Origin: Halorubrum sp. 48-1-W
GTDB lineage: Archaea; Halobacteriota; Halobacteria; Halobacteriales; Haloferacaceae
Length of the DNA: 46,718 nucleotides
Reading direction: 5' to 3'
Assembly: GCF_003287355.1 (NCBI RefSeq)
Contig: NZ_QMIM01000037.1
Coordinates: 1 to 46,718 of the forward strand
Shown: piece after piece, positions 1-46,718 of the stretch
Layout: each line of letters begins with the position of its first letter
Position numbering within the stretch: the first letter of the stretch is position 1
Position numbers and translations under genes: made by a program
Notes under the pieces: model-generated
The model's input: the letters and a program-made list of their open reading frames with translations, nothing else
Databases searched by the model: none
Told to the model about the DNA's origin: nothing

Positions 1-476
1 CCCTCGCGGGCGGTTCGCGCCCTCCGGGCGCTCACCGGCACGCCACCGCAGAATCATTCGTTCCTTCACCTGTACTGAGCGATCCGTACTTCGCCTGTAC
101 TGACCGCAACTGGGTCAGATTGTATCAATTATTAAGGATTTCAACAGAGCCGGAACTCTCGAGATGTAGCGTCTTCATCAAATCCGAAAGCGCTCTGTAC
201 GTCTTCGTCTCCACGGGATCGGGTCGACTCGGAAACGAGTACGGACACAAGATTTGGCTGGCTGAAGGCGATGAGACCGGCCACGGGGGAGGGCTCGTCG
301 ACGCTCGGCTGTCAGTGGAGGGGGACGCCGAGTGCGAGGTGTCTGTGGACTGATCCCGAAATTGCGCGTCGGGACCTCTCGGATTCACACAACCAAAAAT
401 GGTTACTTATTTTCGGAACATAACTGGTTGTCGTTTCTGGACAGGTTGATGGGTCTCGACGTATTGGCCCTGTACA
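1..476. other. Gene-poor upstream region of the transporter gene
   Basis: No convincing coding region is visible; the open frames here have no haloarchaeal codon character and no family resemblance. The decamer CCTGTACTGA occurs twice, at 69-78 and 94-103, 25 bp apart. An AT-rich stretch at 120-150 and another at 390-430 stand out from the GC-rich background. The second holds a small inverted repeat and a TATA-like CTTATTTT at 406-413, which would give a transcript start near 437 for the gene at 477. Confidence 0.5.
391..404. promoter_or_regulatory. Inverted repeat AACCA-N4-TGGTT in transporter promoter
   Basis: The 14-bp sequence AACCAAAAATGGTT has perfect 5-bp arms and lies directly upstream of the TATA-like CTTATTTT (406-413). 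A further ACTGGTTG occurs at 423-430. This position fits an operator for the molybdate/sulfate transporter at 477. No regulator is encoded nearby, so the assignment is inference. Confidence 0.3.
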
Positions 477-1565
477 GTGGCGTTTTCAACCGAGTATTGG
501 GGAGGACACTCGATCGAATTCTCCGTGGACGAGTTCACCGGGGCGATAGGGGATTCGGTTACGGTATTTCCAGTGGTCGTCGCTATCGCTGCCCTCTCGG
601 AGCTCTCGTTGACCCGTCTCCTTCTCGGGTTCGCGGTGTTCCAGGTCGTCTGGGGGCTCCACTACGGCCTGCCGATTTCGGTCGAACCGATGAAGGCGCT
701 CGCTGTACTCGTGATCGCGGGCACGCTCACGGCGAGCGAACTCGCCGTCGCGGGCCTCCTCGCCGGCGGCGTTCTCCTCCTCGTCGGCGCGACCGGGACA
801 CTGGGTCGGATCGAGCGGTACGTGGGTCAGCCGGTGATCCGGGGCGTTCAATTCGGCGTCGGGCTTATGCTTCTCGAAACGGGCATTCGACTGAGCCTCG
901 ACGGGTTGACGCTCGCGCTCCTCTCGATGGGCGTCGCGGCGGTCGTGACCGTCGCGGGCTACCGGAAGGCGAGCGCGCTCGTCGTCCTCTGTGTCGGCGT
1001 CGTCTTCACGGTCACACGGGTCGGCGTCCCGGCACCGCAACTTCCCGCGCTCACGGTCGGTCTTCCGAGTCCGTCGTCGATCTCCGTGACGGCGCTCGAA
1101 GGAACGGTCGCCCAACTCGCGATGACCGTCGGGAACGCCGCCGTCGCCACGTCGTTGCTCCTCTCGGACTACTACGACGCGGACGTGTCCGTCGACGAAC
1201 TCTCGACGAGCATGGGCGTGATGAATCTGGTCGCGATACCGCTCGGGGCGATGCCGATGTGCCACGGGAGTGGGGGTGTCGCCGGAAAGTACGCCTTCGG
1301 TGCCCGCACCGCCGGCTCGAACCTGATCCTCGGCGCGATGTACGCGGTCGCCGCCGTGCTGGCGGTCGGTATCGTGGCTGCGTTCCCCCTGCCGATGCTC
1401 GGCGTCGTCCTCGGGCTGATCGCTCTCGAGCTCGGGCGTGCGGGTCTCGACACCGATAACCTGCCCCTCACGATCGCGATCGGAGCGCTCGGTGTGGCGA
1501 CGAACATCGGTATCGCGTTCGTGGTGGGTGCCCTGGCATACCTCCTGTTCGAGCACCTGACGTAG
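477..1565 (+). CDS. MOT1-type molybdate/sulfate transporter
   Basis: This is a 362-residue polytopic membrane protein that most likely imports molybdate (or sulfate/tungstate). It carries hallmarks of the MOT1 branch of SulP-like permeases: an N-terminal GAIGDSVTVFP motif near residue 22, a YGLPISVEPMK motif near residue 62, and PMCHGSGG near residue 258, the signature of the family. About ten hydrophobic segments are visible, and there is no STAS domain, as expected for MOT1. The GTG at 477 is chosen because it puts a short polar leader before the GA-GD motif. The gene stands alone: no molybdenum cofactor or ABC molybdate genes flank it, and it converges on the ligase gene that ends at 1639. 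Family assignment is firm; the exact oxyanion is not visible. Confidence 0.85.
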   Translation: MAFSTEYWGGHSIEFSVDEFTGAIGDSVTVFPVVVAIAALSELSLTRLLLGFAVFQVVWGLHYGLPISVEPMKALAVLVIAGTLTASELAVAGLLAGGVLLLVGATGTLGRIERYVGQPVIRGVQFGVGLMLLETGIRLSLDGLTLALLSMGVAAVVTVAGYRKASALVVLCVGVVFTVTRVGVPAPQLPALTVGLPSPSSISVTALEGTVAQLAMTVGNAAVATSLLLSDYYDADVSVDELSTSMGVMNLVAIPLGAMPMCHGSGGVAGKYAFGARTAGSNLILGAMYAVAAVLAVGIVAAFPLPMLGVVLGLIALELGRAGLDTDNLPLTIAIGALGVATNIGIAFVVGALAYLLFEHLT

Positions 1566-1638
1566 GCGCTTCTCGGAGCGAGCCCTCGATCGGCGAACGG
1601 CGAAGCGTCGGCCCTCGTCGCCGGGGCTTTGGCGGTAC

Positions 1639-3147
1639 TCACAGTCGTTCTTCCAGCGCCTCCCGGTCGAGCTTCCCGACGGCGTTCCGCGGGAGCGCGT
1701 CGACGAAGGTCACCTCGCGCGGATGTTTGAACGCCGCGAGCTCCGCGAGAACGTGGTCTCTCACCTTCTCGGCGGTGAGATCGGTTTGAGGGAGGCGGTC
1801 GACGAACGCCACGGGTTTCGCCCCTTTCCACTCGTCGGGTTTCCCGACGACGGCGGCCTCGCGGACGTCGTCGAGTTCCTCGATGACGCCCTCGACCTCC
1901 TGGGGGTAGACGTTCTCGCCGCCGGTGATGATCGTGTAGTCGACCCTGTCGAGCACGTAGACGTAGCCGTCCTCGTCCACGCGGGCGTAGTCGCCGGTGT
2001 GGAACCACTCGTCGGTCCACTCGGCCTCGTGGTCGAGGTAGCCCGCCAGCATCGCCTCGCCACGAACCAGCAACTCGCCGGGTTCGCCCCTCGCGACTTC
2101 CGCACCGGTCGAGCGGTCGACGACCGTCGCCTCGATGAGCCGCCCGGAGGTCCGGCCGACGCTCGGAAACCGGCGCGCCCCACGTCGGTCCTCCCAGAGA
2201 CCGGCAGCGAAGGTCTCGGTCATGCCCCAGCCGTTGAGGACCGGAGCGCCGAGGAACGCCTCCGACCGCCGTATCAGGTCGGCGGACACCCCTGACCCGC
2301 CGATGACGCCCGTGCGCACGGAGGCCGTGTCGACCGATCGGTCTGCTGTCACGGCCAGCCAGTCTTTGAACATGGCCGGGACGCCGGAGAAGACGTTCAC
2401 GTCGTGGCTTTCCACGTCGTCGAGCGCCTCCTCGGGGTCCCACTCCTCGCGGAGGAGCAACTCCCCGCCCACCTTCAGCGTCGGCCCCAGGATCGTTCCG
2501 ATACCCGTACAGTGGTACAGCGGCATGACCGCGAGAAAGACGCTCCCGGGCTCCATCTCGTAGGAGACCACGGAAGCGTCGCTGACGGCGATCAGGTTGG
2601 CGTGCGTGTGAACTACGCCCTTCGGACGACCGGTCGATCCGCTCGTGTGGAGGACGAACGCCTCGCGCTCGCCCATCGTCTCGGGGACGGCAAAGGTGGG
2701 ACTGGCCGCGCGAACCGCGGCGTTCCACTCCCGAACGGCGTCCACGTTCGCACCGGTGCGAACGCCGAAGACGGTCACGTCCGACGTGTCAGTCTCGGTG
2801 AGCGCCTCGCGGACCACCGGGAGCGTCTCCCCGCAAGCGACGGCGGCGCTCGGAGCGACCTGGTCGATCAGCGACGCGACTTCCCGCCGCTTGAACCGAG
2901 TGTTCACGGGGACGACGACCGCCCGCCGTGCGAGCGACCCGAGCGTGGACGTGACGAAGTGATAGGTGTTCGGGAGCATCACCACGACGGCATCGCCGTC
3001 GTCGACCCCGGCATCGCCGAGGAGGTTGGCCGCCGAGCGGACGTCGTCGAGCAGTTCCTCGTAGGTCCATGCCGTACCGCTCTCGCGGACGGCGACCCGA
3101 CCGGGAAACGCGCGTTCGTTCGATGTCAGGTAGTCGAGGTAGTTCAT
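1639..3147 (-). CDS. AMP-forming acyl-CoA synthetase
   Basis: This 502-residue member of the class I adenylate-forming superfamily activates a carboxylic acid with ATP and CoA. The P-loop reads HTSGSTGRPKGVVHTH, followed by GWGMTE, a YVLDRVDYTIITGGENVYP hinge region and a C-terminal RNAVGKLDRE containing the catalytic lysine. I start at the ATG at 3147 rather than 48 nt upstream, because the adenylation domain begins at once with an N-terminal MNYLDYL helix. It is divergently transcribed from the acyl-CoA dehydrogenase at 3297 across a 149-bp shared promoter, so the pair probably acts in sequence in fatty- or branched/aromatic-acid catabolism. The acyl chain specificity cannot be read from the sequence. 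Confidence 0.9.
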   Translation of the reverse strand: MNYLDYLTSNERAFPGRVAVRESGTAWTYEELLDDVRSAANLLGDAGVDDGDAVVVMLPNTYHFVTSTLGSLARRAVVVPVNTRFKRREVASLIDQVAPSAAVACGETLPVVREALTETDTSDVTVFGVRTGANVDAVREWNAAVRAASPTFAVPETMGEREAFVLHTSGSTGRPKGVVHTHANLIAVSDASVVSYEMEPGSVFLAVMPLYHCTGIGTILGPTLKVGGELLLREEWDPEEALDDVESHDVNVFSGVPAMFKDWLAVTADRSVDTASVRTGVIGGSGVSADLIRRSEAFLGAPVLNGWGMTETFAAGLWEDRRGARRFPSVGRTSGRLIEATVVDRSTGAEVARGEPGELLVRGEAMLAGYLDHEAEWTDEWFHTGDYARVDEDGYVYVLDRVDYTIITGGENVYPQEVEGVIEELDDVREAAVVGKPDEWKGAKPVAFVDRLPQTDLTAEKVRDHVLAELAAFKHPREVTFVDALPRNAVGKLDREALEERL

Positions 3148-3296
3148 TGGTGACGGTGCCCACGGATCTCGCCGATACCCGGACCCGTGTAACATCGGAA
3201 CAAAATAGTTGCGGTGGTAACCGCGAAAGCCCGCCCGCGGACGAGCGCGTCGTCGCCGCCGGTAATTATATCCGGAACACGTCGATACCGGTTCGC
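3148..3296. promoter_or_regulatory. Divergent promoter region, ligase / acyl-CoA dehydrogenase
   Basis: For the rightward gene a TATA-like AATTATAT lies at 3264-3271, about 27-30 nt before the ATG at 3297, implying a leaderless mRNA. For the leftward gene the AT-rich AACAAAATAGTT at 3199-3210 is the best box. Between them lies an inverted repeat GCGGT-GGTA-ACCGC at 3211-3224, a plausible shared operator. Confidence 0.5.
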
Positions 3297-4430
3297 ATGG
3301 AACTGACCGACGAGGAGCGGTTCATCGAACGACACGTGCGCGAGTTCGGCCGCGAGGAGATCGAACCGGTCGCGGTCGAGTACGAACGCGAGGGCCGTTA
3401 CCCCTGGGACGTGATCGAGACCGCCGCCGAGGCGGACCTGCTAGCTCCCAGACTCGACGAGTCGGTCGGTGGCGCGGGACTCGACGTCGTGGCCTCCCTG
3501 CTGGTGAACGAGGAACTCCACCGGGCTGACCCGGGTATCGCCGAGTCGGTTACGTCGACGACGTTCGGCTGTGAACCGCTCGTCGAGTACGGCCGTGACG
3601 GACACGTCGAGGAGTGGGTTCGACCCGCCACCCGAGGCGAGGCGGTCACGGGGGTCGCGATGACCGAACCCGAGGCGGGTTCCGACTTCGCCACCATCCG
3701 GACGACTGCCGAACGTGACGGAAACGAGTACGTGCTGAACGGCGACAAGGTGTTCATCAGCAACGGGAGCGTCGCCGACGTCCTCGTCGTGTACGCCCGC
3801 ACGAACGAGACGGAGGAGCCCCACCGTGGTATCTCGGCCTTCGTCGTCCCGACGGACCGGGAGGGGGTCGACCGGACGTCGATGGACGGGTATCTCGGGC
3901 CGGCCCCGACCGACGTCGCTCAAGTGTTCCTGAACGACGTGCGCGTGCCCGTTGAAGACCGCCTCGGGGACGAAGGCGACGGCTTCTATCAGGCGATGGC
4001 CTTCCTCGACGAGGCCCGCCTGGAGGTGGCGGCGGCGTCGATCGGCGCTGCCCGCGGTGCGATGGACCTGCTCAGCGAGTACATCACCGAACGGGAGGCG
4101 TTCGGCGACGCCGTCGCCGAGAAGCAGGCCGTTCGCCACCGGGTTGCGGACCTGGAGACGCGACTCGACGCCGCCCGGGCGCTCGTCTACGAGGTCGGGC
4201 GTGACCTCGAGCGCGACGGGGAGGTCGACTCCGACCGATCGGCGAAGGCGAAGCTGCTGGCGACCACGCTTCTGGAGGACGTTACGAGCGAGGCCGTCCA
4301 ACTCCACGGCGGGTACGGCGTCTTCGACGAGTACCGCGTCGAGACGTTCTTCCGCTTCTCGAAGATCCCACAGATATACGAGGGAACCAACGAGATACTG
4401 CGCGAGGTAATCGCGGAACGGACGCTATGA
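3297..4430 (+). CDS. Acyl-CoA dehydrogenase
   Basis: A 377-residue FAD enzyme that introduces an alpha-beta double bond into acyl-CoA thioesters. The middle domain shows the FAD/substrate motif VAMTEPEAGSDFATIR near residue 120, and the C-terminal helical domain shows AVQLHGGYGV and IYEGTNEILRE with the glutamate used as catalytic base. Length is typical for the family. The ATG at 3297 begins MELTDEE, the usual N-terminus, and follows a TATA-like box at the right distance; the open frame extends 76 codons upstream but that part looks like noncoding DNA. It overlaps the next gene by 4 nt (ATGA), so the two are cotranslated. The partner electron-transfer flavoprotein is not in the window. Confidence 0.93.
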   Translation: MELTDEERFIERHVREFGREEIEPVAVEYEREGRYPWDVIETAAEADLLAPRLDESVGGAGLDVVASLLVNEELHRADPGIAESVTSTTFGCEPLVEYGRDGHVEEWVRPATRGEAVTGVAMTEPEAGSDFATIRTTAERDGNEYVLNGDKVFISNGSVADVLVVYARTNETEEPHRGISAFVVPTDREGVDRTSMDGYLGPAPTDVAQVFLNDVRVPVEDRLGDEGDGFYQAMAFLDEARLEVAAASIGAARGAMDLLSEYITEREAFGDAVAEKQAVRHRVADLETRLDAARALVYEVGRDLERDGEVDSDRSAKAKLLATTLLEDVTSEAVQLHGGYGVFDEYRVETFFRFSKIPQIYEGTNEILREVIAERTL

Positions 4431-5422
4431 CAATGAACGTAGGAATCAACGTCAGCGACATCGATCACGACCTGACGCTCGACCTCGCCCGTCGCGCCGA
4501 ACGGGCCGAACTCGAGAGCGTCTTGCTCGGCGAGACCTGGGGCTGGGAGGCGTTCACGTTGCTCGGGGAACTCGCACAGGTAACCGAAACCGTCACGCTC
4601 GGAACGGGCATCGTCCCGGTCTACTCGCGATCGCCCGCGTTGCTGGGGCAGGCCGCTGCGACGGCCGCTCGGGCCACGGACGGTCGGTTCCTCCTCGGGA
4701 TCGGCGTCAGCGGTCCCGCCGTCATCGAGAACTGGCACGGCGTCGAGTTCGACCGTCCCGTCGGTCGGACGGCGGAGACCGTTCGGATCGTCAAGCGGGT
4801 CCTCTCCGGCGAGGTCGTCGACCACGACGGAACGGACTTCGACCTCTCGGGCTTCCGGCTCAGGGTGGACCCCCCGGGCGACGTCCCCGTCTACGTCGGC
4901 GCGCTCGGGAAGACGAACGTCCGGATGGCCGGCGCCGAGGCCGACGGTTGGATGCCCGTGTTCATGCCCGAGGGACGGTTCGAGGAGCTCTACGAGGAGT
5001 TCCGCGACAGCGCGGAGGGCCGGGGACGCGACCCGGACGAACTGACCGTCGTCCCCAATACCGTCGCGGCCGTGGCGGAGGACGGCGAAGCCGCTCGCGA
5101 CAAGGTCCGACACCACATCGCGTTCTACGTCGGCACGATGGGGTCGTTCTACCACCGGATGCTCTCGGAGGCCGGGTACGAAGACGAGGCCGACGCGATC
5201 CGGGACGCCTGGCGAAACGAGGGGCCGGAGGCCGCGACCGAGCGGGTCCCCGACGCGGTCGTCGACGCGTCAGCCGTCGCCGGCACGCCCGAAGGGACGG
5301 CCGAACGCCTGGCGGACTACGAGGACCTCGGCGTCGACGGGCTCTCGCTGTACTTCCCGCGGCGTGCGGACGCGGACCTCATGCGCGAGACGGTCGACCA
5401 CCTGGGAGCGCTCACGGAGTGA
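4427..5422 (+). CDS. LLM-class F420-dependent oxidoreductase (Mer-like)
   Basis: A 331-residue luciferase-like monooxygenase fold (TIM barrel) protein, in haloarchaea usually F420-dependent and often labelled 5,10-methylenetetrahydromethanopterin reductase. The N-terminal strand MNVGINVSD, the GTGIVPVYSRSPALLGQAAATA segment region near residues 61-82 and FLLGIGVSG near residue 89 are characteristic of the family. Start is the ATG at 4427, overlapping the stop of the dehydrogenase; an in-frame ATG at 4433 is an alternative. Since haloarchaea are not methanogens, a reductase role in the upstream acyl-CoA catabolic module is more plausible than true Mer activity. The substrate is unknown. Confidence 0.85.
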   Translation: MTMNVGINVSDIDHDLTLDLARRAERAELESVLLGETWGWEAFTLLGELAQVTETVTLGTGIVPVYSRSPALLGQAAATAARATDGRFLLGIGVSGPAVIENWHGVEFDRPVGRTAETVRIVKRVLSGEVVDHDGTDFDLSGFRLRVDPPGDVPVYVGALGKTNVRMAGAEADGWMPVFMPEGRFEELYEEFRDSAEGRGRDPDELTVVPNTVAAVAEDGEAARDKVRHHIAFYVGTMGSFYHRMLSEAGYEDEADAIRDAWRNEGPEAATERVPDAVVDASAVAGTPEGTAERLADYEDLGVDGLSLYFPRRADADLMRETVDHLGALTE

Positions 5423-5453
5423 GTCGGATCGGCCGAATCCGTGGGCTCTCCCC

Positions 5454-6761
5454 TCAACAGGAACAGTAGTACTCGCGGTCGAGGAACGCCGTCTCGAAGA
5501 GCTTCGCTGCCGGTCCCGGATCGGACGGGCGGTAGACCCCTGTCGTCAGGTCGCCCTCTCGTTCGAAGGAGCCGGAGACGAGCCGTCGCCAGTCGTCGCC
5601 CGACAGCTGGTCCCAGAAGGGGTCGTCGCCGGCGAGAAGCGCGAGGTAGTCGCGCAGGTACACCCAGCGGGTCGACCCGTTCGGGTCCGCGCCGTCGGCG
5701 TCGTACTCCGCGTCGGTGACGGACGCGTACGCGGCCATGGGGAGGTTCGCGCCCGCGTCGACCGGTAGCGAGATCCACTTCCACGGCCGGGTGTTGACGT
5801 CGAGAAGCAGGAACTCCTCGCGTTCGTCGTCGTAGACGAACTCCGCCTCGCTGATCCCGTGGTAGCCCGCGTCTTCGAGGACGGCGAGCGCACGCTCCTC
5901 GATCGCCGGCTCGTCGGCGATCTCGACGAGACAGGAGGTGCCGAACTGGAGCGGATACCGAACCACAGCGTTGCCGACGACCGCGAGCGCGTCGTCGACG
6001 CCCGACGGCGGGACGTACGACGCCAGCGAGTGGTCCCTCCCGGTCGCGACGTCGACGCGCTTCTGGGCCATCACCTCGACGCCCTCGTCGGCCGCGGCCG
6101 TGACGGCCTCCTCGAACTCCTCGCGGTCCGCGACGGTGAGTACGTTCGTGCCGAACGCCTCCTCGAACTCGCGTTTGCGTGCGGGCTTCACCACGAGCGG
6201 GAAGCCGAGCGCGTCGACCGCCTCCTCGAGGGAGCCCTCGTCGATCGCCCCCGAATCCCCGTCCGAACCGCCTCCGAGCCGGTACGTCTCCGGGTAGGGG
6301 ACCCCGAGCTGTTCGCAGGTCGCGTACAGCTGCGACTTGTTCAACACGTCGTCGACCGTGTCGATCCCGGCGTACGGGAGCCGGACCCCGTCCGGCTCGG
6401 CCTCGGCGTACGCGAGCGCCCACTCGTCCATACAGCCGAACGCAACCGCCTCGGTGCCGGCGGCGTCGACGATCGCCTCCACGTCCTCGCGGAAGCCGTC
6501 GAGGTCCTCGAGCGGGTAGGTGACCGCGCCGGCGAAGTCGACGGCCTCGGACGGTGGCGCGAGCCCGTCGTGGGTGACCGGCTCGGTTCCGTCGCCGGCC
6601 GTTCGGTCGAGCGCGATCACGGGTACGCCGTGGGCGTCGAGCGCGCGGGCGACCCCGAGGCCGGTGATGTGCGCGTTGCTGACGAGCGCGGGCGGGCGGT
6701 CGAACGACGCGTCCGCGAGCGCGTCGATCAAGGTCTCGGTCGCGCGGAAGCGGTCTGCCAT
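5454..6761 (-). CDS. ATP-grasp carboxylate-amine ligase-like protein
   Basis: A 435-residue ATP-grasp protein. The first ~120 residues form a pre-ATP-grasp Rossmann-like domain (ALVSNAHITGLGVARALDAHGVPVIALD region). The ATP-binding core follows with FPLVVKPARKREF near residue 187. The metal-binding strand is EFLLLDVNTRPWKWI, whose D-x-N-x-R-P motif matches D-aspartate-ligase-like and related carboxylate-amine ligases. The protein ends in an unusual Cys-Ser-Cys. The start ATG at 6761 precedes the conserved domain; the longer open frame upstream is antisense to the divergent gene at 6892. Substrates are unknown. It converges on the LLM gene with a 31-bp gap. Confidence 0.8.
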   Translation of the reverse strand: MADRFRATETLIDALADASFDRPPALVSNAHITGLGVARALDAHGVPVIALDRTAGDGTEPVTHDGLAPPSEAVDFAGAVTYPLEDLDGFREDVEAIVDAAGTEAVAFGCMDEWALAYAEAEPDGVRLPYAGIDTVDDVLNKSQLYATCEQLGVPYPETYRLGGGSDGDSGAIDEGSLEEAVDALGFPLVVKPARKREFEEAFGTNVLTVADREEFEEAVTAAADEGVEVMAQKRVDVATGRDHSLASYVPPSGVDDALAVVGNAVVRYPLQFGTSCLVEIADEPAIEERALAVLEDAGYHGISEAEFVYDDEREEFLLLDVNTRPWKWISLPVDAGANLPMAAYASVTDAEYDADGADPNGSTRWVYLRDYLALLAGDDPFWDQLSGDDWRRLVSGSFEREGDLTTGVYRPSDPGPAAKLFETAFLDREYYCSC

Positions 6762-6891
6762 ACGCTCCCTCGCGCGTCCCGATACAAAAGGGACACCAGT
6801 ACCGGTCCGACGTGCCCTCATCGGTGACGACCGGCAGTCCTCTCCGCCCGCGACGCGGGCCTTTTGTACGACGCAGCCCCTCAGTCGTGGT

Positions 6892-7404
6892 ATGCGCGAG
6901 AGCGAACGCGAGCTCCCGGACCGGGTCCGGCGGGCCTTCCGCGACCACGGGTCGTTCGAACCGGCCGGCGAGGGGGTCTGGACCTCGACGACGACCGCCT
7001 TCGACGCCGACGTCGAAGCGTCAGCCGAGGACGACGGTCGGGTCCGGTTTTCGGTCACCGTCCGCGTCCCGACGCTGTCGGCGGTGACCGTCGGCGAGGT
7101 GGCCGACGTGGTCGAGACGGGCTGGTACGAGACCTTCGAGCGGCGCGTCGTCGACGTCGGTGGCCTCACCCGCGGGGACCACGAGTTCGATCCGCGAGTC
7201 GAGCGCGACGGCGGGACGGTCGTCGTGTCGTTCACGCTGACCGACCTGAACGAGCGTCGCGGCGTCGACGACGCGGGCGCGCTGATCGACTTCGTCGAGG
7301 GGACCTACGTCCAGGGGGTGATCCCCGGCTACGAGTACACGGAACCCGTCGCGGGGCTCATCTCCTCGGCCAGACGGCAGGGCGGCGGCTCCGAGGGGTT
7401 CTGA
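6892..7404 (+). CDS. Conserved haloarchaeal protein (DUF5813-like)
   Basis: A 170-residue acidic soluble protein with no signal peptide or membrane segment. It begins with a short helical part (RELPDRVRRAFRDHG) and continues as beta-rich sequence ending in GYEYTEPVAGLISSARRQGG. It resembles proteins common in haloarchaea annotated as DUF5813, but I am recalling that label and cannot verify it. The ATG at 6892 is chosen because the longer frame upstream overlaps the start of the divergent ATP-grasp gene and has noncoding composition. The TTTTGTACG at 6862-6870 may be its TATA-like box, giving a leaderless mRNA. No function can be assigned. Confidence 0.75.
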   Translation: MRESERELPDRVRRAFRDHGSFEPAGEGVWTSTTTAFDADVEASAEDDGRVRFSVTVRVPTLSAVTVGEVADVVETGWYETFERRVVDVGGLTRGDHEFDPRVERDGGTVVVSFTLTDLNERRGVDDAGALIDFVEGTYVQGVIPGYEYTEPVAGLISSARRQGGGSEGF

Positions 7405-7502
7405 GTCGTGGACCGGACGCGAACGGCGCGACTGCCCGCCCCGGTCGTCGGCCGGCCGGCACGCGTCGATAGGGGCAAAAGCGGGGGGGCCGTAGCGCGG
7501 GT

Positions 7503-7823
7503 ATGATAGCGCTCTTCGGGTTCGCGAGCCTGCTCGCGCTCGTCGCTTTCCACACGCTGGTCGCCGGGGTGACGACCCGGTTTTTCAGGCTCAGGCTGAA
7601 CACGTCGTGGGGGTGGGTGGTGTACACGGTCGTCCTGACGCCGATGTTGCTCTTCGTCTCGACGCTGTTTTTCACCGGCATCGGGGTCGGCGCGGGCGTC
7701 GACCTCGTCAGTCCGACGATCGTCGTCTCGGCGCTCGTCGTCCTCCCGCTCGTACTCGGCGTCGCGATCGACTACCTCTACGTACCGCCGCCCGAGGAGT
7801 ACGAGCTCCCCGATACGCGGTGA
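7503..7823 (+). CDS. Small haloarchaeal membrane protein, unknown function
   Basis: A 106-residue hydrophobic protein with three clear membrane segments (about residues 4-24, 38-60 and 67-90) and a short cytoplasmic-type tail PPPEEYELPDTR. The loop WGWVVYTVVLTP between segments is the sort of motif shared by small conserved haloarchaeal membrane proteins. It follows the preceding gene in the same direction after a 98-bp gap. No catalytic residues are visible, and I do not recognise a function. Confidence 0.7.
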   Translation: MIALFGFASLLALVAFHTLVAGVTTRFFRLRLNTSWGWVVYTVVLTPMLLFVSTLFFTGIGVGAGVDLVSPTIVVSALVVLPLVLGVAIDYLYVPPPEEYELPDTR

Positions 7824-7901
7824 GCACGCGAGAGGGTGGGGCGTCACGTACCGGGGACGGCACACGGGAGGCGTCACGTCGCGAACGCGGTCGATCACAG
7901 C

Positions 7902-7961
7902 CGCGCCCGCACCACAGCCCCGCCACTCCGCGCCCGCACCACAGCCCCGCTACTCCGCGTC
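7902..7961. repeat. 27-bp tandem repeat, 2.2 copies, at the 3' end of tmk
   Basis: Two 27-bp units at 7902-7928 and 7929-7955 differ by one base; a third begins at 7956. The second unit overlaps the stop codon of the thymidylate kinase gene (7950-7952), so the duplication appears to have copied the gene's tail outward. Confidence 0.85.
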
Positions 7962-8549
7962 CGCGAGGAGGGACGCGACGACGTCTTCGACGCGGGCGAT
8001 CACGTCCTCGGGGGCTCGCGTGGCGTCGACACGAACGAACCGTTCGGGCTCGGCGTCGATCAGGCGCTCGTAGTTCTCTCGAACCGCGGCGAGGTAGCCG
8101 TCCCGCTCGAACTTGTCCGTCCGACCCGATCGGTCGGCGGCGGTCGACGCGTCCAGGTCGAGGTAGATCGTCGCGTCAGGCGGGCGCGAGAAGGCGGCGT
8201 GGATCCCCCGGATGTACTCCATCGGTCGGGTGATCTCGAGCTCGCTCTCGGCGAGCGTCGCAGCCTGATACGCGAACCGGGAGTCGGAGTACCGGTCCGA
8301 GACGACGAGGTTCCCCGCAGCGAGGGCGGGCCGGACCGTCCCCGAGAGGTGGTCGGCGTGGTCGGCTGTGTACAAGAAGAGCTCGGCGAGCGGGTCGGCG
8401 TCGGCGTCGTCCATCGAGCGGTACACCGCGTCGCCGTACCAGCTGTCGGTCGGTTCGCGGGTGAAGACGGCCTCCGGGTGGACGTCCTTCAACGCCTCCC
8501 ACACGGTCGTCTTTCCGCTCCCGTCCAGTCCCTCCAGCGTGATCAGCAT
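7950..8549 (-). CDS. tmk: Thymidylate kinase (dTMP kinase)
   Basis: A 199-residue P-loop kinase converting dTMP to dTDP for DNA synthesis. It opens with [15 protein letters not shown] (Walker A), has [11 protein letters not shown] with the Asp/Arg-type substrate motif near residue 29, and [11 protein letters not shown] near residue 90, which is the diagnostic dTMP-kinase DRY segment. The lid region [10 protein letters not shown] follows. Length matches the family. The start ATG at 8549 lies right at the first beta strand; upstream in-frame sequence is noncoding. The gene is divergent from gcvH and its 3' end is embedded in a 27-bp tandem repeat. Confidence 0.95.
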
Positions 8550-8683
8550 GATCGTGTTCCGGCCCGCCGGGAGAATAAACCGTCGGGATGCGGTCGTGTC
8601 GGATCGTTCCCGAGCCGATCGGGACCTGCTTCGAGACCGCGCGGGGCGACTCGGTACCGCCGACACTCGACCGCCGGGAACAC

Positions 8684-8821
8684 ACCTTTTATCTCCCCGT
8701 CCTCGATAGGAACACACACGCAAATCGCGGACCACGTCCGACCGAGACCCCCTTCGATCCGAGCCCCGTAACGCTCGGTCCGAGCGCGGTGAAGTCGGCG
8801 CGTGCCGCGGTCGATCCCACA
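8684..8821 (+). promoter_or_regulatory. Promoter and ~100-nt leader of the gcv operon
   Basis: The best TATA-like box for gcvH is CCTTTTATC at 8685-8693, which would start transcription near 8718 and leave a leader of about 100 nt, unusual beside the many leaderless genes here. I see no known riboswitch class in it. A promoter closer to the ATG at 8822 is not evident. Boundaries are estimated. Confidence 0.4.
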
Positions 8822-9205
8822 ATGAGCTTCGAAGTTCCCGACGACTTACGATACCTGGAATCGCACGAATGGACCAGCCTCGACGACGAATCCGTCCGTG
8901 TCGGCATCACCGACTTCGCACAGGACGAGCTCGGCGACGTGGTGTTCGTCGAGTTGCCCGACGCCGGCGACGAGGTCGTCGCCGGCGAGGCGTTCGGCGT
9001 CGTCGAGTCGATCAAGGCGGTCTCGGACCTGTACACGCCGGTATCGGGGGAGGTCCTCGCGATCAACGAGGAGCTCTTCGACCGCCCGGAGCTGGTCAAC
9101 GAGGACCCCTACGGTGACGGCTGGATGCTCGAGGTCGCCCCGAGCGACGGCGTCGGATACGACGAACTGCTCGACGCCGACGAGTACGACGCACAGATCG
9201 CGTGA
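8822..9205 (+). CDS. gcvH: Glycine cleavage system H protein
   Basis: A 127-residue lipoyl carrier that shuttles the aminomethyl group of glycine between P and T proteins and passes electrons to the L protein. The lipoylation motif [10 protein letters not shown] places the modified lysine at residue 65, within the usual hammerhead fold ([21 protein letters not shown] at the start, [10 protein letters not shown] near the end). The ATG at 8822 is the natural start. It heads an operon with gcvPA and gcvPB. gcvT, often the first gene of this operon in haloarchaea, is not adjacent, being replaced by the divergent tmk. Confidence 0.96.
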
Positions 9206-9239
9206 ACGTGGAGCTTCAGTATACATCGAACCGACATCC

Positions 9240-9365
9240 ATGACGAGCCACCAGACCCGACAGGAAGCGAACCGACCACCCGGACGAGCGAACCGACCAC
9301 CCGGACGAGCGAACCGACCAACTGGACCGGACGTCGCGGCCGACGCGGACGCGAGGTACAGATGA
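9240..9365 (+). CDS. Small ORF with ANRPPGR heptad repeats, coupled to gcvPA
   Basis: A 41-codon frame starts at ATG 9240 and stops at TGA 9363-9365, overlapping the gcvPA start (ATG 9362) in the classic ATGA arrangement. It encodes three tandem heptads, [14 protein letters not shown] and ANRPTGP, at residues 10-30, followed by an acidic tail [11 protein letters not shown]. The 21-bp DNA unit keeps the frame, as expected if the repeats are translated. It may be a small basic peptide or simply a coupling leader that delivers ribosomes to gcvPA. No known family; real expression is uncertain. Confidence 0.4.
9267..9329 (+). repeat. 21-bp tandem repeat, 3 copies, between gcvH and gcvPA
   Basis: Units at 9267-9287 and 9288-9308 are identical (GCGAACCGACCACCCGGACG plus A) and a third at 9309-9329 is degenerate. 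The unit length is a multiple of three and lies within the small ORF at 9240. Confidence 0.9.
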
Positions 9366-10681
9366 GCGGCAGCCCGTATGCCCCCCACACCGACGCCGAG
9401 ACGGCGGCGATGCTGGAGACGATCGGCGTCGACGACGAGGCGGCCCTCTTCGACATCCCGGACGACGTCGCCTTCGACGGGGAGTTCGGGATCGACGCCC
9501 GGACCGAACGCGGGATCCGGGACGAGTGTGCGCGGATCTTCTCGCGCAACGACGACGCGACCGAGTTCCTCGGCCGCGGCCACTACGGTCACTACGTACC
9601 GAGCGTCGTCGACCACCTCTCGGACCGCGCGGAGTTCCTCACGAGCTACACGCAGTACCAGCCGGAGATCTCACAGGGGTTCCTCCAGGCGCTCTTCGAG
9701 TACCAGTCGATGCTCGTGGAGCTGACCGGACTCCCCGTGGCGAACTGTTCGATGTACGACGCCGCCACGGCCCTGGCCGAGGCCGCGACGCTCGCCGACC
9801 GCGTCCGTTCGACGACCGGCGACGTCGTCCTCGTCCCCGAACGGCTCCGCGAGGGGAAGCGGGCGGTCCTCGAGAACTACTGTGCCGGCGCGGACCTGAC
9901 GGTCGAGTCGTATCCGATGGACGACGGGATCGCCGACGTCGACGCGCTCGCCGACCGCGTCGGCGACGACGTCGTCATGGTGTACGCGGAGAACCCGACC
10001 GTCCGCGGGTGTATCGAGGAGAACCTCGGCGCGATCGGCGACGTCGCGGCCGAGGACGACGCGCTGTTCACGCTCGGGTCGGACGTGGTCGCGCTGTCGG
10101 TGCTCGAGGAGCCCGCGGACGTCGGGGCCGACGTCGTCGTCGGCGAGGCCGGCGTGCTCGGGCTCCCGACCGCCTACGGGATGGGGCTGGGTATCTTCGC
10201 CTGTCGCGAGGAGCACCTCCGACAGGTCCCGGGGCGGCTCGTCGGCGCGAGCGAGGACGCTGTGGGCGACCGGGCGTTCACGCTCACGCTCCAGACCCGC
10301 GAACAGCACATCCGGAAGGAGCGGGCGACCTCCAACATCTGTACGAACCAGGCGTGGGTCGCGCTCCGTACGGCGATCCACGCCGCGTGGCTCGGCCCGG
10401 ACGGGCTCGTCGACCTCGCGAACGACTGCGTGCGCGAGTCAGCCGCGCTCGCCGACCGGATCGGCGACCTTTCCGGTGCGGCCGCGCCCGTCCACGACCG
10501 CCACCACTTCCGGGAGTTCACGGTGCGGACGGATCAACCCGCGGCCGCCGTGGCCGGTGACCTCGCCGACGAGGGGTTCCTCGTCCACGTCGTCGGCGAA
10601 CACCTGCTTCAGGTGTGCGTGACCGACCGCAACGCCGGACGCGTGGACGACCTCGTCACAGCGTTCGAGGAGGTGATCTGA
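9362..10681 (+). CDS. gcvPA: Glycine dehydrogenase (decarboxylating) subunit 1
   Basis: A 439-residue subunit of the two-part P protein that decarboxylates glycine. The N-terminal [20 protein letters not shown], then [18 protein letters not shown] and [21 protein letters not shown] near residue 95 are hallmark sequences of the GcvP N-terminal half; [21 protein letters not shown] near residue 310 is also diagnostic. This subunit lacks the PLP lysine, which is on subunit 2. Its ATG overlaps the small ORF at 9240, and a weak GAGGT lies 5 nt upstream. It ends one base before the GTG of gcvPB. Confidence 0.96.
10669..10678 (+). promoter_or_regulatory. Strong Shine-Dalgarno for gcvPB
   Basis: GGAGGTGATC, fully complementary to the archaeal 16S rRNA 3' tail, lies inside the last codons of gcvPA, 9 nt (from GGAGG) before the GTG at 10683. 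It fixes the start of gcvPB at this GTG and shows internal, leadered initiation in the operon. Confidence 0.8.
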
Positions 10682-10682
10682 C

Positions 10683-12116
10683 GTGATCCACGACCAGGCC
10701 GACTACGCGCGCGAGGGTGAGCAGGTCCACGAACCGTTGCTGTCCGAGAAGGGCGAGGAGACGGTCGACGTGCGGGCGGAGTCGCCGCTTCCGGACGAGT
10801 TGACTCGGGAGGAACTCACACTGCCCGCCCCCTCGGAACCGGAGATCGCCCGCCACTACACGCGGCTCTCGCAGATGAACTGGGCGATCGACTCGGGGCC
10901 GTACCCGCTCGGGAGCTGTACGATGAAGTACAACCCGAAGTTTACCGAGGACGTCGCCGCGGACCCGAACGCGGCGGTTCACCCCGACCGACCGGACCGG
11001 TCGGTCCAAGGGAACCTGGAGCTCCAGTACCGGCTTCAGGAGTTCCTCGCGAAGATCGGCGGGATGGACGCGGTCACGCTCCAGCCGCCCGCGGGTGCTG
11101 CCGGCGAGCTCACCGGGATCCTGGTCGCGAAGGCGTACCACGACCACCACGGCAACGACCGCTCGGAGGTGGTGATCCCGGCGTCCGCACACGGCACCAA
11201 CTTCGCGACGGCCGCGACCGCCGGCTACGACGTGGTGGAGCTCCCCTCCGGGGAGGATGGCCGTGTCGACCTGGAGGCGCTCGAGGCCGCCGTCGGCGAC
11301 GACACCGCCGCGCTCATGCTCACGAACCCGAACACGGTCGGGCTCTTCGAGCGCGACATCACGGAGATCGCGGGGATCGTCCACGATGCCGGCGGCCTGC
11401 TCTACTACGACGGCGCGAACCTCAACGCCCTGCTCGGCCGCGGCCGACCCGGCGACATGGGGTTCGACGTGATGCACTACAACGTCCACAAGACGTTCGC
11501 GACGCCCCACGGCGGGGGCGGCCCCGGCGCGGGGCCGGTCGGTGTCACGGAGGAGCTCTCAGCGTTCCTGCCGAGCCCGCGGGTCCGCGAGACGAACGGC
11601 GGGAAGGGGTACGAGCGGTTCGAGCCCGACGAGTCGATCGGGAAGGTCCACGGCTTCGAGGGCAACTGGCTCGTGTCGATCAAGGCGTACGCGTACATCG
11701 CCCGGCTCGGCGACGAGGGGCTCGCGGACGCCGCCGCGAAGGCCGTGCTCAACGCGAACTACCTCGCCGAGCGGATCGACCTCGAGGTCCCCTACGAACC
11801 GTTCCACCACGAGTTCGCGGCGACTGCCGGCGAGAGGGACGCCGCCGACGTCGCGAAGCGCATGCTCGATTTCGGCGTCCACCCGCCGACGACGAAGTGG
11901 CCGGAGATGGTGCCGGAAGCGATGTTGACCGAGCCGACCGAGATCGAGGGGCAGTCCTCGCTCGACGACCTCGCGGAGGCGTTCGACCTCGCGTACGCCG
12001 ACGTCGACGAGGCGCTCGAGACCGCGCCGAACCGGACCACAGCGGCGCGGATCGACCAGGTCGGCGCCGCCCGGAACCCCCGGCTCTCCTGGCAGGCGCT
12101 CGACGAGTCGGAGTAG
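10683..12116 (+). CDS. gcvPB: Glycine dehydrogenase (decarboxylating) subunit 2
   Basis: A 477-residue PLP-binding subunit of the P protein. The cofactor lysine is in DVMHYNVHKTFATPHGGGGP (Lys270), and the glycine-binding region SAHGTNFATAATAGYDVVEL and MLTNPNTVGLFERDI are typical. The GTG start at 10683 is supported by the strong Shine-Dalgarno within gcvPA. Together with gcvPA and gcvH it converts glycine to CO2, ammonia and a methylene group on folate carriers. No terminator-like T-run is obvious after the stop. Confidence 0.96.
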   Translation: MIHDQADYAREGEQVHEPLLSEKGEETVDVRAESPLPDELTREELTLPAPSEPEIARHYTRLSQMNWAIDSGPYPLGSCTMKYNPKFTEDVAADPNAAVHPDRPDRSVQGNLELQYRLQEFLAKIGGMDAVTLQPPAGAAGELTGILVAKAYHDHHGNDRSEVVIPASAHGTNFATAATAGYDVVELPSGEDGRVDLEALEAAVGDDTAALMLTNPNTVGLFERDITEIAGIVHDAGGLLYYDGANLNALLGRGRPGDMGFDVMHYNVHKTFATPHGGGGPGAGPVGVTEELSAFLPSPRVRETNGGKGYERFEPDESIGKVHGFEGNWLVSIKAYAYIARLGDEGLADAAAKAVLNANYLAERIDLEVPYEPFHHEFAATAGERDAADVAKRMLDFGVHPPTTKWPEMVPEAMLTEPTEIEGQSSLDDLAEAFDLAYADVDEALETAPNRTTAARIDQVGAARNPRLSWQALDESE

Positions 12117-12256
12117 CGCGGCAGTGGGAGGACGGAACGGTCGGGACGCGGCGTTCGCCTCCGTTCGCACCATCGGGCCCGGACCGCTCGCCACCGCCTC
12201 CGTGAGCCCCACCGCTTACCTGAACGCTTTTCTCGTTTCCGTCCTCTCGGTTCACC

Positions 12257-13174
12257 ATGACGTTCTCCATCGTCGCTCGTGACCCCGAGACGGACGCGGT
12301 CGGTGTCGCGGTCCAGTCGAAGTTCGTGGCCGTGGGCTCCGTCGTCCCCTTCGCGAGCGCGGACGCCGGGGCGGTCGCGACACAGAGCTTCGCGAACGTC
12401 GCCTACGGGCCGGACGGCCTGGAACTGCTTCGCGAGGGCCACACCCCTGCGGAGACGGTCGACGCGCTCGTCGAGGCCGACGACGAGGCTGCGACCAGAC
12501 AGGTGGGGGTCGTCGGTCGGGACGGCTCGGTCGCCGCGTTCACGGGCGACGAGTGCCTCGACGTCGCCGGCGACGTCCAGGGGGACGGCTATACCGTCCA
12601 GGGGAACATCCTCGAGAACCGGGAGACGCTGACCGCGATGGCGGAGGCGTTCGAGACTGCCGACGGCGGGCTCCCCGAGCGACTGCTCACAGCGCTGTTC
12701 GCCGGCGACGAGGCAGGCGGCGACTCCCGCGGGAAGCAGGCGGCGGCGCTGTACGTCGCCAAGCCGGACGGCGGGTACGACGGACGCAACGACCGCTGGA
12801 TCGACGTGCGCGTCGACGACCACGAGACCCCGATCGCGGAGCTCGAACGCGTGTTCAAGCTGTACGACGTGACCCTGCTCTCGCGGGTGGAGCCGGACGA
12901 CCCACGGACCCTCGAGGGCGAGACGGCGACGGCGGTCGCGGGGGCGCTCGCGGAGCTCGGCTTCCACGAGGGCGACCCCTCGGAGTCGTTCGACGCGGCG
13001 GAACGGGAAGCGCTGGAGGCGTTCCGTGACGTCAACAACTTCGAGAACCACTCGCTCGACGCCCTGGAGGACGCGATCGCCCACGGGTGGGCGGAGGCGG
13101 ACGCGGATGCGGACGCCGAGACCCGGCTGGTCGACGCGGTCTGGCACGGGCTCAAGCGGCTTCCGCGACGGTGA
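12257..13174 (+). CDS. DUF1028 family protein
   Basis: A 305-residue protein of the DUF1028 family, thought to adopt an Ntn-hydrolase-like fold. Conserved blocks are TFSIVARDPETDAVGVAVQSKF at the start, VATQSFANVAYGPDGLELL, DVQGDGYTVQGNIL near residue 110 and GGDSRGKQAAAL near residue 158, followed by RVDDHETPIAELERVF. The C-terminal ~90 residues extend past the core with a helical GDPSESFDAAEREALEAF segment resembling a peptidoglycan-binding-like tail seen in some members. Catalytic activity is not established for the family. It stands 140 bp after gcvPB in the same direction, possibly with its own promoter. Confidence 0.88.
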   Translation: MTFSIVARDPETDAVGVAVQSKFVAVGSVVPFASADAGAVATQSFANVAYGPDGLELLREGHTPAETVDALVEADDEAATRQVGVVGRDGSVAAFTGDECLDVAGDVQGDGYTVQGNILENRETLTAMAEAFETADGGLPERLLTALFAGDEAGGDSRGKQAAALYVAKPDGGYDGRNDRWIDVRVDDHETPIAELERVFKLYDVTLLSRVEPDDPRTLEGETATAVAGALAELGFHEGDPSESFDAAEREALEAFRDVNNFENHSLDALEDAIAHGWAEADADADAETRLVDAVWHGLKRLPRR

Positions 13175-13288
13175 GCGGGGAGGACGGGCCGGAAGACAAC
13201 CTCGGAAGGCGGGCGAAACGCTCCCGCCGGACGGGAACGGTCATCACGGCTTATCCGAACGCCATCGGCTGTACCGACCTGTAGCGTT

Positions 13289-13300
13289 CAGATAAAAAAC
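13289..13300 (-). terminator. T-run downstream of the 922-aa secreted protein gene
   Basis: Read on the minus strand the sequence is GTTTTTTATC, a U-rich stretch about 70 nt after the stop at 13369, in otherwise very GC-rich DNA. Archaeal termination often uses such U-tracts without a hairpin. It lies between convergent genes. Confidence 0.4.
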
Positions 13301-13368
13301 GGGGCGGCAGGGAGGCGATCGACGCTACGCGCGTGTCGATCGGTTCCTTCGGGCGTGATTCTGGTCTG

Positions 13369-16137
13369 TCAGCCTTCGATATCACCGAACTGTGCGTCGT
13401 AGTCGTTCTGGATCTCGATCCTCGTTTCGCGACTCACTTCGTCGAAGTCGTATCCGTACCGGTCGTCGGTGATCTCGTCACGGGTCCTGATGTCGGCCGG
13501 CTCCGTCCCATCGGGGAACGGCTGCCGGTTGTAGATCGCCTGGACCTCCGCCGACGTCTCCGGGCTGAGGTCCGCGAAGTCGATGTCGTACTTCGCCTGG
13601 GCGATCTCGTCGAGCGTGTAGGCCGGATCGGACGGGAGTTCGCCGAACTGTGCGTCGTAGTCGTTCTGGATCTCGATCCGCGTTTCGCGACTCACTTCGT
13701 CGAAGTCGTATCCGTGCCGGTCGTCGGTGATCTCGTCGCGGGTCCTGATGTCGGCCGGCTCCGTCCCGTCGGGGAACGGCTGCCGGTTGTAGATCGCCTG
13801 GACCTCCGCCGCCGTCTCCGAGCTGAGGTCCGCGAAGTCGATGTCGTACTTCGCCTGGGCGATCTCGTCGCGACTGAACTCCTCGGCGTCGCCGTCGTCG
13901 GAGTCGTCACCGTCGTCCTCGCCATCGTCTCCGTCATCGCCATCATCGCCATCGTCTCCGTCATCGCCATCATCGCCATCGTCTCCATCGTCTCCATCGT
14001 CTCCATCGTCGCCATCGTCTCCGTCATCGCCGTCGTCGGCTTCGATGGTGATCATCGCGGTCGCGGAGTCGTTCTCGGTGAAGACGCCGTGGGCGTACTC
14101 GCCGGGTTCGAGGCCGCTCGTGTCGAGGTCCTCGAACGTGACCGTCTGGGTCTCGTCGGAGTCGAGCGTCACTTCCTGTTCGACGAGTTCTTCGTCGGAG
14201 TCGAGCGTGCCGTCGCCGTTGGTGTCCAGCCTGAACTCGACCGACTGGTTCGCTTCCACGTCGCCGTCGTTGGTGACGTCTGCCGACACGTCGATGGCGT
14301 CACCCCGCGTCGCGTTATCGGGCGCGTTCAGGTTCGAAACCTGGAAATTCGCCGGGCCGGGCTCGGGTTCCGGTTCGTCGTCATCGTCGTCATCGTCGGC
14401 TTCGATGGTGATCGTCGCGGTCGCGGAGTCGTTCTCGGTGAAGACGCCGTGGGCGTACTCGCCGGGCTCGAGACCGCTCGTGTCGAGGTCCTCGAACGTG
14501 ACCGTCTCGGTCTCGTCGCCGTCAAGCGTCACTTCCTGTTCGACGAGTTCCTCGTCGTCGCCGAGTGTGCCGTCACCGTCGAGGTCCAGCCTGAACTCGA
14601 CCGTCTGGGTCGCTTCCACGTCGCCGTCGTTGGTGACGTCTGCCGACACGTCGATGGCGCCGCCCTGCGTCGCGTTGTCGGGTGCGTTCAGGTTCGACAC
14701 CTGGAAATTCGCCGGGTCGGGCTCGGGTTCCGGATCGTCGTCGTCGTCATCGTCGTCCGCCGCGTCGACGGTGATGGACGCGTCCGTGGTCTCCGTGACG
14801 GTGTAGCTCTCACCGCCTTCGGTGCCGAGCGCGTCGACGTTTAGCCCGATGTCACTGGTTCCGTCATCGTCGCCGCTGACGGTCACCGTTCCAACGGTGA
14901 CGCTACCGGTGTCGTTCGTGTCCGCCAACGCGGCGACGACGTCAGCCGAGGAGCCGTCGTCGGCGATGGAGACGGCCGTCGTCTGATCGTCCGGGTCCCC
15001 CTCCGCAGTCACGTCCGTTATCGAGGCGACGCTGGAGTCCTCGACGTCGACGGAGAAGTTGTACGCGCCGACGCCGCCGTCGGCGTCCGCGACGACGACC
15101 TCGTAGGTCGTCGTCTCGCCCTCATCGATCGTGGCGCTCCCCGGTTCGAGACTCACCGCGGTTTCGGGTGCCGGAGTCGGTTCCGGTTCGTCGTCCTCGC
15201 TATCGTCGGCTTCGACGGTGATCGTCGCGGTCGCGGAGTCGTTCTCGGTGAAGACGCCGTGGGCGTACTCGTCGGGTTCGAGGCCGCTCGTGTCGAGGTC
15301 CTCGAACGTGACCGTCTGCGTCTCGTCGGCGTCGAGCGTCACCTCCTGTTCGGTGAGTACCTCGTCGTCGCCGAGCGTGCCGTCGCCGTCGGTGTCCAAC
15401 CTGAACCCGACCGTCTGGGTCGCTTCCACGTCGCCGTCGTTGGTGACGTCTGCCGACACGTCGATGGCGTCGCCCTGCGTCGCGTTGTCGGGTGCGTTCA
15501 GGTTCGAAACCTGGAAGTTCGCCGGGTCGTCGGGCTCGGGTTCCGGATCGTCGTCCTCGTCGTCATCGTCGTCCGCCGATTCGACGGTGATGGACGCGCC
15601 GGTCGTCTCCGTGACGGTGTAAGAATTGCCGGCTTCGGTGCCGAGCGCGTCGACGCTCAGCCCGATGTCGCTCGTCCCCTCGCCGTCGCCGCTGACGGTC
15701 ACCGTTCCGATGGTGACACTACCGGTGTCGTTCGTGTTCGCCAACGCGGCGAGAACACTGGCCGAGGAGCCGTCGTCGGCGATGGAGACGTCCGTCGTCT
15801 GATCGCCCGGGCCCCCCTCCGCGGTCACGTCCGTTATCGAGGCGACGTTGGAGTCCTCGACGTCGACGGAGAAGTCGTATGCGCCGACGCCGCCGTCGGC
15901 GTCCGCGACGACGACCTCGTAGGTCGTCGTCTCGCCCGCATCGACCGCGGCGCTCCCCGGTTCGAGGCTCACCGCGGTTCCGAGTCCGTCTTCGGGTGGT
16001 CCGTCCTGGGCTTGTCCGACGGCCGGTCCGATACCCATCGCAGCCCCGCCGAGACCGACGGTCGTGACGAGGACTGCCACCGCGAGTACGATCGCGTTTC
16101 CCGCGTTCAGCGTCGTTGGAAGTTGTCGAACACTCAT
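13369..16137 (-). CDS. Secreted scaffold-like protein: 2 cohesins, 3 CARDB, helical repeats
   Basis: A 922-residue exported protein. Residues 1-43 are a Sec-type signal peptide ending GQAQ. Cohesin-like domains lie at about 54-186 and 326-458 (each starting VSLEPGSA and containing GGVGAY and DALGTE). CARDB-type beta-sandwiches are at 207-309, 477-580 and 597-700 (FQVSNLNAPDNAT...GEYAHGVFTENDSATA). A glycine-aspartate linker of GDD repeats spans 701-750. Residues 756-920 hold four copies of a helical motif with DEI, YxxDF, LSxET and EIQxxY. It has no PGF-CTERM anchor. It starts one base after the stop of the 672-aa gene, so the two are cotranscribed. Cohesins bind dockerins, so I infer a scaffoldin-like role for the dockerin proteins next door. 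Confidence 0.85.
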   Translation of the reverse strand: MSVRQLPTTLNAGNAIVLAVAVLVTTVGLGGAAMGIGPAVGQAQDGPPEDGLGTAVSLEPGSAAVDAGETTTYEVVVADADGGVGAYDFSVDVEDSNVASITDVTAEGGPGDQTTDVSIADDGSSASVLAALANTNDTGSVTIGTVTVSGDGEGTSDIGLSVDALGTEAGNSYTVTETTGASITVESADDDDDEDDDPEPEPDDPANFQVSNLNAPDNATQGDAIDVSADVTNDGDVEATQTVGFRLDTDGDGTLGDDEVLTEQEVTLDADETQTVTFEDLDTSGLEPDEYAHGVFTENDSATATITVEADDSEDDEPEPTPAPETAVSLEPGSATIDEGETTTYEVVVADADGGVGAYNFSVDVEDSSVASITDVTAEGDPDDQTTAVSIADDGSSADVVAALADTNDTGSVTVGTVTVSGDDDGTSDIGLNVDALGTEGGESYTVTETTDASITVDAADDDDDDDDPEPEPDPANFQVSNLNAPDNATQGGAIDVSADVTNDGDVEATQTVEFRLDLDGDGTLGDDEELVEQEVTLDGDETETVTFEDLDTSGLEPGEYAHGVFTENDSATATITIEADDDDDDDEPEPEPGPANFQVSNLNAPDNATRGDAIDVSADVTNDGDVEANQSVEFRLDTNGDGTLDSDEELVEQEVTLDSDETQTVTFEDLDTSGLEPGEYAHGVFTENDSATAMITIEADDGDDGDDGDDGDDGDDGDDGDDGDDGDDGDDGDDGDDGEDDGDDSDDGDAEEFSRDEIAQAKYDIDFADLSSETAAEVQAIYNRQPFPDGTEPADIRTRDEITDDRHGYDFDEVSRETRIEIQNDYDAQFGELPSDPAYTLDEIAQAKYDIDFADLSPETSAEVQAIYNRQPFPDGTEPADIRTRDEITDDRYGYDFDEVSRETRIEIQNDYDAQFGDIEG
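13372..13875 (-). repeat. 258-bp direct repeat encoding the helical C-terminus
   Basis: The DNA encoding residues 756-841 is repeated almost identically by that encoding 842-920, with very few changes such as HGYDF/YGYDF. Within each copy the protein shows two diverged half-repeats about 43 residues apart. Recent tandem duplication of an older two-unit module explains this. Confidence 0.85.
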
Positions 16138-17102
16138 GTTAGCTCTCCGTCAATACTTGGTTGAACAGCGCCTGTACGTCGATGATGTCGAACGTGCCGT
16201 CGTCGTTGAAGTCGAACTTCATTGGGTTGTCCTGGATAGTCGTGTCGTTCCGGTTGGCGAACAGCGCCTGTACGTCGTTGATGTCGAACGTGCCGTCGCC
16301 GTTGACGTCCTCGTAGACGCCGTCGTCATCGGGGTCCTGCGGCGGTCCGTCGGACGATCCGATGGGTGGGAGTTCGACGACGGAGACGGAGGCACCGTTC
16401 TCGTCGGTGACGGTGTAGCTCTCGCCGGCTTCGGTCCCGAGCGCCTGAACGTCGACCGTCACGTTGCTCGATCCCTCGGCCACACCTTCGACGGTAACCG
16501 AGGCGATCGAGACGCTACCCGTGTCGGTCGTATCCATCAGCGCCGCGGTCAGCGTCACCGAGGAGTTGTCGTCCGCATAGCTCACGTCAGTGAAATCGGA
16601 GTCCGCCTCGACGGTGGCGTCCGTGATCGACGCGACGCCGGGATCGTCGAGAGCGACCGTCACCTCGTAGGCACCGACGCCGCCGTCGGCGCTGTCGACG
16701 ACCACGTCGTACGACTCGTTCTCGCCCGTCACGATCTCCGAGCTATCGGGCGAGAGGCTCACCGACGTTTCCGGACCCGCGGTGTCCGATTCCTCGATGG
16801 TGATCGTCGCGGTCGCGGAGTCGTTCTCGGTGAAGACGCCGTGGGAATACTCGCCAGCGGGGAGCGTGCTCGTGTCGATGTCCTCGAACGTGACCGTCTG
16901 GGTCTCGTCGGAGTCGAGCGTCACTTCCTGTTCGACGAGTTCCTCGTCGTCGCCGAGTGTGCCGTCACCGTCGAGGTCCAGCCTGAACTCGACCGTCTGG
17001 GTCGCTTCCACGTCGCCGTCGTTGGTGACGTCTGCCGACACGTCGATGGCGTCGCCCTGCGTCGCGTTGTCGGGTGCGTTCAGGTTCGACACTTGGAACT
17101 CC
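14041..17102 (-). repeat. Four near-identical ~310-bp CARDB modules in two genes
   Basis: Copies lie at about 14041-14352, 14401-14716 and 15211-15526 (922-aa gene) and 16791-17102 (672-aa gene). Long stretches are the same base for base, for example the segments encoding FTENDSATA and VSADVTNDGDVEA. The cohesin modules between them (about 14763-15150, 15587-15985, 16372-16765) are also paralogous but less alike. Confidence 0.85.
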
Positions 17103-18157
17103 GCCGGATCTGGGTCCGGTTCCGGGACGTCTTGAACGGTGACGCTCACCGTGTCGGTGTCGGTCGCCTCGCCGTCGTCGACTTCCACTTCGAAGGTGAG
17201 CGTCTCGTCGGCGTCGACATCCGGGGCGGTGAACGTCGGCGTGGCCGTGTCGTCGTCGCTCAGTGATACCGAAGTTCCACCGGTCTGGGTCCAGGCGTAC
17301 GAGAGGGTATCGCCGTCCGGATCGCTGGAATCAGCGGCGTCCAGCGTCACCGAGTCGCCTTCGTCGACCGTCTGGTCCTCACCCGCGTCGGCGGTCGGTG
17401 GCTGGTTCTCCGGCGGCGCTTCGACCACGGAAACGGTCTGGGTCGTGGTGTTCGTGGCGCCGTCGTCGTCGGTGACTTCGAGTTCGACGTCGTAGTCTCC
17501 GTCCTCGTCGAAGGCGTGCGTGACCTCCTCGCCGCTCGCCGTGTCACCGTCGCCGAAGTCCCACTCGTAGCTCTCGATGGAGCCGTCGTCAGTGGACGCC
17601 GAGGCGTCGAAGGAGACCGTCTCACCTGCTTCGGGCGAGTCCGGACTCGCGGTGAAGGACGCCGTGGGGTCCTCGTTCTCGTCCTCCTCCTCGACGGTGA
17701 TCGTCGTCTGCGTCGACTCGACGACTCGCTCGCCGTCAGCGGGGTCGATCCCCGACCCGTCGACGTCGACGACGTACTCGCCACCTTCGGCGTCCTCGGG
17801 GACGGTCACCTCGTAGGTAACCTCGTACGCCCCGCTCTGGAGCCAGACGACCTCGAGGACGTTCCCGCTCCCTTCCGGGGGCTTGGGGGCTCCGCCGTCA
17901 GCGTCGGTGATCGTCCCTTCCCAATCGTCCGGGAGGAACACCTGGAGGCCCTGACCGTTCAGGCCCTCCGTCTCGAACGTCGTCGTCAGCTCCACCGTCT
18001 CTCCGGGCGCGGCCGTCACCGCGTCCTCCGATTGTTCGAGTGTCGTTACTTCTTGCGCTGTGACCGTCCCGACCGGTCCGAGGACCGTGAGGACGAGTGA
18101 GATCACAATGAGCGCCGTGATCGTCCGTCCGAGATATCCGTGTACTGTGTCGTTCAT
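16139..18157 (-). CDS. Secreted protein with PKD, CARDB, cohesin and C-terminal dockerin
   Basis: A 672-residue exported protein. The signal peptide (1-34) ends VTAQ. An N-terminal beta domain (36-155) is followed by a PKD domain (164-245, YEWDFGDGDTASG), a REJ/PKD-like domain (252-343, NQPPTADAGEDQTVDEGDSV), a CARDB domain (352-456), a cohesin-like domain (464-595) and a type I dockerin (about 610-668). The dockerin has two calcium-loop/helix repeats: DVNGDGTFDINDVQALF and DFNDDGTFDIIDVQALF, both with the Asp/Asn ligands intact. Carrying both a cohesin and a dockerin makes it an adaptor candidate that could dock on one partner and hold another. It lies between the two other secreted-protein genes on the same strand. 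Confidence 0.88.
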   Translation of the reverse strand: MNDTVHGYLGRTITALIVISLVLTVLGPVGTVTAQEVTTLEQSEDAVTAAPGETVELTTTFETEGLNGQGLQVFLPDDWEGTITDADGGAPKPPEGSGNVLEVVWLQSGAYEVTYEVTVPEDAEGGEYVVDVDGSGIDPADGERVVESTQTTITVEEEDENEDPTASFTASPDSPEAGETVSFDASASTDDGSIESYEWDFGDGDTASGEEVTHAFDEDGDYDVELEVTDDDGATNTTTQTVSVVEAPPENQPPTADAGEDQTVDEGDSVTLDAADSSDPDGDTLSYAWTQTGGTSVSLSDDDTATPTFTAPDVDADETLTFEVEVDDGEATDTDTVSVTVQDVPEPDPDPAEFQVSNLNAPDNATQGDAIDVSADVTNDGDVEATQTVEFRLDLDGDGTLGDDEELVEQEVTLDSDETQTVTFEDIDTSTLPAGEYSHGVFTENDSATATITIEESDTAGPETSVSLSPDSSEIVTGENESYDVVVDSADGGVGAYEVTVALDDPGVASITDATVEADSDFTDVSYADDNSSVTLTAALMDTTDTGSVSIASVTVEGVAEGSSNVTVDVQALGTEAGESYTVTDENGASVSVVELPPIGSSDGPPQDPDDDGVYEDVNGDGTFDINDVQALFANRNDTTIQDNPMKFDFNDDGTFDIIDVQALFNQVLTES

Positions 18158-18490
18158 TGGGTATGTGGGTGTCGTTGAGTTCGGTTTCGCCGTGGGGTCG
18201 TTCGTCCCTCTGTTCGCTGGTTGATGACGTCACGCCTGATCTCGACCGATGTAAGGGGGTGCCTCGGGCTTCGAGACGACCCGGTCGGCGTCGTTCGGTT
18301 ACCGCGGGAACTACCCCCGAAGAACGCCGGTCCGTGCCGCGTGACGACACGCCGGAGCGTTCGTCTACCGTCATCGGTCCGCGTCCACACGCGGTCGTCG
18401 CTCACGGGGTCGACCTCGTCGGTCGACAGTGGGCGGAAAGCGACGGCGCGTGCGGATGTTCCGGTCATCGGTCTGGGCGGTGGAGCGTCG
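18158..18490. other. 333-bp spacer between the giant gene and the 672-aa gene
   Basis: No coding region stands out. The open frames here are antisense or of random composition. The spacer is large enough to hold a separate minus-strand promoter for the two downstream genes, and CTTACATCGG on the minus strand (about 18246-18255) is the only weakly TATA-like element. I see no repeat or hairpin of note. Confidence 0.5.
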
Positions 18491-21400
18491 TTACTCCGTG
18501 TTCTCCTCCGTTTCGACGATCTCGATGGCTCTGACCTCGGGGTTCTCCGCTGCGCCCTGCTCGAAGGCGACCGTGACCGTCCCGTCGCCGTCGTCGGTGA
18601 CGGTGAAGCTCTTCATCGTCCCCGTTTCGTGGCCGACGTCGTCCACGGGGTCGTACTGCGTCAGGACCTGATCGTCCTCGATCGAGACGTTGAACTGGCG
18701 GTCGCCCGGCTCGCTAGCCTCGGAGTACGAGTTACCGACGTAGAGTCGGACCTCGACCTGCTGACCGGAGTCGACGTCGAACTCCCACGTGGAGTTGCCG
18801 TAGCGCTCGCAGTCCCACACGCCGTCGGGCGTGCTCGACGGGACGTTCGCGGTCGTCGAGGTGATCTCTCCGCCGCAGTAGTTGTTATCGGCGGCGTCGG
18901 CCGACACGAGGTACTCCGAGTCCGCGTCCTCGACGCCGGTCCAGTCTGGGCCGTTGTCCGTCGCGTTGAGCGTCTCGCTCTCGCCAGCGTTCACGCGGTG
19001 GAGCGTCTGGGGTTCGGACTCCTCGACGGTCACCTCGAAGCTCTCGGTGGTCTGGTCGGTGCCGTCGTCGGCCGTCACGTTCACCGTGTACGTGCCCGCG
19101 TCGCCGGACTCGGGAGCGACCGTCAGATCGCTATCGTCGAGTGTCACGAAGTCGGGACCGCTCACCGACAGCGACACCGTGTCGCCGTCGGGATCTGAGG
19201 CGTTGACCGGAACGGTCGTCGAGTCGCCCTCGGTGACGGTCTGGTCGTCGATGGCCTCGATGGTCGGCGCAGTGTTGTCGTCGCCGCCGTCGTCGGAGCT
19301 GTCAGCTTCCGAGACGGTGAACGCGCTGAGCTTGCCGAAGTCCTCGGACGCGTCCAGTTCGATGTCCAGTTCGCCGTCGGTGACCTCGACGGTGAACGTC
19401 TTCTCGGTCGCGTTCAACGCACCGACGTCCGCGTAGATGTCGTAGTCGGAGAGGACCTGCTCACCCTCCACGGACGCGTTGAACACGCGGTCGCCTTCTC
19501 CACCATCGGCGTTTCCGCCATCGACACCGTGGTAGATCTCCGCGAACTGTAGCGTTACCTCGTAAGTGCCGTCTTCGACGGGCACACTGTACGAGAGTGG
19601 GTCACCGTACCGCTCCGTCTGGTACAGCGGGTCGTCCTGCGTGTTCCCGATGTCCTGGCTGATGTCGGTTGTCCCCTCGGATCCGCCGAATTCGCCGGCG
19701 AATTCCGTGTCATTGACGTAGTTGGTACCGTCCGCAGCGGTGTACTCGGAGCCGCCCGCGTTCACCGCGTAGACGGGCTCGTCGCCAGTCGACGACGACT
19801 CGACCGTGAGCTGGAAGCTCTCTGTCGTCGTGGTCGTCCCGTCGTCGGCCGTCACGTTCACCGTGTACGTGCCCGCGTCGCCGTCTTGTGGGGCGACATC
19901 GAGCGTTCCCGTGCCGTCGCCGTTGTCGGTCAGACCGACGAAGTCCGGGCCGTCGGCCGACAGCGACGCCGTGTCACCGTCTGAATCCGAGGCATTGACC
20001 TGAACCGTCGTCGAGTCGCCCTCGGTGACGGTCAGGTCGTCGATGGTGTCGACCGTCGGCGCAGTGTTGTCGTCGCCGCCGTCGTCGATCGGCTCGACCT
20101 CGATGGCCGACACCTTCGCGTTGTCTTCGACGGTAGTGAACTCGACGTTCAATTCACCGTCAGTGACTTCGGCGGTGAACGTCTCCTGGATCGCTGCGTG
20201 CGGGCCGCCGGCCTCAGCGTAGATATCGTAGCTGTCCAGGACTTGTTGGCCCTCGATCGAGACGTCGAACAGGCGGTCGCCTTCGCCACCGTCGTTCGCC
20301 ACGCCCTGGTAGATCTCGGCGAAGTGTAGGGTCACCTCGTAGTCGCCGTCTTCGAGAGGGGTGTCGTAGCTGAAGTTGCCGTACCGCTCGGTGTAGTACA
20401 GCTCGTCGTCGTCCGTGTTCGAGATCTCGGGATCCGAGGGCGTCCCGGCCTCTCCGGTGGTGAACGTCGTGCCGCCGTCGAAGTCGGCGTCCGCCTGGAA
20501 CTCCGTGCCGTCCACAGCGGTGTACTCGGAGCCGCCGGCGTTCACGGCGAAGCTGGTCGCACCGTCGGCGGGTTCGTCGTCGCCGGCGTCCTCTTCGTAC
20601 TTCAGGACGACCACGTTCGAGTCGAGACCGGTGTCGGAACCGGGCTCGCCGTGGGTCGCCACGAGGTAGTTGTAGCCGCCGACCTCGGTCGTGTTGAGCA
20701 GCGTGACGGGCACCTCGGCCTCGCCGTTCGAGTCGAGCGTGACCGTCTGGTAGTCGACGTTCTCGACCTTGTTGGCCTCGTAGGCCTCGATGTCGTAGCC
20801 GGGCGTGCCGTCGTACTCGGGGACGTTGTCGAGTTCGAGTTCGCCCTCGGCGTGTAGTAGCGTGACCGTCTCGTCGGGCTCGCCCGTGACGGTCACGGTC
20901 TGTTCGGTCCCGTTCACGGTGGCCGCGCTGTGGTGGTCGCGGAGCGCGCTGTCGTCGAGGTCGACGTCTTGTACACCGATACTCGGTGCCGACGCGACCG
21001 ACTCCCCGAGGGTCGCCTGTGCGCCGCCGGCGCTTCCGTCACCGAACAGCTGTGTCTCCTGGACGCTCCCGTCGTCGTACTCGGCGCTCACCGTCGAGCG
21101 AGCCAGCTCCAGTCCGGAGACCGGACCGGCCTCCTGAGAGGAGATGGTCGCGTTCTTGATGCTCGTCGGGTCGTTGTCCGCCGAGAACGACATCGACTCG
21201 CCAGGTTCGAAGTCGGTGAATTCGACGGTCAACACGTCATAGCCGTCGGATCCGTTCACGCCGTTGTGTGGCTGGCTGAACACGTCGTCGTCCGCGGTGC
21301 TGACGACGCCGACACCGTCACCGGACTCCGAGTCGATGACGAGTCCCTTCGCCGCCTGATCGCCGGCGGTACCGTCCGGATCCCACACCATATCCGGCAT

Positions 21401-24400
21401 CGCGCCCGAGGACAGGTCGAAGGTGATCGACGATATCTCCTGGTCGCCGGTGTTCTCGACCGTGAACGAGCCGCTACTGTAGGTGGATGCCTCGGTGCCG
21501 CTATCGGGCGTGACGCTCACCGACGCGGATCCGGGATCCGCCGTGGATTCGTTGACCGAGACGGTTTCGGTCGCGCTATCGTTCACACCGTCGTCGTCGG
21601 TGACGGTGAGTTCAACGTCGTAGTCGCCCGCAGCGTCGAAGGTGTTGGTTACCTGCTCACCGGTGGCGTCGGTCTCGCCGTCGCCATCGAAGTCCCACTC
21701 GTAGGACTCGATCGTACCGTCGTCACTGGAGCCGGATGCGTCGAAGCTCACCTGCTGGCCCGCTTCGGGTGAGTCGGGGCTGTAAGTGAACGACGCCGTC
21801 GGCTCTTCGTTGCCGTCGCCGACGGTCGCGTCCGTCTGCCAGAGGTTGATTAGCTGCTGAACCTGCTGGAAGTCGATGGTCTGGCCGCCGGTGCCGGGGA
21901 TCTCCGCGTCGGTCTGCCACCAGTTAATGGCCTGTTGGATCTCCGTGAACTCGATCTGCGAGTCGTTTCCGCTCTCGTCGTAGCTCGCGACCGCCTCCGC
22001 GACGGTCATCTCCTCGTCGGGGTCGCCGTCCTCCTCGATCGCGACGACCTCGATGGCGTTGATCATCGGGTTCTGGACGTCGCCGTGTTCGAAGTCGACG
22101 TCGAGGGTGCCGTCGTCGTCGACGGTCGCGGTGAAGCTCTTCATCGTCCCGTTGGCGTGGCCGACGTCAGCCACCGGGTCGTAGTTCGTCAGCACCTGCT
22201 CGTCCTCGATCGAGGCGTTGAACTCCCGCAGGCCGGACTCGCTGGTTTCGTCGAACTGGTTGCCGAAGTAGAGGCGGACCTCGACTTCGGTCCCGGACTC
22301 GACCGGGAACTCCCAGTCCATCGGGACGCCGTCGTCGGGTTGGTCGAACCGCTCGGCGTCGAACACGGCGTCGGGCGTGCTGTCGGGGACGTCGTCGGTC
22401 GGCGTGACGTCGTCGCCGTCGTCGTAGGTGCCGCTTCCGTTCGGGTCGACGAGGTACGAAGAGGGCTCCGACGCCGTGTCGGTACTCCAGTCCGGTCCGT
22501 CGTCGAGCGCGTCGAGCGACGACCCCCCGGCGTTGACGCGGTGAAGCACCTCGCCAGCCGCGACGTCCGTGTCCTGTACCGTGACGTTCACCGTGTCGGC
22601 GTCGCTGTCTTCGCCATCGGAGACGTTTACTTCGAAGGTGAGCGTCTCGTCGGCGTCGACCTCGGGCGCGGTGAACGTCGTCGTCTCACCGTCGCTCTGG
22701 CTCAGCCCGGCGTCCGGACCCGCCGTCTGGGTCCACGTGTAGCCGAGCTGGTCGCCGTCCGGGTCATCGGACCCCGACGCGTCGAGCGTGACCGAGTCGC
22801 CCTCGTCGACCGTCTGGTCGTCACCCGCGTCCGCCGTCGGCGGCTGGTTATCGGGCGGCGTGACGTAGTCGACCGAGATGTCGGTCCACGTCGCCGAGAA
22901 CGGGCTCGCGCCGTTCGACGTCGAGATGACGCCCACTGCGGGTGCGACGCCGTCGGAAGTGTCGAGCCAGCTCGCCGGCATCGCGACGCTTCCGACCTCG
23001 GTAGTCGTGCCGTCGACTTCGTACTCGGCGGTGACGTTGACCTCGTCGACACCGTTGTCCGGTGCGGGGTCAGTGGTCGGATCGACCGTCATCCGAAGCG
23101 TCGTGGTTCCGCCCGCGACCGCGGTTTCGTCGGTCATCTGGCCGTCGAACGAGTCGTCGACCTCCTTCGCGAACTCGACGCCGCCGTCGCCGCCGTTGGC
23201 CGCGGCGACCAGTTTGACGTAGTTGGACTGCGTACCGTCCCCGATCTGGAGCCCGGCGGACTGGAAGTCCTCCGGGTTCTCCGGGAAGGAGGCGACCGTC
23301 GTCTCGACGGTGAACGGCTCGTCCGGCGTGTTGACGCCGAACTGGAAGCCGTACTGCTGGTCGTTCGGAGTCTGGTAGGCGTCGCCCTGCGGCACCTCCT
23401 CAACCGTGAGGACCTCCGCCGCGCCGCCGACCGTCATCTTCGTCGGATCGTAGAGGTCCTGGTAGTCGTCCTGTCCGTTCGTCATCACGCCCGTCCAGCC
23501 CTGGCCGTTCTCGCCGAACAGGCTCAGTTCGGAGAGGTCGTACTCGACCGGAGCGGTCGTGTTGACGCCGTTATCCGGATCGACCGCGAACGGGTCCTCG
23601 GTGTCGTTGAGGCCGTCGTTGTCGTCGTCGGGGTCGTTCAGGTTCGACTCGCCGTCGTCGTCGAAGTCGGGGGGCGTCGAACTCGACGAACACGGGTCCG
23701 TGCCCGCGTCGATCTCGTCGGCGTTGTCGTAGCCGTCGCCGTCCTCGTCGAGGCTCGGATCGTCGGCACCGGTACACTGGTCGCCGTTATCGGTTCCGTC
23801 GTAGTCGTCCGGCTCGAAGACGGTGACGTCGTTGCCGCCGTGGTTGGCGGTCCAGACGGTGCCGGCGAACGTCTCGTCGTCGTCCTGGGTGGCGATGCCG
23901 AGCGGACCGCCGGTGTTGAAGATGGTCTCGCTATTCGTGGCCGTCTGGCCGTCGGCACTCAGTTCGACGCGCTCGATGTCACCGCCGAGTTCCACCTGGA
24001 GGATGTCGCCCTCCATCGCGCCGCCGAAGTTCGAGGCGGTGTACTCGGTCGTTCCGCCCGTCGGGGCGAAAAGGACCTTGTCCCCGTCCTCGTACTCCAT
24101 CGTGTTCGCACTACCTGCGGGCGCACCCGGGTCGGGCGATCCGCTCGTGGGCGGAATGTAGTCGGCTTCGACCGGGTTCACCATGCTCTGTGGAACCGGG
24201 GAGTTCGACTCGTTGACGTCGAACTTCACGTTCCCGTCCGCGTCGTAGATGTCCGCCTGGGTGGGGTTCGCACGGATCGGCGCCGCGTGCCCGCCGTACT
24301 CGCCCTCGTCAGCAGCGATGAGCTGGTCGTTCGTCGAGAAGCTCCCGTCCTCGTTCGGGTGGTTCGTCACTGACTCCGCGTCGGCCACGATATCCCCGTT

Positions 24401-26272
24401 CGCGTCCGCCGGCTGGCCGCCCCAGCCGCCGTTCGGACCGTGGTCGCTGACGTAGAGCTGGCCGCTCTCCGCGAGGACCAAGTCGTAGGGGTTCCGGTAG
24501 CCGGGCGAGTAGATCTGTACCGGGCCGTCCTCGATCAGCTTCGCCTGGTTGATCCCGTCGTTCCCGCCGAACGGCAGGTCGTCGCCGTCGGTGTCGTCGT
24601 CGTTCTGGATCGTCGGGATGCCGTAGTAGAAGTCCAGGCTCGGGTAGTCGCCGTCGTAGTCCTGGAGGTCCTTCGCCTGATGGTCGTTCTCGATCTGCGC
24701 GAGATCGATCTCGAGGACCGCCGCCGACAGCGCGTACTCGGGCGTATGCCCGAAGTTGTCGCCCGGTGCGCCCTTGTTGGTGTGGCCGCCCTGTGCGACG
24801 TACATCGTGTCGCCGTCGGCCGAGAGGTCGAGCCCGTTCGTCGCGTGGTTCTCCTCCGAGCGCGGGAGGCCGAGTACCAGCACGTCGTGGTCGACGTCGC
24901 TCGCCTGTAGCGTCTCGTCGCTTCCCGAGTCGACCGTCAGCCGCGAGATGGCCCCGGAGTTGGTGTCCGTGTCGTCGTCGTCCTGGCCGACGTCGATCTC
25001 GGGGTCGCTGGAACCGACGTAGACCACGGGCTGGTCGGCGGTACCGCCGACGGTCAGTCCGGTGATCTGGCGGTTGTCCTCGCTGGAGTCGAGGTTCCCG
25101 AAGTCGTCGTGGTTCGGGATGTCCTGGATCGCGTCGATCGCGACCTCGTTGACGACCTCGTAGCTGTTCTCGCCCGTTCGCTCGACGTCGAGTGCGTACA
25201 CCATTCCACCCTGCGTGGAGACGTACGTGCGCCCGTCAGGTCCGAAATCGATCGCCGTCGGGTTACCGGCGCTAAAGCCCTGGAGCTTGCTCTTCGAGAA
25301 GCCGGGTTCGACCGAACTCGTCCCCTCACCCGATAGATCGACCGTGACCGGGCTGTTGGACCCGGAGTGGCTCACTTCGAGCGTCGCGCTCTTCGCCGCC
25401 ACGTCGGACGGCGAGAACGTCACCGGGACGTCGGCGGACTCTCCCGGTTCGAGCGTCGTCTGAGACGCCGATCCCGCGGAGAACTCGCCGGCGTCGTCGC
25501 CGGTGACTGAGACGTCTGAGATGTCGATGCTCGAGTCGCCGTCGTCGCCGAGGTTCGTCACGGTGGCCGTCTCGGTCTCACTTTCGCCGGAGAGAACCGA
25601 GCCGAAGTCGATCTCGCCCGGCCCGCCGAGCTCGTTCGGCTGTGGCTCCGTCGAGACGATCTCGATCGCGTTGATCTGCGGGTTCTCCGTCACGTGATCG
25701 AAGTCGACGTCGATCGTCCCGTCGCTCGTGACGGTGAACGACTCCATCCCGCCGGTGTCGTCGCCGTACTCCTCGATCGGGTCGAAGTCCTCTACCGTCT
25801 GGTCCTCGACGCTGACATCGAAGACGCGGTCGCCGGGGTCGCTGGTGCCGTCGTACCCGTCGTAGAAGTACAGCCGAACCTCGACCGCCTGTCCGTCGGG
25901 GACGTCGAACTCGTACTGCATCTCGTCACCCTCTGCTGGATCCCAGCGTTCGTCGTCCCAGATCCCGTCGGGTGTGCTGTCGGGGACCGAAGAGTCAATA
26001 TCGGACGGCTGGCCGTGACTCGCCGTGTCGTTACCGCCTGCGACCAGATACTGCTCGTCGTCTCCCCAGTCCGGTCCGCCATCAACTGCGGAGACCTCTC
26101 CTCCGACGGCGTTCACGCGATACTCCACGTCCCCCGTCTGCTGTGCCTGTGCCGTCCCGACGCCGAGCCCCGCTCCGGACGCGGCCATCGAGGTCACCAT
26201 CAGTACGGAAAACAGTACCGCCAGCGTTCGTGAACGGGTAATCACGACCCTCCGATGATTTGCACTCACCAT
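18491..26272 (-). CDS. Giant secreted protein: five malectins, sugar-dehydrogenase-like propeller, PKD, dockerin-like
   Basis: A 2593-residue exported protein. The signal peptide ends TAQAQ near residue 44. In order: malectin (49-208); ASH/SPD2-like sandwich (212-318); glucose/sorbosone-dehydrogenase-like beta-propeller (321-828, with YSPGYRNPYDLVLAESGQLY); thrombospondin-type calcium repeats (835-905, DEDGDGYDNADEIDAGTDP); DUF1349-like concanavalin fold (905-1140); PKD/REJ (1141-1235); malectin (1240-1416); dockerin-like helix pair (1417-1490); PKD (1490-1580); beta-sandwich domains (1585-1900); malectins at 1905-2062, 2165-2323 and 2422-2590, separated by cadherin-like domains. Malectins bind oligosaccharides, so it probably binds glycans or extracellular polysaccharide. 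No C-terminal membrane anchor is visible. Domain edges are estimates. Confidence 0.88.
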   Translation of the reverse strand: MVSANHRRVVITRSRTLAVLFSVLMVTSMAASGAGLGVGTAQAQQTGDVEYRVNAVGGEVSAVDGGPDWGDDEQYLVAGGNDTASHGQPSDIDSSVPDSTPDGIWDDERWDPAEGDEMQYEFDVPDGQAVEVRLYFYDGYDGTSDPGDRVFDVSVEDQTVEDFDPIEEYGDDTGGMESFTVTSDGTIDVDFDHVTENPQINAIEIVSTEPQPNELGGPGEIDFGSVLSGESETETATVTNLGDDGDSSIDISDVSVTGDDAGEFSAGSASQTTLEPGESADVPVTFSPSDVAAKSATLEVSHSGSNSPVTVDLSGEGTSSVEPGFSKSKLQGFSAGNPTAIDFGPDGRTYVSTQGGMVYALDVERTGENSYEVVNEVAIDAIQDIPNHDDFGNLDSSEDNRQITGLTVGGTADQPVVYVGSSDPEIDVGQDDDDTDTNSGAISRLTVDSGSDETLQASDVDHDVLVLGLPRSEENHATNGLDLSADGDTMYVAQGGHTNKGAPGDNFGHTPEYALSAAVLEIDLAQIENDHQAKDLQDYDGDYPSLDFYYGIPTIQNDDDTDGDDLPFGGNDGINQAKLIEDGPVQIYSPGYRNPYDLVLAESGQLYVSDHGPNGGWGGQPADANGDIVADAESVTNHPNEDGSFSTNDQLIAADEGEYGGHAAPIRANPTQADIYDADGNVKFDVNESNSPVPQSMVNPVEADYIPPTSGSPDPGAPAGSANTMEYEDGDKVLFAPTGGTTEYTASNFGGAMEGDILQVELGGDIERVELSADGQTATNSETIFNTGGPLGIATQDDDETFAGTVWTANHGGNDVTVFEPDDYDGTDNGDQCTGADDPSLDEDGDGYDNADEIDAGTDPCSSSSTPPDFDDDGESNLNDPDDDNDGLNDTEDPFAVDPDNGVNTTAPVEYDLSELSLFGENGQGWTGVMTNGQDDYQDLYDPTKMTVGGAAEVLTVEEVPQGDAYQTPNDQQYGFQFGVNTPDEPFTVETTVASFPENPEDFQSAGLQIGDGTQSNYVKLVAAANGGDGGVEFAKEVDDSFDGQMTDETAVAGGTTTLRMTVDPTTDPAPDNGVDEVNVTAEYEVDGTTTEVGSVAMPASWLDTSDGVAPAVGVISTSNGASPFSATWTDISVDYVTPPDNQPPTADAGDDQTVDEGDSVTLDASGSDDPDGDQLGYTWTQTAGPDAGLSQSDGETTTFTAPEVDADETLTFEVNVSDGEDSDADTVNVTVQDTDVAAGEVLHRVNAGGSSLDALDDGPDWSTDTASEPSSYLVDPNGSGTYDDGDDVTPTDDVPDSTPDAVFDAERFDQPDDGVPMDWEFPVESGTEVEVRLYFGNQFDETSESGLREFNASIEDEQVLTNYDPVADVGHANGTMKSFTATVDDDGTLDVDFEHGDVQNPMINAIEVVAIEEDGDPDEEMTVAEAVASYDESGNDSQIEFTEIQQAINWWQTDAEIPGTGGQTIDFQQVQQLINLWQTDATVGDGNEEPTASFTYSPDSPEAGQQVSFDASGSSDDGTIESYEWDFDGDGETDATGEQVTNTFDAAGDYDVELTVTDDDGVNDSATETVSVNESTADPGSASVSVTPDSGTEASTYSSGSFTVENTGDQEISSITFDLSSGAMPDMVWDPDGTAGDQAAKGLVIDSESGDGVGVVSTADDDVFSQPHNGVNGSDGYDVLTVEFTDFEPGESMSFSADNDPTSIKNATISSQEAGPVSGLELARSTVSAEYDDGSVQETQLFGDGSAGGAQATLGESVASAPSIGVQDVDLDDSALRDHHSAATVNGTEQTVTVTGEPDETVTLLHAEGELELDNVPEYDGTPGYDIEAYEANKVENVDYQTVTLDSNGEAEVPVTLLNTTEVGGYNYLVATHGEPGSDTGLDSNVVVLKYEEDAGDDEPADGATSFAVNAGGSEYTAVDGTEFQADADFDGGTTFTTGEAGTPSDPEISNTDDDELYYTERYGNFSYDTPLEDGDYEVTLHFAEIYQGVANDGGEGDRLFDVSIEGQQVLDSYDIYAEAGGPHAAIQETFTAEVTDGELNVEFTTVEDNAKVSAIEVEPIDDGGDDNTAPTVDTIDDLTVTEGDSTTVQVNASDSDGDTASLSADGPDFVGLTDNGDGTGTLDVAPQDGDAGTYTVNVTADDGTTTTTESFQLTVESSSTGDEPVYAVNAGGSEYTAADGTNYVNDTEFAGEFGGSEGTTDISQDIGNTQDDPLYQTERYGDPLSYSVPVEDGTYEVTLQFAEIYHGVDGGNADGGEGDRVFNASVEGEQVLSDYDIYADVGALNATEKTFTVEVTDGELDIELDASEDFGKLSAFTVSEADSSDDGGDDNTAPTIEAIDDQTVTEGDSTTVPVNASDPDGDTVSLSVSGPDFVTLDDSDLTVAPESGDAGTYTVNVTADDGTDQTTESFEVTVEESEPQTLHRVNAGESETLNATDNGPDWTGVEDADSEYLVSADAADNNYCGGEITSTTANVPSSTPDGVWDCERYGNSTWEFDVDSGQQVEVRLYVGNSYSEASEPGDRQFNVSIEDDQVLTQYDPVDDVGHETGTMKSFTVTDDGDGTVTVAFEQGAAENPEVRAIEIVETEENTE

Positions 26273-26729
26273 GGGGAATGGTGTCCAGTGGACCGATTAG
26301 TTATAGACGTGTAATCTGAATTATCGGTTCTATTCCCGAGCGTTCTCCCGCCACAACATGTCTCGAAAAAAAACCCTAAATATATCTTGTGTGAGGATCT
26401 GACTTAACACACGATTAGCCGTTTCTGGAGTGTTCGGTCTCCGCTAAACATACATTAACAAACATACTGTACTCGTTGTTCGTTGTCACGGAGAGTCTGC
26501 CGAGACTGCTCTATCGACCGTGAGGCCCGAGATCCGCTCATCACCGATAACACGACTCGGAGATGTGTCTGTATTCCAACAACCGTGTCGCGGGTACCCC
26601 GTTGGCAGCGTCACCTCCGCTCGAAACTCGCCGCTAACACGCCGAGAAATCCGGCGGGGGTGCCGGTATCCGTACCATGGACGCACTCGCTCGCCTCCCG
26701 TTTTAAGTTCGCTCGTCTCGTCCTTCCCG
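26273..26729. other. AT-rich 457-bp spacer with promoters for both flanking genes
   Basis: This divergent spacer is far more AT-rich than its surroundings, notably 26290-26470. For the leftward giant gene, TATAACTA on the minus strand (26296-26303) lies about 27 nt from the ATG, suggesting a leaderless mRNA, and is flanked by the inverted hexamers ACCGAT (26292-26297) and ATCGGT (26323-26328). A second AT-rich box is at 26381-26395 (AAATATATC), next to an A8 run. For the rightward gene, TTTTAAG at 26701-26707 sits about 27 nt before the ATG at 26730. No gene is recognisable in it. Confidence 0.55.
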
Positions 26730-27245
26730 ATGACCATGCTCGTCGGCATCGTCTCCGATACACACGACGACCTCGCTGTCGTCGAGGCGGCGGTGGACCT
26801 GTTCGAATCGCGGGGCGTCGGCGCGGTCGTCCACTGCGGCGACTTCGTCGCGCCCTTCTCCGTGACGCCCTTCGACGCCGGGTTCGACTTCTACGCGGTC
26901 CGGGGGAACCACGACGGCGAGTGGGCCGTGGAGTCCACCGTGAACTCGTTCGGGACGTACCTCGGCGAGGCGGGAACCCTCGCGTTCGACTCCGTCGACG
27001 TCGCGGTCACGCACGGGACGAGCGAAGTCGTCGTCGACGCGCTCGTCGGCTGTGGCGCCCACGACTACGTCCTCCACGGGCACACCCACGCGAGCGGGGT
27101 CGAGGAGCGCGACGGCACGGTGCGGGTGAACCCCGGCGGGCTCCCGATCCCGGTCGCGGGCGCGGACGACGCCTTCCACGTCGCGACGCTCGACACGACG
27201 AGTTCGGGCGTCTCGGCCGTGACACATCACCGGCTGGAGTCCTGA
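26730..27245 (+). CDS. YfcE/MJ0936-family metallophosphoesterase
   Basis: A 171-residue calcineurin-like phosphodiesterase. All metal-binding motifs are present: SDTHDD (D-x-H) near residue 10, HCGDF near residue 38, RGNHDGEW near residue 61, THGTSE and HGHTHASG near residue 119. Size matches the small single-domain YfcE/MJ0936 group, which cleaves phosphodiesters such as bis-pNPP in vitro; the natural substrate is unknown. Either ATG 26730 (MTM) or 26736 may be used; the TATA-like TTTTAAG favours a leaderless start at 26730. Confidence 0.92.
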   Translation: MTMLVGIVSDTHDDLAVVEAAVDLFESRGVGAVVHCGDFVAPFSVTPFDAGFDFYAVRGNHDGEWAVESTVNSFGTYLGEAGTLAFDSVDVAVTHGTSEVVVDALVGCGAHDYVLHGHTHASGVEERDGTVRVNPGGLPIPVAGADDAFHVATLDTTSSGVSAVTHHRLES

Positions 27246-27339
27246 ACGGACCGGAGCGCGACGGTGCGGTCGGGTGTCGGCACCGTGTCGCCCCTTCCCG
27301 AGGGGTTATCTCGCTCGGCTGGGAGGGATCCCGACACGC

Positions 27340-28221
27340 ATGAGACACGAAGGCCCGCCCGTCGAGACCGACGCCGACCTCGCGCGGGCGATCGACTCCA
27401 TCGCCGACCGGTTCGACGGCCGGCTCGGCGTGTTCCTCTGCGTTCCGCGGGGGGCGGACGCGTTCGACGTCCTCCACTCCCGGAACGCGGACGAGGAGTT
27501 CGTCGCTGCGAGCGTGATCAAGCTCCCGATCCTCTACGCGCTTTACGAGGCGTACGACGGGGAACTCGACCGGCTCGGGGAGCCGCGGCCGATCGCGGCC
27601 GAGAACCGCGTGGGCGGCAGCGGGATCCTCCACCTGTTCGACGATCCGACGTCGACGCTCGAGGACCTCGCGCGGGCGATGATCGCGATCAGCGACAACA
27701 CTGCGACCAACCAGCTGATCGACGAGCTGGGTGCGGACCGAATCGAGAGGACAGCGGCCCGGCTCGGCATGGACGACACCCGCCTCCGCCGGAAGATGAT
27801 GGCGACGCTCGGCGAGAACGACTTCGAGCCGCTGGGCGAGCAACTCGAGGGTCGACCGGCGAACGCGACCACCCCGGCCGACTGCGCCCGGTTCTTCGCC
27901 GACCTGGTTCACGAGGCGACGCTGTCCGCTCCGGCGTACGAACGGCTCCGCGTGCCGCTCGACGAACAGAAGGACCGCTCGCTTTTCCCCCGGTACCTCC
28001 CGTATCGGACGCCGATCGCACACAAGACCGGGGGACTTCCCACGGCGGCGCTCGACGCGGGCGTTCTCCGTTCGGCCGACGCCGACCCGTCGCCACTGGT
28101 GTTCTCGGCGTTCGCGACGCGGGCCGAGAACGGCGGCGACGCGGGCGACGCCGTCGCGGCCGTCGGGGAGGTCGCCTTCGAGCGGGTCACGTCACAGGGC
28201 CAAGAGTACTGCGGGGGGTAG
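27340..28221 (+). CDS. Class A beta-lactamase-like serine hydrolase
   Basis: A 293-residue protein of the serine beta-lactamase/penicillin-binding fold. The three active-site motifs are in order and correctly spaced: Ser58-Val-Ile-Lys61 (SxxK), Ser117-Asp118-Asn119 (SDN) and Lys228-Thr229-Gly230 (KTG), with an omega-loop-like RPANATTPADCA between. There is no signal peptide, so it should be cytoplasmic. As archaea lack murein, this is more likely a peptidase or esterase than a resistance enzyme. The ATG at 27340 follows a GGTTATC box about 30 nt upstream. It converges on the HDAC-like gene with a 6-bp gap. Confidence 0.85.
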   Translation: MRHEGPPVETDADLARAIDSIADRFDGRLGVFLCVPRGADAFDVLHSRNADEEFVAASVIKLPILYALYEAYDGELDRLGEPRPIAAENRVGGSGILHLFDDPTSTLEDLARAMIAISDNTATNQLIDELGADRIERTAARLGMDDTRLRRKMMATLGENDFEPLGEQLEGRPANATTPADCARFFADLVHEATLSAPAYERLRVPLDEQKDRSLFPRYLPYRTPIAHKTGGLPTAALDAGVLRSADADPSPLVFSAFATRAENGGDAGDAVAAVGEVAFERVTSQGQEYCGG

Positions 28222-28227
28222 CGGACG

Positions 28228-29475
28228 TCACTCGTCGGCCGGTTCCGAAAGGACCGGCCAGTGTGCCCGATGGTAGTCGATCGCCTCGTCGAGCCACTCG
28301 TCGACGAGTTCGGTCGGCTCGTCGAGCCACGCCATCGGGTCGTCGTGGCCGTACCCCTCGAGGTCGACGAGCTGGTCGAGCACGCCCTCGAGGACGCCGA
28401 GCGTGGCGAACGAGAGGTGAGACGTCTGGTAGCCGCCCTCCTGGATCAGCGCCAGGCGACCGTCGGCGACGTCGTCGGCGAGCGCTCGGACCCGCGAGCC
28501 CAGCGTCCGGAACCCACCGCGCGTGACGAGGTTTCTGCCGTTCGGATCCATCGTGCCCGCGTCCTGTCCCGCGCTCACGAGGACCAGGTCCGGGTCGTAC
28601 GAGCGGACGATCGGCTCGACGATCCGCTCGAAGAGACGCTCGTAGCCGCGGTCGCCCGTTCCGGGCGGGAGGAGGACGTTCACGGTGTAGCCCGCCCCGT
28701 CGCCCTCGCCGTCCTCCGCGAGCGAGCCCTCCTGCGGGTGGTACTCGGACCACGAGCCGTGGTCGTGGTGTGCGCTCACGAAGAGGACGTCGTCGCGGCC
28801 GTAGAACGCCTCCTGCGTCCCGTTGCCGTGGTGGACGTCCCAGTCAACGACCGCGACCCGGTCGACGCCATCGGTCGCGAGCGCGGCCTCGGCCGCGATG
28901 GCCGCGTTGTTAAGGAAGCAGAACCCGTCCGCCTGGGTCGGCTGGGCATGGTGGCCGCTCGGCCGACACAGCGCGTACGGGACGCCCGACCGCCCCGACA
29001 GCGCGTGGTTCGCGGCGGCGACCGCGGCCCCGACAGCGACCCGGGCCGCGTCGTACGTCGCCTCGTTCGCGCCGGTGGTGGTCCGGCCGATCCGGCCGCC
29101 GCCGTCGGCGCAGAACGCCTCGAGCCAGTCCACGTACTCGGCGTCGTGAACGCGCTCGATCGTTTCCCTGCTCGCCCGGTCGGGCTCGATGAAGCGGCTC
29201 TCGGCGGGGAAGCCGTGTTCCACCGTCGCCACGATGTTCTCGACGCGCTCGCGACGGTCCGGGTGCGTCTCGTCGTTGGCCACGATCGGCGTCGACGGGT
29301 GTTTGAACGCCCCCGGCGGCTGTTCGTGATCCAGCATGCGGTCGTGCCAGTAGACGGCGAGGCCGGCGTCCGTCTCGACGTCGTTGCCGCCGTCAGTCGC
29401 CGAGTCGCCACCTGCGGGGTAGTCGGTCGCCGAGTCGCCACCCGCGGGGTCGTCGGTCGTCGGGTCGACTGTCAT
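28228..29475 (-). CDS. Histone deacetylase-family amidohydrolase
   Basis: A 415-residue zinc amidohydrolase of the HDAC/AcuC/acetylpolyamine-amidohydrolase superfamily, removing acetyl groups from amines. Key residues are visible: the His-His dyad in CRPSGHHAQPTQADGFCFLN, zinc ligands in VAVVDWDVHHGNGT and VSAGQDAGTMDP, and the catalytic tyrosine in IQEGGY. The motif AGQDA replaces the usual AGFDA. The first ~37 residues are a low-complexity extension with two PAGGDSATD repeats, encoded by a 30-bp tandem repeat; ATG at residue 47 is too far into the fold to be the start. Substrate could be an acetylated polyamine, lysine or small diamine; the neighbouring compatible-solute genes make the last worth testing. 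Confidence 0.88.
   Translation of the reverse strand: MTVDPTTDDPAGGDSATDYPAGGDSATDGGNDVETDAGLAVYWHDRMLDHEQPPGAFKHPSTPIVANDETHPDRRERVENIVATVEHGFPAESRFIEPDRASRETIERVHDAEYVDWLEAFCADGGGRIGRTTTGANEATYDAARVAVGAAVAAANHALSGRSGVPYALCRPSGHHAQPTQADGFCFLNNAAIAAEAALATDGVDRVAVVDWDVHHGNGTQEAFYGRDDVLFVSAHHDHGSWSEYHPQEGSLAEDGEGDGAGYTVNVLLPPGTGDRGYERLFERIVEPIVRSYDPDLVLVSAGQDAGTMDPNGRNLVTRGGFRTLGSRVRALADDVADGRLALIQEGGYQTSHLSFATLGVLEGVLDQLVDLEGYGHDDPMAWLDEPTELVDEWLDEAIDYHRAHWPVLSEPADE
29401..29460 (-). repeat. 30-bp tandem repeat inside the HDAC-like gene
   Basis: Two 30-bp units (29401-29430 and 29431-29460) encode the repeated PAGGDSATD segment at the N-terminus. The unit is a multiple of three, so copy-number change keeps the frame. 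Confidence 0.85.
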
Positions 29476-29803
29476 CGTCCGTTCCCTCCGTGAGTCCGGC
29501 CACTGCCGGCCGATACGACGGTATCCGTCGCCGTACAGATCGTATTCCGTGTCGTTCGGTTCGGCTTCGCTCTGGCGTCCATCCGTCCCGCCGCCGCGTG
29601 TGTCGTGTGTCGCACGACCTCGCTTTCGCGGGAGGTGTGAAAAAATCTCGGCGTCGGATCCGCTGGTACGGTTGCCAGCAGTTCAGCCCGGATCGTTCCC
29701 CCGATCACCTCGAGTATACACAACAACCGTGTACTGCGAATACGGTAAAAGAACAACACTTATGTACGATCTATTCAACAAACGGACTGTGCTACCACGC
29801 ATC
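29476..29803. other. 328-bp divergent spacer, HDAC-like gene / BCCT transporter
   Basis: No gene is recognisable. The right third (29700-29770) turns AT-rich and holds a palindromic operator (29716-29734), an AATACGGTAAAAGAAC element that may be the TATA region, and an in-frame ATG at 29762 that could extend the small ORF at 29804. The left part is GC-rich with a short inverted repeat GGCC-ACTGCC-GGCC at about 29499-29512. Confidence 0.5.
29716..29734. promoter_or_regulatory. Operator copy 1 (TACAC-N7-GTGTA) at the BCCT promoter
   Basis: ATACACAACAACCGTGTAC contains the perfect arms TACAC (29717-29721) and GTGTA (29729-29733). It lies about 70 nt before the small ORF and overlaps or precedes the likely TATA region. 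The same arms and spacing recur at 31764-31780 and 34470-34486. Confidence 0.7.
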
Positions 29804-29890
29804 ATGGAAGTCGACCATCGCGGAGAATCGGACGGCGACCGTCGCGTGCGCTCGGATCCGGGATCCACCGACGGAGGTGATCCCACGTGA
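29804..29890 (+). CDS. 28-codon leader ORF coupled to the BCCT gene
   Basis: ATG 29804 opens a 28-codon frame ending at TGA 29888-29890, overlapping the BCCT start GTG (29887) by 4 nt. The peptide is charged, MEVDHRGESDGDRR and so on, with no known family. The Shine-Dalgarno of the transporter lies inside it. An ATG at 29762 in the same frame would make it 42 codons. A translational-coupling role is inference. Confidence 0.35.
   Translation: MEVDHRGESDGDRRVRSDPGSTDGGDPT
29873..29883 (+). promoter_or_regulatory. Very strong Shine-Dalgarno for the BCCT gene
   Basis: GGAGGTGATCC matches the complement of the archaeal 16S rRNA tail over 11 bases and puts GGAGG 9 nt before GTG 29887. It settles the GTG as the transporter's start. 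Confidence 0.8.
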
Positions 29891-31584
29891 GCGACGCCGA
29901 AGGGGGCGAAAGCGCGGTGGCGACGTTCCGGGAGGAGATCGACCCGGTCGTCTTCGCGTTCGGGGCACTGTTGACCCTCGGGGTGATCGTCGCGTTCTTC
30001 CTCAGCCCGTCGACCGTCGAGAACACGATCTCGTCGCTCAACACCCAGCTTCTCGGTGCGTTCAACTGGGCCATGCTGTTGATCGTCTTCCTGATCGTCC
30101 TGTTTCTCCTCTTCCTGATCGTGGGACCGTGGGGTGGGATCAAGCTCGGCGACGAGTCCCCGGAGTACAGCTTCCTGTCGTTCTTCGCGATGCTGTACTC
30201 GGCCGGGTTCGCGGCCGGCGTCGTGTTCTGGGGGCCGACCGAGGCACTGTTCTACTACGACAGCCCTTCGCCGCTGTTTAGTACCGTCGAGGGCGGATCG
30301 GCGGAGGCGATGACGGTCGCCGTCCAGCAGACGCTGTTCCACTGGGCGTTGCCACAGCTCGCGGTGTTCACCATCATGGGCATCGCTATCGGGTACTTCG
30401 CGTACAACTACGAGAACGTCCCGCTACGGGTCTCCTCGGCGCTCACGCCGATCCTCGGCGCGGACAACCTCGACGGCCCGCTCGCGAAAATCGTCGACGT
30501 CCTCGCGGTGTTCGCGACGATCGGGGGCGTCGCCACGTCGCTCGGGTTCATCGGGAGCCAGTTCGTCACCGGGCTCGACTACCAGTGGGGTATCGACATG
30601 GGCGACATCGGCATCCTGCTCGTCGTCACCATGATGACCCTGCTTTTCACCACGTCGATGGTGCTGGGCGTCGACAAGGGGATCCGTCGGATCTCCAACT
30701 TCAACATGATCCTGTTCGTCGCGCTCATGATCGTGACGTTCGTCGTGGGCCCGACGCTGTTCCTCGTGCTGCTCGGCACGCAGGCGCTCGGCGGGATGAT
30801 CACCGACTTCGTCTCGATGAGCCTCTTCACGGGTGCTGGACCGATGGGAGCGGGCGACGCGAGTTCGACCGGCTGGGTGAACGCGTGGACGGTGTTCTAC
30901 TGGGCGTGGGCGCTTTCGTGGTCGCCGTTCGCGGGCCTGTTCATCGCCCGGATCTCCAAGGGTCGAACCGTCCGCGAGGTCGCATTCACGGGGATCGTCG
31001 CGACCTCCGCGGCCACCATTCCGTGGTTCACGTTCGTCGGCGGCACTGCCGTGTGGGCACAGCACAACGGCGTCGCCGACTTCGGTGCCGTGATGGCCGG
31101 TGACGCCGGCGCGGAGGTGTCCGGGTTCATCCTCTTCGAGGCGCTGAACTTCACGCTGAACCTCGGCGGTCTATCGCTGACGCTCCCGGTCGGATCGGTG
31201 CTGATCTACGCGTTCTTGATCCTGGTGACGACCTTCTTCGTCACCTCCGCCGACTCCTCGACGCTGGCCGTCTCGATGATGACCACGGGCGGGAAGGCCA
31301 AGCCGTCGAACATCAACCGTATCTTCTGGGGGGTCGTTCTCGGGCTGACCGCGGCGATCCTGATGATCCTCGGCGGCACCGGCAGCGCGAACACGCTCCA
31401 GCAGGCGGCGATCATCACCGGCACGCCGTTCGCCTTCGTCTGCTTCCTCGCGATGCTGGCGCTGATCAAGGACTTCGGCGAGAACTACGACCAGGTGCTC
31501 TTTCAGAACGAGACCGTGCTGTACGGGTCGGCGGACGACTCGGGGTCACGAACCGATTCCGCCGTCGGATCCGACGACGACTGA
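29887..31584 (+). CDS. BCCT-family betaine/carnitine/choline/ectoine transporter
   Basis: A 565-residue sodium- or proton-coupled symporter with about 12 membrane helices. The family signature is clear in YWAWALSWSPFAGLFIARIS near residue 337 (aromatic betaine-binding box), together with LYSAGFAAGVVFWGPTEAL near residue 103 and FFVTSADSSTLAVSMM near residue 450. Start GTG is fixed by the Shine-Dalgarno. The C-terminal tail is short and acidic, unlike the long osmosensing tail of BetP. It heads a cluster whose enzymes fit ectoine or related compatible-solute catabolism, so it may import the substrate as a nutrient. Its promoter bears an operator shared with two other units. Glycine betaine is the main alternative substrate. 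Confidence 0.92.
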   Translation: MSDAEGGESAVATFREEIDPVVFAFGALLTLGVIVAFFLSPSTVENTISSLNTQLLGAFNWAMLLIVFLIVLFLLFLIVGPWGGIKLGDESPEYSFLSFFAMLYSAGFAAGVVFWGPTEALFYYDSPSPLFSTVEGGSAEAMTVAVQQTLFHWALPQLAVFTIMGIAIGYFAYNYENVPLRVSSALTPILGADNLDGPLAKIVDVLAVFATIGGVATSLGFIGSQFVTGLDYQWGIDMGDIGILLVVTMMTLLFTTSMVLGVDKGIRRISNFNMILFVALMIVTFVVGPTLFLVLLGTQALGGMITDFVSMSLFTGAGPMGAGDASSTGWVNAWTVFYWAWALSWSPFAGLFIARISKGRTVREVAFTGIVATSAATIPWFTFVGGTAVWAQHNGVADFGAVMAGDAGAEVSGFILFEALNFTLNLGGLSLTLPVGSVLIYAFLILVTTFFVTSADSSTLAVSMMTTGGKAKPSNINRIFWGVVLGLTAAILMILGGTGSANTLQQAAIITGTPFAFVCFLAMLALIKDFGENYDQVLFQNETVLYGSADDSGSRTDSAVGSDDD

Positions 31585-31662
31585 ATCGACCGACGCCCGA
31601 ATCGACTGACGCCCGAATCGACTGACGCCCGAATCGACTGACGCCCGAATCGACTGACCGTG
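31583..31662. repeat. 16-bp tandem repeat, 4.7 copies, after the BCCT gene
   Basis: Units of GAATCGACTGACGCCC run from 31583 (within the stop codon) to 31662, the first with one change and the last partial. As 16 is not a multiple of three, it is not coding. It lies between the transporter and the next promoter. Confidence 0.92.
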
Positions 31663-31762
31663 ACCTGCTCGACCGGACCTGGTTCCGGTGTGCTCTCCGC
31701 TCGTCCGCGCGTGTCCCCGTTCCCGGCCGAACACGTGTCGGGAGAAGGATTTAATGGACGTT

Positions 31763-31781
31763 GTACACACTTACTGTGTAT
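31763..31781. promoter_or_regulatory. Operator copy 2 overlapping the aminotransferase start
   Basis: GTACACACTTACTGTGTAT has arms TACAC (31764-31768) and GTGTA (31776-31780). A TATA-like GGATTTAATGG lies at 31747-31757, so the palindrome covers the transcription start and the first bases of the ATG at 31780. This is the classic position for a repressor. Confidence 0.75.
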
Positions 31782-33141
31782 GGACAGGGACACTGCGAAG
31801 CCGGACGCCGGCGGCCTGCCGGGGCCGAACGCCGAAAAGTGGGTGGAACACTACGGCGAACACGCCGCGCCCAGCGAGTACTCCCACGAGTTCGTCTGGG
31901 ACGTCACCCGGGAGGCCGACGGTCCGTTCGTCACGGACGTCGACGGCAACGTCCTCATGGACTTCACGTGTCACATCGGGGCCGCGCCGCTCGGCTACAA
32001 CAACGAGAAGGTGCTCGACACGCTCGGGGAGTTCGACCTCGTCGAGCCGATGAAGATCGCGGGCCAGGACCTGTACTTCGGCTCGGGACCAGACCCCGAC
32101 TCCGCGCCGTTCCCGGGTTCGACACAGCTGATGGAGGCGCTCACGGAGGTCTCCTCGGCGTTCGGACTGGACACGGTCTTCCTCTCGAACTCCGGGGCCG
32201 AAGCGATCGAGAACGCGATGAAGGTCGCCCACGACCACAAGCCGGCCGCGAAGTACGGCTTCGCGTTCGGCGGGTCCTTCCACGGGCGCACCCTCGGGAC
32301 GCTTTCGCTCACCAACACCAAGGACGTGTACACCCGCCACTACCCGGAGGTCGCCGGGATCGAGACGGTGCCGTTCTGTGCGGACCGCGGGTGTACCCCC
32401 GAGACGTGCGACTGTGGCTTCTTCGCCGGTAGCGGCTCACAGCTACGAAACGCGCTCGCGCCGGAGGGCGGCCACGTCGACCCCGCGGAGATCGCGTTCG
32501 TGATCCTCGAGCCGATACAGGGCGTCGGCGGCTACCGGTTCCCGAGCGAGCCGTTCATGGCGGAGGTCGGCGCCGTCACCGACGAGTACGACATCCCGCT
32601 GATCGTCGACGAGATCCAGTCGGGTATCGGCCGGACCGGCGAGTTCTGGGCGTCGGAACACTACGACGTCGAGCCCGACGTGATCGGGGCGGCGAAGGCG
32701 CTCCGCGTCGGCGCGACGGTCGGCCGTTCCGACCTCTTCCCCGACGAGAAGAACCGACTCGGCTCCACTTTCGGCGGCGGCGACCTGCTCGGCTCGATGA
32801 TGGGCGCGCTCACGATCGAGGCGATCCGGGAGTACGACCTGCTCGCGAACGCGACCGAGCGCGGTCGGCAGGCGAAGGAACTGCTCGCCGACGACGCGGG
32901 CGACCACGTCGTCGACGTGCGCGGGAAGGGGTTAATGCTCGCCGTCGAGTTCGACACGCCCGACCGCCGCGACGACGTGGTGGCGGAGGCGTTGGCACGC
33001 GGCCTGCTCACGCTCGGGTGCGGCAAGAAGACGGTCCGCCTGTTGCCGCCGCTCGACTCGAGCGAACGCGAGATCGACCTCGGGATCTCGATCTTCCTCG
33101 ACGCCGTCGCGGCCGCGGGGCCGACCCCGACGACCGCGTGA
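31780..33141 (+). CDS. Class III aminotransferase (diaminobutyrate/GABA type)
   Basis: A 453-residue PLP enzyme of the ornithine/GABA/diaminobutyrate aminotransferase class. The substrate/cofactor region includes LSNSGAEAIENAMKVA, GGSFHGRTLGTLSLT, LIVDEIQSGIGRTGEF and AAKALRVGATVG, with the Schiff-base lysine at residue 306. A cysteine-rich insert, CADRGCTPETCDCGF, follows the active-site region near residue 198. The ATG at 31780 is set by a TATA-like box 27 nt upstream, so the mRNA is leaderless. In an ectoine pathway it would be the DoeD-like step turning diaminobutyrate into aspartate semialdehyde; the family alone cannot prove that substrate. Confidence 0.88.
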   Translation: MDRDTAKPDAGGLPGPNAEKWVEHYGEHAAPSEYSHEFVWDVTREADGPFVTDVDGNVLMDFTCHIGAAPLGYNNEKVLDTLGEFDLVEPMKIAGQDLYFGSGPDPDSAPFPGSTQLMEALTEVSSAFGLDTVFLSNSGAEAIENAMKVAHDHKPAAKYGFAFGGSFHGRTLGTLSLTNTKDVYTRHYPEVAGIETVPFCADRGCTPETCDCGFFAGSGSQLRNALAPEGGHVDPAEIAFVILEPIQGVGGYRFPSEPFMAEVGAVTDEYDIPLIVDEIQSGIGRTGEFWASEHYDVEPDVIGAAKALRVGATVGRSDLFPDEKNRLGSTFGGGDLLGSMMGALTIEAIREYDLLANATERGRQAKELLADDAGDHVVDVRGKGLMLAVEFDTPDRRDDVVAEALARGLLTLGCGKKTVRLLPPLDSSEREIDLGISIFLDAVAAAGPTPTTA

Positions 33142-33147
33142 GGCGAG

Positions 33148-34437
33148 CTACGCCGTCGGGACGTCGCGCTCGGCGATGTCGAGGATCGACTCCGTCAACA
33201 CTTCGACGCCGATCGGTAGGCTGGCCTCGTCGACGTCGAACGTCGGGGAGTGGTGGCCGGTGGGGTGGTCGGTGCCGACGACCATGTACGTCGCGAGCCC
33301 GCCGTCCGCCTGGACGCGCTCCATCAGGTACGTCGCGTCCTCGCTCGCGCCGAAGTCCGCGATCGGGAGCACCTCGGTCACGCCCTCGATCCCCTCGGCG
33401 ATCGACGCGACGCGGTCGGCGAGTTCGGGGTCGCTGTCCGCCCGTGGGCACTCGGTCGTGACCTCGAAGTCGAGCTCGCATCCGTGCGACTCGGCGGCCC
33501 CGCGGAAGGCCCGCTTCAGCCGGGACTTCCCGTACTCCTTCAGGGCCGTCGTCTCGCCGCGCGCCTCCGCCTCGACGCGCGCGCGGTCCGCGATCACGTT
33601 GCTCGCGCTCCCCGCCTCCGCGTACCCCACGTTCACGCGGGTCATCCCCTCGCTGTGTCTGGGGATCCCGTACGCGTTCGAGATGGCGGTCCCGAGCGCC
33701 TGCATCGCGTTGTCGCCCTCCTCCGGGGACTTGCCGGCGTGCGCCGAGGTCCCGCGGAAGGTGGCCTCGACGTGGGCGATCGCGAGCGCCCGCTCGATCC
33801 CGGCGACGACCCGGCCGGTCGGGTGGCCGAGGCCGACGTGGACCGCGAACAGGTAGTCGATCCCCTCGATGAACCGGCTCCTCGCCATCGGGTGGCCGCC
33901 GCCGCCCAGCTCCTCGGCGGGCTGGAAGAAGGCGACGAACCGCCCCTCGAAGTCGCTCGCTTTCACCGCCTCGAGCGTCGCGAGCCCCCACGTCATGTGC
34001 GCGTCGTGGCCGCAGGCGTGCATCACCCCGTCCGTGTCCGACCGGAACCCCTCGCGGGCGGGCGCGTGGTCGTCGTCCGCGGACTCCTCGATGAACAGGC
34101 CGTCGATGTCGACCCGGAGGCCGACGGTCGGCCCCTCGCCGCGCTCGAGGACGGCCACACAGCCGGTGACGCCGCCCTCGGTCGCCTCGAGGACGTCCTC
34201 GCGGGCGCCGCGCTCCCTGGCACGTGCGACCCACTCGTCGTAGGCGTCGTCCTCGAGGGTGCCCATCCGGTCGTCGGGGTCGTACGCCTCGCGGCCGACC
34301 GCGAGCTCGTCGACGCCGATCCGCTCTATCTCGTCGACCAGTCGGCTCGTCGTGTAGAACTCGCGCCAGCCGGGCTCGGGGTGTTCGTGGAGTCCTCGGC
34401 GCATCTCGACGAGCCGCTCCGCGACGGGTCCTGTCAT
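33148..34437 (-). CDS. M20-family amidohydrolase (AbgA/DoeB2-like)
   Basis: A 429-residue zinc-dependent amidase/deacetylase of the M20D group. Metal ligands appear in HACGHDAHMTWG near residue 139, PAEELGGGGHPM near residue 172 and HHSPTFDVDE near the end. The N-terminal LHEHPEPGWREFYTTSRLVDEI is like aminobenzoyl-glutamate hydrolase AbgA, and a dimerisation lid domain (SAHAGKSPEEGDNAMQALG) is present. It hydrolyses an N-acyl amino acid; next to an ectoine-hydrolase-like gene it is a good candidate to deacetylate N-acetyl-diaminobutyrate. It ends 6 bp from the aminotransferase stop and starts beside operator copy 3, with a TATA-like TTCTTAAGTG about 27 nt upstream. Confidence 0.87.
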   Translation of the reverse strand: MTGPVAERLVEMRRGLHEHPEPGWREFYTTSRLVDEIERIGVDELAVGREAYDPDDRMGTLEDDAYDEWVARARERGAREDVLEATEGGVTGCVAVLERGEGPTVGLRVDIDGLFIEESADDDHAPAREGFRSDTDGVMHACGHDAHMTWGLATLEAVKASDFEGRFVAFFQPAEELGGGGHPMARSRFIEGIDYLFAVHVGLGHPTGRVVAGIERALAIAHVEATFRGTSAHAGKSPEEGDNAMQALGTAISNAYGIPRHSEGMTRVNVGYAEAGSASNVIADRARVEAEARGETTALKEYGKSRLKRAFRGAAESHGCELDFEVTTECPRADSDPELADRVASIAEGIEGVTEVLPIADFGASEDATYLMERVQADGGLATYMVVGTDHPTGHHSPTFDVDEASLPIGVEVLTESILDIAERDVPTA

Positions 34438-34468
34438 GTGAGTCCGTGACGCCCGGACGCACTTAAGA

Positions 34469-34487
34469 ATACACGATGATCGTGTAT
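34469..34487. promoter_or_regulatory. Operator copy 3, perfect palindrome between divergent genes
   Basis: ATACACGATGATCGTGTAT is a perfect 9-bp inverted repeat around one central base. The palindromic CTTAAG at 34462-34467 beside it can serve as TATA core in both directions: leftward it gives a leaderless start at 34437, rightward it puts the operator between TATA and start point, as at copy 2. Both are followed by TGGA. Confidence 0.8.
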
Positions 34488-34561
34488 GGAGACTACAAAA
34501 AAGGTAAGTACCGGTCCGGCGAATCCCCGGACGTCACCGCCACCGGGCGGCGGATACACCA

Positions 34562-35545
34562 ATGAGCGACCAGCCAGATATCGTCGTCCTCCGTGAGGGG
34601 ACCGAGGGACTGTCGATGGGATCGTACGCCGAGACGCTCCGCGAGCGCCTTCCGGACCACGAGGTCGCGCTGGCGAGGACGCCCACAGCGGAGCGCGAGC
34701 TCGTCCCGCGGGCGCGAGTCGTCACCGGGATCACGGTCGAGGAGGCACTGATAGCCGACGCGGACCGACTGGAACTCTTCGCCTGTACCTTCGCCGGGAC
34801 CGACCACGTGCCCGTGGACGCGCTCACGGACCGTGGCGTGGCCGTCACCAACGCCGGCGGGATCCACGCGCCGGGGATCGCGGAGCAGTCGATCGCGAAC
34901 ATGCTCGTGTTCGCCCGACGGCTCCACGAGGGATGGCGGCGCAAGTCGAACGCGGAGTGGCGGCACTTCCAGTCGTACGAGTTCACGGACAGCACCGTCA
35001 CCGTGATCGGGCTCGGCTCCATCGGCCAGCACGTCGTCCAACGGCTCGAGGGGTTCGACGTGGAGACGATCGGCGTCCGGTACACGCCCTCGAAGGGCGG
35101 CCCCACGGACGAGGTGATCGGCTTCGAGGAGGACGCGATCCACGACGCGCTCGCCCGGAGCGACTACGTCGTGATCGCGTGCCCGCTCAACGACCTCACG
35201 TGGGGGCTGATCGGCGAGGCGGAGCTCGCGACCCTGCCGCCGCACGCGGTGGTCGTCAACGCCGCCCGCGGCGGGATCGTTGATACCGACGCGCTCGTCT
35301 CCGCGCTCCGCTCCAGCGGACTCCGCGGGGCCGCCCTCGACGTCACCGACCCCGAACCGCTCCCCGCGGACCACCCGCTCTGGGACCTCGAGAACTGCCT
35401 CATCACGCCGCACACGGGCGGCCACACGCCGAAACACTGGGACCGACTCGCCGACATCGTCGCCGACAACGTTACCGCCCTCGACGCCGACGGCGACCCC
35501 ACCGACCTCCGGAACCTCGTCGCCGTCCCCCACGACGCCGAGTGA
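34562..35545 (+). CDS. D-2-hydroxyacid dehydrogenase
   Basis: A 327-residue NAD(P)-dependent enzyme of the D-isomer-specific 2-hydroxyacid dehydrogenase family, reducing 2-oxoacids. The dinucleotide motif is GLGSIGQHVVQRL near residue 146. The catalytic trio is visible as Arg in NAARGGIVD, Glu in DVTDPEPLP and His in ITPHTGGHTP. Start ATG 34562 yields the usual N-terminus; the leader from the shared promoter is about 75 nt and contains a 36-codon out-of-frame ORF from ATG 34486. It is divergent from the amidohydrolase and shares operator copy 3. Its substrate in the pathway is unknown. Confidence 0.9.
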   Translation: MSDQPDIVVLREGTEGLSMGSYAETLRERLPDHEVALARTPTAERELVPRARVVTGITVEEALIADADRLELFACTFAGTDHVPVDALTDRGVAVTNAGGIHAPGIAEQSIANMLVFARRLHEGWRRKSNAEWRHFQSYEFTDSTVTVIGLGSIGQHVVQRLEGFDVETIGVRYTPSKGGPTDEVIGFEEDAIHDALARSDYVVIACPLNDLTWGLIGEAELATLPPHAVVVNAARGGIVDTDALVSALRSSGLRGAALDVTDPEPLPADHPLWDLENCLITPHTGGHTPKHWDRLADIVADNVTALDADGDPTDLRNLVAVPHDAE

Positions 35546-35582
35546 GCGGAGTCACCCTCCGGCCCGGCCGGGACTCACGGGG

Positions 35583-36557
35583 TCACCGACGTCGTTCACC
35601 GGGACGGTCGAAGACGTCGTCGAGACGCCCCGCTGCGAGTCCGACGATCGTCCGAATACGCGTCTTCTGAAGGTTCAGGTCGCTGTAGTAACACCCGACC
35701 TCCTGGAGGCTCCGCTCGCTCCCGGGGAAGCCGTAGGTGTCCCGTGCGAGACGACCCTCGGGGCATCGCGTGGTCGCGACGATCGGGACGCCGTTCTCGG
35801 AGATGGACCGCAACTCGGGGACGAGCTTCGGGGGGACGTGGCCGGCACCAGTCGTCGCGAGACAGAGCGCGTCGCTGTCGTGGGCGGGGGCGAGGTGCTC
35901 CGGCGGCATGTCCGCGGTCACGAAGGCTGAGTACACGTCGTTCGTGAGGTCGTCGTACGGGACGGTGAGCTCCGGATCGGGCGACTCCGGCGTACGGCGC
36001 CACGTGACGCGCGATTCGTCGACGACACCGAGCGGGCCGAACTCCGGCGACCTGAACGTATCGACGTTCATGGAGTTCGTCTTCGTCACCTCCCGGGCCG
36101 CGTGAACGCGGTCGTTGAACGCGACGAGAACGCGTCCTGACGCGTGGTCGTCCGTCGTCGTTTTCACGCTGGCGAGGAGGTTCGCGGGGCCGTCGGGGCT
36201 CGGGAGGGACGGGTTCCGCATCGCTCCCGTAAAGACCACCGGGGTCTCGCCGCGATAACAGAGGTCGACGAAGTACGCCGACTCCTCGAGAACGTCCGTC
36301 CCCTGCGTGACGACGACGCCGTCGACGTTCCCGTCGTCGTCGAGTTCCGTCAGGAACCGTGCGAGTTCCCCCATCCGTTCGACGGTGAAGTGCGCGCTCG
36401 GGACGTTGGAGAACTCCCGCGTGTCGATGTCCGCGACGTCGGCGAGTTCGGGAACGGCGGAGACGAGGTCCTCGCCGGTGAGTTCCGGGCTCGCATCCCC
36501 TCCGGAGTCCGCCGTTGAGGCGATCGTGCCGCCGGTAGAAACGACAGTTACCGTCAT
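35583..36557 (-). CDS. Asparaginase-family amidohydrolase
   Basis: A 324-residue enzyme of the bacterial-type asparaginase/glutaminase family, hydrolysing asparagine to aspartate and ammonia. The first nucleophile threonine is in VSTGGTIAST near residue 10, and the second active-site motif is VVTQGTDVLEESAYFVDL near residue 84, followed by VVFTGAMRNPS. The C-terminal domain has TTGAGHVPPKLVPEL. ATG 36557 is chosen because it begins directly with the first beta strand and has a CCTTATG box about 27 nt upstream on the minus strand. No signal peptide, so it is cytoplasmic (type I-like location). It is divergent from the ectoine-hydrolase-like gene and convergent with the dehydrogenase. Confidence 0.88.
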   Translation of the reverse strand: MTVTVVSTGGTIASTADSGGDASPELTGEDLVSAVPELADVADIDTREFSNVPSAHFTVERMGELARFLTELDDDGNVDGVVVTQGTDVLEESAYFVDLCYRGETPVVFTGAMRNPSLPSPDGPANLLASVKTTTDDHASGRVLVAFNDRVHAAREVTKTNSMNVDTFRSPEFGPLGVVDESRVTWRRTPESPDPELTVPYDDLTNDVYSAFVTADMPPEHLAPAHDSDALCLATTGAGHVPPKLVPELRSISENGVPIVATTRCPEGRLARDTYGFPGSERSLQEVGCYYSDLNLQKTRIRTIVGLAAGRLDDVFDRPGERRR

Positions 36558-36701
36558 GTCCCCTCCTGCCCGGCGAACTCGCATAAGGATTTCTGCGTCC
36601 AGGAGACCGCCAGCCCCGGCGGACAAGTAAACGGTTTCCGTAGCTCTGGTACACGAAATATTTTACACCCACGTGAGAGAAGCACCCATAGAGCCCGGAC
36701 C
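36558..36701. promoter_or_regulatory. Divergent promoter, asparaginase / doeA-like gene
   Basis: The leftward TATA-like element is CCTTATGCG on the minus strand near 36581-36589. The rightward one is AAATATTTTA at 36656-36665. Overlapping its left edge is TACACGA (36650-36656), identical to the left half of operator copy 3, but the matching right arm is absent. Confidence 0.45.
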
Positions 36702-37880
36702 ATGCCACACGATGTCTTTCCGCGGTCGGAGTACGAATCGCGGGTCGAACGCACCAGAGAGCGACTCCACGAGCGCGACCTCGACGCCATCGTGGTCGCG
36801 GATCCGGCGAACATGAACTACCTCGCGGGCTACGACGGCTGGTCCTTCTACGTCCACCAAGCCGTCGTCGTCGCCCGCGACTACCCGGAGCCGGTCTGGG
36901 TGGGTCGGGACATGGACCGCAACGGTGCCCGCGCGACGACGTGGCTCGCGGAGGAGAACATGCGTGCGTACAGCGACGACCACGTCCACTCGCCGTACGA
37001 CCTCCACCCGATGGACTTCCTCGCGGACGTGCTCGCGGACCTGGAGGTCGCGGGCGGTCGGATCGGCCTGGAGATGGACGCCGCCTACTTCACGGCGAAG
37101 TCGTACACCCGGCTCCAGTCACAGCTACCGAAGGCGGAGTTCGTCGACGCCGACCTGCTCGTCAACTGGCTCCGGATCCGAAAGTCCGACCGGGAGATCG
37201 AGTATATGAAGGAGGCCGCCAGGATCTCCGAGGAGGCGATGCTCGCGGGGCTCGACGCCATCGAGGCGGGCGTCCCCGAGTACGAGGCTGCCGCCGCGAT
37301 CTACGATCGGCTGATCCGCGGCACCGACGACTACGGCGGCGACTACCCCGCGATCGTCCCGCTCATGCCCTCCGGCGACCACACGGGGACGCCACATCTC
37401 ACCTGGACCGACCGCGAGTTCGAGGAGGGTGATCCCGTCCTCATCGAGCTGTCGGGGTGTCGCCACCGCTACCACTCGCCGCTCGCGCGGACGACGTTCG
37501 TCGGCGATCCGCCGACGGCCATCGAGGAGACGGCCGACGTCGTCGTCGAGGGGATCGAGGCCGCACTCGACGTCGTCGAACCGGGCGTCACCTGCGAGCG
37601 CGTCGAGCGGGAGTGGCGCGAGACGATAGCGCAGTACGGCGTCGAAAAGGAGGACCGAATCGGCTACTCGATGGGGCTCGGCTACCCGCCGGACTGGGGC
37701 GAACACACCGCCAGCATCCGGCCCGGCGACGAGACTGTCATGGAAGAGGGGATGACCTTCCACATGATCCCCGGATTGTGGGAAGACGAGTTCGGCGTCG
37801 AACTCAGCGAGACGTTCCGGGTCACCTCGACGGGCGCGGAGACGCTCGCGGACTTCCCGCGTCGCCTGTTCACGGCCTGA
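36702..37880 (+). CDS. doeA: Ectoine hydrolase-like M24 protein
   Basis: A 392-residue creatinase/aminopeptidase-fold protein. It resembles DoeA/EutD ectoine hydrolase rather than Xaa-Pro peptidases: the N-terminal blocks DPANMNYLAGYDGWSFYVHQ and MDRNGARATTWL, then HPMDFLADVL, GGDYPAIVPLMPSGDHTGTP, GCRHRYHSPLARTTF and LGYPPDWGEHTASIRPGDE are as I know them from ectoine hydrolases. That enzyme opens the ectoine ring to N-acetyl-L-2,4-diaminobutyrate. The length (about 400) fits. Neighbours supply a transporter, a deacetylase candidate and a transaminase. The alternative is a creatinase- or dipeptidase-type relative. A DoeC-type semialdehyde dehydrogenase is not in the window. Confidence 0.8.
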   Translation: MPHDVFPRSEYESRVERTRERLHERDLDAIVVADPANMNYLAGYDGWSFYVHQAVVVARDYPEPVWVGRDMDRNGARATTWLAEENMRAYSDDHVHSPYDLHPMDFLADVLADLEVAGGRIGLEMDAAYFTAKSYTRLQSQLPKAEFVDADLLVNWLRIRKSDREIEYMKEAARISEEAMLAGLDAIEAGVPEYEAAAAIYDRLIRGTDDYGGDYPAIVPLMPSGDHTGTPHLTWTDREFEEGDPVLIELSGCRHRYHSPLARTTFVGDPPTAIEETADVVVEGIEAALDVVEPGVTCERVEREWRETIAQYGVEKEDRIGYSMGLGYPPDWGEHTASIRPGDETVMEEGMTFHMIPGLWEDEFGVELSETFRVTSTGAETLADFPRRLFTA

Positions 37881-37904
37881 GAAACGGACGCCGGCGACGG
37901 TTCG

Positions 37905-37945
37905 CTCGACGCGGACGGGGATCCTCTCGACGCGGACGGGGGATC
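37905..37945. repeat. Short direct repeat between convergent genes
   Basis: CTCGACGCGGACGGGGATC occurs at 37905-37923 and again, with one extra G, at 37926-37945, reaching the stop codon of the flavoprotein gene. Confidence 0.8.
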
Positions 37946-39371
37946 ACTCCTCCAGCGTTCCGTTCAACACCTTCGCAGCGACCAGTATCGGGTCCCAGAC
38001 CGGGCTGAACGGCGGCGCGTACGCCAAATCGAGGCGTTCGACTTCGGGGACGGTGAGGTCCGCCTCCAGGGCGGTCGCGAGGGTGTTCACCCGCACGGCC
38101 GCGCGGTCCGGCCCGACGATGCTCCCGCCGATCAGCCGGTTCGTGTCGCGGTCGGCCACGAGCGTGACGTCGGTCTCGGCGGACCCAGGGTAGTAGCCCG
38201 ATCGAGAGCCCGCGGTGATCGTCTCGCGTACGGGGTCGAACCCCGCTTCGATCGCCGCCCCTTCCTCGAGGAAGCCGACGCGGCCGCACTCCTGGTCGAA
38301 CGCCTTGACGACGGCCGTCCCGGCGATCTCGCCGACCGGCGTCGGGTCGCCGGCGACCGTGGCGCCGATCGCGCGACCGGACCGGTTCGCCGTGAGCCCG
38401 AGGGGCATCCAGGCCTCCTCGCCGGTGACCGCGTGGATCGCCGTCGCGCAGTCGCCGGCGGCGTACACGTCCGGGAGGTTCGTCCGCCCGTACTCGTCGG
38501 TCCGGACCGCGCCGCCCTCGCCGAGTTCGACGCCCGTCCCGGAGAGCAGTTCCGTGTTCGGTTCGATCCCGACGCCGACGACCGCGAGGTCGACGGGGAA
38601 CCGCTCGCCGTCGACCGCGACCGCCTCGATCCGGTCGTCGCCGACGAGCGCCTCGACGGGCCTCCCGGTGTGGACGGTTACGCCCCGGTCCGTGAGTTCG
38701 TCTTCGACGCGCTCGCCGACCGCCTCGCCGAACGGCGGGAGGAGACGCTCGGAGCGCTGAAAGAGGTGAACGTCGAGCCCGCGACCGGTGAGCGCCTCCG
38801 CCATCTCGACGCCGACGTATCCGCCGCCGACGATCGCGGCGGTCTCCGGCGCCGGCAGGGCTGCGTTGTGGTCGACGCGCTCGCGGTCGACGGCCGACAC
38901 GTCGGCACGGTCCGGGTCGTACTCGTCGGGGTCGGCGACGTACGCGTCGATCGCCGCCGCGGCGTCCATGTCGTGGAGAGTGAATGCGCCGTCGGTCCCC
39001 CGCACGTCGAAGGGGCCGGTGACCGCCCGGCCGCCCGTCGCGACGAGCAGGTCCCCGTACGGCTCCTCGAACGTCTCCCCGGCCGCGGTTCGCACCGAGA
39101 CGCGCTTCACCTCGGGGTCGACGCCGACGACCTCGTGGCCGCGCCGGAGGTCGATCCCGCGGTCGGCGACCTCGCTCGGCGACAGCGAGAGCAGATTCGA
39201 GAGACGCGCTATCCGCCCCTCGATGAAGTACGGCATCCCGCAGTAGGCGAACGAGATCCAGCGGCCCTTCTCGAAGACGACGACGTCGCGGTCGGGGTCC
39301 TCCCGGCGGCACTTGCTGGCGGCGCTCAGTCCGGCCGCGTCGGCACCGACGACGACGAACGGGTCGGTCAT
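37944..39371 (-). CDS. FAD-dependent pyridine nucleotide-disulfide oxidoreductase (CoA-disulfide reductase-like)
   Basis: A 475-residue flavoprotein. The FAD-binding motif is VVVGADAAGLSAASKC at the N-terminus, and the single redox cysteine is Cys44 in SFAYCGMPYF, the arrangement of CoA-disulfide reductases and NADH oxidases. The NAD(P) motif is AAIVGGGYVGVEMAEAL near residue 185, and the second FAD motif is VYAAGDCATAIHAVTG. A C-terminal dimerisation domain follows. ATG 39371 is chosen as it starts the first strand; a TATA-like CTTTTTGG lies about 27 nt upstream on the minus strand. It probably maintains thiol redox or reduces oxygen/peroxide; the electron acceptor is uncertain. Confidence 0.88.
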   Translation of the reverse strand: MTDPFVVVGADAAGLSAASKCRREDPDRDVVVFEKGRWISFAYCGMPYFIEGRIARLSNLLSLSPSEVADRGIDLRRGHEVVGVDPEVKRVSVRTAAGETFEEPYGDLLVATGGRAVTGPFDVRGTDGAFTLHDMDAAAAIDAYVADPDEYDPDRADVSAVDRERVDHNAALPAPETAAIVGGGYVGVEMAEALTGRGLDVHLFQRSERLLPPFGEAVGERVEDELTDRGVTVHTGRPVEALVGDDRIEAVAVDGERFPVDLAVVGVGIEPNTELLSGTGVELGEGGAVRTDEYGRTNLPDVYAAGDCATAIHAVTGEEAWMPLGLTANRSGRAIGATVAGDPTPVGEIAGTAVVKAFDQECGRVGFLEEGAAIEAGFDPVRETITAGSRSGYYPGSAETDVTLVADRDTNRLIGGSIVGPDRAAVRVNTLATALEADLTVPEVERLDLAYAPPFSPVWDPILVAAKVLNGTLEE

Positions 39372-39432
39372 GTACGGACGGTCGCCGACCGCGACCAAAA
39401 AGCCGTCCCCGGCGTGCGCGGTGGACGCATCG

Positions 39433-39486
39433 GGCTCGCGGAGAGGCCCGTCTGGCTCGCGGGGAGGCCCGTCTGGCTCGCGGGGA
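39433..39486. repeat. 21-bp tandem repeat, 2.6 copies, between two minus-strand genes
   Basis: Units start GGCTCGCGG at 39433, 39454 and 39475 (partial); the first two differ at one base. The repeat lies between the DHH-family gene's stop and the flavoprotein promoter. Confidence 0.85.
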
Positions 39487-39498
39487 CGTGTCCGTCGC

Positions 39499-40962
39499 CT
39501 ACGAGCCGTTCCCGCCCTCCGCCGCGCCCTCGACGCCGAGCGCGTCGAAGAGCTTCCGGCGGACCGCCTCCTCGGTGAGGTGGAGGAGGGTGTCGCGGTT
39601 GCCGCCGCTCGCCTCGATGCCGGTGAAGATGCCGAGCGGGATCTCGACGGAGCCCTGCGTCGAGTGGCCGGCGGCGTCGCCCATGTCGTCGAACGCCTCC
39701 TGGAGGACGTTCCCGATGTTGAGCCGGATGTCCTTCGAGCGGGCTGCGAGATAGATGTTGTCGTCGGCGATCCCGAGCACGGCCGTCGTGGTGATCCCCT
39801 CCAGGTTCAACAGGTGTTGGGCCGCCTGCGCGAGCGCCTCGCGGTCGCGGATGAACCCGGCCGTCGAGAAGAGGTGGCTCCCCTGGACCTGCCGGTTCTG
39901 TATCGCCTCGGCCAGGACGTCGAGCGTCTCCGGCGACATCGACGGCGACTCCACCTGCTCGAGGGTGTCGTGGTTGGCGAACGGGTGGAGGTACGCGGCG
40001 GCGGTGAGGTCCGCGGGCGTGGTGTCGCGTTTGAAATCCAGCGTCTCCGCGCGGATCCCGTACAGCAGGGCGGTCGCGACCGCCTCCGTCGGCGACTGAT
40101 CGAACTCCTGGAGGTACTTCGTGAGGATCGTCGACGTCGAGGAGACGTTGGTCCGGACGTCGACGAACCGGGCGTCCGGCGGCGCGTCCGACTCGAGGTG
40201 GTCGATGTAGACGTCGATCCCCGTCTCGAGGTCCACGTCGTCCTCGGTGGACTTCGCGAGGTCGACGGCAGCGACCGTCGCGTACTCCGAGAGCGGCGGC
40301 GCGTCCGCCCGGGAGCGCAAGTCGATGCCAAGCAGGTTCACGAACGCCCGGTTCTCCTGGTGGCCCACGTCGCCGGAGTAGAGGATGTCGGCCTCGACGC
40401 CGAACGCGTCCGCGATCGCCTGGAGCGCGGTCGCCGACGCGATCGAGTCCGGCTCGGGGTTGTCGTGGGTGAGGATCGCCATCCGACCGCCGCCGCCCTC
40501 GATTATCTCCGCGAGCTGTCGGGCCATGTACTCCAGTTCGCCCGTCTCGAGCGACTGGAGGGCGCTGTCGGCGATCACGGTCGACGGGTTGATCACCACG
40601 TCCGCGCCGCGCTCGCGCAGTTCGTCCTCGCTGACCGGGTCGGACGCGCGCACGACGACGTACTGGTCGCCGTCGCGCTCGCGGATCGCCGAGACGGCCG
40701 CCTTGTTGGCCTCGACGTCGGACGCGAGGATCAACACGATGTCCCGGTCGTCGAGCGCGTCGACGACGTCGGGGTCCGCGATGTCCTGGACGCGGGCGTT
40801 GAGGTCCTGGTCCCGGAGCGCCTCGACGCGGCTCTCGTCGCGGTCGAGGATGAGCACGTCCTTGCCGCGATCGGAGAGCGACTCCGCGACCGCGTGCCCG
40901 ACGCTCCCACAGCCGAGGATCGCGTATCGCGTGCGTGCCGAGCCGGATGCGCCACTACTCAT
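39499..40962 (-). CDS. TrkA-N (RCK) / DHH-family phosphoesterase fusion
   Basis: A 487-residue protein joining an N-terminal RCK Rossmann domain (about 10-125, ILGCGSVGHAVAESL) to a DHH/DHHA1 phosphoesterase (about 155-480). The DHH part has ILTHDNPEPDSIASATAL, a motif III that reads IDHLESD instead of DHH, and a DHHA1-like GDAAGHSTQGSVEIPLGIF near residue 430. Such proteins are common in haloarchaea and may cleave short nucleotides or cyclic dinucleotides with nucleotide sensing by the RCK domain; this is inference. ATG 40962 has a TATA-like CGTTAAGTG about 27 nt upstream on the minus strand. Confidence 0.88.
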   Translation of the reverse strand: MSSGASGSARTRYAILGCGSVGHAVAESLSDRGKDVLILDRDESRVEALRDQDLNARVQDIADPDVVDALDDRDIVLILASDVEANKAAVSAIRERDGDQYVVVRASDPVSEDELRERGADVVINPSTVIADSALQSLETGELEYMARQLAEIIEGGGGRMAILTHDNPEPDSIASATALQAIADAFGVEADILYSGDVGHQENRAFVNLLGIDLRSRADAPPLSEYATVAAVDLAKSTEDDVDLETGIDVYIDHLESDAPPDARFVDVRTNVSSTSTILTKYLQEFDQSPTEAVATALLYGIRAETLDFKRDTTPADLTAAAYLHPFANHDTLEQVESPSMSPETLDVLAEAIQNRQVQGSHLFSTAGFIRDREALAQAAQHLLNLEGITTTAVLGIADDNIYLAARSKDIRLNIGNVLQEAFDDMGDAAGHSTQGSVEIPLGIFTGIEASGGNRDTLLHLTEEAVRRKLFDALGVEGAAEGGNGS

Positions 40963-41031
40963 TGACCCCGATTTCCGCGGGACGACACTTAACGAGTGCG
41001 CTCTCGGCGCGGCGGGAACGACGGCCCTCGA

Positions 41032-43725
41032 TCAGGCCGTGGAGTCGGTCGTCGTCGCGTCCCCGTCCGGGGTTCCGTCGTCGGGCTCCGCGGCTGTACG
41101 GCGCCGGTTCCGAACCAGCGAGGCGACGAGCATGACGGCCCCGACACAGCGCATGACGACGTCGTTCGTGACCGTGTACAGCGCGGCGTCGACGCCGGCC
41201 AGCCCGAGGGCCGCGCTGGCGGGCAAAAGCACCATGCCGGGGACGGACAGGAAGACGGCGGCCACCAACAGCGACACCCGCGAGAGGCGGGTGACGTCGG
41301 CGTGGTAGTAGCCGATGATGGCGACGCCGAGCGCGTAGACGCCCGCGAACATCGCGAGGACGGGAACGACGACCTCGGGAACGAAGAAGCCGAGGTCGGC
41401 CACGTCCGTCATCGTGAGCGTCGACGCGTCCTCCTCGCGACCCCGGAGCAACAGGATCCCCGGCGCGAAGACGAACGCGAACGGGACGAGGATCTTGTTG
41501 AGCGACAGCAGGAACGCCAGCTTCCCGGTCTCGAAGGGGTCGGACTTCGCGATCCCGGCGGCGGCGTACGCGGCCACCATCACCGGCGGCGTCACGTCGG
41601 CCATGAGCCCGAGGTACAGGACGAACAGGTGGACCGCGAGGATCGCGATCCCGAACTCCGGGAGCACCGGACCGAGTAGCACCACGATGATGATGTACAT
41701 CACCGTCGTCGGCATCCCCATCCCGACGATCACCGACGCGATCCCGGCGAGGATCAGGAGGAGGACGAGCGACCCGCCGCTCACGTCGAGGATGAGCGCC
41801 CGGAGGCTCCCTCCGAGCCCCGTGATCCCGATCACGCCCGGGATGATGCCCGCCGCGGCGACCGCGATGACGACGATCGTCGCGGTCCGCGCCCCGTTGT
41901 CCATCGACTTCAACACGAACGACGCGAACCGGCCGGCGCGCGTGTCGGCGATCTCCCGGCCCGTCCGCTCGTCGAAGTCGGCGGCCGAGCCCTCGACCGT
42001 GTCGTCGAGTTCGAGCAGCGGTGCCTCCCCGCGAGGGTCGGCGAGCAGGAACGCGAGGCTGACGGCCGTCACGACGACCGGGAGCGACCTGACGGCCTCC
42101 CAGAACGCCTCCGAGGCCGTGAGCGACCCGCCGGTCGAGCCATACACCAGCCCGATCGGCGTCGTTCCGGTGGCGTACAGCGATGCCGCGTAGAGGGCGA
42201 AGCCGGCGGCGATACCCCCCACGAGGAACGGGCTGGTTCGCTCGTTGTACGCGGCGACCATCGCGATCAGCGCGACGGTCGCGGCGATCGTGAACCACCC
42301 CGCGCGCCCGACCGACAGCCGAGCGATAACGAGGTAGTATAAGAGTAGTCCGAGCGGGACGAGGTAGAACCACCCGCGTCGCATGTGCGGGCCGATGTCG
42401 AGCAGCTCGCGCCGTTCCAGCCCGCCGATACCGTGTTTCGCTGCCTCGAAGTGGACCATCACCCACATCCCGAAGAAGAACGCGACCGCGGGGAGCGTCG
42501 CCGCGATGACGACCTCGCGGAACGGCGTGGCCGTATACTCGACGATGAGGAACGCCGCCGCCCCCATCACCGGCGGGAGGATCTGCCCCCCGGAGGAGAC
42601 CGACGACTCGACCGCCCCCGAGAACTCCGGCGAGTAGCCCGACCGCTTCATCAGGGGGATGGTCAACGCGCCGGTGGTGACCGTGTTCGCGACCGACGAC
42701 CCCGACAGCATCCCCATGAACCCGGAGGAGACGACACTGGCCTTCGCGGGACCGCCCTGTCGGGTGCCCGTGATCGAGTACGCCAGGTCGATGAACCACT
42801 TCCCGGCCCCGGACATCTCGAGGAACGCGCCGAAGAGGATGAAGATGTAGATGAACCGCACCGAGACGCCGACGGGGACGCCGAGTATCCCCTCGACTGT
42901 GTACCAGAGGTTCTGGACGATCTGGTCCCAGCGGAGCCGTGAGGAGGCGAACGTCCCGAAGACGGGCGCGTCCCGTGGAAGCAGGTAGCCGTACTTCGCG
43001 TACAAGAGGAAAAGCGAGACGAGGAGCGTGAGCAACAGCCCGAGGGACCGTCGTGTCGCCTCCAGGACGAGCAGGATCGCGAGTACGCCCATCAGGTACG
43101 CGAGCGGGTACTCGGCGAGCGGACCGACCTCGAGGAGTGCGAGCCACGGATACACGTCGCCGAGCGTCCCGGCCCCGCCGAGGCCGCGGATCCGAACGAC
43201 GTCGGTTACCTCGTCGTACCGGGTGGCGTAGTACGCCGTCGGCAACGTCGAGAGCGCGATGAGCCCGACGTCCGAGGGCGTGATACGCGTCGACTCGGCG
43301 TCCACGAACGCCCAACGAACGGCGTCGTGGACGCGTTCGACACTGCCGGCGATCGGGCCGGCACCCCTGCGCTCGCGGACGGTCGAGGGTATCGTGGCGA
43401 GCCGTCGCGTTATCGCGCCGTCCCCGGTCGAGCCCGGGAACAGCAGGAACGCGAGCACGAGCGCGAAGTTGACGTGGATCGCGCGTATCTGGAGCTGTGC
43501 CAGCGCCGCGAGCCGAACCGTGTCGAACCCCGGAACCGTGAACTCGAAGACGAACCCGCGGGCGGCGATCCACAGCTGGAACGCGGAGAAGGTGATCCCG
43601 ACGACCGTGACGGTGACCGCGGCGATCCCGCGAAGCGTTCGTCGGTCGTCGATCTCCTCGAAGACGTCGTCCACGTCCACGGCCTCCGAGTCCGACACCG
43701 ACCCTTTCGATGTACCCGTCGTCAT
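41032..43725 (-). CDS. TRAP transporter fused permease (TAXI type, DctQM-like)
   Basis: An 897-residue integral membrane protein of the TRAP 4TM/12TM fused permease family. It contains many hydrophobic helices; the DctM-like core has SGFMGMLSGSSVANTVTTGA near residue 320 and PLMKRSGYSPEFSGAVES, SSGGQILPPVMGAAAF, plus a second GMGMPTTVMYIIIV and ADVTPPVMVAAYAAAGIA. ATG 43725 overlaps the DUF1850 stop by 4 nt and has GGAGG on the minus strand at 43734-43738, so I prefer it to the TTG 15 nt upstream. It uses a sodium gradient to import an anion, often a carboxylate or amino acid, delivered by the TAXI protein. Confidence 0.93.
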   Translation of the reverse strand: MTTGTSKGSVSDSEAVDVDDVFEEIDDRRTLRGIAAVTVTVVGITFSAFQLWIAARGFVFEFTVPGFDTVRLAALAQLQIRAIHVNFALVLAFLLFPGSTGDGAITRRLATIPSTVRERRGAGPIAGSVERVHDAVRWAFVDAESTRITPSDVGLIALSTLPTAYYATRYDEVTDVVRIRGLGGAGTLGDVYPWLALLEVGPLAEYPLAYLMGVLAILLVLEATRRSLGLLLTLLVSLFLLYAKYGYLLPRDAPVFGTFASSRLRWDQIVQNLWYTVEGILGVPVGVSVRFIYIFILFGAFLEMSGAGKWFIDLAYSITGTRQGGPAKASVVSSGFMGMLSGSSVANTVTTGALTIPLMKRSGYSPEFSGAVESSVSSGGQILPPVMGAAAFLIVEYTATPFREVVIAATLPAVAFFFGMWVMVHFEAAKHGIGGLERRELLDIGPHMRRGWFYLVPLGLLLYYLVIARLSVGRAGWFTIAATVALIAMVAAYNERTSPFLVGGIAAGFALYAASLYATGTTPIGLVYGSTGGSLTASEAFWEAVRSLPVVVTAVSLAFLLADPRGEAPLLELDDTVEGSAADFDERTGREIADTRAGRFASFVLKSMDNGARTATIVVIAVAAAGIIPGVIGITGLGGSLRALILDVSGGSLVLLLILAGIASVIVGMGMPTTVMYIIIVVLLGPVLPEFGIAILAVHLFVLYLGLMADVTPPVMVAAYAAAGIAKSDPFETGKLAFLLSLNKILVPFAFVFAPGILLLRGREEDASTLTMTDVADLGFFVPEVVVPVLAMFAGVYALGVAIIGYYHADVTRLSRVSLLVAAVFLSVPGMVLLPASAALGLAGVDAALYTVTNDVVMRCVGAVMLVASLVRNRRRTAAEPDDGTPDGDATTTDSTA

Positions 43726-44213
43726 GTGAACGTCCTCCAACGTTCCCGAACCGTGAGTTCGATCGACCCGCCGTCCGCCAGCGTGGCGATGTCGTAGCGC
43801 TCGTCACCGACCACGAGGTCGTGATCGGCGACCGTCCCCGTCTCTACACGCAGCGTCTCGTGTTCCGAGCGCGGAGGACGATACACGAACCGTCCGTCAC
43901 GAACGGTCACGTCCGCCTGCGCCGGCAGCCCCGCCCCGAAGGAGCTGAACTCCATCCGGGTCATGACGAGCTGTCCGTCCTCGGGGACGTACACGTCGCG
44001 GACGAGGGTTTGCTCGACGCTGTGGGTGTACTCGACGACGACCTCGGTGTCCTCGTCGACGGGCGTGACGACGATCCTCTCGCCGTCCTCGGCTGTCACG
44101 ACGAGGGTCGGCCCGGTAGCGGTACTCACCACTGCCGTGGTCGCGACTACGAGGAGGGCGACGACGAGCGACGGTCCGATCGAACGGCTCGCGGAGCGCG
44201 ATCCACCCGACAC
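43722..44213 (-). CDS. DUF1850 protein of the TRAP-TAXI operon
   Basis: A 163-residue protein with one N-terminal membrane segment (about residues 12-30, PSLVVALLVVATTAVV) and an extracytoplasmic beta-rich domain containing VVVEYTHSVEQTLVRDVYVP near residue 65 and the F-x-S-F-G-A-G-L-P motif, typical of DUF1850. The GTG at 44213 is one base after the TAXI stop and gives the expected signal-anchor start; the longer open frame upstream is a shadow of the binding-protein gene. DUF1850 proteins occur almost only with TAXI-TRAP systems and are thought to be accessory subunits. Confidence 0.85.
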   Translation of the reverse strand: MSGGSRSASRSIGPSLVVALLVVATTAVVSTATGPTLVVTAEDGERIVVTPVDEDTEVVVEYTHSVEQTLVRDVYVPEDGQLVMTRMEFSSFGAGLPAQADVTVRDGRFVYRPPRSEHETLRVETGTVADHDLVVGDERYDIATLADGGSIELTVRERWRTFT

Positions 44214-44214
44214 G

Positions 44215-45252
44215 CTACTCGAAGTAGCGGGTAGCACCCTCGTGGAGGTCGATGGACATGCCGTCCTGTGCGGAGTCGCGGGTGATGAAGTCGGTCTTGA
44301 TCGACAGCTGATCGAGGTTCTCGAATATCGCCTCGGTGACCCCCTCGACGATGTCGGCGTCGTACTCCTCACGGGTGGCGATCATCGCCTGGACGGACAC
44401 CGTGTTCACGTCCTCGTCGATCCCCTCGTACGTTCCGGCAGGAATCGTGTCCTCGGCGAACCACGAGGCCGCGTCGAGGGCGGATCCGCGTTCCTCGTCG
44501 GAGAGGTTCAGGATGTCGACGTCGGCGGTGGTCGAGAGCTCCTCGACCGCGCCGACGGGCCAGCCGCCCACGACGAACGCGGCGTCGACGTCGCCGTCGC
44601 GGAGCTGGTCGGCTGCCTGCGTGAAGTCGGTGTTCTGCTCGTCGAAGTCGTCGGTGGTGAGTCCGGCGACGGATTCGAGGATCTGTAGCGCGTTCACCTG
44701 CGTTCCGCTACCGAGGTCGCCGGTGTTGACCCGCATCCCCTCCATGTCCGCGATCGACCCGATCTCCGCTTCGGGGCGAGTGATGACGTGGATCGTCTCC
44801 GGATACAGGGTCGCGACGCCGCGGAGGTTCTCGATCGGCGAGTCCTCGAAGGCGTCCAGGCCGGACCCGTTCGCGGCGAAGAACGCGATATCGTTCTGGA
44901 TCATCGCGAAGTCCGCGTCGCCGCTACCGAGGCTCCCGACGTTCTCGACGGACGCACCCGTCGAGGAGACCTCGACGTCGTAGTCGGTGGAGTCCTCGAT
45001 GACCGCCTCGAACTCCCCGGAGAGCGGGAAGTACGTCCCGCCCGTTCCGCCGGCGTGCCAACGGATCACGTCCGTCGATCCCCCGTTTCCGTCGTCACCG
45101 TTGTCGTCGCCCGAACCGTCGTCACCGTTGTCGTCGTCACCGTTTCCGTTGCCGTTGCCCGAACAGCCAGCGAGACCGATCAGACCGGCCGAGGCCGCCC
45201 CTTGGAGTACCGTTCGACGGTCGATCCGCTCCGTGTTCGAAATGTTCCTCAT
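44215..45252 (-). CDS. TAXI-family TRAP solute-binding lipoprotein
   Basis: A 345-residue extracytoplasmic substrate-binding protein. The signal has the twin-arginine motif DRRTVLQ and a lipobox LAGC (cysteine about residue 30), so it is exported folded by Tat and lipid-anchored. An acidic Gly/Asn/Asp linker follows. The mature domain starts IRWHAGGTGGTYFPLSGEF, the TAXI signature, and has FAVVGG-type segment AFVVGGWPVGAV near residue 215. It heads an operon of three tightly packed genes. TAXI proteins often bind glutamate or dicarboxylates; the ligand here is not determinable. Confidence 0.93.
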   Translation of the reverse strand: MRNISNTERIDRRTVLQGAASAGLIGLAGCSGNGNGNGDDDNGDDGSGDDNGDDGNGGSTDVIRWHAGGTGGTYFPLSGEFEAVIEDSTDYDVEVSSTGASVENVGSLGSGDADFAMIQNDIAFFAANGSGLDAFEDSPIENLRGVATLYPETIHVITRPEAEIGSIADMEGMRVNTGDLGSGTQVNALQILESVAGLTTDDFDEQNTDFTQAADQLRDGDVDAAFVVGGWPVGAVEELSTTADVDILNLSDEERGSALDAASWFAEDTIPAGTYEGIDEDVNTVSVQAMIATREEYDADIVEGVTEAIFENLDQLSIKTDFITRDSAQDGMSIDLHEGATRYFE

Positions 45253-45290
45253 ACGAAATTATCTTCGCATCCACAAGAGATAATATTTCG
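45253..45290 (-). promoter_or_regulatory. Promoter of the TRAP-TAXI operon with inverted repeat
   Basis: On the minus strand CGAAATATTATC (45279-45290) is a TATA-like box about 27 nt from the ATG at 45252, implying a leaderless mRNA. It forms an imperfect inverted repeat with CGAAATTATC at 45254-45263 on the plus strand, so the arms bracket the core promoter. An additional near-palindrome GAATATATTC is at 45304-45313. Confidence 0.5.
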
Positions 45291-45407
45291 TTCTTTTTTA
45301 CATGAATATATTCGTGTGGATTCATCGTTGGATGGCGACCGCGATCGCGTCCGCGTTCCCGGCCGAATGAAAAGGTCTTTTACCGTGACTGGGGTAGGCC
45401 CAATCGA

Positions 45408-45481
45408 GGGCCGGTAGCTCAGTTAGGGAGAGCGACGGACTCTTAATCCGTCGGTCGCGTGTTCAAATCGCGCCCGGCCCG
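45408..45481 (+). tRNA. tRNA-Lys (anticodon CTT)
   Basis: A full cloverleaf can be folded: acceptor GGGCCGG/CCGGCCC with discriminator G, D stem GCTC/GAGC, anticodon stem ACGGA/TCCGT with loop CTCTTAA (anticodon CTT at 45442-45444), and T arm GCGTG-TTCAAAT-CGCGC. CCA is not encoded and no intron is present. A TCTTTTACC box about 27 nt upstream fits an archaeal tRNA promoter, and TTCTTTC follows the 3' end. Confidence 0.97.
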
Positions 45482-45978
45482 TTCTTTCACGTAACGCAAC
45501 TGAGTCGAGTAGATCGCATGACTGCGACGGGATCGACCCAGAATCGGTGTATTTGCGGACTGAGTTCGTTCGGTGACCGAACGGTGCTCCCTCACGTCTG
45601 GCATCTAGCTCATAGTTGGCGCGCACGACAGCATAAATCTGTGGGATATCCAACATACTGCGTGGGAGGCTACTCGACGGTTCTGAACCGAACCATGATT
45701 GGTCTGGTCCAGGTGTCAATTAACAAGTTATTGCTAGTGAATAGTTGTCAACACTGAGTTAACCAACGAAAAAGACAACAGAGCAACTCTGTTGGTTAAT
45801 CTTGATCAGTGTGATTCGATATCAACGACGCAACAGCTCCGCATCTCGTGGACAGCATACTTCGGCAAGATACTCCGCAATAACTCGGCACGACTGCGAC
45901 AGCTGGCAGGACCGATTGTCGAAAAACAATGTCCACAAAAAGCATTACCCATCTCGATACCTTCGACAAACGTCACAT
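45482..45978. other. AT-richer region without convincing genes, after tRNA-Lys
   Basis: Base composition drops sharply in GC compared with the rest of the window, and codon character in the open frames (up to 98 codons) is not haloarchaeal. No protein family is recognisable. A nested inverted repeat lies at 45759-45799. Together with the adjoining broken restriction gene this suggests the edge of an acquired or decaying element beside the tRNA. Confidence 0.6.
45759..45799. repeat. Nested inverted repeats forming two alternative hairpins
   Basis: TTAACCAAC (45759-45767) is exactly inverted by GTTGGTTAA (45791-45799). Inside, CAACAGAG (45776-45783) and CTCTGTTG (45787-45794) form a perfect 8-bp stem with a CAA loop. 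The right arms overlap at GTTG, so the two hairpins exclude each other over those bases. Confidence 0.8.
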
Positions 45979-46701
45979 TCAGCTATCTAAATTCCAGATC
46001 TGAACCATCGCATTAGCCAATTCAGAAGTCCGCTGTTCGATTTCGTTAGTTCCCCAACTGTTGTAATCCTCACACAGCTGCTGGTTCATCTTCAATTTTG
46101 ACTCCGCGTACGCCTCTTTTTTCTTTTCGAAGGGGTCGGCACCGATTGAGATGTTCTTATCTGTCTCAAGTAGAGTGAGGTTGCCAAGCTTGTCGCGGAA
46201 CTGCTCGAATTGGGCTTCAGTTGTACCTAGGGTAGAGGGCCACGCACTGTACTTCTTAGCCGTGAATGATGCTCGCGGAGCGATGTGTTCGCGATCGAGT
46301 TCATCGAAATTCAGCTCGATACCGTTATAATAGTCCATCTCAAGACGACTGAGGATGTAATTCGTCCGATCGTTTAGCCTAACCCGCTTGTTTTCAATAG
46401 ACGCGACGAACTCCTCGTCACTGGGGCATCGGTCGGACAAGCCATTGTATATTTCTCGTATAGAGTTGTCCTTCTCAAACGCCTCAGAACATATTCGAGA
46501 GTAGATCCGATCGAGTTCACCCCCAGTGGGGTAACTCGATACCTTCCAACGCATCAGGAAACTCTCCAGTAGTAACAGGCTCTCCATCACCTTGTTCGCA
46601 GTGTCATACTCCTCAAAGACGCGTAGCATCAATGTTCGAGCCTGTACCGAATTAATAATCTCTGGCTCTGGTGAATCGATGTAAGGCGGCGGGATAGGCC
46701 G
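45979..46701 (-). pseudogene. C-terminal remnant of a DUF262/DUF1524 (GmrSD-like) restriction protein
   Basis: The frame encodes the C-terminal part of a GmrSD-type (type IV) restriction nuclease: a helical LMLRVFEEYD...LLLESFLMRW segment, then the DUF1524 HNH-like nuclease with REHIAPR near residue 115 from ATG 46629 and KLGNLTLLETDKNISIG. The usual N-terminal DUF262 NTPase/ParB-like domain is missing. Similarity-type sequence continues upstream of the only ATG (46629) for 24 codons to an in-frame TGA at 46702-46704, so the gene is interrupted or frameshifted there, 16 nt from the window edge. Codon use is AT-rich, unlike its neighbours, fitting lateral transfer. It might instead be a short active gene from ATG 46629 (216 aa). 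Confidence 0.55.
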
Positions 46702-46718
46702 TCAAATCAAAGGAAGTG

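Follow-up and report, generated by a model that had tools for sequence, protein, structure and literature searches.

The window, a 46.7-kb stretch of DNA from Halorubrum sp. 48-1-W, carries a group of genes that probably serves the uptake and breakdown of an ectoine-like compound, and a sequence search of the whole window finds the exact palindrome TACAC-N7-GTGTA within it at 29717, 31764 and 34470. These sites (operators 1 to 3, with their PWM scores in bits) lie among the genes and promoter elements as follows.

29716-29734, strandless: operator 1, ATACACAACAACCGTGTAC, core TACACAACAACCGTGTA at 29717-29733, 22 bits; upstream of the BCCT transporter promoter
29759-29766, plus strand: probable BCCT TATA box, CTTATGTA, about 25-30 bp downstream of operator 1
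29887-31584, plus strand: BCCT-family transporter (Pfam BCCT, 1.4e-139)
31750-31757, plus strand: aminotransferase TATA box, TTTAATGG, -30 to -23
31763-31781, strandless: operator 2, GTACACACTTACTGTGTAT, core TACACACTTACTGTGTA at 31764-31780, 29 bits; across the start codon of the leaderless aminotransferase, arms from -16 to +1
31780-33141, plus strand: class III aminotransferase AT1 (Pfam Aminotran_3, 1.6e-74; ATG at 31780)
33148-34437, minus strand: M20-family amidohydrolase (Pfam Peptidase_M20; TIGR01891 above cut-off)
34462-34467, minus strand: probable amidohydrolase TATA box, cttaag, 27-28 bp before the ATG
34469-34487, strandless: operator 3, ATACACGATGATCGTGTAT, core TACACGATGATCGTGTA at 34470-34486, 20 bits; between the divergent amidohydrolase and dehydrogenase genes, and kept in relatives
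34495-34504, plus strand: A-rich box acaaaaaagg (acaaaaaggataag in relatives), a candidate dehydrogenase promoter element
34562-35545, plus strand: D-2-hydroxyacid dehydrogenase (Pfam 2-Hacid_dh_C, 7.7e-53)
36702-37880, plus strand: DoeA/EutD-type ectoine hydrolase of the M24 family (TIGR02993, 461 bits, below the cut-off of 613)

A preliminary description of this DNA had proposed an ectoine-type pathway, and the M24 gene at 36702 bears this out, as it is closely related to DoeA: its best NCBIfam model is that of DoeA, though under cut-off, and the best PDB match of its product, over the full length, is DoeA (6twk, 3.5e-113). The M20 amidohydrolase reaches 109 bits against the DoeB2 model, for which the cut-off is 550, and its best relative of solved structure is an aminobenzoyl-glutamate utilisation protein. 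The locus has the same gene set as the putative haloarchaeal ectoine clusters of PMC13188858, in which, in the parts of that paper drawn on here, EutD/DoeA together with aminopeptidase, aminotransferase and BCCT genes are conserved between genera; in those same parts the archaeal clusters are termed provisional, and neither an archaeal regulator nor an operator is named.

All three sites had been pointed out in the preliminary description, and coordinates and spacing are as given there. Their 5-bp arms are indeed identical, with the small correction that the true arm length is 6 bp (TACACR...YGTGTA), and site 3 is the 19-bp palindrome described, perfect except for an unpaired central base. Scanning the 46.7-kb window with a PWM built from relatives returned these three sites only at 9 bits or more. 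Three matches in 5 kb had been judged improbable by chance, and a first-order Markov model predicts 0.0006 exact matches in a stretch of this length, which puts P for a set of three in any one such stretch at ~3e-11. The exact motif has seven matches in the 3.58-Mb genome: the three window sites, three in stretches that appear to be coding, and one in an intergenic region unrelated to this locus. In the 3.58 Mb, the refined form TAHACRN5YGTDTA is matched exactly three times, always at the window sites, with 0.4-0.9 expected by chance and none for a reversed control; since this form was picked after the sites in relatives had been seen, it is the conservation tests that serve as independent evidence. 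Near-matches with one mismatch occur at 43 further genomic places (18 for the reversed control), and five of these, scored by PWM, reach at most 17 bits each. The genome-wide scans were pattern-based, and the PWM scan covered the window. A wider regulon of other uptake and catabolism genes, which the preliminary description had expected, does not appear under the strict motif in the genome scan.

Conservation of the operator is strong across haloarchaea. It is present, with two arm mismatches or fewer, in 63/64 of the aminotransferase orthologues examined, where it lies over the leaderless start codon, directly behind a TATA box that is itself conserved in 62 distinct orthologous promoters. 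In this footprint the TATA box, at -31 to -24, and the arms are nearly invariant, the spacer is variable, and the flanks past about -45 are random. The operators of relatives are also found at transporter, amidohydrolase/dehydrogenase and ectoine-hydrolase promoters, although in this genome the PWM scan finds none at the hydrolase promoter at 36702. Operator 1 keeps its position in L008-L012, all of them Halorubrum relatives, and is also conserved, in a more variable form, in many other genera. Together the three sites make up a genuine local regulon.

The preliminary description also proposed, for the rightward genes at sites 2 and 3, a repressor covering the start site; this geometry holds at site 2, but not at site 3. 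There, cttaag lies 27-28 bp from the leftward ATG in a layout conserved in about 40 loci, and therefore operator 3 lies upstream of that TATA box; going by this layout, the TTAA box of site 3 most likely serves the leftward amidohydrolase. Operator 1, too, precedes a TATA-like box, a probable one at whose position aligned relatives have TTTATG. The TGGA once read as a shared downstream element must be abandoned, as it is the coding start (ATGGAC) at site 2 and is not kept by relatives at site 3. In the case of OxsR, the position of the site relative to BRE/TATA correlates with activation when upstream and with repression when downstream (PMC9426492).

As the preliminary description had noted, no regulator gene was found in the part of the window examined, and the regulator is most likely encoded by an unlinked, unannotated gene. 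From comparison of relatives, the most likely candidate is F3, an unnamed haloarchaeal family of about 217 amino acids. In this genome the F3 gene is on a different contig (C8:33018-33623, minus strand), where a second aminotransferase gene and a second M20 gene precede it; its product fits the A1 profile (5.8e-118) and has the N-terminal domain RGILxxxDRxxLxG...RIRxR...LDFxLL of the family alignment. F3 lies inside the locus in 57/80 loci compared; in most relatives its gene is close to that of the transporter, though unlinked here. Its own start codon often bears the same operator in relatives, and a strong operator is found there wherever F3 appears to be its own transcription unit; in the window's genome, F3 sits in an operon with no clear operator, the operon promoter having only a degenerate site.

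Co-occurrence of F3 with the operator points the same way. Full-length F3 is found in 35/116 sampled genomes and the strict operator in 18/116, and 18/18 of the latter have F3 (Fisher 8e-12), an association confounded by linkage and shared pathway; the 18 include four genomes of the window's genus in which F3 is unlinked. Five congeners without the operator also lack full-length F3. As predicted, all of the operator-bearing loci without a linked F3 (7/7: L008-L012, L051 and L071) have F3 elsewhere in the genome, and F3 is missing where the aminotransferase orthologue has no good operator (L052 and L053). In genome G071 the sole palindrome match is at the start of F3 itself.

At E<=0.01 nothing in Pfam or NCBIfam matches F3, and there is no significant PHROG or PDB match, its profile finding nothing better than 0.03 among PDB sequences; hits of single family members to WH_MCM3_C and HFX_2341_N (Pfam, E>=0.02) were treated as chance. 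By Pfam and NCBIfam, F3 is not an IclR protein (HTH_IclR and the IclR effector domain are both absent), nor of the MocR/GntR (EnuR) type (neither GntR wHTH nor aminotransferase-like domain), nor Lrp/AsnC (neither Lrp-type HTH nor RAM domain). The AlphaFold model of full-length F3 was poor (pLDDT 51, from 37 close sequences) and was set aside, but the N-terminal domain was modelled confidently (84.5) as a short helix and a long one rather than a winged helix; at E<=0.001 this model matches no fold in the PDB or among viral proteins, and no viral relatives of three F3 paralogues were found.

The bacterial regulators EnuR (MocR/GntR) and AsnC/DoeX likewise exert local control over an ectoine uptake/breakdown cluster with a DoeA/EutD hydrolase (PMC5924519, PMC13188858, in the parts drawn on here). 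However, neither gene recurs beside the haloarchaeal clusters, and no Lrp-like family was seen to recur among the cluster neighbours; the recurrent linked gene is F3, which has neither helix-turn-helix nor aminotransferase domain. OxsR and TrmB also have palindromic or semi-palindromic sites, but belong to the winged-helix TrmB family, which F3 does not match, and the OxsR motif is different and CG-rich.

Distant F3 paralogues have, at their own starts, palindromes of the same geometry in another spelling (TAATC-N7-GATTA, or the TAGTC type). The pattern TAnnC-N7-GnnTA lies at the family member's own ATG in 45/122 cases; the roughly 60% without the strict start-site pattern include many in operons and some that are very distant. 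Among 9,933 ATGs in the DNA of the loci there are 59 matches to this pattern, nearly all at family, aminotransferase or transporter sites, and in each of the genomes G047, G087 and G101 TAATC-N7-GATTA occurs just once, at the start of the paralogue itself. Arm spelling tracks both protein clade and residues 28-35 of the N-terminal domain, at the start of the basic helix, an association confounded by phylogeny. Other family members lie beside a PCNA-like gene, or have a tRNA-synthetase gene on one side and an exporter gene on the other. These patterns suggest that F3 represents a new haloarchaeal family of autoregulating, predicted DNA-binding transcription factors. We lean, with the odds somewhat in its favour, towards the fuller view that F3 founds a transcription-factor family whose DNA-binding part is a short helix and then a long basic one, with no winged helix. 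Its members would mark their own leaderless starts with TAnnC-N7-GnnTA, and the two letters in the middle of each arm would have changed together with residues 28-35.

We propose, at a probability of about 80%, that one local regulator, most likely F3, controls BCCT uptake and the breakdown genes (aminotransferase, amidohydrolase and dehydrogenase) for an ectoine-type solute through the three operators. In the mechanism that we infer, an F3 dimer would bind each palindrome via residues at the start of its long basic helix. At the aminotransferase, and in relatives at F3 as well, the operator sits over the point where a leaderless transcript starts, so that binding should repress; where it is upstream of TATA, as at the transporter and amidohydrolase, activation is possible. 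The inducer may be ectoine or a breakdown intermediate.

An unlikely alternative is that a classical regulator encoded elsewhere binds the operator, with IclR the best candidate and F3 only a co-regulated protein of the pathway. Haloarchaeal IclR proteins do regulate catabolic operons, and members of one IclR subfamily are encoded close to the cluster in Haloferax, Halobacterium, Halarchaeum, Halobium, Haloprofundus and Halogeometricum; in L073 the gap separating the divergent IclR and aminotransferase genes contains a perfect GTAGACAGTTACTGTCTAC, and the window's genome encodes three IclR proteins. However, we rejected IclR as a general regulator: it is linked in a minority of loci, its own promoter is without operator in the scan except in L073 and L074, the best match in this genome is 37% identical and sits among other catabolic genes, and, unlike F3, it is not conserved with the operator. 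Nor would it explain the differently spelled palindromes on the start codons of F3 paralogues. It is more improbable still that F3 is a co-repressor or sensor working with a second DNA-binding protein and making no operator contact itself; this would fit the lack of a recognised DNA-binding domain or fold match, and the presence of F3 with the operator in all tested cases, but direct contact predicts that arm spelling should track F3-family clade and the residue cluster at the start of the basic helix, as it does. That the sites are a chance cluster or structural repeat with no regulatory role is very improbable, despite the four further exact matches, mostly within genes, given the P ~3e-11 per 5 kb, the unique refined form and the 63/64 orthologous promoters.

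F3 is thus a concrete candidate regulator for archaeal ectoine-type catabolism, the clusters for which are so far provisional in the parts of PMC13188858 drawn on here, and a function is proposed for a family that has no name in any library searched. As the spelling of operators and proteins co-varies across paralogues, a DNA-recognition code could be read directly.

The TACAC-N7-GTGTA palindromes that the preliminary description had read as the operators of a local regulon were all found in place, at these positions relative to the genes discussed below:

29717, site 1, operator at the BCCT transporter gene promoter
29759-29766, TATA-like box CTTATGTA; the operator of site 1 lies upstream of it
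31764, site 2, operator at the aminotransferase promoter
34437, ATG of the leftward amidohydrolase (M20) gene
34470, site 3, operator at the amidohydrolase/dehydrogenase promoters
36702, M24 gene

From the dinucleotide make-up of the window, 0.0006 exact motifs are expected per 5 kb, and three in a given 5 kb have P ~3e-11, which bears out the earlier view that chance is an improbable source. The genome-wide scan it had proposed gave 7 exact matches in the 3.58 Mb host genome: sites 1-3, three in apparent coding sequence and one intergenic and unrelated. Judged by the sites of relatives, the true arm length is 6 bp (TACACR...YGTGTA), and TAHACRN5YGTDTA matches genome-wide only at the three window sites (reversed control 0); this count is descriptive only, as the form was defined after inspection of relatives' sites, and the independent test is conservation.

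With the aminotransferase as query, 80 haloarchaeal loci were retrieved. Exact arms are present at 35 of 64 aminotransferase orthologues, and 63 have two or fewer arm mismatches, in a set that excludes four loci where a good operator is absent or has diverged (L052, L053, L073 and L074). By per-column comparison, the conserved positions are the TATA box (-31 to -24) and the arms (-16 to -12 and -4 to +1), with a variable 7-bp spacer and random sequence beyond about -45; conservation of the right arm is partly coding, because it overlaps the start codon, and the left arm is free of coding. A PWM scan found the same motif at relatives' BCCT, amidohydrolase/dehydrogenase, DoeA (ectoine hydrolase) and second-aminotransferase promoters. 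The window aminotransferase is 92-94% identical to those of Halorubrum species, a group that also takes in Halobellus captivus. At L073 (9943-9959) a perfect GTAGACAGTTACTGTCTAC palindrome, one letter different per arm from the window operator, lies between the aminotransferase and a divergent IclR gene.

The M24 protein matches the solved ectoine hydrolase DoeA (6twk) over its full length (3.5e-113), and PMC13188858 describes putative ectoine clusters in archaea, termed provisional by its authors, with which the window's aminotransferase, M20 hydrolase and BCCT transporter are consistent. The M20 enzyme has no clear DoeB identity. The window also carries, on the minus strand (18491-26272), a very large ORF of 2593 aa that contains repeated domains and starts with a signal-like segment.

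The rightward repressor geometry suggested earlier for sites 2 and 3 fits the first of these only. The site 2 operator lies over the predicted start site of the leaderless aminotransferase gene, a position that on sequence grounds suits a repressor. The cttaag box of site 3 probably belongs to the leftward amidohydrolase: it lies 27-28 bp from that gene's ATG, a layout seen again in ~40 loci, and the operator is therefore placed upstream of the amidohydrolase TATA. The rightward dehydrogenase has a separate conserved A-rich box past the operator. In Haloferax volcanii, OxsR sites are associated with activation where they lie upstream of BRE/TATA and with repression where they lie downstream of it (PMC9426492); applied to the predicted start sites here, this rule would predict mixed control. 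BCCT gene leaders (L018, L024, L041, L049 and others) contain a conserved GCCAT-N8-ATGGC inverted repeat (TATGCCATnnnnnnGCATGGC), possibly an RNA hairpin or a second regulator site, and directly 3' of the window BCCT gene a 16-bp unit (GACGCCCGAATCGACT) is tandemly repeated (31576-31658).

Clustering of neighbouring genes gave a single recurrent family of unrecognised function, F3 (~217 aa), which we propose as the regulator. It is present in 57 of the 80 loci (tblastn); searches of Pfam, NCBIfam and PHROGs gave no significant match for it, and no description of it was found in open-access papers. The sole F3-family member of the host genome is on another contig (C8), 3' of a second aminotransferase gene and a second M20 gene, the three being consecutive at 33-37 kb (L096); because relatives have this module directly joined to the BCCT-aminotransferase one, the cluster has been split in the host lineage. 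Where F3 is apparently transcribed alone, an operator scoring ~19-33 bits is found at its start or adjoining it; in the window's own lineage F3 is without a clear operator, and a degenerate site lies in the correct place at the F3 operon promoter.

Among 116 genomes of the order, full-length F3 occurs in 35 and a strict aminotransferase operator in 18, all 18 within the 35. In the window's genus, where F3 is unlinked, it is present in 4/4 operator genomes and its full-length form is absent from 5/5 operator-less ones. We had predicted beforehand that operator loci lacking linked F3 should have it elsewhere in the genome, and this was so for 7/7 (L008-L012, L051, L071), and likewise for L073 and L074, whose operators have diverged. 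Full-length F3 was not found for L052 and L053 (an incomplete MAG), which have aminotransferase orthologues without a good operator, nor for L075, L076 and L080, of a different aminotransferase subgroup. In one genome (G071) the only palindrome is at F3's start, and no aminotransferase operator was found there.

Paralogues only distantly related to F3 (E about 1e-36 to 1e-9) are found in different gene contexts: by a PCNA-like gene, between class-I tRNA-synthetase (read as valyl-type) and MMPL exporter genes, or by a proteasome gene. In many, the paralogue's ATG is covered by a palindrome that keeps the 5-7-5 geometry with different arms, TAATC/GATTA in two clades and the TAGTC/TAGCC type in a third; upstream of paralogues, the commonest spacers are 7 and 9 for perfect 5-bp palindromes and 7 for 6-bp ones. 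TAnnC-N7-GnnTATG occurs at 59 of 9,933 ATGs of the fetched DNA, nearly all being family, aminotransferase or transporter sites or opposite-strand readings of these. The sole exact TAATC-N7-GATTA of G047, G087 and G101 is at the paralogue's own start; one lies elsewhere in G055 and G113, and none in G024 and G103.

At L138, L140, L141 and L150 the F3 paralogue is transcribed divergently from its PCNA-like neighbour (which in L140 matches Pfam PCNA_N at 1e-11 and in L150 matches nothing in Pfam), with two TAATC/TAACC-type operators either side of its TATA box, and it could possibly control this sliding-clamp gene. The tRNA-synthetase/MMPL clade (L136, L137, L149) has its genome's only TAATC-N7-GATTA on its own ATG in G047 and G101.

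On a tree of 33 members, the right half-site required 7 changes of arm class, and the columns differing between classes are concentrated at 28-35 of the N-terminal domain, with H..KQK.N accompanying TACAC, Q..RNA accompanying TAATC and Q..YDA.Y accompanying TAGTC. In a confident N-terminal model (pLDDT 84.5), for which a fold search gave no match, residues 28-35 start a long basic helix that is preceded by a short helix. Given phylogenetic non-independence, this apparent association of residues with arm spelling is a lead, not proof. A palindrome spelling particular to each paralogous clade would be expected of an autoregulating DNA-binding protein, unlike a mere target gene.
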